37,261 nt of DNA, from the NCBI GenBank assembly GCA_015493765.1, contig WGCQ01000017.1, positions 1-37,261 of the forward strand. Reading direction: 5' to 3'. The notes beneath the pieces are model-generated. The model saw nothing but the letters and a program-made list of their open reading frames with translations, had not been told where the DNA came from and made no database searches. Numbering within the stretch: the stretch's first letter is position 1; every line of letters begins with the position of its first letter. This stretch comes from Deltaproteobacteria bacterium. Lineage in GTDB: Bacteria; Myxococcota_A; UBA9042; DTJE01; S145-11. Of the stretch, positions 1 through 37,261 are shown one piece after another. The translations under genes and the position numbers were made by a program.

Positions 1-92
1 ATTTTGGCCTGGCATTCCTGTTTTATCGCGTCATTGCATTGATTAACCAAAGTGCGGCCTCACTTTTGAACTCAGTCCCTCAATTCGTGTAT

Positions 93-409
93 CCTCATGC
101 CCCTGTCTTCTCGGGCACGAGGCGGTGGAACGTGTGGGTGACGAACACGCGTGCATCCTCGAACAGGGAATACAGGATGGGGACATAGACCATGGTCAAA
201 AACGTGGAGACCATGAGGCCGCCGATTGCAACGATAGCCATGGGTGAGAGGCGCTTTAGGCCTATGGCCCATTTCAGGGCAATGGGGAGCATGCCCACAC
301 AGGTGCCCACGGCTGTCATCAGGATCGGCCTGGTCCTGATGCGCACTGAACCGATCAGGGCGTCGTGCACGCTGCATGGCGATTCTTTTCATTTTCGCCA
401 TCACCTTTT
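93..409 (-). pseudogene. Rearranged 3' fragment of the RND efflux pump gene
   Basis: Bases 93-375 match 2384-2668, the end of the intact RND pump gene, with about 16 mismatches by eye (about 94% identity). They encode the last 91 residues, including the same terminal GKTGA-like tail (EKTGA here). At a shared GCTGC the similarity jumps: bases 371-409 match 3737-3775 inside the same gene with about 4 mismatches. The fragment is therefore a second copy from which about 1.07 kb was deleted at a 5-bp microhomology. The two segments are in different frames, so it is not a working gene. Most differences in this copy are towards A/T, as expected for drift without selection. It marks the far border of the restriction-modification insertion. 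Confidence 0.85.
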
Positions 410-422
410 AAAAATCCATCTT

Positions 423-1028
423 CTATTTCTGTTGAAGTTCCTGGTGAAGTTCGTCAGGTACGTGAACCCGAATCCCGGTCCCGGTCTTTTTGTAATACAC
501 GATCCGCGCGGAAATACCTTCCCGCAGCATGTTTTTCGCTGTGTAGGTATCCGGTTTGATGCTGATTGGTATATCCCCTATGTATCCGTCTATGCCCCGG
601 CTTTCATCCCGGGGGGTCGAGGCACGGTAATCCAGCCCGTAAAATTCCGATAGTTTTTTGAGTATGGCTTCCTGGAACCTGAGCCCTGTAAACGTCTTTG
701 CCAGAATCAGGTCTTCCACCCACCGCTTTACCATGGCTTCGTCAACCTGTCCGATGGCCTGCCGTAACTTCAACACCATTTCATAGACCTCTTTCGACGC
801 GGTATCAATGGCATCAGGTCTTTGCCGTTTGTACCACTGCTCCCATTCGTCAATGGTTTTACCGGTAAACTCTTTGATCATCTCGCTCACCTGGCCGACA
901 TTCCTGGCCCGGGTGGCCTGGGCATTATGGTTTGCGAGGTTCATCAACTGGGTGGTATATTTGGGGAATTCAACGGGTTTTACCCCTAACAACATGCCAA
1001 TTTCCGCATTAGTCAGCCTTAAGTCCAT
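423..1028 (-). CDS. Type II restriction endonuclease, MjaI-like
   Basis: A 201-residue protein predicted to cut unmethylated DNA at a short palindrome. The segment around residues 22-50 (PKYTTQLMNLANHNAQ, then TRARNVGQVSEMI) resembles the MjaI family of type II endonucleases as I remember it. MjaI itself recognises CTAG. The C-terminal half has a plausible PD-(D/E)xK-type core: FQEAILKKL, then RGIDGYIGDIPISIKP, where the D and K could be catalytic. Its start overlaps the end of the methyltransferase gene by 20 bases, the usual coupling in such pairs. The gene is visibly more AT-rich than the pump operon beside it. Family assignment is by motif memory only; specificity is inferred from the family and from near-absence of CTAG in this window. 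Confidence 0.7.
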   Translation of the reverse strand: MDLRLTNAEIGMLLGVKPVEFPKYTTQLMNLANHNAQATRARNVGQVSEMIKEFTGKTIDEWEQWYKRQRPDAIDTASKEVYEMVLKLRQAIGQVDEAMVKRWVEDLILAKTFTGLRFQEAILKKLSEFYGLDYRASTPRDESRGIDGYIGDIPISIKPDTYTAKNMLREGISARIVYYKKTGTGIRVHVPDELHQELQQK

Positions 1029-2298
1029 ATAGTCCCTCGTTGTTTGTCCTTTTGTTTTTTGTCGGCGCCGTGGGCTTTAGTTGTAAAAACCGGTGCTTCA
1101 TCTGGAAATCAGCCGTATCATCCACAATCGCAAGGCCTGCTTTTATCATGTAGGTATTAACGAAGATCTTGTTTTTCATGTACACATAGGCAGCCACCTG
1201 GTTATCCTGGACGGGGAATGCCGGGTCCACTTTGAAAAACACCTGTTTTTTCAGCAACCTGTCATTCAGGTAATCCATGGCCCCTGCCTTATCAACCACC
1301 CTGATCCCCAAAAGCCCCAGTTTCAAACCGTTTTCCAGCATGACCGTTTTTTCATCAATGACCCTGATTACTCTGTGGAGTTCCCGGGTACTTTTGGGTG
1401 TTATGCCGTCGGTGACAGGTTTTGCGTCTTTAATGCCCGGCTTATAGTCGATCTTTTCAAGCACAACTGATACATCCCGCCTGTAAAACCTGACATCATG
1501 TTCCAATCCATCCAACATGTCCCCTGGCGCCAGTTTCTTTTGCATAATCGGCATAAAATCCTCGTTGATTTCATATCCTATGCAATTACGACCCAGGGCA
1601 AGAGCGGCCTGTGCCGTGGTTCCGCTGCCCATAAAAGGGTCCAGCACGATTTCCCCGACAAAACTGAACATCTTGATGATTCTTTTGGGCAGTTCCAGGG
1701 GAAACATCGCCTCGTGGCCCACCTGCCTGGCCCCGCCGAACTGCCAGTGCCCTTGGAAATAGGTTTTCCATTCTTCTTTTGTCAATCTGGACTGTTCCTT
1801 CACCTGTTTCGGGACCTTTTCGCTTTTGCCGGGTTTTTTGAACAGGGCGATGAATTCGTAGTCCAGTTCTACCATGCCGTTTGGGGGATACGGATATGAC
1901 CCCATGATGGTTGCCCCGCCCGTGGTGTTCATGGTGGTCTTTTTTTGCCAGATGATCGAGCCCATGTAATCAAACCCGATGTCCTCGCATTGCGATATGA
2001 ATTCCGCATGCAGGGGGATGATTTTATACCTGCCGTACACCACGGCCCTTGCAAACTGGTTTCCTATATTCACCACCATCCGTCTGCCCGGCTTCAAAAC
2101 GCGGTACGCTTCCTTCCATACCCTGTATATGTCTGTCAGGTATTCGTGCAGGCTTTGTCCGTAGCCGATCTGGTTGCTTTTCCCGTAATCCTTCAAGTGC
2201 CAATAGGGCGGGGAGGTAACTATCAAGGAAACGGATTCATCCTTGACCTCCAGCATCTTGCGGCTGTCTGCAATGTAAATATCTGCCCTGTTTTCCAT
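1009..2298 (-). CDS. DNA amino-methyltransferase (probably N4-cytosine) with SNase-like C-terminal domain
   Basis: A 429-residue protective methyltransferase. Catalytic motif IV, TSPPYW, is near residues 28-33. The S-adenosylmethionine motif I, DPFMGSGTT, comes later, near residues 220-230. This order marks a beta-class amino-methyltransferase, and SPPY is typical of N4-cytosine enzymes. CTAG-specific systems such as MthZI use m4C. The last ~130 residues are not part of the core fold. They resemble a staphylococcal-nuclease/OB fold (TVMLENGLKLGLLGI, later AYVYM, VNTYMIKAGLA), but the usual nuclease Arg and Asp-x-Pro-Glu residues are absent, so this part is more likely a DNA-binding or structural domain. 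Start is the ATG after AGGGGTG. The nuclease gene follows with a 20-base overlap. Confidence 0.88.
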   Translation of the reverse strand: MENRADIYIADSRKMLEVKDESVSLIVTSPPYWHLKDYGKSNQIGYGQSLHEYLTDIYRVWKEAYRVLKPGRRMVVNIGNQFARAVVYGRYKIIPLHAEFISQCEDIGFDYMGSIIWQKKTTMNTTGGATIMGSYPYPPNGMVELDYEFIALFKKPGKSEKVPKQVKEQSRLTKEEWKTYFQGHWQFGGARQVGHEAMFPLELPKRIIKMFSFVGEIVLDPFMGSGTTAQAALALGRNCIGYEINEDFMPIMQKKLAPGDMLDGLEHDVRFYRRDVSVVLEKIDYKPGIKDAKPVTDGITPKSTRELHRVIRVIDEKTVMLENGLKLGLLGIRVVDKAGAMDYLNDRLLKKQVFFKVDPAFPVQDNQVAAYVYMKNKIFVNTYMIKAGLAIVDDTADFQMKHRFLQLKPTAPTKNKRTNNEGLYGLKAD

Positions 2299-2318
2299 GG
2301 TATTTCACCCCTGTTAAT

Positions 2319-2324
2319 AGTATA
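2319..2324 (-). promoter_or_regulatory. Possible -10 element for the methyltransferase gene
   Basis: TATACT on the minus strand lies about 20 bases before the methyltransferase start. It would give a short leader of about 14 bases. No convincing -35 is present at 17 bases. A weak or activator-dependent promoter is possible. Confidence 0.3.
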
Positions 2325-2383
2325 AAGGATGGGATGGGAAAAGGACAGGAAATTTGCCCGAAATACCAGTCAAATTTGATCGT

Positions 2384-2668
2384 GTCCTCATGCCCCTGTC
2401 TTCCCGGGCGCGAGGCGGTGGAACGTGCGGGTGACAAACACGCGTGCATCCTCGAACAGGGAATACAGGATGGGGACATAGACCATGGTCAGGAAGGTGG
2501 AGACCATGAGGCCGCCGATTGCAACGATGGCCATGGGTGAGAGGCGCTCCAGGCCTATGGCCCATTCGAGGGCAATGGGGAGCATGCCCACGGAGGTGCC
2601 TACGGCTGTCATCAGGATCGGCCTGGTCCTGATGCGCACGGAACCGATCAGGGCGTCGTGCACGCTGC
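2384..2668. repeat. Long direct repeat (with 93-375) flanking the restriction-modification module
   Basis: This segment is the 3' end of the intact RND gene and is repeated in the same orientation at 93-375. The two copies enclose a module (410-2383) that holds only the methyltransferase and nuclease genes. The repeat begins 4 bases outside the RND stop codon in both copies, which fixes the right-hand junction near 2384. Confidence 0.85.
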
Positions 2669-5522
2669 TGCCTTGCTCGCGGGCCGTGGCAATGAAATCG
2701 ATCAGCAGGATCGAGTTTTTCACCACGATGCCGGCCAGCAGGATCATGCCCATCATGGAGGGCATGCACCCGTGCTTGCCCATGATCAGCATGCCCCAGG
2801 ATGCGCCGATCAGGGCCAGGGGGATCGCGGACATGATGGTCAGGGGATGGATGAACGACTTGAACGCGGGCACCAGGGAAAAATACAGCAGGATCAGGCC
2901 CAGTATCATTGCCGCGCCCAGCCTGCCAAAGGATTCCTTCATCTGCCGGATCTCGCCCTGGTCCGAAATCGTGTACCCGGGCGGCAGTTTCAAGCCGGCC
3001 AGCGCGGCCCGGACGTCCTCTTGCAGGTGGGTGATCGGCCGCCTGGACCGGTAGGCCTGGATGTCCAGGGTGCGCTGCAGGCCCTGGCGGGTGATCACCG
3101 AGGCTGTGGGCTGCATGGTGATTGTGCCCAACTGGGCCAGGGGCACGCTGCCGCGCGGGGTCTGGATCGGGTAGGTGTACAGTTGGGCCGCGTGCCTGCG
3201 CTGGAGACCGGGCAGTTGCACCCACACGCTCAGCCCGTCCTGGTTGGGCACGCGGAATATCGAACTGGGCATGCCGCGCACCGCGCCCGACAACTGGGCC
3301 GCCACCGCTGAGGGGGACACCTGGTACAGGGCCAGTTTTTCCGGGTCCGCCTTAAAACGCACCTCCTGGGAATCCAAGGTCCAGGAACGCGTGATCGACG
3401 TGGCCCCGCGCAGGTGCCTGCGCAGCCTGCGTACCACCCGGGCACCGATCCGGTCCAGCGTGGCGATGTCCGGCCCTGAGATCATCACGTCCACGGGCGC
3501 GCGTATGGACGACATGGGCGTGGCCCCGAAATCGAATACGTCCACGCTTTTCATGCCGGGGATGCGCCTGAATTTCGCGCGCAGTGCGTTTTCCACGTCC
3601 CAGATCGTGGCCTTTCGATGGAATCGGTCCTTCATGTGTATGGTCATCAGGCCCTGCTGCGCCAGGCGGCCGGAACCAAACGAAACCACCGCGGGTTCCG
3701 ACCCGATCACCGAGGACACGGATGTGACCTCGGGCCGCTGCATGGCGATTTTCTCCATTTTCGCCAGCACCTTTTCCGTGGCCGCAAGGGAGGTGTTTGC
3801 ATCCGTTTCGAAATTTACCTTGATGATGCCCGTGTCCATGGGCGGCATCAGGTCGCGGCCCACCAGGGGCATGATTTTAGCGGACGGGATGAACAAGGCT
3901 ATGGCGACCAGCAAAAACAACAGGCGGTGGCGCAGGGCCGTGTCCGTCAGGCGGACGTAAAAATCACGCAAGGGCTCCACGACCCACGCATCCACCTTGT
4001 AAACCATGCGCTCGAAGCGGTTGCGGCCACCGCCGCCCCTGCGTTTCAACAGCAGCGGCGCCAGCAGGGGTATCACCGTGACCGACACGATGTAGGACGA
4101 CACCAGGGCTATGACCAGGCTGACCGACAGGGGCCGCAGCACGGTCTGCACGAACCCGCCGATGAATATGATCGGCAGCAGCACCATCACGGTGGCGTAA
4201 GTGCCTGAAAATATGGCCAGCATCACCTCCTGGGTGCCGCCCACAACGGCCTGGTGCACGTCCCGCCCCACGTCGTGGTAGTGTCGCTCTATGTTTTCCA
4301 GCACCACGATCGCGTCGTCCAGCAGCATGCCCACCGCGATGATCACCGCGGTCAGCGTGACCATGTCGAATTCGTAGCCGATCAGCCACATCACGGCAAA
4401 GGTCAGCAGGTAGGTGAACGGGATCGATATGGCTGCCAGCAGCATGCCGCGCAAGTCCGCCAGGAACAGGAAGATCACCAGCACGGTCATCAACACCGCG
4501 TCGCGCAGCGCGTGCAGCATATTACCCACGGACAGGTTGATCAGGTCGCCCTGGGTGTCGGGAATAAAGAATTCTATTGCCGGGTAGTCGGCCTCCAGCC
4601 TGGGCAGTTGCGCGGACACGGCTGCAATGGTTTTCAGGGCATTGCCCGTGCTGGCCCTTTGGATGTTCACCGCGATTGCAGGTTTGCCGTTGCCGTGATA
4701 GGCGCTTTGGGGCTCGGCATCGGCCCTGCGTATCCGGGCCACGTCCCGCAAGTGTATGTCCCCGGTACCTCGGTGTGCCACCACGATGCGTCCCACGTCG
4801 GAAATGCGCTGGAATTCGCCGATCCGTTTCAACAGGAATTGCGAATCCGACGTGATCAGCAGGCCCACGGGCTGGTTTGCGTTGTAGGCCATCAGGGCAC
4901 GGCGCACCATGGGCGCACTCAGGTGGTATTGCTGCAACTTGTCCCTGTCCAGTTCCACCTTGATTTGGGGCTGGTGCGCGCCGAATACCTCGACATTGGC
5001 AACCTCCGGCAACTGCAACAGGCGTTCCTTTATCTGGTTTTCCGCGATCTGGCGTACCATGGACAGGTCCAGGGGCGTCCCCTTTTTGGGCCTCAGCGCC
5101 AGGGTCAGCACCGCGGGCGTGGCCGATGATATCTTGAATATCATGGGCGGCCGGATCCCCGCGGGCAGCAGGGCCTTGATCTTTTGCAATTCGTTGGACA
5201 CGTCAGTGGCCGCGGAATCCAGGCCCTTCGTGTACCTGAATTCCACCATCACGGCCGACACCTCGTCCTTGCTGACGGATGTGACCCGCCTGACCTGCTC
5301 GATGGTGTTCAGTTCCTTTTCAATGGGCCGGCTGACCTCGGACTCGACATCAGCGGCAGAGGCCCCGGGGTACACGGTGACCACCGCCACCTGCGGCCTT
5401 TCGGAGTCCGGGAACAAATTGACCGGTATCCGGTGATACCCCACGTAACCGATTACCGCGGCCAGCAGCACCAGGGATGTCACCAGGTGGGGCCGTTTCA
5501 GGTAGCTTTCAACGATGTTCAC
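2388..5522 (-). CDS. RND-family efflux pump, inner-membrane transporter (HAE-1/AcrB type)
   Basis: A 1044-residue proton-driven exporter, normal length for the family. It has an N-terminal membrane helix (residues ~10-30), a first periplasmic porter domain, a block of helices around 330-530, a second periplasmic domain, and a last helix block from ~850. The motif GMLLDDAIVVLENIERH in helix 4 carries the two Asp residues of the proton relay. The start ATG overlaps the stop of the adaptor gene (ATGA), so the two are translationally coupled. It works with the adaptor and outer-membrane channel encoded just upstream. Substrate is unknown; a TetR operator at the head of the operon suggests small toxic molecules. 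Its 3' end is duplicated beyond the restriction-modification genes, yet this copy is intact. Confidence 0.95.
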   Translation of the reverse strand: MNIVESYLKRPHLVTSLVLLAAVIGYVGYHRIPVNLFPDSERPQVAVVTVYPGASAADVESEVSRPIEKELNTIEQVRRVTSVSKDEVSAVMVEFRYTKGLDSAATDVSNELQKIKALLPAGIRPPMIFKISSATPAVLTLALRPKKGTPLDLSMVRQIAENQIKERLLQLPEVANVEVFGAHQPQIKVELDRDKLQQYHLSAPMVRRALMAYNANQPVGLLITSDSQFLLKRIGEFQRISDVGRIVVAHRGTGDIHLRDVARIRRADAEPQSAYHGNGKPAIAVNIQRASTGNALKTIAAVSAQLPRLEADYPAIEFFIPDTQGDLINLSVGNMLHALRDAVLMTVLVIFLFLADLRGMLLAAISIPFTYLLTFAVMWLIGYEFDMVTLTAVIIAVGMLLDDAIVVLENIERHYHDVGRDVHQAVVGGTQEVMLAIFSGTYATVMVLLPIIFIGGFVQTVLRPLSVSLVIALVSSYIVSVTVIPLLAPLLLKRRGGGGRNRFERMVYKVDAWVVEPLRDFYVRLTDTALRHRLLFLLVAIALFIPSAKIMPLVGRDLMPPMDTGIIKVNFETDANTSLAATEKVLAKMEKIAMQRPEVTSVSSVIGSEPAVVSFGSGRLAQQGLMTIHMKDRFHRKATIWDVENALRAKFRRIPGMKSVDVFDFGATPMSSIRAPVDVMISGPDIATLDRIGARVVRRLRRHLRGATSITRSWTLDSQEVRFKADPEKLALYQVSPSAVAAQLSGAVRGMPSSIFRVPNQDGLSVWVQLPGLQRRHAAQLYTYPIQTPRGSVPLAQLGTITMQPTASVITRQGLQRTLDIQAYRSRRPITHLQEDVRAALAGLKLPPGYTISDQGEIRQMKESFGRLGAAMILGLILLYFSLVPAFKSFIHPLTIMSAIPLALIGASWGMLIMGKHGCMPSMMGMILLAGIVVKNSILLIDFIATAREQGSSVHDALIGSVRIRTRPILMTAVGTSVGMLPIALEWAIGLERLSPMAIVAIGGLMVSTFLTMVYVPILYSLFEDARVFVTRTFHRLAPGKTGA

Positions 5523-6685
5523 TGCCCTGCCCTCCCCTGCTGTGCAGATGCGGATACCGTGCCCACGACCTCTGCCCGTTCGCCTTCGAACAGGGTCATC
5601 AACCGCGACGGGCGTCCTGTTACGACCAGGTCATTGGCCTGTATGCCGCGGCCCTGTATCACTGCGGCATCCAGCGACCTCCCCAGCACCTTCACCCGTG
5701 TCGGGTGCACCCTGCCGGCCCTTACCACGAACACGAAGCTGCCCTTTGCGCCCTCCAGCAATGCGTCCGCCGGGACTTTCAGGCCTTTCGCCCCCGCAAT
5801 GTGCAGGTCCACGCCCACTGGCGCGCCTGAAACGAATCCGGGCGGCGGCCGGTCCAGGTCCGCCTCGAAGGTTGTCAGGTGACTGCGGCCCATTGCCGGG
5901 AATACGCGGGACACGCGGGCGTTCACACTGCGTTGCTTGTCGTAAACCGTGACCTTCATCCCGACCCTCAGCGCAGTGAAATCATTGGCAGGCAGCGAGG
6001 CCCTGACCCTGATAGCCCCGGACCTGACGACCTTTAACACCGGCCTGCCCGGGGTTGCCAGGTCACCGGGGTCCTTCAGCCTGGCCGACACCACGCCGTC
6101 GAACGGGGCCTTCAGCCTGGTGTATCCCAGCCGGGTCACGGCCTGGTCCACGCGCAATTTTGCGACCTTCACCGCTGCCATGGCCGCCTGGTACCTGGCC
6201 GATGCCGCTGCCTCGGCCGCATTTGACCGGTCCCATTGTTCCTTGGAAATGGCCCGGGCCTTGTACAGTTTTTTGTCCCTGGCCGTGGCGTCACGCTGGG
6301 CCAGGAACGCGGTGTGGGCAGCCGCGGCATTCACCCGGGCCGCTGCCAGGCCTGACTTGGCCTGGTCAACCGCATCCCGGATCTCCCTGGGGTCCAGCAG
6401 GACCAGGACCTGCCCCTTTTTGACCCGGTCGCCTTCGCGGACCTTGACGGCCAGCACCTGGGCCATGATCCTGGGTGTCACCATGGATTCATCCGCCCCG
6501 ATGACCGTGCCCAGGACATGCCGGGTTTCGTAAACGCGACCGCTTGTCACCCGGGCCGCACGCACCGCGATTGGCAAGGTTTTCAGGGTGGGGGCGCTGT
6601 TTTTTTCACGCCTCCGTTTCACCACCACCAGCGCAAGCCCCGCAACGATCAGGACCGCCACCAGGCCCCATGCAATCTTTTTCAC
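5519..6685 (-). CDS. Efflux RND periplasmic adaptor (membrane fusion protein)
   Basis: A 388-residue HlyD/AcrA-type adaptor. It has one N-terminal membrane helix (residues ~5-22) followed by KRRREK, so it is anchored by a helix rather than by a lipid. Next come a barrel-sandwich half (VTPRIMAQVLAVKVREGDRVKKG) and a long Ala-rich coiled hairpin (residues ~115-190). The second sandwich half (LKAPFDGVV), a beta-barrel and a membrane-proximal domain complete it. It bridges the pump and the channel. The start overlaps the channel gene's stop by 4 bases and its stop overlaps the pump start by 4 bases. Confidence 0.95.
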   Translation of the reverse strand: MKKIAWGLVAVLIVAGLALVVVKRRREKNSAPTLKTLPIAVRAARVTSGRVYETRHVLGTVIGADESMVTPRIMAQVLAVKVREGDRVKKGQVLVLLDPREIRDAVDQAKSGLAAARVNAAAAHTAFLAQRDATARDKKLYKARAISKEQWDRSNAAEAAASARYQAAMAAVKVAKLRVDQAVTRLGYTRLKAPFDGVVSARLKDPGDLATPGRPVLKVVRSGAIRVRASLPANDFTALRVGMKVTVYDKQRSVNARVSRVFPAMGRSHLTTFEADLDRPPPGFVSGAPVGVDLHIAGAKGLKVPADALLEGAKGSFVFVVRAGRVHPTRVKVLGRSLDAAVIQGRGIQANDLVVTGRPSRLMTLFEGERAEVVGTVSASAQQGRAGQ

Positions 6686-7992
6686 CGGACCACCTCCTTT
6701 TCCACTGTCATGTTTATCCTTTCCGCTGCCGTGATGATGCTGGCCAGTGTCCTGGCCATTTCCGCATGTGCGCCCTCTTCGCGGGCCCGTGCACGCAGCA
6801 GGTCCTCGATGGTATCCGCGCCCGTGTCATAGCGGATCTGTTCGATGCGAGCGGCCTCGGTTGCAGCGGCCAGCCTGGCGCGCGCCGATTCGAGTCGGGA
6901 TTTGGCAGCCTTGAACGCGGCAACGGCATCCTTCAACCTGGCCCGGGCCTGTAAGTGGGCCCGTTTCAGGGCCGACATCGCGGCATACCGCTTCTGGCGC
7001 GCCGCTGCCAAGTCCGCAAAACGACTGCCTCCTGACAGGATCGGCAGGTCCATGCGTATGCCGATGCCCCACGTGTTCATGGGGTCGTTGGTGTCAGGGC
7101 CGTAATGCTGCATCCAGTCCGCAAAGGCTGAAAAGTGCGGGATAAACTCGCTGAGCACCAGGGCTGTTGCGCGATTGGCCTGCCGGAATGCCAGGCGCGC
7201 CCGGCGTACCTGGGAAATATCCTCCAACAGGGCATGCAAGGTCTTTTTATCGGCCTTTATGGCAGGCACGTGTTCCCTTTGCGGCGCAACCTGTATATCC
7301 CTGTCCGGGTCACGGCCCATCAATGCCATCAGCATGGCACCCACCCGGGTCCTCCTGGCCCGGACCTCGGCCAATTCGGCCTTTACCTGCTCCAGGGACT
7401 CCACCACCTTCAACCGGTCTATGTCCGGCCTCTTCCCGTCCTTGACCATCATGTCCAGGCGCTGCCTCGTCGTGTCAAGGGCCCGGATTTGCTGTTTGAG
7501 GGCCGTTATCACGGAATCCAGTGCCTGTGCCGCGGTGAACAGGGAAGTTACGTTGAACCGGATCGTCCAGCGCGTGCCCTCCACCAGGGCCCTTGCCTTT
7601 TGGGCCTCCAGCCTGGCTATGCGTACGCCCGAGTAGAGTTTTCCGCCCAGGTAGAGCGGTAATTTATAGACCACGCCGTAGTGGAACTGGTTTCGCTCGA
7701 ACGGCATGCCGCCGATCCCGCCGCTCATTAACTGTTTCGAGATGGGCCTCAACACCTGGGCATCGTTCAAAAACGAATACGTGGCAACCCCGCTGAGTTC
7801 GCCGAAATGGTGCCTGAACGCGGATTTTGCCTGCTGGGATGCGGATGCGGCCTTGTGTTCAAGGGCCTGTACGCCCGGGTTGTGCTGCATGGCCTCGTTG
7901 ATTGCGGTTTGAAGGTCAAGGGGCCTGGCCATGCCAGGGGTCGCCAGGCAAAACAGGCTGGCCGCGATGGCAGTAAAGGAAAATCGTTTCAT
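6682..7992 (-). CDS. TolC-family outer-membrane efflux channel
   Basis: A 436-residue outer-membrane factor. It has a Sec signal peptide (MKRFSFTAIAASL, probable cleavage after PGMA) and two long repeats of Ala-, Arg- and Gln-rich helices, typical of the TolC coiled tunnel (residues ~30-240 and ~260-430). The second repeat contains the family pattern LPILSGGSRFADLAAARQK, which precedes a long helix. The start is preceded by GGGAGA at good spacing. It follows tetR by 22 bases and overlaps the adaptor gene by 4, so the whole set is one operon. It provides the exit duct of the tripartite pump. Confidence 0.92.
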   Translation of the reverse strand: MKRFSFTAIAASLFCLATPGMARPLDLQTAINEAMQHNPGVQALEHKAASASQQAKSAFRHHFGELSGVATYSFLNDAQVLRPISKQLMSGGIGGMPFERNQFHYGVVYKLPLYLGGKLYSGVRIARLEAQKARALVEGTRWTIRFNVTSLFTAAQALDSVITALKQQIRALDTTRQRLDMMVKDGKRPDIDRLKVVESLEQVKAELAEVRARRTRVGAMLMALMGRDPDRDIQVAPQREHVPAIKADKKTLHALLEDISQVRRARLAFRQANRATALVLSEFIPHFSAFADWMQHYGPDTNDPMNTWGIGIRMDLPILSGGSRFADLAAARQKRYAAMSALKRAHLQARARLKDAVAAFKAAKSRLESARARLAAATEAARIEQIRYDTGADTIEDLLRARAREEGAHAEMARTLASIITAAERINMTVEKEVVR

Positions 7993-8014
7993 TGATGTCT
8001 CCCTGAGTTTGTCG

Positions 8015-8608
8015 TCAATCCGGTGTCAATCCTTCAACCATGAAAGGAAGCAACTGTTCCTGCACGCGTTTTTCAAACGCGGGTTCCGGGACCAGCCGGT
8101 GCCTGATCGCAAGGGCCGATGATGCCCCCATGATCATCAGGGCCATGCAGTCCGCCCGGATGTCCGTGGTTACCTGGCCCGCTTTTTGGCCCTGGCGTAT
8201 CAAGGCCTCTATGACCCCGAGGTATCGTTTCAGGCAGCGCTGCATCCGGTTGATCATCACGGGGTCCCTGGGCGCGGACGACTGGACCAGCAACAACAGG
8301 GGCAGGCTGTTGTGCTCTAAAATCAGCCTGGCGTGAAGCCGGGCGATTGCCAGCAGGCGGTCACGAACGGGAACCGATGCGTCCCGTGCCAGTTCTTCCA
8401 GTGGAAGGACCAGCATTTCTTCCAGCATGTCCATCAATCCCAGCAGCAATGCCTGCTTGTTTTCGAAGTGTCGATAGATCGCGGCTTCGGAAAAACCCAC
8501 GCGCTGGGCGATCTTTTTTATGGTCACCGATGCCAGGCCTTCCTGTTCGACCAGGTTCAATGTCTTTTCCAGGATCTCTTGCCTGCGCTGTCTTGTAATC
8601 CGTGTCAC
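8015..8608 (-). CDS. TetR-family transcriptional regulator of the efflux operon
   Basis: A 197-residue repressor starting at GTG (VTRITRQRRQEIL). I chose this start because GGAGG lies 5 bases upstream; a longer TTG-initiated form to 8662 is possible but has no ribosome site and would run through a strong hairpin. The N-terminal helix-turn-helix is clear: VTIKKIAQRVGFSEAAIYRHFENKQALL. The rest is a variable ligand-binding and dimer domain. It is the first gene of the operon, so it should control itself and the pump through the palindrome at 8687-8710. The inducer is unknown. Confidence 0.93.
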   Translation of the reverse strand: MTRITRQRRQEILEKTLNLVEQEGLASVTIKKIAQRVGFSEAAIYRHFENKQALLLGLMDMLEEMLVLPLEELARDASVPVRDRLLAIARLHARLILEHNSLPLLLLVQSSAPRDPVMINRMQRCLKRYLGVIEALIRQGQKAGQVTTDIRADCMALMIMGASSALAIRHRLVPEPAFEKRVQEQLLPFMVEGLTPD

Positions 8609-8623
8609 AGGGACCTCCGTGTG

Positions 8624-8680
8624 CCCGATTGCCGGGCCAAGTTCGGCAATCGGGTGCTGCAAGCGGCCGGTTCGCCGGCC
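8624..8680 (-). other. Two hairpins in the tetR leader
   Basis: A perfect 11-bp inverted repeat, CCCGATTGCCG (8624-8634) and its complement (8644-8654), has a 9-base loop. Beside it GGCCGG-TTCG-CCGGCC (8665-8680) forms a stem with a TTCG loop. Both lie in the transcribed leader, and the first ends just before the tetR ribosome site. They could affect mRNA stability or translation. No U-tract follows, so they are not classical terminators. Confidence 0.55.
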
Positions 8681-8686
8681 CGTAAA

Positions 8687-8710
8687 ATGTTAGTGAACGT
8701 TCACCAACAT
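8687..8710. promoter_or_regulatory. TetR operator for the efflux operon
   Basis: A 24-bp palindrome with one mismatched pair. Its centre is GTGAACGTTCAC and its ends are ATGTT and AACAT. It begins 8 bases downstream of the -10 element, so it would cover the transcription start of the tetR-led operon. Symmetry, size and place fit a TetR dimer site. Confidence 0.8.
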
Positions 8711-8718
8711 CGAAAGCG

Positions 8719-8747
8719 ACTATAAGAACGCATCGGTGCCCTGTCAA
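8719..8747 (-). promoter_or_regulatory. Sigma-70 promoter of the tetR-efflux operon
   Basis: TTGACA (8742-8747), a 17-base spacer, and TATAGT (8719-8724) on the minus strand. The -35 is perfect and the -10 has one change from consensus. The operator follows directly. Confidence 0.8.
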
Positions 8748-8793
8748 CCCGAAAAAATTGCGATGTTGGGGTTTATTGATCTTAGTCATACCG

Positions 8794-8815
8794 TATAACC
8801 GTTTAAACGGTTATA
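8794..8815. promoter_or_regulatory. Perfect 22-bp palindrome, copy 1 of a shared operator
   Basis: The 20-bp core ATAACCGTTTAAACGGTTAT is extended here by one more pair. The same core occurs at 11125-11144. The 30 bases to the left are also similar in both places (TTTATTGAT, TTA, TCAT at the same offsets). It lies 42 bases before the start of the interrupted thioredoxin-like gene and upstream of the DUF169 gene, and probably binds a dimeric regulator of those genes. The regulator is not identified. Confidence 0.7.
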
Positions 8816-8856
8816 TATGAATTGCTTGTGACCGCCATTGTCGAGGTATCGATTTG

Positions 8857-9306
8857 ATGGATTCAGGAAAGAAAAAACGGGTGGAAACGTCATTTGCCGC
8901 CCTGCAAAAGGCCGTAAAAGCACACCCGGGCATCACCATCCAAACCCAAATTACCGGACTAAATGCGGGAGTCGGGCACTGCAGGCGGCCCATCTACTTT
9001 GTCGTCTGCACCTGTTTGATGCTCGACGTACGGCTAGTACGCCTGCGCTCAAACAGGCTTAACTCCGCGTATCTGAACCACTTTCAGTGCCCTTTGTCCT
9101 CAGGTAATTTGGGCCAACGAATACGGATTGACGTCAACAGGCTGGCCGCTGTCAAGTACCAGGAAATGCATCCGATCATGGTGCTGCCCGCCATCTACCT
9201 GTTCGACGGGGCCAGTAACCTGGTCAAGATGTTGCAGGGCGAGGTTACCACGAAACAGGTCACTGACATCATCATGCCGGAAAGGCCGGGCCATGATAAA
9301 CCGTAA
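8857..9306 (+). pseudogene. Thioredoxin-like gene interrupted by a dispersed repeat
   Basis: The frame starting at ATG 8857 (MDSGKKKRVETSFAALQKAV) is open to 9306. Its middle (8945-9113) is a dispersed repeat that occurs twice more in the window. After the repeat the protein looks real and thioredoxin-like: IRIDVNRLAAVKYQ, then a likely cis-Pro segment MVLPAIYLFDGASNLVKMLQGE, matching beta3 to beta5 of the fold. The CxxC half is not visible, so it was lost or replaced. GAGGTATCG precedes the start. The DUF169 gene follows 14 bases after the stop behind its own strong ribosome site, so this is probably the first gene of that operon. Whether the chimera is still translated is unknown. Confidence 0.55.
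8945..9113 (+). repeat. Dispersed hairpin repeat, family 1, copy 1
   Basis: The unit is bounded by inverted ends CCCAAATTACC and GGTAATTTGGG. Inside, CCTGTTTGA and TCAAACAGG form a perfect 9-bp stem enclosing TGCTCGAC and CCTGCGC, with a second small stem CGTAC/GTACG. Copies are at 24611-24793 (+) and 28340-28555 (-). It contains the only CTAG I could find in the window (9032-9035). Confidence 0.75.
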
Positions 9307-9320
9307 AAAGGAGGTGTGTC

Positions 9321-10079
9321 ATGTGCGAAAAGAAAATCGGACCACAGGCAAGGGTGCTAAAAAACATCCTGAACCTGGACAGTGAGCCGGTGGCCGTGTA
9401 CCTGGTGCAAAGGGATTCACCGACACGGGATTTTGCTGATTTCCGGGCGGTGGAACGGCATCGTTACTGCCAGGCGATCATGCGCGCCAGGCGGGGCGAA
9501 AAGGTCCTGTTGGAGCAGGACCAGGTTGCCTGTCCGGCTGCACGCAGGGCTTTCGGCTTCGCTGAACTGCCGCCTGCCCTGGCCAGCGGCGAGGGCCTGG
9601 TCGGGTTTGGCATTGCACGAACCCCGGATGTCGGCCGACGCATGTTCGAAAACATGCCGGTGTTGCCCCGGGGCGCGGTGTCCGCAATTGCCGCATGCCC
9701 GCTGGAGCAGGCCCCGCGCCTGCCCGACGTGGTGATAATCGAGGACCGGCCGGAACGCCTGATGTGGCTGTTGCTGGCCGACCTGAACCTGTCCGAAGGA
9801 CGGCGGCGGACCAGTGATACCGCGGTGCTGCAGGCCACCTGCGTGGACGCCACCATAGTACCTTACACTCAGGATCGCCTGAATTACACCATGGGTTGTT
9901 ATGGGTGCCGCGAGGCCACGGACCTGGAACCAAACGAAACCGTGCTGGGTTTCCCGGGCCGGATGCTGGCCCCCCTGGTGGACATGCTGGAATACCTGAG
10001 GGAACGGGCCATCCCGCGTTCCCAGGCCAAGGCCCCCTGGCAGCAATTGCATAACCGACTGGCCGGCGGCAAGGCGTAA
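9321..10079 (+). CDS. DUF169 family protein
   Basis: A 252-residue cytoplasmic protein of the DUF169 family, common in anaerobes and methanogens, of unknown biochemical function. Family-like stretches are the start (LNLDSEPVAVYLV), HRYCQAIMRARRGEKVLLE with a conserved Cys, CPAARRAFGF, and GCYGCREATDL near residues 192-202. The several conserved Cys residues suggest metal or redox chemistry, but this is inference. A strong AAGGAGG lies before the ATG. It follows the broken thioredoxin-like gene and precedes an FmdE-like secreted protein; the shared operator at 8794 suggests joint control with the downstream FmdE gene. Confidence 0.85.
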   Translation: MCEKKIGPQARVLKNILNLDSEPVAVYLVQRDSPTRDFADFRAVERHRYCQAIMRARRGEKVLLEQDQVACPAARRAFGFAELPPALASGEGLVGFGIARTPDVGRRMFENMPVLPRGAVSAIAACPLEQAPRLPDVVIIEDRPERLMWLLLADLNLSEGRRRTSDTAVLQATCVDATIVPYTQDRLNYTMGCYGCREATDLEPNETVLGFPGRMLAPLVDMLEYLRERAIPRSQAKAPWQQLHNRLAGGKA

Positions 10080-10100
10080 GATTGTTTACCCTGGGCCGGG

Positions 10101-10116
10101 CCGGTAATTTGGGTTT
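10101..10116. repeat. Right partner of a perfect 16-bp inverted repeat (8942-8957)
   Basis: CCGGTAATTTGGGTTT is the exact reverse complement of 8942-8957. The pair encloses the family-1 repeat and the DUF169 gene (about 1.17 kb). The same motif forms the ends of the short elements at 8945-9113 and 18913-18987, so it may be a solo repeat end rather than a border of one mobile unit. Confidence 0.6.
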
Positions 10117-10122
10117 TAGCTC

Positions 10123-10151
10123 TTGACTATATCTGCATATGCGGTTATAAG
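10123..10151 (+). promoter_or_regulatory. Sigma-70 promoter of the secreted FmdE-like gene
   Basis: TTGACT (10123-10128), a 17-base spacer and TATAAG (10146-10151). The gene start at 10222 would have a leader of about 65 bases. The spacer holds GCGGTTATAAG, which resembles half of the 20-bp palindrome found at 8795 and 11125. Confidence 0.7.
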
Positions 10152-10221
10152 TATAAGGCTTTGGCTTATTCCCTGTCTATTGGGACAAAGAACGTTTGTT
10201 TTTCAACTCATGGAGGTACTC

Positions 10222-10971
10222 ATGAACACATTTCAAAAGAATCACTATCCGCCCAGATCCGCAAAACAGCGCAAAGGACTCCCGGTGATCGGTATGCCAG
10301 GAGGTGTATTCAACCGGCTGGGGCTCCTGGCCGTAGGGATAATCATGCTGTTCGGCATGAATGCCAGCGCACAAACGAGCGTCTATAAAAAGGCCGGCGT
10401 AATCCGCATCAGGGACCACAAGGCCACCATGGCCGGGACCGTCAGAAAGGATGGCGACCTTTTCAAGATCACCCTGATGGATATCGGGAAATTCGACGGT
10501 CATATCTGCGGCTGCAACACCGCTGGGTTTTTAATCACGAAAAAGGTCCTTGGCATGCTGTTCCCCAATGAAATACCGGTAAGGAATACGATTCGGGTGA
10601 AAATATCCGGATACAACCGCGATTTGATCGACGCTATTTCCTATATCACGGGCATACGCCTGAATACAGGCGCTTACACGCATGCCCCTAATGAGTTGAG
10701 CGTGGACAAATCCTTGGCCGGCCGTGCAGGGACCACGGTATTGATTTTCGAGCGCAAAGACAATGGCAAAAAGGTAAAAGTAGTGCTGGACAAGGGACGC
10801 TTGCTGAGCAAACACGAAATGTCCGTGATCAAGGCCGTCAAGCCAAAACTAATCCGGCACAAGGCAACCGCCGCAGAAAAAAAACAGTATGCGGAAGTTA
10901 CCCGTGCAATCGTTGAAAAAGAAATTACGAATATGCCTAAGGGCGCGATTACTTTTCAGGAGATAAAATAA
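10222..10971 (+). CDS. Secreted FmdE-like protein
   Basis: A 249-residue protein with a long basic N-region, a hydrophobic stretch (LGLLAVGIIMLFGM, residues ~36-49) and a likely signal cleavage at NASA-QT, so it is probably periplasmic. The mature part has the FmdE-type signature GHxCG (DGHICGCNTAGFLI), then ITGIRLNTGAYTH, like the core of formylmethanofuran dehydrogenase subunit E relatives. These proteins bind metal through His and Cys; their role outside methanogens is not known. The start at ATG 10222 is fixed by GGAGGT. The first codons and ribosome site (ATGGAGGTA-TCATGAACAC) are nearly identical to those of the cytoplasmic FmdE gene at 11595, which suggests duplication of the initiation region. 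Confidence 0.72.
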   Translation: MNTFQKNHYPPRSAKQRKGLPVIGMPGGVFNRLGLLAVGIIMLFGMNASAQTSVYKKAGVIRIRDHKATMAGTVRKDGDLFKITLMDIGKFDGHICGCNTAGFLITKKVLGMLFPNEIPVRNTIRVKISGYNRDLIDAISYITGIRLNTGAYTHAPNELSVDKSLAGRAGTTVLIFERKDNGKKVKVVLDKGRLLSKHEMSVIKAVKPKLIRHKATAAEKKQYAEVTRAIVEKEITNMPKGAITFQEIK

Positions 10972-11124
10972 TCCCTTTGGGATGCTCCAAGAGCAGTTCA
11001 TTTTCACAGTAATATTCCCTCCGCACCTGTCCTTATGATGACGTAAGCGACGTAATCCCCGATTCGTAATGGAATTTGCGATTCCTTTCCAAATACAGGT
11101 ATTTATTGATTTTAATCATTATGC

Positions 11125-11144
11125 ATAACCGTTTAAACGGTTAT
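11125..11144. promoter_or_regulatory. Perfect 20-bp palindrome, copy 2 of a shared operator
   Basis: ATAACCGTTTAAACGGTTAT, identical to the core at 8795-8814, with a similar left flank. TATAGT just to its right could be a -10 element. It lies 40 bases before a well-spaced AGGAGG and an ATG at 11184 and about 450 bases before the FmdE gene. Confidence 0.7.
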
Positions 11145-11183
11145 AGTGTCTTGTGTGACACGCTTTTTTATTAGGAGGTGTGC

Positions 11184-11576
11184 ATGCCATGGTTTGCCGG
11201 AACCAACAGTAAAGAAATCGATTGGAGTTCGTCAATTAGGTCTCTCCGGCTTGCGCAGGACCTACGCGGACAAAAACGTACGGGCCGGGGTAAAGGCGGG
11301 CCTGGTACGAAATGCCCGGGACGAACAGGCAGGCGAAAAAAGGGTGTTGATTTGATGGATTTGCCATTAAATCGTAGGGGCGAGTTCCAAACCAGCCCTT
11401 TTTGGCGATGTAATGTAAGTTCTTGGAAAAAATGGAATAATATCGTTGCCTGCGAGCCTCCGGCGGTACACGCAGGCGCGGCCACCTGCGCTCCAATAAG
11501 AGACTATTTCAAGGGCCTCAAGGACGCCGGCGATCCCTGGAGGGGCTTTTTCAACAGCCAAAAATTTGTGTATTAA
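11184..11576 (+). pseudogene. Small open frame behind the palindrome, apparently overrun by a repeat
   Basis: ATG 11184 has AGGAGG 5 bases upstream, so the start looks genuine (MPWFAGTNSKEIDW). From about 11300 the frame runs through a family-2 intergenic repeat and the amino-acid sequence becomes low in quality. I recognise no family. The likeliest reading is the first codons of a lost gene fused to repeat sequence, the same pattern seen at 8857 behind the other copy of the palindrome. It may instead be a real small protein. Confidence 0.35.
11300..11560 (+). repeat. Dispersed intergenic repeat, family 2, copy 1
   Basis: Marked by GGGTGTTGATTTGATGG (from 11342), TAGGGGCGAGTTCCAAACCAGCCC (11376 on) and, at the right, GACGCCGGCGATCCCTGGAGG (from 11522). 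Related words recur at 14850-14960, 17690-17830 and, reversed, at 36960-37030. There is no coding content I trust. Confidence 0.5.
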
Positions 11577-11594
11577 TTTTTTATGGAGGTATTC

Positions 11595-12215
11595 ATGAAC
11601 ACTTTTGAGAAAAACCTAACACGTTACATGCCGCCGGACTGGGGATTCCAGTTTCACGGACATCGGTGTCCTTTCATGCCCCTGGGCTATCGCATGGGCA
11701 TCATGGCCCTGGAGCGCATGGGCCTGGAAAGGGAAAAGAACCACGGACTGCACGTATTCCCTGAACTGGGCGAAGGCCATCCCCAGGCATGCCTGGTGGA
11801 CGGCATCCAGATCGCAACGGGAGCGACCCTGGGCAAGACCCTGGTGGAAAAGACGTTCTGGGGCAAAATGGCGGCCACATTCTGGTACAAGGACAAGACC
11901 CCGATCCGTTTCCTGATGAAACCGGATTTCCTGGACGGATTTGCGCCATTCGAGTTCTTTAAGTACCGCAAGCGGGGCGTGGAACCATCGGATATTCCGC
12001 CGAAGGTCACGCAGGAGGTGCTGGACTGGACACTTTCCGTGCCCGACGAGGATGTTTACGAGATCACGGAACGCCCGGACTTCGTTTACACGCCGCCGCG
12101 CGGCTCATTCAACAAGACAAAGTGCAGCATCTGCGGTGAATACGTATTCGAGCGTTACGTCAGGATCCTGGACGGTAAGCCCGTGTGCATCCCGTGTTCG
12201 GGTTATCGGAAATAA
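11595..12215 (+). CDS. FmdE family protein with C-terminal zinc ribbon
   Basis: A 206-residue cytoplasmic protein. Residues ~16-30 hold the family signature FHGHRCPFMPLGYRMG, followed by GEGHPQACLVDGIQ and ATGATLGKT, typical of formylmethanofuran dehydrogenase subunit E-like proteins. The C-terminus carries two CxxC pairs (KCSICGEYVFE and CIPCSG) that form a zinc ribbon of the TraR/DksA type often fused to FmdE. The function is unknown outside methanogens; in sulfate reducers these proteins sit near molybdenum or tungsten enzymes, but no such enzyme is encoded here. Start ATG 11595 follows GGAGGT; an in-frame ATG at 11583 overlaps the ribosome site. It probably depends on the palindrome at 11125. 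Confidence 0.85.
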   Translation: MNTFEKNLTRYMPPDWGFQFHGHRCPFMPLGYRMGIMALERMGLEREKNHGLHVFPELGEGHPQACLVDGIQIATGATLGKTLVEKTFWGKMAATFWYKDKTPIRFLMKPDFLDGFAPFEFFKYRKRGVEPSDIPPKVTQEVLDWTLSVPDEDVYEITERPDFVYTPPRGSFNKTKCSICGEYVFERYVRILDGKPVCIPCSGYRK

Positions 12216-12393
12216 CGCTGGAAGGGATTATACCACGGGTATGACGAGGGCAAAGGGTCCGGGATCCCGGACCATCAGTCCGAAACAGTCCAGAAACCTG
12301 GACCGCAGCATTATGAGCCGACATGCATTAATAACGCATTTTCAATGAGTTACACGCTTGAATCCCATGGCACGATCTTTGCATTCAGATTGT

Positions 12394-12540
12394 TGTCCCT
12401 TTCGGGACATTTGTCAGGCCCACCGCGGAGGGCGATAGAGCGCTCGGGACTTGTTCCCCGGACTTTGATTGGTGGTGGCGTGGTCTGTCCGCAGGCCACA
12501 GGACCCGGTCGGCGTGTCGGCGGGGGAGGGCCCTGGCGTC
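12394..12540 (+). ncRNA. Candidate structured RNA or repeat, copy A
   Basis: This segment aligns along its length with the reverse strand of 20570-20710. Both end in CGGCGGGGGAGGGCCC. Three hairpins occupy the same places: GTCCC-TTTC-GGGAC at 12395, GGGA-CTTGT-TCCC near 12447-12459, and GTGGTCTG-TCCG-CAGGCCAC at 12480-12499. The last is CAGGTCTG-CCCC-CAGACCTG in the other copy, so two pairs are swapped and pairing is kept. This copy ends 99 bases before arsR and could be its leader, but the other copy precedes no gene in this orientation. Strand is therefore uncertain. I recognise no known RNA family. Confidence 0.4.
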
Positions 12541-12548
12541 GGCCACCG

Positions 12549-12568
12549 GTCCACCGGCCCGGGTGGAC
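12549..12568. other. GTCCACC/GGTGGAC hairpin before arsR
   Basis: A perfect 7-bp stem with loop GGCCCG is followed by TATAAAAAA. There is no U-run after the stem on either strand, so it is not a terminator. TATAAA may be the -10 of the ars promoter. I found no convincing ArsR operator palindrome between here and the arsR start. Confidence 0.35.
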
Positions 12569-12639
12569 TATAAAAAATCGCGCTCCCGTGGCATATTAGG
12601 ATTATCCCCGTCTTGCGAAAGGCGGGCAAGGAGGTGAAC

Positions 12640-13002
12640 ATGGAAGGCATGGCAAGGTTGTTTAAGGCCCTGGCCGACGAAACCCGGGTCCGAATCATGG
12701 CCCTGATCCTGGAACATGGTGAACTGTGCGTCTGCGACTGCATGTACATCCTGCAAATCAGCCAGTCCAAGGCATCCAGGCACCTGCGTTACCTGGCAAA
12801 TGCCGGCCTGCTGAGGCCGCGCAGGGATGCGGTGTGGATGTACTATGACGTGCCAAAGGAACCCGACCCGGACCGCGACAAACTGCTGGACAGCCTGCGA
12901 GGCTGGATTACGCCCGAAAGGGACCCGGAAATTGCTGTCCGGGTCAAAAAATGGCTGGAATTGAAAGCAAATGGCCAGTTGTCATGCAGCGTAGACGCTT
13001 AG
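12640..13002 (+). CDS. arsR: ArsR-family arsenic-responsive repressor
   Basis: A 120-residue winged-helix repressor. ELCVCDC (residues ~28-34) is the arsenite-sensing Cys-x-Cys site at the start of the recognition region, as in E. coli ArsR (ELCVCDL), here with a third Cys. The recognition helix follows ([20 protein letters not shown]). The start was chosen for AAGGAGG at 7 bases. It is the first gene of an arsenic operon: acr3 follows after 4 bases. Arsenite binding should release it from the promoter upstream and turn on efflux. Confidence 0.95.
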
Positions 13003-13006
13003 GCCC

Positions 13007-14080
13007 ATGAATACGGCACACCAAAACAAGCAGACCGTTGTAAAAAGGCTTTCCCTGTTGGACCGCTACCTGACCCTGTGGATTTTCCTGGCCATGGCCG
13101 TGGGTATCCTGGCAGGCTGGAAGGTCCCGGGGGCGGTCGAATTCATCAACCGCTTCAATGCGGGTACCACGTCGATCCCCATTGCCATCGGCCTGGTCTT
13201 CATGATGTATCCGCCCTTGGCAAAGGTGCGTTACGAGGAACTGGGCAGGGTGTTTCGCCATCGCCGCGTACTGGTGCTGTCCCTGCTCCAGAACTGGATA
13301 ATAGGTCCAATCCTGATGTTCGCCTTGGCCGTGCTCTTCCTGCATGACAAGCCGCAGTACATGGTTGGTCTGATCATGATCGGCCTGGCCCGCTGCATCG
13401 CCATGGTAATAGTGTGGAACGACCTGGCCGAGGGGGACACGGAATACGCCGCTGGCCTGGTTGCTTTCAATTCGATATTCCAGGTGTTGTTTTATTCCGT
13501 GTACGCCTATGTTTTTATAACTGTCCTGCCTTCACTGATGGGCATGAAGGGCGCGGTTGTCCACATCAGCATGGCCGAGATCGCCAAAAGCGTGTTCATC
13601 TACCTGGGGATCCCGTTTATCGCGGGTTTTCTGACCCGGTTCATACTGGTACGAATAAAAGACAAGGAATGGTATCACGCACGGTTCGTCCCCAAAATCA
13701 ACCCGATTACACTAATCGCCTTGTTGTTTACCATTGTGGTGATGTTTTCCTTGAAAGGAAAAGCCATCGTACAGTTGCCAATGGACGTGGTCCGCATTGC
13801 GATCCCGTTACTGGCTTACTTTATCATCATGTTTCTTGTATCTTTCTGGATGGGCAAGCGGGCCGGCGCAACCTATCCTCAAACCACAACACTCGCATTT
13901 ACCGCGGCATCCAATAATTTCGAACTGGCAATAGCCGTGGCAGTGGCCACATTCACGATCAGCAGTGGTGCGGCCTTTGCTGCTGTCATAGGACCATTGA
14001 TCGAGGTGCCTGTGATGATCGGGTTGGTCAATGTATCGCTGTTTTTCAAACAGCGTTATTTCCACGGGGCAACAAAATGA
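13007..14080 (+). CDS. acr3: ACR3-family arsenite efflux transporter
   Basis: A 357-residue inner-membrane protein with about 10 hydrophobic helices. The family signatures are clear: [17 protein letters not shown] in the first third and [20 protein letters not shown] with the conserved Cys that is essential for transport. It exports arsenite, driven by the proton gradient. It is tightly coupled to arsR (4-base gap) and to the arsenate reductase gene (4-base ATGA overlap). Length matches bacterial ACR3 proteins. Confidence 0.96.
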
Positions 14081-14772
14081 CACACGTACTGGAATTCCTG
14101 CATTACCCGGACGACCCTGATTCGGAGGTGGCCATGGAAATGCTCACCGAGGCCGTCATGACCATCACATCGGGGATTGAGATCCGGAAAAGAATCGTCA
14201 GGCCTGGGTCTTTATGCTGCGGCCATACCATGGAAATCCGCATCAACGGCAAAAGGGTCCGTGACGTGGCAACAGGGCCACCGGTCCCGGGAAATTTCGT
14301 AAACTGCGAGGTGGGCGACCTGCCTCCATGCTGGGCCGTGGAAGCCGCGATACTGAACGCAATCAAGCCGAGCGGCATCCTGTTTTTGTGCGTGGCAAAT
14401 TCTGCCCGCAGCCAACTGGCCGAAGGCATTGCGCGTTCCATGGCACCTGGTGACGTAAAGGTCTTTTCCGCTGGCTCCGCACCGACCGTCCTGCGTGAAG
14501 AGGTCGTCCGGGTCCTGGCGGAAATCGGTATAGATGCATCATCCCAATACGCAAAACCGATCGACGCAATCCCAACGGACCAGGTGGACGCGGTTATAAC
14601 GGTATGCGGCGAGGAGGTCTGTCCGGTGTGGCTGCATCCCGCTGCAAGGGTGCACTGGGCCATGCCCGACCCGGCCGCGGTCCAGGGGCCGGACCGCATC
14701 CGCGCATTTCGTGAAGTACGCAATGAACTCCTGATGCGAATCCGCAGGGTATTTCAGGACTGGCATGCCTAA
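14077..14772 (+). CDS. arsC: Arsenate reductase with N-terminal thioredoxin-like domain
   Basis: A 231-residue fusion. Residues ~105-231 are a low-molecular-weight-phosphatase-type arsenate reductase: the P-loop CVANSARS, the redox pair in [10 protein letters not shown] and the HWAMPDPA segment match thioredoxin-coupled ArsC of the pI258 type. It reduces arsenate to arsenite for export by Acr3. Residues 1-95 form a separate domain starting [17 protein letters not shown] and containing [16 protein letters not shown], which resembles the thioredoxin-like family with a SPT-x-R-x-NG motif found near mercury and arsenic genes. It has adjacent Cys residues rather than CxxC. It might recycle the reductase or bind the metalloid; that is inference. 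Confidence 0.88.
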
Positions 14773-14844
14773 CGAACACCACCAACAACCATCGGCAAAC
14801 GGCTGACAGCGGCCGTAATCCTGAACCTGTTTGTCACTGCCGCC

Positions 14845-14960
14845 GGGATGAGGCTGTTGATTTGATGGCAAATTCAGGGCGGGTTTAGAACCAGTACCCA
14901 CAAATATCGTGTAAATTCAGTGAGTTACATTGCGAGGCAAATTATCTGTCAAAATTAAGG
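14845..14960 (+). repeat. Dispersed intergenic repeat, family 2, copy 2
   Basis: GTTGATTTGATGG followed by GGGCGGGTTTAGAACCAGTACCC parallels the copy at 11342-11400. A shorter word, GGTGTTGATTTAAGAGATTTC, recurs at 15021-15042. The rest of the gap between arsC and cydB (14773-15059) shows no gene. GGTC-TTTC-GACC at 15047-15058 is a small hairpin by the cydB stop. Confidence 0.4.
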
Positions 14961-15059
14961 ACAAAAGGCGCTGTAACAGGTTCGGATACGTGGAATTAAG
15001 CCCGTGAGCGCATGTCTTCCGATGGTGTTGATTTAAGAGATTTCGGGTCTTTCGACCAA

Positions 15060-16076
15060 TCAATAGCCTTCTTCGTCGAACTGCACCTTGCCACTGAATT
15101 GCTTGTATGCCCAGCCCTGGTAAAACAGCACCAGTGGCGTACCAAGGAGGGCCATACCCAGCATCCAACCCAGGGTGCGCTGGCTGGACGATGCGTTGCT
15201 GATCGTGAGGCTCAGCTCGGGATGCCCGATTGCGGGCAGGATGGTCGGGTACAGCGACACGCCAACGATGCCCATGAGCCCTGCAATGGTCAGTGCGGAC
15301 CACAGGAATGTCCGAAACTCGTGGCCCTTGCCCATGCACACCCTGGTCATGACCATGAATACAACCGCCAGTACCGGGACAATCCACAACACCGGGTGGG
15401 CCATGAAGTTCGCAGTCAGGTGTTTTTCCATGGCAAAGGTCATGGCAGTGGCAACCACGAACAACACGATCAGGGCGACCCACGAGGCCTTTGCCCAGCC
15501 CAGGCCCCGCCTGGACAGGTCGCCTTCCGTCTTCATCCATATCCACAGGCCACCGTGCATCAGGAGCATGGCAAAACCGGTCAGCCCGATGACCAGGGCG
15601 TAGGGATTGAGCAGGGTGAAAAACGTGCCCGTGAACGTGTGGTGGGCGTCCATCGGCACACCACGCATCACGTTGCCCAGGGCGACGCCAAACAACAACG
15701 CAGGCAGCGGGCTGCCCAGGCTGAACGCCAGGTCCCAACCGCCGCGCCAGGTTGTGGACTCGTCCTTGGAGCGATATTCCATGGACACGGCGCGGAAGAT
15801 CAGGGAAAACAGCACCAGCATCAGGGCCAGGTAAAACCCGCTGAACACGGTTGCATACACCTGCGGAAATGCGGCGAACAATGCGCCTCCGCCCGTTAGC
15901 AGCCACACCTCGTTGCCATCCCACGTGGGACCCACGGAATTCAACAGGATGCGTTTTTCCCTGTCCTCTTTGACAAAAAACGACCAGAAACCCGTGCCCA
16001 GGTCAAAACCATCCAGGATCGCATAGATGATCAGCAGCAACCCGATCAATAAAAACCATATCGTCTGGAGTGTCAT
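15060..16076 (-). CDS. cydB: Cytochrome bd ubiquinol oxidase subunit II
   Basis: A 338-residue inner-membrane protein with about 8-9 helices. It begins with the typical CydB start (TIWFLLIGLLLIIYAILDGFDLGTGF) and continues with NEVWLLTGGGALFAAFP and a YRSKDESTTWRGGWD segment, all conserved in CydB. It forms the quinol oxidase with CydA, reducing oxygen to water at high affinity. The start overlaps the cydA stop by 4 bases. No cydX-like small frame is seen behind it. Confidence 0.96.
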   Translation of the reverse strand: MTLQTIWFLLIGLLLIIYAILDGFDLGTGFWSFFVKEDREKRILLNSVGPTWDGNEVWLLTGGGALFAAFPQVYATVFSGFYLALMLVLFSLIFRAVSMEYRSKDESTTWRGGWDLAFSLGSPLPALLFGVALGNVMRGVPMDAHHTFTGTFFTLLNPYALVIGLTGFAMLLMHGGLWIWMKTEGDLSRRGLGWAKASWVALIVLFVVATAMTFAMEKHLTANFMAHPVLWIVPVLAVVFMVMTRVCMGKGHEFRTFLWSALTIAGLMGIVGVSLYPTILPAIGHPELSLTISNASSSQRTLGWMLGMALLGTPLVLFYQGWAYKQFSGKVQFDEEGY

Positions 16077-17407
16077 TGTGCCACCTCCTTTGCCACTGGG
16101 GCTTCGTCAGGCGCATTGTTCATCTCGCGCTTGATTAATTTGTACCACGCATAGAACAGCAGGGCATAGATCACCACGAACAAAAGCAGGCTTACCAGGA
16201 TCTGCCAGCCGGGCACGGAAATGGAGACCGCCTTGGATGTCCGCAGTACACCGTACACGGCCCACGGCTGGCGTCCCACCTCAGCGGTCATCCAGCCCAG
16301 TTCGTTGGCCAGGATCGGCAGGGGCAGCGACCACATGGCCAGTTTCAAAAACCATCGCGTCTCGAACAGGCGTTTTTTCCACAACAGAAACAGGCCCAAA
16401 AATGCCAGGCCAATGAAGTACGTACCCAGCAGCACCATCAGGTGAAACGGGTAAAACGTGAGGCCCAGTGGCGGCCAGTCCTTTTTGGGAAAGGCCTTGA
16501 GGCCCTTGATCTCGGCATTCGGGTTACCTGTGCCCAACAGGGACAGCAGTTTGGGCAGTTTTACGGCCGCGTGCACGGTTTCCTCTTTTGCATCCGGGAT
16601 GCCGAACAACAGGGCCGGCGCGCCCTTCATGGTGTTGAAATGGCCTTCCACCGCGGCCAGTTTCAGGGGTTGGGTTTCGAGTACCTGGACCGCGTGCCAG
16701 TGACCCAGGCCCGCCTGGAGTACGCCAAAAATGGCAATGGTAACCAAGGCGATTACGAAGGATTTCCTGGCTATGGCCAGGGCCTTCTTGCGCAGGACCA
16801 GCCATGCGGCAATACCCAGCACAAAGAATGCCCCGGTGACCACTGCCGCACTGAGCGTGTGGAAATAACGTGGCAGGGTTGATGGGTTAAACACCGCGGC
16901 AAAGAAATTGGTCAGTACCGCGCGGCCGTTTTCAATTTTATAGCCCCTGGGCGTCTGCATCCAGGAGTTGGCCACGATGATCCAGAACGCGGACAGGGAC
17001 GACCCGAGCGCCACCATCAGGGAGGAGATCCACAGGGTCTTGCGGGAAAAACGCTTCCATCCGAAGATCAGCACGCCCATGAAGGTGGATTCCAGGAAAA
17101 AGGCGAATATTCCCTCCGCTGCCAGGGGCGCGCCGAAGATGTCACCCACGTAGCGGGAGTATTCGGACCAGTTCGTACCAAACTGGAACTCCATGGTGAT
17201 GCCCGTTGCCACGCCCACTGCAAAATTTATGGCAAAGAGTTTCAACCAGAAGTGCGCAGCATTGAAAAGGTCCTCGTCACCTGTTTTCAGGTGCCGATAC
17301 AGCATCCACGCGATCAGCCATGCGATGCCGATGGTGATCGGCGGAAAGATAAAGTGGAATCCAATCGTGAACGCAAACTGTATGCGCGCCAGTAATACAG
17401 GGTCCAT
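16073..17407 (-). CDS. cydA: Cytochrome bd ubiquinol oxidase subunit I
   Basis: A 444-residue subunit carrying haems b558, b595 and d. The His ligand near residue 18 lies in FTIGFHFIFPPITIG; GRQPWAVYGVLRT, the CydA signature, is near residue 385. The chain is short for the family (E. coli 522), which means the short Q-loop form. I place the start at the second of two adjacent ATG codons because GGAGG would be only 1 base from the first (17410) and 4 from this one. The operon cydAB is read from a strong promoter about 140 bases upstream, with a second possible promoter under a palindrome. Low-oxygen respiration and nitric-oxide or sulfide tolerance are the usual roles. Confidence 0.95.
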   Translation of the reverse strand: MDPVLLARIQFAFTIGFHFIFPPITIGIAWLIAWMLYRHLKTGDEDLFNAAHFWLKLFAINFAVGVATGITMEFQFGTNWSEYSRYVGDIFGAPLAAEGIFAFFLESTFMGVLIFGWKRFSRKTLWISSLMVALGSSLSAFWIIVANSWMQTPRGYKIENGRAVLTNFFAAVFNPSTLPRYFHTLSAAVVTGAFFVLGIAAWLVLRKKALAIARKSFVIALVTIAIFGVLQAGLGHWHAVQVLETQPLKLAAVEGHFNTMKGAPALLFGIPDAKEETVHAAVKLPKLLSLLGTGNPNAEIKGLKAFPKKDWPPLGLTFYPFHLMVLLGTYFIGLAFLGLFLLWKKRLFETRWFLKLAMWSLPLPILANELGWMTAEVGRQPWAVYGVLRTSKAVSISVPGWQILVSLLLFVVIYALLFYAWYKLIKREMNNAPDEAPVAKEVAQ

Positions 17408-17426
17408 CATACCTCCTTTTCCGGTA

Positions 17427-17444
17427 TTGGGTTAAAAGACCCAA
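17427..17444. other. TTGGGT/ACCCAA inverted repeat in the cyd leader
   Basis: A perfect 6-bp inverted repeat with a 6-base spacer just upstream of the cydA ribosome site. A second one, CCCGAC and its near complement GCGGGA, lies at 17461-17476. They may form leader hairpins or be protein sites. Confidence 0.35.
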
Positions 17445-17501
17445 AACGGATTTTCATTATCCCGACAAAAGCGGGACCTCGCATGTAATGCCTTGTCCAT
17501 C

Positions 17502-17520
17502 TTGGTGAATTATACACCCA
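17502..17520 (-). promoter_or_regulatory. Second possible cyd promoter under an imperfect palindrome
   Basis: On the minus strand TTGTTT, 17 bases, TATAAT gives a plausible promoter, with TATAAT at 17509-17514. It lies inside TTGGTG-N7-CACCCA, an imperfect inverted repeat. Redox regulators such as Rex bind inverted repeats of similar size near cyd promoters, but the sequence is not a clean match. Confidence 0.4.
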
Positions 17521-17548
17521 TTCTCCAAGACAAACAACCATTAAATTG

Positions 17549-17577
17549 AGAATATTTCGCATTTTAGATTTTGTCAA
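17549..17577 (-). promoter_or_regulatory. Sigma-70 promoter of cydAB
   Basis: TTGACA (17572-17577), a 17-base spacer and TATTCT (17549-17554) on the minus strand. It would give a leader of about 135 bases that holds the elements at 17427-17520. Confidence 0.7.
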
Positions 17578-17632
17578 GTTTTTTTGGTGAAAAAATTATT
17601 CTACAAGCGTAGGGATTTTAAAGGTATTTAAG

Positions 17633-17830
17633 AATGCCGGCTGACGTCAGCGGTCAACGGGTACGAAAAGGCGGGCGAGTCGCCCACGATACAAACAGGC
17701 GAGGTATAGGGTGTTGAATTGATGGATTTAGTGACGAATTCGGAAATTTGTGTGTTTTGTAATAGTTTGAAATACAAAGATAATTCAAGATGCCGGCTGA
17801 CGCCGGCGATCCCAGGGGGGACTTTACACA
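17633..17830 (+). repeat. Dispersed intergenic repeat, family 2, copy 3
   Basis: ATGCCGGCTGACG occurs twice in direct orientation (17636 and 17792), enclosing GGGTGTTGAATTGATGGATTT (17708 on). The right part GACGCCGGCGATCCCAGG matches 11522 on. TTTGAAATACAAAGATAATT, just left of the second CCGGC word, has a relative at 20429-20455. Confidence 0.5.
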
Positions 17831-17837
17831 CCCTCGA

Positions 17838-17940
17838 GGCCGCCTGCGCTCCACGGCCTTCGTCACCACCACGATCCCCACGGCACGGCCACGGACTCGG
17901 ACTCGGTCACGGTCAACGGCCACGCCCGCGGCCGCGGAAT
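17838..17940. repeat. GC-rich degenerate short tandem repeat
   Basis: CCGCCTGCGCTCCACG is followed by an array of words such as CACGGCC, ACGGACTCGG and TCACGGTCAACGG. The same leading word and the same array type occur at 37030-37261. No open frame here looks real; function unknown. Confidence 0.5.
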
Positions 17941-17952
17941 AGCAACTAAATC

Positions 17953-18861
17953 CTACCTGACCACGTGAAACATACGCGATGGTGGCCAGAATACGATACG
18001 GGCTTTGCCCTCAATGTTATGCAAGGGTACTATCCCCCAATACCGGCTGTCCTTTGAATTGTCCCTGTTGTCACCCATGACAAATACACTGTTTGCGGGA
18101 ACGATATAGTCGTTACCAGGCGGCCAGTCACCCCTGTTTTGGCATGGATTATAGGATACCTGGGAAAAATGCTGTGTGACATATTTGTCATCTTTCAAGT
18201 CCTCTTCCTGCAGGTCACAAAGGCATCCCTCCGCGTCGCTGTCCCTGCAGGATTGAGCGGTTTTGAGCAACCTGGTCTTTACCGGTTTGCCGTTGATGTA
18301 CAACACGTTGTGCCGCAATCTCACCCGCTGGCCGGCAACAGCAACGACCCGCTTTATAAAGTCCTTGCCGCGGTCCTCGTCGTGACCCGGGTAATGGAAT
18401 ACAATTACATCACCCCTCTTGGGTTTGGCATAGGTGATCAAATAGAGGTTAGTAAACGGGACCCTGATTCCATAATCAAACTTGGACACAAACAGGTGGT
18501 CCCCTACCAGTAGACTGGGGATCATCGACCCGGTAGGAATCTCGTAGGCCTCTATGATAAATGCCCTGATCAATAATGCAATTACCACGGCCCACAGCAT
18601 GCCCTCGATATTTTCACGTAATGAACTCTTGCGTCGATAGCCAAAAAGCCGTCCGAACTCCGCTTCCAGGTGGGTTACGAGCTTATCAACATCCTTTTGG
18701 CCCTCCCTGGTTTTGATCTTCTTTCGCAGCGTCTCGAGGTCATCGTATAACCTTTGCCGCAATTCAGGGTCGATGTTGTCGCCACGTTTTTTAAGAAACC
18801 GCGGACCCTTCTTTAACAGGTCACCTGCAGCCCGCAATATTTCCTTTTTGCCGTCCGCCAT
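17953..18861 (-). CDS. lepB: Signal peptidase I
   Basis: A 302-residue leader peptidase that removes Sec signal peptides on the outer face of the inner membrane. The first ~85 residues are a charged, probably coiled cytoplasmic region (LLKKGPRFLKKRG to EAEFGRLFGYRRK), longer than usual. One membrane helix follows (MLWAVVIALLIRAFIIEAY). The catalytic Ser is in EIPTGSMIPSLLVGD, the Lys in KDFIKRVVAVAGQ, and MGDNRDNSKDSRYWG is box E. A Cys-rich insert (SCRDSDAEGCLCD) sits before it. I start at MADG because a perfect promoter overlaps the longer frame; longer starts at 18906 (ATG) and 18918 (TTG) remain possible. Confidence 0.9.
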   Translation of the reverse strand: MADGKKEILRAAGDLLKKGPRFLKKRGDNIDPELRQRLYDDLETLRKKIKTREGQKDVDKLVTHLEAEFGRLFGYRRKSSLRENIEGMLWAVVIALLIRAFIIEAYEIPTGSMIPSLLVGDHLFVSKFDYGIRVPFTNLYLITYAKPKRGDVIVFHYPGHDEDRGKDFIKRVVAVAGQRVRLRHNVLYINGKPVKTRLLKTAQSCRDSDAEGCLCDLQEEDLKDDKYVTQHFSQVSYNPCQNRGDWPPGNDYIVPANSVFVMGDNRDNSKDSRYWGIVPLHNIEGKARIVFWPPSRMFHVVR

Positions 18862-18870
18862 GTCGTGCGT

Positions 18871-18899
18871 GTTATACGCCCGGACAGTAATCTTGTCAA
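18871..18899 (-). promoter_or_regulatory. Sigma-70 promoter of lepB, implying a leaderless mRNA
   Basis: TTGACA (18894-18899), 17 bases, TATAAC (18871-18876) on the minus strand. Only 9 bases separate the -10 from the ATG at 18861, and no ribosome site is present, so transcription would begin at or within three bases of the start codon. Confidence 0.6.
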
Positions 18900-18912
18900 C
18901 AACCATGGAGTA

Positions 18913-18987
18913 ACCCAAATTACCTGACTAAATTCGGGGATCAAGGATTTTTTCTTTACTATTTCGTAAAAGGTATGTAATTTGGGT
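18913..18987. repeat. Short element with perfect 11-bp inverted ends between lepB and fetA
   Basis: ACCCAAATTAC (18913-18923) and GTAATTTGGGT (18977-18987) flank 53 bases. The left side continues CTGACTAAATTCGGG, matching the left end of the family-1 repeats (CGGACTAAATTCGG), but the central hairpin is missing. It looks like an internally deleted copy. The fetA GTG follows its right end by 2 bases. Confidence 0.65.
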
Positions 18988-18989
18988 GC

Positions 18990-19613
18990 GTGATCAGGTT
19001 CGATAAAATTGATTTATTTTACCAGGGTAAAGCGGTTTTACAGGACTTTTCGCTGGTGGTGAACAAGGGTGAAAAATGGGTGCTCGCAGGGCCTTCCGGT
19101 TCGGGAAAGTCCTCGCTATTGGCCATGGTGATGGGTTTTTCCAAACCAAGCAAGGGCCGTGTACTGGTGGATGGGATGCCAGTAACTGAAAAAAATGCGT
19201 GGGAGGTCAGAAAAAAGGTGGCCTTCGTGGATCAGGATGTCAGTCTGGGCGATGAAAGCGTGGCTGGCTGGCTGGAATTCGTTGCCGGCCTGAAAGCCAA
19301 CCAGGGATTGGATTTCGGTGAAGAACGTATCAAACCCCTGTTTAATTATTTTGAATTGGACGGGGATATCATGGATAAAAACGTATCCGGTCTGTCAGGC
19401 GGTGAACGGCAAAGGTTGGCCCTGGTCGTGGCCGTGTTGTTGCAAAGGGATGTGTTCCTGCTGGACGAAGTGACATCGGGCCTTGATGCACGGATGAAAG
19501 ACAAGGTTGTGGAGTTTTTTGCCGAACACCCGTCGTGGACCGTGCTGGCCGTATCCCACGACCAGGCGTGGCAGAAAAACGATATATTCAAGGTGTACGA
19601 CCTGGGGGGGTGA
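18990..19613 (+). CDS. fetA: ABC transporter ATP-binding protein, FetA-like
   Basis: A 207-residue ATPase. Walker A is GPSGSGKSSL (residues ~35-44), the Q-loop is VAFVDQDVSLGD, the signature is LSGGERQRLAL, Walker B is VFLLDEVTSGLD and the switch His is in AVSHDQ. Together with the UPF0014 permease that follows after 3 bases it matches the FetAB pair, which in E. coli raises resistance to iron-linked oxidative stress, probably by iron export. Initiation is at GTG with no clear ribosome site, directly after a repeat element. Confidence 0.82.
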   Translation: MIRFDKIDLFYQGKAVLQDFSLVVNKGEKWVLAGPSGSGKSSLLAMVMGFSKPSKGRVLVDGMPVTEKNAWEVRKKVAFVDQDVSLGDESVAGWLEFVAGLKANQGLDFGEERIKPLFNYFELDGDIMDKNVSGLSGGERQRLALVVAVLLQRDVFLLDEVTSGLDARMKDKVVEFFAEHPSWTVLAVSHDQAWQKNDIFKVYDLGG

Positions 19614-19616
19614 GCG

Positions 19617-20420
19617 GTGATCGACATCACCTATGTATCGCTGGGTATTGCATTTTTGTTACTGGTCATCCCGGTCTATTTACTGGTAATCTACAGGATT
19701 GGCCTGGTTAAGTCCTTGTTTTATTCCGTTGTACGCATGACCATCCAACTGGGCTTGATCGGTATATTTTTGAAGTACCTATTTAAGTGGAACAACCCTG
19801 GACTGAACACAGTGTGGCTGGTGATTATGATACTGGTGGCCGTAGTATCAGCGGTAAAAGGGTCGTCCTTGCGGGCTGGCAGGGTATTGATGCCTGCATT
19901 TGTGTCATTTTCCGTGGTAACCTTTGTGATAGTGTTTTATTTGAATATATTCGTAATCCGCGTTCAAAACGTATTCGATGCCAGGTACCTGATTATCCTG
20001 GGAGGAATGCTGCTGGGTAACTCGCTAAGGGGTAATATCATTGGCATATCCTCGTTTTACAAGAATATACGCAAGGACACGAAACGATTTCTTTACGTCC
20101 TGGGGCTGGGCGCATCACGAACAGAGGCCGTACTGCCGTATTTGAGGGACAGCATTGCCCTGGCGCTCCAACCGACACTTGCCGCCATGGCCACAATGGG
20201 TATTGTGTCATTACCAGGCATGATGACAGGGGTGATTCTGGGAGGCGCGAATCCGGAATCTGCCATAAAATACCAGGTTATGATCATGATCGCCATCGTG
20301 GTAAGCACAGTAGCAAGCGTGGTGTTTACCATACGCATGACGATCAGCGCTTGCTTCACCAAAGCCGGGGTACTGAGGGCGGACATATTCGTAGATCATG
20401 GAAAGGCGGGCAGGAAATAA
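19617..20420 (+). CDS. fetB: ABC transporter permease, FetB/UPF0014 family
   Basis: A 267-residue inner-membrane protein with about 7 helices. Family hallmarks include SVVRMTIQLGLIG near residue 40, ILGGMLLGNSLRG and MATMGIVSLPGMMTGVILGGANP. It forms the membrane part of the iron-export-type transporter with FetA. It starts at GTG, 3 bases after the fetA stop. No regulator is adjacent. Confidence 0.88.
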   Translation: MIDITYVSLGIAFLLLVIPVYLLVIYRIGLVKSLFYSVVRMTIQLGLIGIFLKYLFKWNNPGLNTVWLVIMILVAVVSAVKGSSLRAGRVLMPAFVSFSVVTFVIVFYLNIFVIRVQNVFDARYLIILGGMLLGNSLRGNIIGISSFYKNIRKDTKRFLYVLGLGASRTEAVLPYLRDSIALALQPTLAAMATMGIVSLPGMMTGVILGGANPESAIKYQVMIMIAIVVSTVASVVFTIRMTISACFTKAGVLRADIFVDHGKAGRK

Positions 20421-20569
20421 GGGCATTTTTGAAATATAAAGACGATCCAAAATGCCGAAAAAACGCAGGCGCCCCAGGGTGGGTCTTGGGGTATTAGCGT
20501 GGAATGGAACAGATAAGTGATTGAATAATAAGACTTTTTGCAAGGAGATGGCAGAAGCCGGGCTAACGC

Positions 20570-20710
20570 ATGGGCCCTCCCCCGCCGGCACGCCGAGCCA
20601 AATCCAGGTCTGGGGGCAGACCTGTTCCACCACCAAAGATCTGTGGGGATAAACCCCGGGCGCCCTGTTCGTCTCTGCAGCGACCTGTCAAAGCATCCCC
20701 GAAGGGACAT
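20570..20710 (-). ncRNA. Candidate structured RNA or repeat, copy B
   Basis: Read on the minus strand, it aligns with 12394-12540. It shows the same order: a GTCCC-TTCG-GGGAT hairpin, GGGG-TTTAT-CCCC, a shared GGTGGTGG, CAGGTCTG-CCCC-CAGACCTG (20605-20624) and CGGCGGGGGAGGGCCC. It lies in the 536-base gap between fetB and hemB and leads into no gene on its strand, so it is either a free-standing RNA or a repeat. The remaining part of the gap holds a short relative of the 17766-17795 repeat word (20428-20460). Confidence 0.4.
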
Positions 20711-20820
20711 GGTGAATTATGCAATCGTCATGCCACGATCTCCTGTCGCTGCTTTGGGCGGAAATATGCATAGTATTCAATAAGTTGGTTCTTTATGCAT
20801 ACCCAATCATAAGCATACGG

Positions 20821-20868
20821 AGTCCGGCGATCCGGACTGTTCCGGACCAGCAGTCCGGATTTCCGGAC
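20821..20868. promoter_or_regulatory. Clustered TCCGGA palindromes upstream of hemB
   Basis: AGTCCGG-CGAT-CCGGACT (20821-20838) and GTCCGG-ATTT-CCGGAC (20853-20868) are two perfect inverted repeats with similar half-sites, and a third TCCGGA lies between them. TTGACA at about 20900 with TAATCC 17 bases on is a weak hemB promoter. The cluster may be an operator array or stem-loops. Confidence 0.5.
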
Positions 20869-20956
20869 ACTTTTTGACCAAAAATCGGATACACCGTTAT
20901 TGACAGCACGCCACATTCTTGTTAATCCAATTACCAGGCTTTTTTCGGAGGTAGTC

Positions 20957-21937
20957 ATGGCCTTTTTTCCGGACCGAAGGATGCGCCGCTTGCGCAAGAA
21001 TGAAACGATCAGGCGTATGGTACGCGAAACCCACTTGAGGGTGGACGACATGATTCTGCCCTTGTTTGTTACCTATGGCAAGGATGTAAACAATCCCATA
21101 CCCTCCATGCCCGGACACTCCCAGATGTCGGTGGACAAAGTGCTACTAAAAAACGTTGAAGAGGCTGTAAAACTGGGCATTCCGGCGGTGATCCTGTTTG
21201 GCATACCGGAAACGAAGGACCCGGGTGCCACGCAGGCCTATAATTCCAAGGCACCGGTGCAGAGGGCTGTAAAACTATTGAAAAAAGAATTTGGCGATGA
21301 CCTGTGGGTGATTACGGACGTGTGCATGTGCGAATACACTGACCACGGACACTGCGGCCTGGTGCAGGATGGTCGGGTGCTTAACGACGAAACACTGGAA
21401 GTGCTGGCCAAAGAGGCAATATCACATGCAAAGGAAGGCGCGGACATGGTGGCGCCCTCGGACATGATGGACGGACGGGTTGGGTTCATCCGACAGGAAC
21501 TGGATGATGCTGGCTTTGAGGATGTATCTATAATGGCCTATTCCGCAAAGTATTGCAGTGCCTTTTATGGGCCTTTTCGTGAGGCCGCCGAGTCGGCACC
21601 TGCATTCGGGGACCGCAGGTCCTACCAGATGGACCCTGCCAATGCCAGGGAGGCAATGAAGGAACTGACCCTGGACGAGGAAGAGGCAGCCGATATACTC
21701 ATGGTCAAGCCTGCATTACCTTACCTGGACGTAATCCATGCGGCTGCCCAGGAATTCGACCTGCCAATTGCTGCGTATCAGGTCAGCGGTGAATTCGCCA
21801 TGATCGAGGCGGCAGCCCAGAACGGTTGGATAGACCGTACCAAGGTGATGATGGAGACATTGATATCCATAAAACGGGCCGGTGCCGACCTGATTCTGAC
21901 CTATTTTGCAAAAGATGCGGCCAGATTGCTGAAATAA
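20957..21937 (+). CDS. hemB: Delta-aminolevulinic acid dehydratase (porphobilinogen synthase)
   Basis: A 326-residue TIM-barrel enzyme that joins two 5-aminolevulinate molecules into porphobilinogen for haem and other tetrapyrroles. [14 protein letters not shown] carries the three zinc-binding Cys residues, so this is the zinc form. The two active-site Lys are in [15 protein letters not shown] and [12 protein letters not shown]. The start at ATG 20957 has GGAGG at proper spacing. It heads an apparent operon with RNase J 27 bases downstream. Haem supply fits with cytochrome bd in the same window, though they are not linked in one operon. Confidence 0.96.
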
Positions 21938-21964
21938 AACGGCATCAATAATGGATTTTCGCGC

Positions 21965-23605
21965 ATGAGAAAACAAAAAATAACGATTCTACCGATCGGA
22001 GGCCTTGGCCGTTTTGGCATGAACCTGATGCTGTTGGGATATGGCGATGATTGGGTGATTATCGACGCTGGGATGGGTTTTCCTGACGAAACGATCATAG
22101 GTGTGGACCTCGAGATTCCTGACCTGGATGTCATCGGCGAATACAGGGACCTGGTACGGGCTATCGTAATCACACACGCCCACGAGGACCATATCGGTTC
22201 ATTACCATACGTGTATAACATCTGTCCGGCACCGGTTTATGCCCCTCCCCTGGTCGCCTCTTTGCTGGATCACAAGGCTATTTACTATGATTTGCCCATG
22301 CCAGGCATTGAAACCGTAGGCCCTGGTACGAAAAAAGTATTCGGGGCAATATCCGTTACCTGGGTGCCTGTTACGCATTCGATTCCGGATAGTTTCGGCC
22401 TGATCATCGATACACCTGCAGGCAGGATCGTGCATTCCGGTGATTTTAAGATCGACCCGGAGCCCTTGGACGGCAGGTTGCTGGATGTAAAGGCCTTTAC
22501 AGATGCAGGTGATAAGGGTGTGCTGGCCTTGATGTCGGACAGCACCAATGCCGAGATCCCTGGTCACTCCGGGTCGGAAAAAAGCCTGGTACCAAAACTT
22601 ACAGATATTGCCACCCAGGCTCCTGGACGGGTGCTGGTGACCATGTTTGCATCAAACGTGTTCAGGCTGGCGTTGCTGAACAAGGTGGCGGAGGCATCCG
22701 GCCGCAGGCTGGCGTTGGTAGGGGCCAGCCTGGAGACCTATATGAAGGCAGCGCAATCGGCAGGATTCAGGATTCCATTGATGGAAACTCTGGACGCAAG
22801 ACGGCTGGAATCATTTCCGGATCGCAAGGTCCTGGCAGTGGTTACCGGCAGTCAGGGTGAGTACAATGCGGCCCTGCCACGTGCCAGCCGCAAAGAACAC
22901 GACTATTTAAATATACACCCTGGTGACACCGTGGTCATGTCAAGCCGCATGATTCCGGGTAACGAGCAGGCTATCTACAGGATGATTAATAATCTCATAG
23001 CACAGGGGGCTGACGTTTTGTACCAGGGTAATGCGGACGTACACGTGTCCGGCCATGCAAAACAAGATGAACTGGTTGAAATGATCCGCATGACCAGGCC
23101 AAAGGTTTTGTTTCCATTGCACGGTGAACTGCCGTTCATGGCAGCGCACAAGAAACTGGCCGAGAGGGAAGGTGTGCCCCACACAGTGATTATACACAGC
23201 GGCGACGTAATCGAATTGGACAGTGATGGCAATGCCGAAGTTGTTGATACGGTTGAATTGACTCCGCATTACGTGGACGGACCGGTAATCGGTACGTTTG
23301 AGGAACTGGAATTGGGGGCAAGACGACGTGTGGGCTGGCGTGGTGTATTGGCAGTAAAGGCCGTGGTTAAACGAACCAGGGATGGGCTGGACAGCAATAT
23401 TCAAATATTGTCCCACGCTGTTTACACGGACAATGGGAAATTGATAGAGCAAGCAGAAGAATACCTTAAGGATGAATTGGAAATGCTCCCCAGGGATACA
23501 CATTATAACCTGATCCAGGATGCGGTCAGGTCCAGGTTGAGGGGTTTTTTCAAGCGTAATATTGGAAAGAAACCGGAAATCTTGCTGTTTCTTGAGGTTG
23601 CCTGA
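21965..23605 (+). CDS. rnj: Ribonuclease J
   Basis: A 546-residue metallo-beta-lactamase/beta-CASP nuclease for mRNA decay and RNA maturation, with 5'-exonuclease and endonuclease activity. HAHEDHIGSLPYV (near residue 64) is the metal site; HSGDFKID and the beta-CASP motif SDSTNAE follow; DVHVSGHAKQDEL carries the late His motif of RNase J. The C-terminal ~90 residues form the oligomer domain. Length is normal. No clear ribosome site precedes the ATG. RimI begins on the base after the stop codon, so the genes are coupled. Confidence 0.93.
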   Translation: MRKQKITILPIGGLGRFGMNLMLLGYGDDWVIIDAGMGFPDETIIGVDLEIPDLDVIGEYRDLVRAIVITHAHEDHIGSLPYVYNICPAPVYAPPLVASLLDHKAIYYDLPMPGIETVGPGTKKVFGAISVTWVPVTHSIPDSFGLIIDTPAGRIVHSGDFKIDPEPLDGRLLDVKAFTDAGDKGVLALMSDSTNAEIPGHSGSEKSLVPKLTDIATQAPGRVLVTMFASNVFRLALLNKVAEASGRRLALVGASLETYMKAAQSAGFRIPLMETLDARRLESFPDRKVLAVVTGSQGEYNAALPRASRKEHDYLNIHPGDTVVMSSRMIPGNEQAIYRMINNLIAQGADVLYQGNADVHVSGHAKQDELVEMIRMTRPKVLFPLHGELPFMAAHKKLAEREGVPHTVIIHSGDVIELDSDGNAEVVDTVELTPHYVDGPVIGTFEELELGARRRVGWRGVLAVKAVVKRTRDGLDSNIQILSHAVYTDNGKLIEQAEEYLKDELEMLPRDTHYNLIQDAVRSRLRGFFKRNIGKKPEILLFLEVA

Positions 23606-24061
23606 TTGGCCAAGGCACGAGAAATCAACATAAGACGCATGGAAAGGGCTGACCTGGAGGATGTGTTGGCCATAGAAAGGACAAGTTTTGGCGATCCATG
23701 GCCTGTCATGGCATTTCTGGGAGAATTTGAGAATCAGGTATCATTCCAGTATGTTGCAGTATCAGGGACGAATCGTATTGCAGGATACTGTATATATTGG
23801 ATTGTGTTGGATGAAGGACACATTCTGAATATCGCGGTAGCCCAGGATGAGCGTGGGCAGGGAATTGGGCGAAAACTAATGAATTTTTGCCTGGATCACA
23901 TGTTTTCCATGGGTGTGCATTACGTGCTATTAGAGGTGAGATTAAATAATGCGGTTGCCCAGGGGCTGTACAAAAGTCTGGGATTCAGGGAATTAAACAT
24001 AAGGCATGGATATTATGCTGATGGTTCAGATGCTGTAATCATGCTAAAGGAGATGCGATGA
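23606..24061 (+). CDS. rimI: RimI-like N-alpha-acetyltransferase
   Basis: A 151-residue GNAT enzyme. The acetyl-CoA loop is VAQDERGQGIGRKLM (residues ~76-90), preceded by a beta-bulge strand and followed by EVRLNNAVAQGLYKSLGF, the RimI-type pattern. The usual role is acetylation of the N-terminus of ribosomal protein S18 or other proteins. The start is TTG directly after the RNase J stop, with GAGG 8-11 bases before it, and the next gene overlaps the stop by 4 bases. The exact substrate is not shown by the sequence. Confidence 0.85.
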   Translation: MAKAREINIRRMERADLEDVLAIERTSFGDPWPVMAFLGEFENQVSFQYVAVSGTNRIAGYCIYWIVLDEGHILNIAVAQDERGQGIGRKLMNFCLDHMFSMGVHYVLLEVRLNNAVAQGLYKSLGFRELNIRHGYYADGSDAVIMLKEMR

Positions 24062-24468
24062 AAATTTTGATGTTCGCTACCATTGATTTCTGGTGCAAGT
24101 CAACGGTGAAAACCGTGGACAAAGAGAAAGATGATTTTCGGGAGGTCAGTGGAAAGGATACGATCACCGCATTTGTGCAGTTCGAGGAGGCGGACAAGGA
24201 GCACGAAGGACAGGTGGTCACAAAATTGATAAAAAATATCAAGTGGTTATCGGGAAAATTTGGATGGAAACGCATTGTTCTGCATTCGTTCAACCACCTG
24301 TCGGAAAGTTCACTGGACTATGACAGTGCAAAGGATTTGTTGTTCCGTGCAAAGGAACGGCTGGACAAGGTCGGTTATGAGGTAGGAATAACACCTTTTG
24401 GTCACGTATGCGAGTTGAAAATGCACGTCAGTGGTAAGACGCTGGGGCGCGTGTTTAAGTCCGTGTGA
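24058..24468 (+). CDS. Stand-alone archaeal-type threonyl-tRNA synthetase editing domain
   Basis: A 136-residue protein resembling the N-terminal editing domain of archaeal ThrRS (tRNA-Thr_ED, a D-Tyr-tRNA-deacylase-like fold). Supporting segments are the start MKILMFATIDFW, the central LHSFNHLSESSLDYDSA, and GYEVGITPFGHVCELKMHVSGKTL, which parallels the archaeal PFG-x-x-K...GHPL region. It lacks any synthetase domains, so it could act in trans to remove serine wrongly attached to tRNA-Thr, or D-amino acids. It is coupled to rimI by an ATGA overlap with a good AAGGAG. The assignment rests on motif memory. Confidence 0.75.
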   Translation: MKILMFATIDFWCKSTVKTVDKEKDDFREVSGKDTITAFVQFEEADKEHEGQVVTKLIKNIKWLSGKFGWKRIVLHSFNHLSESSLDYDSAKDLLFRAKERLDKVGYEVGITPFGHVCELKMHVSGKTLGRVFKSV

Positions 24469-24610
24469 CGGGGCTGTATAGGAATGGAGAATCTGTGGAA
24501 TTGGCCTTAGACATGTTAGACACCGTTATACGTAAACGGCTTCATGTTCGAAAGGATACATCCGTAGTGTATCGGGCACACATGGCACGCATTGTTAATG
24601 AGTTAGCCTC

Positions 24611-24793
24611 CAACCAAATGACCGGACTAAATTCGGAAACCGGGCCATGCAAAGGGCTCGTCTGCTGCGTGATTCTAACCCGTTTGATGCTCGACTTGAT
24701 ACTCCTGCGCTCAAATGATTTCAATTACTTGAATTTAAAGCACTTTCAACGCCTTTCGTCCTCAAATTTGACCGGTAATCCGGATTTTGGGTG
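24611..24793 (+). repeat. Dispersed hairpin repeat, family 1, copy 2
   Basis: Begins CCAAATGACCGGACTAAATT and contains GTTTGATGCTCGAC and CTCCTGCGCTCAAAT, the same order as in copy 1, then CACTTTCAACGCC and CGTCCTCAAATT. The stem flanks here are CGTTTGA and TCAAATG, still pairing with one G-U. The open frame that runs through it is not a gene. Confidence 0.65.
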
Positions 24794-25258
24794 TCGGATA
24801 GACGAATGCGTCGTATTCGGGGGGCACGGCCCCTTGGGCGTTTCGCTGACTGTGCGTTCGAGTGTAGTGCCTACTTCACTTTTCCTGTTCCTTCTCGTTT
24901 TGGGTGGACTGCCCCGTATGTCCCGGCCTGACCAGCCGGTGACAGCAGTCCGTGGGACGGGTGCCAGTTTAACGAGCCATTACCCACCCTTTGTCCCAGG
25001 CGCCCCGCTCAATTTGATCCATGGCCCGCGGCCTTGCGACCACGAACCACCGGGTTCGCCCCCTGCCCTGTCAAAGAACCCGCACTGCCCTGAACCCGCA
25101 CCAGGCGCCTGGCACGAATCCAGCGGAATGCTCATTTATAATTATCGAATCAAACGCGAATTTTTTTCACTTTCTTATGTCTTTATCCGCATCCATAAAA
25201 ACCCCTGCGATTTTCACCTTTTTAATCAAAACGTTAGCGATTCCACCAGACAATCAAC
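24794..25258. other. Gene-free, structured GC-rich gap
   Basis: I see no gene here. Strong inverted repeats are present: GGACTGC and GCAGTCC around 24906-24956, with CCGGC-CTGACCA-GCCGG inside them. TGCGGGTTC occurs twice on the minus strand (25075-25105). I compared it mentally with RNase P RNA, tmRNA, 6S and SRP RNA and found no match. The last ~130 bases before the helicase are AT-rich and may hold its promoter. Confidence 0.3.
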
Positions 25259-26605
25259 ATGAAGATCATCCTTGATAACAAACTCCGATTGACATCACCC
25301 CCACCAGATCTTCGTACTGAACTCAAAAAGAAATTCACATGGCGTAATCCTGTTTACTGGACAGCACGCAAAAACCGACGTCCATGTGCCCACTTACCCA
25401 AAGAACTCGTCCTGTGGCAGGAAGACGGCGATGAATTCAGTTTGCCCAGGGGTACGCTGAATACCGTTATACAACTGTCTAATAAGCAAAAAATCCATCC
25501 TGATATCCTTGACGACCGAATACGGCCTTCAACAATCCACCCTTTCATGTTTAATGGAACCTTGCGTGATTACCAGCAACAGGCTGTTGATAGGGCCTTG
25601 GAGGCCACCCAGGGGGTTATCCAGGCCCCTACTGGCAGCGGAAAAACAGTTATCGCGATTGGCCTGGCCGCATTGGCCCAAACAACAGTATTGTTTATTG
25701 TTCACACATCGGTATTACTGAATCAGACAGCGGAACGCGTCAGGCACTACCTGGGCATAGAGCCATCAATAATAGCCCATGGCAAGGTCAACATCGGTCC
25801 ATTTACCATTGCCCTTGTCCAGACCTTGATGCGTCGTGACCTTACCCTGTTCAATCAGGAATTCGGCATGGTAATCCTGGACGAGGCCCACCACTGCCCT
25901 GCAAGCAGTTTTCAACACGTGGTCCAGCAATTTCCTGCATTTTACCGTTTTGGCCTTACCGCCACACCTGAACGCAAGGACAAACTGCATCCGCTTTTAT
26001 ACGCGGTTATGGGTGACAGGATTTTTGACGTATCCAACGCCGTACTGCTTGCCCAGGGCTCCATCCTGCGTCCTGACCTGATAGAGGTTGAAACCGCGTT
26101 TCGATACCGTTACCGACGGGATAATTACCAGGATATGCTCCAGGCCATGGCAACGGATACGCAACGTAACACATTGATAATTAATGTGGTTCAAAAGGTA
26201 CACAAACACAAATCCCTGATTTTGTCGGAACGTATCGCGCACTGCAAACTCCTGGCCAAGGAACTCCAGTCCCGCGGTCTTAAAGCGGAATCACTCACTG
26301 GCGATATGTCACAGGAGGAACGAACTCGCATCAACAATCGCTTTCGCCAGGGAGACACCACTATCCTCATTGCCACTACAAACCTGGTAGGGGAAGGGTT
26401 CGACCTGCCACAAATCGATACGCTATTTTTGACTATGCCCCACGGTAACCGCGCAAAAACCCTGCAAATCCTGGGTCGCGTCCTTAGGCCAGCAAAGGGG
26501 AAATCCGTAGGCAGGATAGTGGATTTTCGTGACCGCCGTGTCTCAATCCTGGAACACCAGTTCCAAAAACGCAAGGCAATCTACTTGAATTTTACCAAAG
26601 ATTAA
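25259..26605 (+). CDS. XPB-like superfamily 2 DNA helicase
   Basis: A 448-residue helicase. The N-terminal ~100 residues (ending LPRGTLNTVIQLSNKQ...LDDR) match the small domain found before the motor in archaeal XPB and related bacterial proteins. The motor follows: motif I APTGSGKT (residues 123-130), DEAH (208-211), TATPERKD (motif III region), ATTNLVGEGFDLP (motif V) and QILGRVLRP (motif VI). It probably unwinds or remodels DNA in repair or restriction-type defence. No nuclease partner (Bax1-like) or primase adjoins it. It stands alone between a repeat-rich gap and the convergent ribosomal operon. Confidence 0.85.
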   Translation: MKIILDNKLRLTSPPPDLRTELKKKFTWRNPVYWTARKNRRPCAHLPKELVLWQEDGDEFSLPRGTLNTVIQLSNKQKIHPDILDDRIRPSTIHPFMFNGTLRDYQQQAVDRALEATQGVIQAPTGSGKTVIAIGLAALAQTTVLFIVHTSVLLNQTAERVRHYLGIEPSIIAHGKVNIGPFTIALVQTLMRRDLTLFNQEFGMVILDEAHHCPASSFQHVVQQFPAFYRFGLTATPERKDKLHPLLYAVMGDRIFDVSNAVLLAQGSILRPDLIEVETAFRYRYRRDNYQDMLQAMATDTQRNTLIINVVQKVHKHKSLILSERIAHCKLLAKELQSRGLKAESLTGDMSQEERTRINNRFRQGDTTILIATTNLVGEGFDLPQIDTLFLTMPHGNRAKTLQILGRVLRPAKGKSVGRIVDFRDRRVSILEHQFQKRKAIYLNFTKD

Positions 26606-26674
26606 AAATTTTTAGTTGAATAGAAATATCGCCCGCCGAACAGGGCACTAAGGTTTACTGCAACCTGCTAATCT

Positions 26675-26962
26675 TCAACCGCGGTTGACCTTCTGACGCA
26701 AAATCATGCTGGGTTTAAATGCGACCACACGCCTGGCAGGAATGACGGCCTTATCACCGGTTTTGGGATTCCGCCCCATCCTCTGAGCCTTTTCAATTAC
26801 CCGGAATTTACCAAAACCCGACAATGTCACCTCTTCGCCCTCTTCCAAACTATTCTTGATAAGTTCGAAAAAGGTTTCCACAATGGCTATGACATCACGT
26901 TTGGAATATATCTGCAGGGTATCATATACAAACTCAATCAGGTCGTGCTTGGTCTTGGTCAC
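26675..26962 (-). CDS. ihfA: Integration host factor alpha / HU-family DNA-bending protein
   Basis: A 95-residue histone-like protein. SGFGKFRVIEKAQRMGRNPKTG and the DNA-intercalating arm end (IPARRVVAFKPS) are the IHF-alpha pattern. I start at GTG 26962 because AAGGAGG lies 5 bases upstream; a longer ATG start at 26986 would overlap the rplT stop by 8 bases. It is usually behind pheT; here it follows rplT directly after 16 bases. It bends DNA in promoters, recombination and replication. Confidence 0.9.
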   Translation of the reverse strand: MTKTKHDLIEFVYDTLQIYSKRDVIAIVETFFELIKNSLEEGEEVTLSGFGKFRVIEKAQRMGRNPKTGDKAVIPARRVVAFKPSMILRQKVNRG

Positions 26963-26978
26963 ATCAACCTCCTTGCTT

Positions 26979-27332
26979 TTATCCAACCTTGGCTACTAAG
27001 GACACAATACGCGCAAAGCCGTCAGGGTCGTTTACCGCTATATTGGCCAGGACCTTACGGTCCAGTTGGACCCCGGCCTTCTTCATCAGGTGTATCAATT
27101 CGCCGTAACGCATGCCGTGCAAACGTGCTGCCGCATTAATCCTGACTATCCACAAACGCCTGAAATCCCGCTTTCTTAATTTCCTGCCCTTGTAGGCATG
27201 TGCCAGCGATCTGCGCACCTGCTCGGCGGCAGCCCTGTAAGTCGTTGATTTTCTGCCGTAATATCCCGATGCCAAGGCCAGAATCTTATTGTGTCTGCGC
27301 CTTCTTTTGGTTCCCCTTTTTACCCTGGACAT
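26979..27332 (-). CDS. rplT: 50S ribosomal protein L20
   Basis: A 117-residue, highly basic early assembly protein of the large subunit. The start SRVKRGTKRRRRHNKILALASGYYG and RKRDFRRLWIVRINAAAR are diagnostic. GGAGG precedes the ATG. It follows rpmI by 11 bases. L20 commonly represses its own operon by binding the leader mRNA. Confidence 0.97.
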   Translation of the reverse strand: MSRVKRGTKRRRRHNKILALASGYYGRKSTTYRAAAEQVRRSLAHAYKGRKLRKRDFRRLWIVRINAAARLHGMRYGELIHLMKKAGVQLDRKVLANIAVNDPDGFARIVSLVAKVG

Positions 27333-27343
27333 AGTAACCTCCG

Positions 27344-27541
27344 TCAGATCCTTGGAATCATTTTTTTAACACGACTGACAACACTGCCGCTCAAAAATTC
27401 CGATTGGCGCAGTCGTCTGCGTCGTTTCGCATTCTTTTTCCGCAACAAATGGCTGTGTCCGGCTTTCTTCCTGACAATCCTGCCTGATCCAGTTGCAAAC
27501 AAACGTTTTGCAGCGCCTCGATTCGTCTTTGCTTTTGGCAT
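27344..27541 (-). CDS. rpmI: 50S ribosomal protein L35
   Basis: A 65-residue basic ribosomal protein starting MPKAKTNRGAAKRLF and containing KKAGHSHLLRKKNAKRRRRLR, the L35 signature. The start is preceded by AGGTGAGG, 2-3 bases from the ATG. A longer open frame upstream is the out-of-frame end of infC. It follows infC by 8 bases. Confidence 0.97.
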   Translation of the reverse strand: MPKAKTNRGAAKRLFATGSGRIVRKKAGHSHLLRKKNAKRRRRLRQSEFLSGSVVSRVKKMIPRI

Positions 27542-27549
27542 ATCCTCAC

Positions 27550-28083
27550 CTACTTTTTCTGTGGTTTTGATTGGGATTTCGGCACCATGTAGGCAAAAAT
27601 CAGCCTGCCCCTGCTGTCCACAACCCGTTCCAAAACCCCGGAATCCTCGCAATCAGCGATCACCTTTTGTAATATATCCATGGCCCTGTCCCTGAACAGG
27701 ACCTCACGTCCACGTAATTGCAACGTGATTTTCACCTTGTGACCGGCCTGCAAAAAGCCCTTGATGGCCTTTTCCTTGGTTTCAATATCGTGCGTGTCGA
27801 TTTTCAACCTGAACTTGACCTCTTTCACCTGCTGGGCGGACCTGTTCTTTTTCGCCTCCTGCTGGCGCTTTTTTTCCTGGTACTTGTATTTACCGTAATC
27901 CATTATCTTGCATACCGGCGGCCGGGCGTTAGGGCTAACCTCCACCAGATCCAGCCCCTTTTCCTGGGCCATCTTCAAGGCTGTTAATGTGGACACGATA
28001 CCCACCTGGTTACCCGTTTCATCCACAAGTCTTACTTCCCGTGCCGAAATGCGCCTGTTTATCCTGAGATCATTCTTGTCTAT
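27550..28083 (-). CDS. infC: Translation initiation factor IF-3, AUA start codon
   Basis: A 177-residue factor that prevents early subunit joining and proofreads start codons. The two domains and linker are clear (LVEVSPNARPPVCKIMDYGKYKYQ, then KEVKFRLKIDTHDI in the C-domain). The conserved N-terminus (NDLRINRRISAREVRLVDE) lies upstream of any ATG. Reading back, the frame reaches ATA at 28083 with AAGGAG 8 bases before it and an in-frame TAA five codons upstream; no ATG, GTG or TTG lies between. Initiation at AUA is therefore very likely, as in the AUU start of E. coli infC that allows autoregulation. GTG 28026 would cut off conserved residues. Confidence 0.95.
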   Translation of the reverse strand: MDKNDLRINRRISAREVRLVDETGNQVGIVSTLTALKMAQEKGLDLVEVSPNARPPVCKIMDYGKYKYQEKKRQQEAKKNRSAQQVKEVKFRLKIDTHDIETKEKAIKGFLQAGHKVKITLQLRGREVLFRDRAMDILQKVIADCEDSGVLERVVDSRGRLIFAYMVPKSQSKPQKK

Positions 28084-28134
28084 GGCTTGTTCTCCTTATC
28101 TAAAACATCCAGTCCAACAAGGTCCAAATACCGG

Positions 28135-28207
28135 TAGGCACGAGCGGACTCGAACCGCTGACCCCTACCGCGTCAAGGTAGTGCTCTCCCATCTGAGCTA
28201 CGTGCCT
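28135..28207 (-). tRNA. tRNA-Val (GAC)
   Basis: All four stems fold. The acceptor AGGCACG/CGTGCCT has 7 pairs. The anticodon stem is CTACC/GGTAG with loop TTGACGC, so the anticodon is GAC. The T-arm is AGCGG-TTCGAGT-CCGCT. The discriminator is A and the full CCA tail is not encoded. It lies 51 bases upstream of infC on the same strand. Confidence 0.93.
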
Positions 28208-28339
28208 GCAAAGCGGTTGTTATGATTACTTTTTTTTTACCTTTTGTCAAGACCCATTCCCTCAACCTGTGAATTTTATGCCAAAATCCTCCGAAATTAT
28301 GCAAATGCAAGCGGATGAGCCGAGGGTGTTACAATGTCA

Positions 28340-28555
28340 GCCCTGGGATCGTTGGCTTCCGGAGGATGCTGAAAATGGTTCAGATACAAAGAGTTGGCCA
28401 ATTTGAGCGCAGTCGTAATAGGGGGCGTTGAGAGCATCAAATTGGTACAATGACGCAGCAGATTGGACGCTTGCAGCGCCTTGCCTAAGGCCGCAGGCCG
28501 TGACAACGAGCCGTCAGGCGAAGTTTCACTCCCGAAATTTAGTCGGGTAATTCGG
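28340..28555 (-). repeat. Dispersed hairpin repeat, family 1, copy 3
   Basis: On the minus strand it begins CCCGAATTACCCGACTAAATT and carries CCAATTTGA and TCAAATTGG, a perfect 9-bp stem around TGCTC and CTGCGC, then TATCTGAACCATTTTCAGC as in copy 1. The stem sequence differs from copy 1 but pairing is kept. It fills most of the gap between the tRNA and the lipoprotein operon. Confidence 0.68.
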
Positions 28556-28568
28556 GACTAATCCCTGC

Positions 28569-28599
28569 TTGACAATCCGTGCGTAACCGTGCTTAATAG
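28569..28599 (+). promoter_or_regulatory. Likely promoter of the Ntn-hydrolase/S1P-lyase operon
   Basis: TTGACA (28569-28574) is a perfect -35. TTAATA (18-base spacer) or TAATAG (19-base spacer) can serve as -10. The first gene starts at 28627, giving a short leader of about 20 bases. Confidence 0.55.
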
Positions 28600-28626
28600 G
28601 TTTAGCCATTTTACCATGGACTGTGT

Positions 28627-30585
28627 ATGGAGATTGTCCTGCGGAACCTTGATAAGAACGCCTGGTTGCTGTTCCTGGCGCTTGTTTTCGTTTTTGGTTG
28701 TGGAACGGCAAAACCCCCGCCGTATCAAAGGGTTATAGTACTGACGGGCACACATTATGAAATGGGATTCCAGCAGGGCAGGCGCTTCAAGAACGAGATC
28801 CGTTCGCTTTATACCACGCTGCTGACATCGTCATTGCTGCCCTACCTGAACCGGGAACAGCCGGACATCGCCAGCGTGCTGCACGCGTACAACGACCCGA
28901 AATATGCAAACGGCAAATTTTCGTATGAATTCCTGATGGACAGCGCAAAAAAACTGGAGACCTACATCCCGAAGGACCTGGTCCAGGAGATGCATGGGGT
29001 GGCGGACGGTGCTGACTTTCCGTACGACAAGGTCCTGCTGATGAACACGCTGCTGGACGCGATGTTCAACATGAGGGCACTTACGTTTTTCATCCGCGCC
29101 ATGGATGCACCGAAACTGGTCAGGGTGGAGTTTTTGGATAAGAACGGCAAGTTGCTGTATCCGGACAAGCCCGTGACGGACACCAAGGTGCCCGAGGACT
29201 ATGCACCGTCACCTCATGCCATTGCCGTGGAGGTCCCGACGGACGGTGCAGTGCGCTTCTGGCTGAGGGACCAGGTCCTGACGCTGGGGAAAACAGGCGC
29301 ACCCGAGGGCGTTGACCCTGATTCGATCAGGCTCCAGTGGAACGAAAAGGTCCTGCACAAGGGCGACCCGGAGATCGCAATCACCAACAAGACCATTGGC
29401 AAAAAGACCTATACCATTGTAACGTTCCAGCCGGCCATGGCACACGAGGGTTTCAAAAAGGCGGCTGTGGTGTCAGTGCAGGTCCAGGCCGGGGACAAGG
29501 CGAACGTGACCAATCCGCCACCGCCGCATGCCCACATGATGCGGGATGAACGAATCGTGTTCACCACAAAGGGCTACGGCAAGCAGGCCTGGGAGGTCCC
29601 GAACAAGGGCGCGAGGGACCCGCGTTTCCAGCCGCCGTCCACTGCATTTGCCGTGCGCGGCAGCGCCACACCGGACCACCGCATCCGCCTGGCCCAGCAC
29701 TTTGCCATGTTGGATTCGAACACCCTGCACAAGCACACGGTGGTATTTTTTTGCAAGCCCAAGGGCGAAAAACCGTTCATGTACGTGGGCTGGACCGGGG
29801 TGATCAGCGGTTTTGCAGGCATGAACGTGGACGGCCTGGCCTATGCCGTGGACATGTCGGACACGCTGAACAACGGCATGACAGGCGAGATCCTGCACAA
29901 CCTGCTGGACCTGGACAAGGCAAAGATGGAGGCCACGGGCGTGCCCGGCGGGATCATGGGGCGGGTCCTGCTGGAAAAGGCCAGCACCGTGGAGGAGGCC
30001 GCCAAGGTCCTGAAAGGGCTGCTGCCGTCATTTGGCTGGTCTTTCCTGCTGGCCGATGCAAAGGGCGGGATGCGGGTCGTGGAGGTGCACCAGGACATAC
30101 TTAAACAAAACACTGGTTACTCAACCTTCACTGTGCCGCCAAAGGACAAGGGCGATACGGACCAGCATGGCAGGCCGTGGGCCAGTGTGGGGCCTGATGA
30201 CATGCGGATCGCATCCAACGAGATCAGCAACCAAAACGACATCGATGTCAATTTGTTCGGCATGGCGCACATCCTGCCCCAGCGCTTCTGGACCAGTTTC
30301 TATTTCCGCTCACTGCGTGCGTTTTACATCCTGGGTGACGAAATACGCGGGCATTACGGCAAATTCGATGTCAGGACCATGGTCCGGGTGATGCGCGACG
30401 ACGACCTGGTGGACCACCGCGACAGCATGAACGCCGTGGTATTGGAGCCCCAGACCCTGAATGCGTACGTCGCGTCCGGCGTTGTACCCGCAACCAGCGG
30501 CACGTTCAACCACTTCAACCTGGGCGACCCTGCCACATGGGTCTTGGGCGGCGACGGCAATGGCATAGGGGGCACGGATGAATAG
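28627..30585 (+). CDS. C45-type Ntn-hydrolase lipoprotein (acyltransferase/amidase-like) with a large insert
   Basis: A 652-residue lipoprotein: helix LLFLALVFVFG and lipid-anchor Cys (VFGC) near residue 25. YEMGFQQGRRFKNEI is the typical start of C45 acyltransferase/hydrolase proteins, which cut or form amide bonds. In that family the autocatalytic nucleophile is a Cys in C-(S/T)-x-F-A; here the aligned segment is PPSTAFAVRGSATPD, with Ser338 in that place. About 170 residues (165-330) inserted before the nucleophile look like a beta-rich domain unknown to me. Later parts (GWTGVISGFAGMNVDGLAYAVDM and GGIMGRVLLEKASTVEEA) are typical of the family. First gene of a five-gene operon; it overlaps the next by 8 bases. 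Probably an amidase for N-acyl compounds in the envelope. Confidence 0.8.
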   Translation: MEIVLRNLDKNAWLLFLALVFVFGCGTAKPPPYQRVIVLTGTHYEMGFQQGRRFKNEIRSLYTTLLTSSLLPYLNREQPDIASVLHAYNDPKYANGKFSYEFLMDSAKKLETYIPKDLVQEMHGVADGADFPYDKVLLMNTLLDAMFNMRALTFFIRAMDAPKLVRVEFLDKNGKLLYPDKPVTDTKVPEDYAPSPHAIAVEVPTDGAVRFWLRDQVLTLGKTGAPEGVDPDSIRLQWNEKVLHKGDPEIAITNKTIGKKTYTIVTFQPAMAHEGFKKAAVVSVQVQAGDKANVTNPPPPHAHMMRDERIVFTTKGYGKQAWEVPNKGARDPRFQPPSTAFAVRGSATPDHRIRLAQHFAMLDSNTLHKHTVVFFCKPKGEKPFMYVGWTGVISGFAGMNVDGLAYAVDMSDTLNNGMTGEILHNLLDLDKAKMEATGVPGGIMGRVLLEKASTVEEAAKVLKGLLPSFGWSFLLADAKGGMRVVEVHQDILKQNTGYSTFTVPPKDKGDTDQHGRPWASVGPDDMRIASNEISNQNDIDVNLFGMAHILPQRFWTSFYFRSLRAFYILGDEIRGHYGKFDVRTMVRVMRDDDLVDHRDSMNAVVLEPQTLNAYVASGVVPATSGTFNHFNLGDPATWVLGGDGNGIGGTDE

Positions 30586-31786
30586 GCGGCTCCTCCTGGT
30601 CGTGATATGCCTGTTGTGGACCCGGGCGGCATTTGCCAGGTTTACCACCACCGCGCCAAAGAACACGTTTATCCTGGACAACACGTTTTTCATATCGCAA
30701 CTAACCACGGCCTACGACAACGCGGGTCATGCAAAGTCCTTGATCGACAAGATCTACCGCTATGAACCGGGCGGTGGCATGCAGGGGATCATCATCCCGA
30801 ACGTAAGGGTCGATTTCTATGTTTACCTGATGCAATTGATGTACGGAATTACGGATTCGTTGAGCGTGGGCATAGGCATACCCGTGGTGCTGGAGTCATC
30901 CGTGCAGGCGAACCTCGGCTGGGTGCCCGGGGACTACCAGTGGGCCCTGGGCAGGGCATACAGCGAAACGGACTTCTGGCAGTGGGCCGCCAGCATGGGC
31001 CAGCCCAGGCCAGGCAACTGGACCGGCAACCACGGCGTGCTGGGGGACATCGTACTGGGCGTCAGGTGGAGGTTCACGGACCTGGTGGGATGGTGCAAAA
31101 AACACGCGTTTGCAGCGGCGTTTTCGGTCATGGGTGCGCTCCCGACCGGCCGACAGGCGGACCCGGAAAACATCCTGGGCGTGGGCACGCACATGTGGGA
31201 CCTGTACTCTCAGGGCGAACTGGCACTGCACCTGTCCGTGGACAAGTCATTTCCGAAACTGTTGGACGATCGGCTGAGCATCGGGGTGGACGTGTTCTAC
31301 GAGTTCTTTTTCAAGCACACCTATACCACGCCGAAGGGCACCGAAAGCCCGCTGCTGTTGAATTTCCAGCCCTACGTGGGCGACACGTACACGATCGACC
31401 CGGGCGACTTCGTGGGTGCGGCCCTGGCCGTGGACGTGGTGCCGTTCAAGGGGCCTGCCCTGGGCACGTGGCTTTCGCACCACGATAAAAAACGGGCGCA
31501 AAGGCTGCCGCCCATGGTCACGTTGACTTTCGAGTACAGGCACGTGCACACCATGCAATCCTGGTGGCATTCGGATTCCGCGATCTGGGACTGGGACCAC
31601 GAAAAATCATGGCGTCCCGGGTACAAAAACATCCTGGCCGGGAAAATCCTGTTGAGCCTGCTGCGGGTCGGCGTGCCCGTGGAATTGTACGTGGGCTACC
31701 GCAACCAGACCTGGATAGGCGGTAAAAACACGAGGGCTGCAAACGTGGTGCTCACGGGGCTCAGGATCCCATTGAAATTCTGGTGA
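30578..31786 (+). CDS. Outer-membrane beta-barrel protein, function unknown
   Basis: A 402-residue protein with a Sec signal peptide (MNRRLLLVVICLLWTRAAFA, cleavage after AFA). The mature chain has alternating hydrophobic strands and aromatic belts (FYVYLMQLMYGITDSLSVGIGIPV; LGDIVLGVRWRF; TLTFEYRHVH). It ends in RIPLKFW, a C-terminal aromatic residue as required for barrel assembly. I do not recognise the family with certainty; DUF3187-like or transporter-type (meta-pathway) barrels are possibilities. It sits between two hydrolase lipoproteins, so it may carry their substrates or products across the outer membrane. It starts inside the end of the previous gene. Confidence 0.7.
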   Translation: MNRRLLLVVICLLWTRAAFARFTTTAPKNTFILDNTFFISQLTTAYDNAGHAKSLIDKIYRYEPGGGMQGIIIPNVRVDFYVYLMQLMYGITDSLSVGIGIPVVLESSVQANLGWVPGDYQWALGRAYSETDFWQWAASMGQPRPGNWTGNHGVLGDIVLGVRWRFTDLVGWCKKHAFAAAFSVMGALPTGRQADPENILGVGTHMWDLYSQGELALHLSVDKSFPKLLDDRLSIGVDVFYEFFFKHTYTTPKGTESPLLLNFQPYVGDTYTIDPGDFVGAALAVDVVPFKGPALGTWLSHHDKKRAQRLPPMVTLTFEYRHVHTMQSWWHSDSAIWDWDHEKSWRPGYKNILAGKILLSLLRVGVPVELYVGYRNQTWIGGKNTRAANVVLTGLRIPLKFW

Positions 31787-31793
31787 GGCGATT

Positions 31794-34265
31794 ATGCGTA
31801 AGGTTATGATTTTAATGGCATTTTTTGTGCTTTCCGGATGCGCTGTCACATCGTTCGTGGCCTACAAGATCCATCCGAATTATCCGCGCAACAAGTCGAA
31901 AACCCTGCACATAGAGGGGTTGCACAAGCCGGTGAAGGTGCTGATTGACACGTTCGGCGTGCCGCACATCCAGGCACAGGACACCCACGACCTGGTCATG
32001 GCCGTGGGCTTTTTCCATGGCAGGGACCGCTTTTTCGAGATGGACGTGTTACGCAGGATCGCCAGCGGCAGGCTGTCGGAACTGGTGGGCCTGCAACACA
32101 TCAGGAACGGCACCAGCGTGGATTTCGACCTGTCCATGCGGGGCTGGGGCATGGAGGACCTGGCAAAACAGGACGTAAAGGCCATGTCGCCCGGGGCAAG
32201 GGCCTTGCTGAAGGCCTACGTTGCTGGCGTGAATGCCGCGCTGAAACGATACACGCCCGTGGAATACAGGATGCTGCGTGTAAAACCCGTTCCGTGGCAC
32301 ATGAGGGATTCCCTGGTGGTGGGCAGGCTCGTGACATGGAGCATCGCGCACAACTGGACCCAGGAGGCCACCCGGCTGATCCTGGCGTTGTACGAAGGCG
32401 TGGACAAGGCGCGGCGTATCTGGCCAGGCCGGCCATGGCCCGGCGGGGTCAGCCTGCAACCAAAGGGGCCGCTGCATCCGCTGCCGCCCGCGGTGATGCC
32501 TGAACTGAAGGGCATGTTTCCCGGGCACAAACGCACTGGCAAGCCTGCGGCCGCCTTTGCCCTACCCTTCTTTTCCGGAGCCAGCAATGCCTGGGCAATC
32601 GGCGGCGGCCTGAGCGCATCTGGCAAGCCGATCGTGGCCTCGGACCCGCATTTGCTGCACATGTCGCCCTCGTTCATGTACCTTGAGCACCTGAAATGGG
32701 GTAAGGTGGACGTGATTGGTGCGGCAGTACCTGGGATCCCATTCGTGGTTGCGGGACACAACAGGCACGTGGCCTGGGGGATCACCTCCACGGTTGCGGA
32801 TATTTTGGACCTGTGCGTGGAAAAAACCAGGCAGCAACACGGGGTTCAGCAGGTCCTGGACCCGACAGGCAAATGGCTGAACGTGGCCAGGAAAACCGTT
32901 GTCATCCGCATCAGGAAAAGGCGTAGATACATCGAAAAACGCTTCGTGATACGCCACACCGCGAACGGGCCGGCCTTCAATGACATGTACCCGGGCGTGC
33001 TGCCAAAATGGGCGCCGCTGGTCACGATCCGCATGCCCAAAATACCCATCGGCGACTCGCTGTTCGCCCTGGAGGCGGTTGCCAAGGCCCAAACCGTGAT
33101 GCAATTGCACGAGGCATTTCGCAACATGGCAGCACCCGTGAACACGTACATGGCGGCGGACACCAGTGGAAACATCGCCTTGTTCGTGGCCGGCAAGGTG
33201 CCGATCCGCAAGGGCTATCGCGGCACATTCCCGGTGCCCGGCTGGGTCAAGGCGTACCAGTGGCAGGGCTTTATACCGTACGACGACATGCCCTACGGCC
33301 TGTCCAAGGGCAAGGCGTTCTTTGTCAACGCAAACAACCTGAGTGCGGCCCCGGGTGCCTTGAAATACATCGTAAACGTGGACGCCGCACCGGACTACAG
33401 GTTCGAACGGATCACAGAACTGGTGAAAAAGACGCAAAAACACACGGTCAAGACGAACGAGGCGATCCAGCAGGACCGATACTTGATGCGCGCCCGGGCA
33501 CTAATGCCCGTATTTTTGCATGACCTGGATGGCATGAAAACGGGTGACACAGGCCGCAAGGCCCTGAATATATTAAAAAACTGGAAATACCAGGCCGGAC
33601 CGGACATGGCTGCGCCTGCCGTGTTCTTTGCCATGTACAGGTCGCTGCTGATGCACAGTATCCGAATGCACCTCGACCCCGGGCCCGCGCATTTCGTGAT
33701 CACCAGGCGCTACACGCCGAATTTCATCGACCTGGCGCTGAAGGACCCTGAAAATCCGTTGTGGGACGACCCTGCCACACCGGTGCATGAAACCCGGAAG
33801 CAGGCGGTCCGCCGGGCATTCAGGCAGGCCGTGTCATTTTTGAGTGCGCGCCTGGGGCCGGATGTTGCCCGGTGGCACTGGGGCAGGCTGCACGACATCG
33901 AGATCCCGCACCTGTTCGGGGCCAAACGTGTCCTTAGAAAGACGTTCGACATGCCACGGGCTGCCATGGGCGGGGGCATGGACTCCGTGTGGAAGAGCCA
34001 CTTCGACATGGCCGACCCCGAGCACCCGTTTCGTACCACTGCCGGTCCGGTGTGGCGCATGGTGGTGGACCTGAACGACATCAACCACGGCGTGTGGGTG
34101 CTGGACACGGGCGAATCCGGGTGGGCCGGGTCACCGCACTACAAGGACCAGTTCAAGCGCTGGATCGCGGGAAAGTACATCCCCATGTGGATGAACTGGC
34201 AGGAAATCCCCAAACACCTCGACGGCGTCTGGACGCTGAAGCCTCCGAAAAAGGAGAAAAAATGA
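31794..34265 (+). CDS. Penicillin-acylase family (S45) Ntn-hydrolase lipoprotein
   Basis: An 823-residue precursor. Signal MRKVMILMAFFVLSGC ends in a lipobox, so it is membrane-anchored. The family start (KPVKVLIDTFGVPHIQAQDTHD, FFHGRDRFFEMDVLRR) forms the alpha chain. Self-cleavage is expected before Ser264 in SGASNAWAIGG; DPHLLHMSP and PGIPFVVAGHNRHVAWGIT are typical of the beta chain. The family hydrolyses amides with acyl groups (penicillins, acyl-homoserine lactones, N-acyl lipids); the acyl specificity cannot be read here. It follows the barrel gene by 7 bases and overlaps the DUF819 gene by 4. As a second amidase beside a C45 enzyme and an S1P-lyase homologue, it may release long-chain bases. 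Confidence 0.9.
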   Translation: MRKVMILMAFFVLSGCAVTSFVAYKIHPNYPRNKSKTLHIEGLHKPVKVLIDTFGVPHIQAQDTHDLVMAVGFFHGRDRFFEMDVLRRIASGRLSELVGLQHIRNGTSVDFDLSMRGWGMEDLAKQDVKAMSPGARALLKAYVAGVNAALKRYTPVEYRMLRVKPVPWHMRDSLVVGRLVTWSIAHNWTQEATRLILALYEGVDKARRIWPGRPWPGGVSLQPKGPLHPLPPAVMPELKGMFPGHKRTGKPAAAFALPFFSGASNAWAIGGGLSASGKPIVASDPHLLHMSPSFMYLEHLKWGKVDVIGAAVPGIPFVVAGHNRHVAWGITSTVADILDLCVEKTRQQHGVQQVLDPTGKWLNVARKTVVIRIRKRRRYIEKRFVIRHTANGPAFNDMYPGVLPKWAPLVTIRMPKIPIGDSLFALEAVAKAQTVMQLHEAFRNMAAPVNTYMAADTSGNIALFVAGKVPIRKGYRGTFPVPGWVKAYQWQGFIPYDDMPYGLSKGKAFFVNANNLSAAPGALKYIVNVDAAPDYRFERITELVKKTQKHTVKTNEAIQQDRYLMRARALMPVFLHDLDGMKTGDTGRKALNILKNWKYQAGPDMAAPAVFFAMYRSLLMHSIRMHLDPGPAHFVITRRYTPNFIDLALKDPENPLWDDPATPVHETRKQAVRRAFRQAVSFLSARLGPDVARWHWGRLHDIEIPHLFGAKRVLRKTFDMPRAAMGGGMDSVWKSHFDMADPEHPFRTTAGPVWRMVVDLNDINHGVWVLDTGESGWAGSPHYKDQFKRWIAGKYIPMWMNWQEIPKHLDGVWTLKPPKKEKK

Positions 34266-35413
34266 CCCTGCTAATCCTGTTTTACATCCTGTTTCCTGCA
34301 CTGGTGCTGTATCTGGCATACAAGTACCCGGTTGTAAACAAGATCGGCCCGGTGATCGTGTGCTACATCGTGGGGATCGTGCTGGGCAACATCGGGGTCA
34401 TGCCCAAAAACGTGTTGGAGGTCCAGGATCAGCTCGCATTGATCGCTGTGAGCCTGGCATTGCCGTTGATGCTGTTTTCCATGAACGTGCGCAAGTGGGC
34501 CAGGCTGGCTGGCAAGACCCTGGCGGCCATGGGCTTTGCAATCCTGGCCATCGCGATCGTGACGTTTGTGGCATACCTGTTTCTGCGTGCGTACAGGCCG
34601 GATGCGTGGAAGATCGCGGGCATGGCCATAGGCGTGTACACGGGCGGCACACCGAACCTGGCGGCAATAAAAGAGGCCCTGGGCGTGGATTCCAACACCT
34701 TCATCATCCTGCACACGTATGACACGTTGTTTTCGCTGTTTTACGTGATCTTTGTGATGAGCGTGGCGCAACGATTTTTCCTGCTCTTTTTGCCGCCGTT
34801 CAAGAAAAGCCAGGCAGGCCCGTCCGACAACGACGACCAGCCCGTGGAGGGGATCCAGGCATACAAGGGCCTGGTTGAACGTCAAAACCTGCCCGGACTG
34901 GGCATGGCCTTTGCCGCATCCGCGTTGATCACCGCGATCGGTTACGGGGTTTCCAGGGTCCTGCCGGACTCGTCCGCGGAATCGGCAGGCATACTCACGA
35001 TCACGACCCTGGGGATCTTAGGCTCCTTGTGGCCCAGGCTGAACCGAACCAGGTACACATTCCAACTGGGCATGTACATCATCCTGGTGTTCTCGCTGGT
35101 GGTGGGTTCCATGGCAAAGGTGCAAAACGTGACTACGATCCACCCGGCATTGATGCTGTTCATCCTTGTATCGATCTACGCCACCATGTTTTTGCAAGCG
35201 CTGTTTTGCTGGCTTGCAAAGATCGATGCCGACACGTTCATCATCACGTCCGTGTCCGCGATCATGTCGCCGCCCTTTGTGCCCGTGGTGGCCGGCAGTT
35301 TGAAAAACGAGGAGATCATCCTGTCAGGCCTGACCACGGGCCTGATCGGTTATGCACTGGGCAATTACCTGGGTGTCGGACTGGCCATGCTGTACCACGC
35401 AATAGGAGGTTAA
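34262..35413 (+). CDS. DUF819 (YjcL-like) integral membrane protein, probable transporter
   Basis: A 383-residue inner-membrane protein with about 10-11 helices. Family-like stretches are VPLMLFSMNVRKWARLA-type helix ends (ALPLMLFSMNVRKWARL), GVYTGGTPNLAAIKEALG with the helix-breaking TGGTPN, and near the end VSAIMSPPFVPVVAGSLKN. DUF819 proteins have an inverted-repeat sodium-symporter-like fold and no firm substrate. The start ATG overlaps the previous stop (ATGA) after AAGGAG. In this operon it may move the amine or acid product across the inner membrane. Confidence 0.85.
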   Translation: MTLLILFYILFPALVLYLAYKYPVVNKIGPVIVCYIVGIVLGNIGVMPKNVLEVQDQLALIAVSLALPLMLFSMNVRKWARLAGKTLAAMGFAILAIAIVTFVAYLFLRAYRPDAWKIAGMAIGVYTGGTPNLAAIKEALGVDSNTFIILHTYDTLFSLFYVIFVMSVAQRFFLLFLPPFKKSQAGPSDNDDQPVEGIQAYKGLVERQNLPGLGMAFAASALITAIGYGVSRVLPDSSAESAGILTITTLGILGSLWPRLNRTRYTFQLGMYIILVFSLVVGSMAKVQNVTTIHPALMLFILVSIYATMFLQALFCWLAKIDADTFIITSVSAIMSPPFVPVVAGSLKNEEIILSGLTTGLIGYALGNYLGVGLAMLYHAIGG

Positions 35414-35414
35414 A

Positions 35415-36869
35415 ATGGACGATTTAATGGATAAAATTGGCAAAAAACTGCCGGAAAAAGGCATTGATCGGGACGAAATCCTGAAAATGCTGCATAAACT
35501 GGCCGAATCGGACGTGGATTACAAGACCGGCCGCACCTGGAGCCTGGTGTATCATGCGGGCGAGGCGCACACGGAGTTTTTGAAGCAGGCGCACGGGGTG
35601 TTTTTCGAAACGAATGGCTTGAATCCGATGGCCTTTACCAGTCTGAAGCGCTTCGAGCACGACGTGGTCAGCATGACGGCCCACATGCTGCACGGCGGGC
35701 CTGAGGCCGTGGGCACCATCACGTCAGGCGGGACCGAGAGCATATTTCTGGCGATCAAGACCTACCGCGACATGGCCAGGCGCAAACGCCCGTGGATACG
35801 GCGGCCCAACATTGTTGCGCCCGTGTCCGCGCACGTGGCATTCAAAAAGGCGTGCGAATTCCTGGATGTACGCATGATTACAGCGCCCCTGGACAAGGAC
35901 TTCCGCGTGGACATGCGCGCGGTCAGGCGGCTGGTGAACCACAACACGATCCTGCTGGTCGGGTCCGCGCCCAACTATCCCTACGGCACGATCGACCCCA
36001 TCGAGGAACTGGGGCGCCTGGCACAAAGGCGGCACCTGCCCCTGCACGTGGATGGGTGCCTGGGCGGGTTCATGCTGCCGTTCGTGGAGCGGGCCGGGTA
36101 TCCGCTGCCCCTGTTTGATTTTCGGGTGCCTGGCGTGACATCCATGTCCGCTGACGTGCACAAGTACGGATACGCTGCAAAAGGGGCCTCCGTGGTGGTG
36201 TACCGCAGCATGGATTACCTGCAACACCAGTTTTTCATCGAAACGGACTGGCCCGGCGGGCTGTTTGCATCGGCCGGGGTGCTGGGCACACGGCCAGGCG
36301 GGTCGATTGCGGCTGCGTGGGCCGCGATGCTGGCATTCGGGGAGCAGGGCTACACGGAGTTGGCACGCAAGACCATGGAAACGACCCGGCAGATGCAGGA
36401 TGGGATTCGCTCTATCCCGGGTCTTGCAATCGTGGGCAGGCCCGACATGACCGTGTTCGCATACCATTCCACGGACAAGGCCCTGAACATCTATGCCGTG
36501 GGTGACCTGATGGAGGAAAAGGGTTGGCACATCGACCGCCTGCCCAAGCCACCGGCCCTGCACGCCATGGTCACGATCAACCACCAGGACGCGGCGCAGC
36601 GCTATGTGGAGGACCTGCGCGCATCCGTTGAGTACCTGAGGGCACATCCTGACATGGCGCAAAAGGGTTCGGCCCCCATGTACGGGCTCATGGCCAAAAT
36701 GCCCCTGCGCGGCATGGTAAAGAAAAACGTTCTGCAGATCATGAAACAGATGTACTCGCCCGAGGGCAGGATGCCTGACCTGTCCGCGGACGGCGACACG
36801 GCCAGGGACCCGCTGGTCAATATCGGACTCAAGGCCCTGCAGTGGTGGGAGCGATTCCGCGGGTCCTGA
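35415..36869 (+). CDS. Sphingosine-1-phosphate lyase homologue (PLP-dependent)
   Basis: A 484-residue fold-type I PLP enzyme that matches eukaryotic sphingosine-1-phosphate lyase along its length. TSGGTES (103-109) binds the phosphate, His140 (SAHVAF) stacks on PLP, Asp213 (VDGCLGGF) holds the ring nitrogen and Lys250 (SADVHKYGYAAKG) forms the Schiff base. GRTWSLVYHAGEAHTEF, FETNGLNPMAFTSLKRFE, TDWPGGLFAS and the C-terminal MYGLMAKMP also parallel S1P lyase rather than glutamate decarboxylases. It lacks the membrane anchor of the eukaryotic enzyme, like known bacterial forms. It would split a phosphorylated long-chain base into an aldehyde and phosphoethanolamine. Last gene of the operon, AGGAGG before its start. 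No sphingosine kinase is encoded here. Confidence 0.88.
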   Translation: MDDLMDKIGKKLPEKGIDRDEILKMLHKLAESDVDYKTGRTWSLVYHAGEAHTEFLKQAHGVFFETNGLNPMAFTSLKRFEHDVVSMTAHMLHGGPEAVGTITSGGTESIFLAIKTYRDMARRKRPWIRRPNIVAPVSAHVAFKKACEFLDVRMITAPLDKDFRVDMRAVRRLVNHNTILLVGSAPNYPYGTIDPIEELGRLAQRRHLPLHVDGCLGGFMLPFVERAGYPLPLFDFRVPGVTSMSADVHKYGYAAKGASVVVYRSMDYLQHQFFIETDWPGGLFASAGVLGTRPGGSIAAAWAAMLAFGEQGYTELARKTMETTRQMQDGIRSIPGLAIVGRPDMTVFAYHSTDKALNIYAVGDLMEEKGWHIDRLPKPPALHAMVTINHQDAAQRYVEDLRASVEYLRAHPDMAQKGSAPMYGLMAKMPLRGMVKKNVLQIMKQMYSPEGRMPDLSADGDTARDPLVNIGLKALQWWERFRGS

Positions 36870-36886
36870 AAGGTGCTGCCAAGAGC

Positions 36887-36940
36887 GAATTTAGTCCGCC
36901 AATTTTGGGTAAGTCCCAAATTACCTGTCAAATTTGAGCA
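36887..36940. repeat. Two opposed repeat ends of family 1
   Basis: AATTTAGTCCGCCAATTTTGGGT is followed by AAGT and CCCAAATTACC, so two of the CCCAAATTACC-type ends face each other with no element between them. This may be a footprint left by loss of a repeat. Confidence 0.4.
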
Positions 36941-36954
36941 CCGGGCAATTTCCA

Positions 36955-37045
36955 CACCCATGCCAGGGAAAAAGGGCTGGTACACAGGTCTGCCCCTACA
37001 AATCAATGACAAAACATATCAATCCAACAGCCTTGAGCCGCCTGC
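36955..37045 (-). repeat. Dispersed intergenic repeat, family 2, copy 4
   Basis: On the minus strand GGCTGTTGGATTGATATG and TTGTAGGGGCAGACCTGTGTACCAGCCCTTTTT match the order seen at 11342-11405. CCGCCTGCGCTCCACG at 37034-37049 (plus strand) matches 17840-17855. Confidence 0.4.
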
Positions 37046-37074
37046 GCTCCACGACTTTCGTTTTACCGGGATCA

Positions 37075-37261
37075 CACGGCCAACGGTCACGGCCACGGAT
37101 TCGGGATTCGGGGTTCGGGTCTCGGGACGCAGCCTGCGGCTGCTTTCGGGACGGCCCTTCGGGCCTTCGGGAAGGCTCCCGTTGCAACCGGAAACCCACG
37201 GCCACGGACTCGGTCACGGCCAACGGTCACGGACTCGGATTCGGGATTCGGGGTTCGGGTC
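37075..37261. repeat. GC-rich degenerate tandem repeat at the window edge
   Basis: GGATTCGGGATTCGGGG followed by TTCGGGTC occurs twice (37097 on and 37236 on), with ACGGTCACGG words before each copy. Between them GGGACGG-CCCTTCGGGCC palindromes occur. It is the same type of array as 17838-17940. It runs off the window, so its full length is unknown. Confidence 0.5.

Follow-up and report, generated by a model that had tools for sequence, protein, structure and literature searches.

Two neighbouring groups of genes in a deltaproteobacterial genome, coding notably for DUF169 and FmdE proteins, are preceded by the same perfect palindrome, ATAACCGTTTAAACGGTTAT, which raises the question of which regulator recognises it and to which response these genes belong. 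Within the window, i.e., the 37,261-nucleotide stretch that was analysed as a whole, exact copies are located at 8795–8814 and 11125–11144, both in intergenic regions, and their left flanks share TTATTGATNTTANTCAT, which ends 5 bases before the palindrome. The two copies and the similar flanks reported in the initial annotation were thus verified, and we agree that the palindrome marks out a small group of local DUF169 and FmdE genes. The additional statement that no regulator is encoded next to it proved wrong: an arsR gene (12640–13002) follows the second copy at a distance of 1.5 kb, together with an arsenite pump and an arsenate reductase.

No third copy was detected in the window when up to three mismatches were allowed (0 expected from 100 shuffles), and none was found at the same tolerance elsewhere in the 3.57 Mb genome (96.75% complete). 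This restriction to two copies supports the earlier proposal of an operator and not of a dispersed repeat. With the central six letters left free and up to two arm mismatches, 16 sites were retrieved in the genome, compared to 5 for a reversed-pattern control. Three of them are in the window (8795, 11125, and 10129), all intergenic provided that the FmdE start at 10222 is correct. Twelve of the 13 others could be assigned to loci and all 12 lie within open reading frames, so that many intergenic copies unrelated to genes, the mark of a repeat, were not seen. In a matrix scan of the window, the two perfect sites scored 33.3 and the site at 10129–10148 was third-best with 23.0, followed by 15.3 for the next. 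This third site had been described as a half-site within a promoter (10123–10151). The promoter is confirmed, but the site looks like a weaker full operator, being a degenerate copy of the palindrome that retains 14 of 20 letters (by eye) and differs at 2 of the 14 arm letters. All features of the locus are listed in Table 1.

Table 1. Genes, predicted operators and promoter elements of the locus (window coordinates).
Feature	Position	Strand	Remarks
FNR/CRP-type box 1, TTGATCTTAGTCAT	8776–8789	+	8/10 letters of TTGATN4ATCAA; centre at -41.5 of the start inferred from the -10
Predicted ArsR operator 1, perfect palindrome	8795–8814	.	Occupies the place of the promoter spacer
-10 element TATATA	8812–8817	+	Overlaps operator 1
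First gene behind operator 1, 149 aa	8857–9306	+	Start ATG 8857 by eye from GAGG ribosome site
DUF169 (PF02596) gene, arsenic-linked subfamily	9321–10079	+	
-35 element TTGACT, third promoter	10123–10128	+	
Predicted ArsR operator 3, degenerate	10129–10148	.	Same spacer position
-10 element TATAAG	10146–10151	+	Overlaps operator 3
FmdE-family (PF02663) gene, hydrophobic N-terminus	10222–10971	+	Product probably exported (by eye)
FNR/CRP-type box 2, TTGATTTTAATCAT	11106–11119	+	9/10 letters; centre at -41.5
Predicted ArsR operator 2, perfect palindrome	11125–11144	.	
-10 element TATAGT	11142–11147	+	Overlaps operator 2
Dispersed repeat	11329–11559	.	44 genome matches, the window's own copy counted
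FmdE (PF02663) gene, C-terminal zinc finger	11595–12215	+	HxHxC + Cys metal ligands kept; start ATG 11595 by eye
arsR, ArsR/SmtB repressor	12640–13002	+	ELCVCDC metal motif; recognition helix
ACR3 arsenite efflux transporter	13007–14080	+	TIGR00832 above cut-off
LMWP-type arsenate reductase	14077–14772	+	Extra N-terminal domain

The three genes coming directly after the second FmdE gene (12640, 13007, and 14077) have the composition of an ars operon, with arsR, ACR3 and an arsenate reductase in one row. The product of arsR matches the ArsR/SmtB family (E-value of 2e-24) and presents the ELCVC motif, which binds As(III). The ACR3 protein reaches 451 bits against TIGR00832 (cut-off 283); the arsenate reductase is below its NCBIfam cut-off (88.8 vs. 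174.3) and its LMWPc domain passes the Pfam cut-off. The reductase also harbors an additional N-terminal domain of ~95 residues, and the ars island of another genome, G214, encodes a full-length protein similar to it (44% identity).

The initial annotation suggested searching for the regulator by co-occurrence, and the same palindrome was indeed found at arsR-ACR3 promoters in other genomes. A scan of the genome collection returned the exact palindrome at four other loci: two of them (L006 and L007) are directly upstream of arsR-ACR3 in genomes unrelated to that of the window, one (L005) is upstream of a pair encoding a thioredoxin-like protein and an ArsP-type permease, and one (L004) is within a coding frame. 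Within the class (52 genomes examined), ATAACCG-N6-CGGTTAT occurs only in the genome of the window and in G010 and G011, both of which carry it directly upstream of arsR-ACR3. A molybdate or tungstate operator, an idea prompted by the FmdE annotation, was dropped because the exact palindrome is present in arsR-ACR3 promoters; the literature on the tungstate regulator yielded nothing useful.

ArsR relatives were also gathered from 377 genomes by protein similarity alone, and in the 29 loci scored (L010–L038) the 20-mer most similar to the window palindrome, which served as sole query, was located by its 14 arm letters. In 21 of 29 loci, this best 20-mer is at most 200 bp upstream of arsR, compared to 3.2 expected from locus length. 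ArsRs with a recognition helix of the window type mostly exhibit 11–14 arm matches out of 14, with the exceptions of L011 and L012 (9 each) and of the window's own arsR (7), and those with proline-type helices (QPNAS/QPTAS-type) exhibit 7–9; L006 and L007 also figure in this comparison and, having been found via the palindrome, are non-independent. The palindrome hence resembles an ordinary ArsR box and is a candidate binding site of the ArsR encoded at 12640–13002.

The immediate 5' region of the window arsR presents no recognisable operator (best 7/14 arm letters), which could speak for the operator of another regulator, either a second ArsR/SmtB protein or the TetR-type regulator encoded at 8015–8662, with arsR being close by coincidence. 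The genome encodes a second, weaker ArsR-family match and the TetR gene is divergent from operator 1. We nevertheless consider this very unlikely, since the same palindrome occurs at arsR-ACR3 promoters of unrelated genomes, where it tracks the ArsR recognition helix, and since the TetR gene has a palindrome-like site of its own near 8690. This near-perfect palindrome, GTTAGTGAACGTTCACCAAC (8690–8710, by eye), lies between the minus-strand TetR-type gene and operator 1, by a strong minus-strand promoter (8747–8719, TTGACA-17-TATAGT), and probably serves as operator for the TetR/RND efflux unit (2388–8662).

The palindromes of the window are precisely positioned within promoters. In 13 of the 17 arsR promoters with at least 11 arm matches, TTG opens the hexamer immediately preceding the operator, which therefore constitutes exactly the 17-bp spacer, its last letters forming the -10 element, and all three window sites keep this register. 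The promoter at 10129 is sigma-70-like (TTGACT-17-TATAAG), its spacer and -10 being the degenerate palindrome; at the promoters of 8795 and 11125, the -35 matches at 1/6 and 2/6 letters, respectively. This geometry also bears on the idea of a dispersed repeat, or of a hairpin in the transcript acting as terminator or attenuator, as might be proposed from the listing of 11125–11144 as a hairpin by a terminator scan and from the dispersed repeat located close by (11329–11559). Such an explanation is hardly credible, given that the genome holds two copies only, that the repeat excludes the palindrome, and that the palindrome is upstream of the inferred start and therefore not transcribed. An RNA element was searched in Rfam for positions 8000–15000 with E-values up to 1, and no match was obtained. 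The repeat itself is located between operator 2 and FmdE, and several of its 44-base pieces are common to many contigs. Because it underlies the open reading frame at 11178–11576, the latter was rejected and is probably not a gene.

Both promoters with a perfect operator carry another element, absent from the initial annotation, namely a putative box, TTGATNTTANTCAT, whose centre lies 41.5 bp upstream of the inferred start. TTGATN4ATCAA is the FNR/CRP box, and a centre at -41.5 is the position of class II activation. The match amounts to 8/10 and 9/10 letters at these two promoters only, the best of 17 other promoters reaching 7/10. A box within one mismatch is not rare in the window (1.14 expected). 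One of the two perfect-operator promoters may be a copy of the other, and the box is therefore counted as a single observation with good geometry. A perfect TTGATCCAAATCAA is found on contig 273 of this genome (G000), between a CRP/FNR-type gene and an FmdE paralogue, and a perfect TTGATN4ATCAA holds the same place in four genomes including this one (the others at L076, L079, and L082). In total, 4 of the 12 FmdE promoters tested have a perfect box, and FmdE promoters outside CRP-FmdE modules (L080, L095, L096, L077, and others) showed no good box. Perfect FNR boxes followed by TAT gave five matches in the own genome, and the loci L098, L100, and L102 were uninformative. The region on contig 273 (L087, 4444–7557) comprises the CRP/FNR-type gene, the FmdE paralogue, a TauE/SafE permease and an exported protein, a module that recurs across the phylum; three TTGAT-like boxes are present between its first two genes.

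The gene content offers a line of evidence that does not depend on the operator. Neither Pfam nor NCBIfam gave a match for the gene that comes first after operator 1, and the C-terminal part of its product looks like a thioredoxin fold (by eye). The DUF169 protein has a single strong relative (56%) among 356 genomes of its phylum; it is encoded in G214, in the row arsR-ACR3-arsM-arsC-arsD-...-DUF169-...-ArsP_1. In a second phylum-level group (around G377; 395 genomes), matches to DUF169 were obtained in 185 genomes; only four of these matches are close relatives (50–52%), and the next is at 33%. The row in G510 reads DUF169-TauE-FmdE-FmdE..ACR3..arsC, plus ArsP_1 and arsM; the neighbours are ArsP_1 and an ACR3-like protein below the NCBIfam cut-off in G473 and G536, and ArsP_1 and an ArsR-family gene in G624. 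All five close relatives (about 50–56% identity), from two phylum-level groups, are thus found by ArsP-type or other arsenic genes, with undisputed ars genes in G214 and G510 only, the assignment of G473, G536, and G624 relying on ArsP_1, which includes other kinds of permeases as well (the ArsP_1 assignment in G473 and G510 came from tblastn and NCBIfam relatives and not from a Pfam scan). None of the 36 remote DUF169 loci had ACR3, arsC, ArsP, arsM, or arsD nearby, and one had a weak arsR match. Under a random split, such a distribution has a chance of ~1 in 749,000 by our own arithmetic, but the close members are related, and the figure therefore marks a subfamily and not independent events. 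The DUF169 protein of the window belongs to this subfamily by its identity (at least ~50%), by its ars or ArsP-type neighbours and by its cysteines, as Cys50, 71, 174, 193, and 196 are invariant in all six close members, its own sequence included. No operator of the palindrome type was found at the DUF169 islands L142–L145, so that the arsenic link there comes from gene neighbourhood only. At L146, an FmdE relative comes immediately after a more distant DUF169 gene (~32%) and the surroundings are free of ars genes, so the pairing of DUF169 with FmdE may predate the link to arsenic. Plasmids gave a single distant DUF169 match, in an unannotated stretch. Our literature search found no paper joining DUF169 with arsenic. 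In the sections covered of two studies, a list of Desulfovibrio genes that confer high fitness under nitrate when interrupted includes a DUF169 gene (Dde_0597) next to Dde_0598, a gene of the TauE/SafE type (PMC4001038), and another DUF169 gene appears in a table of a selenium study (PMC5322559).

The FmdE protein encoded at 11595 passes the Pfam gathering score with its HxHxC + Cys site present, and has nine strong relatives besides itself in the 356 genomes, including the paralogue in its own genome. Arsenic-type genes are found near FmdE in G197 (arsR-ACR3-FmdE-TSUP) and G132 (arsC-CRP-FmdE-TSUP), and ArsP-type permeases in G214 and G079. Beyond these 356 genomes, FmdE has arsenic neighbours in G510 and is beside arsA, arsD, ACR3, and arsC on a plasmid of Citrobacter amalonaticus; on plasmids of Citrobacter freundii and Sulfuricella, its neighbours are TauE/SafE genes, with no ars pump nearby. 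The exported FmdE (10222) has four weak relatives only in the 356 genomes. One microbial-mat study reportedly has both FmdE and arsenic. Most FmdE relatives sit in the CRP/FNR-FmdE-TauE/SafE module, many of them without ars genes, most DUF169 proteins are encoded away from ars genes, and FmdE owes its name to a molybdenum enzyme operon. ArsR might hence bind at this locus while DUF169 and FmdE have a role in molybdenum/tungsten or sulfur chemistry and adjoin the ars genes by chance. This deserves consideration but seems unlikely, as the subfamily of the window accompanies ArsP-type or other arsenic genes in each of its five relatives across two phylum-level groups, and as the predicted operators would let the repressor of the ars genes also control those of the window. 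The evidence suggests instead that DUF169 and FmdE belong to the arsenic response.

Operator identity by comparison, promoter geometry and genomic association form the computed basis from which we infer the following mechanism. ArsR would cover the 17-bp spacer and the -10 of the promoters at 8795, 10129, and 11125, excluding RNA polymerase, and derepression would follow when As(III) on the ELCVCDC motif frees ArsR from its operator. An activator would be required at 8795 and 11125 because these promoters have almost no -35 and a box at -41.5; both would be active only in the presence of a class II FNR/CRP-type activator and of arsenic. The third promoter (10129) would combine its near-consensus -35 with a weaker operator. 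The promoter at 11125 probably drives FmdE and, since arsR is without an operator of its own, would read on into arsR-ACR3-arsC, across a dispersed repeat (11329–11559) that may be an insertion. DUF169 and FmdE would then function as accessory members of the arsenic response. We give a probability of about 0.9 to this account as a whole, i.e., ArsR operators at three promoters, two of them also activator-dependent, read-through, and DUF169 and FmdE in the arsenic response.

More tentatively, and at slightly less than even odds, the distinct DUF169 subfamily and its partner FmdE could represent an unrecognised part of anaerobic arsenic detoxification, with a two-input promoter combining an FNR-type activator and ArsR release. 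As an example within this same tentative proposal, they might provide a thiol/metal-site protein that acts on trivalent, methylated or thio-arsenic together with exporters of the ArsP or TauE/SafE type.

Several components have counterparts in known systems. As in ars operons under an ArsR/SmtB autorepressor (NF033788, TIGR00832), an ELCVC-type ArsR, ACR3 and an arsenate reductase are encoded in a row and a palindromic operator is placed in the promoter, whereas the perfect operators here front FmdE and the unit formed by DUF169 and the preceding gene instead of arsR, and the operator in this lineage is AACCG-N6-CGGTT. ArsR of Agrobacterium 5A controls genes beyond the ars operon, according to the sections covered of PMC7965956. 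The present case is similar in having targets outside the classical ars set, but these are DUF169 and FmdE genes, and the predicted operators are perfect, promoter-positioned palindromes. The putative box at -41.5 and the poor -35 would recall FNR/CRP class II promoters, from which the present ones, with their putative activator, differ by the predicted ArsR operator in the spacer. Finally, the FmdE of the window aligns to the PF02663 structure 2gvi (PMC2954224; PDB 2gvi, 2glz), with HxHxC + Cys and the C-terminal zinc finger, and the sections covered of that paper propose no arsenic role. The arsenic link of DUF169 and FmdE appears to be new, the operator itself being ordinary.

An operator shared with promoters of arsenic pumps elsewhere gives DUF169 and FmdE a condition in which to be tested, namely arsenite, probably without oxygen. 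The same arsenic condition is predicted independently of the operator by the neighbourhood of the close DUF169 relatives. If true, the composite promoter would be a natural two-input arsenic sensor.
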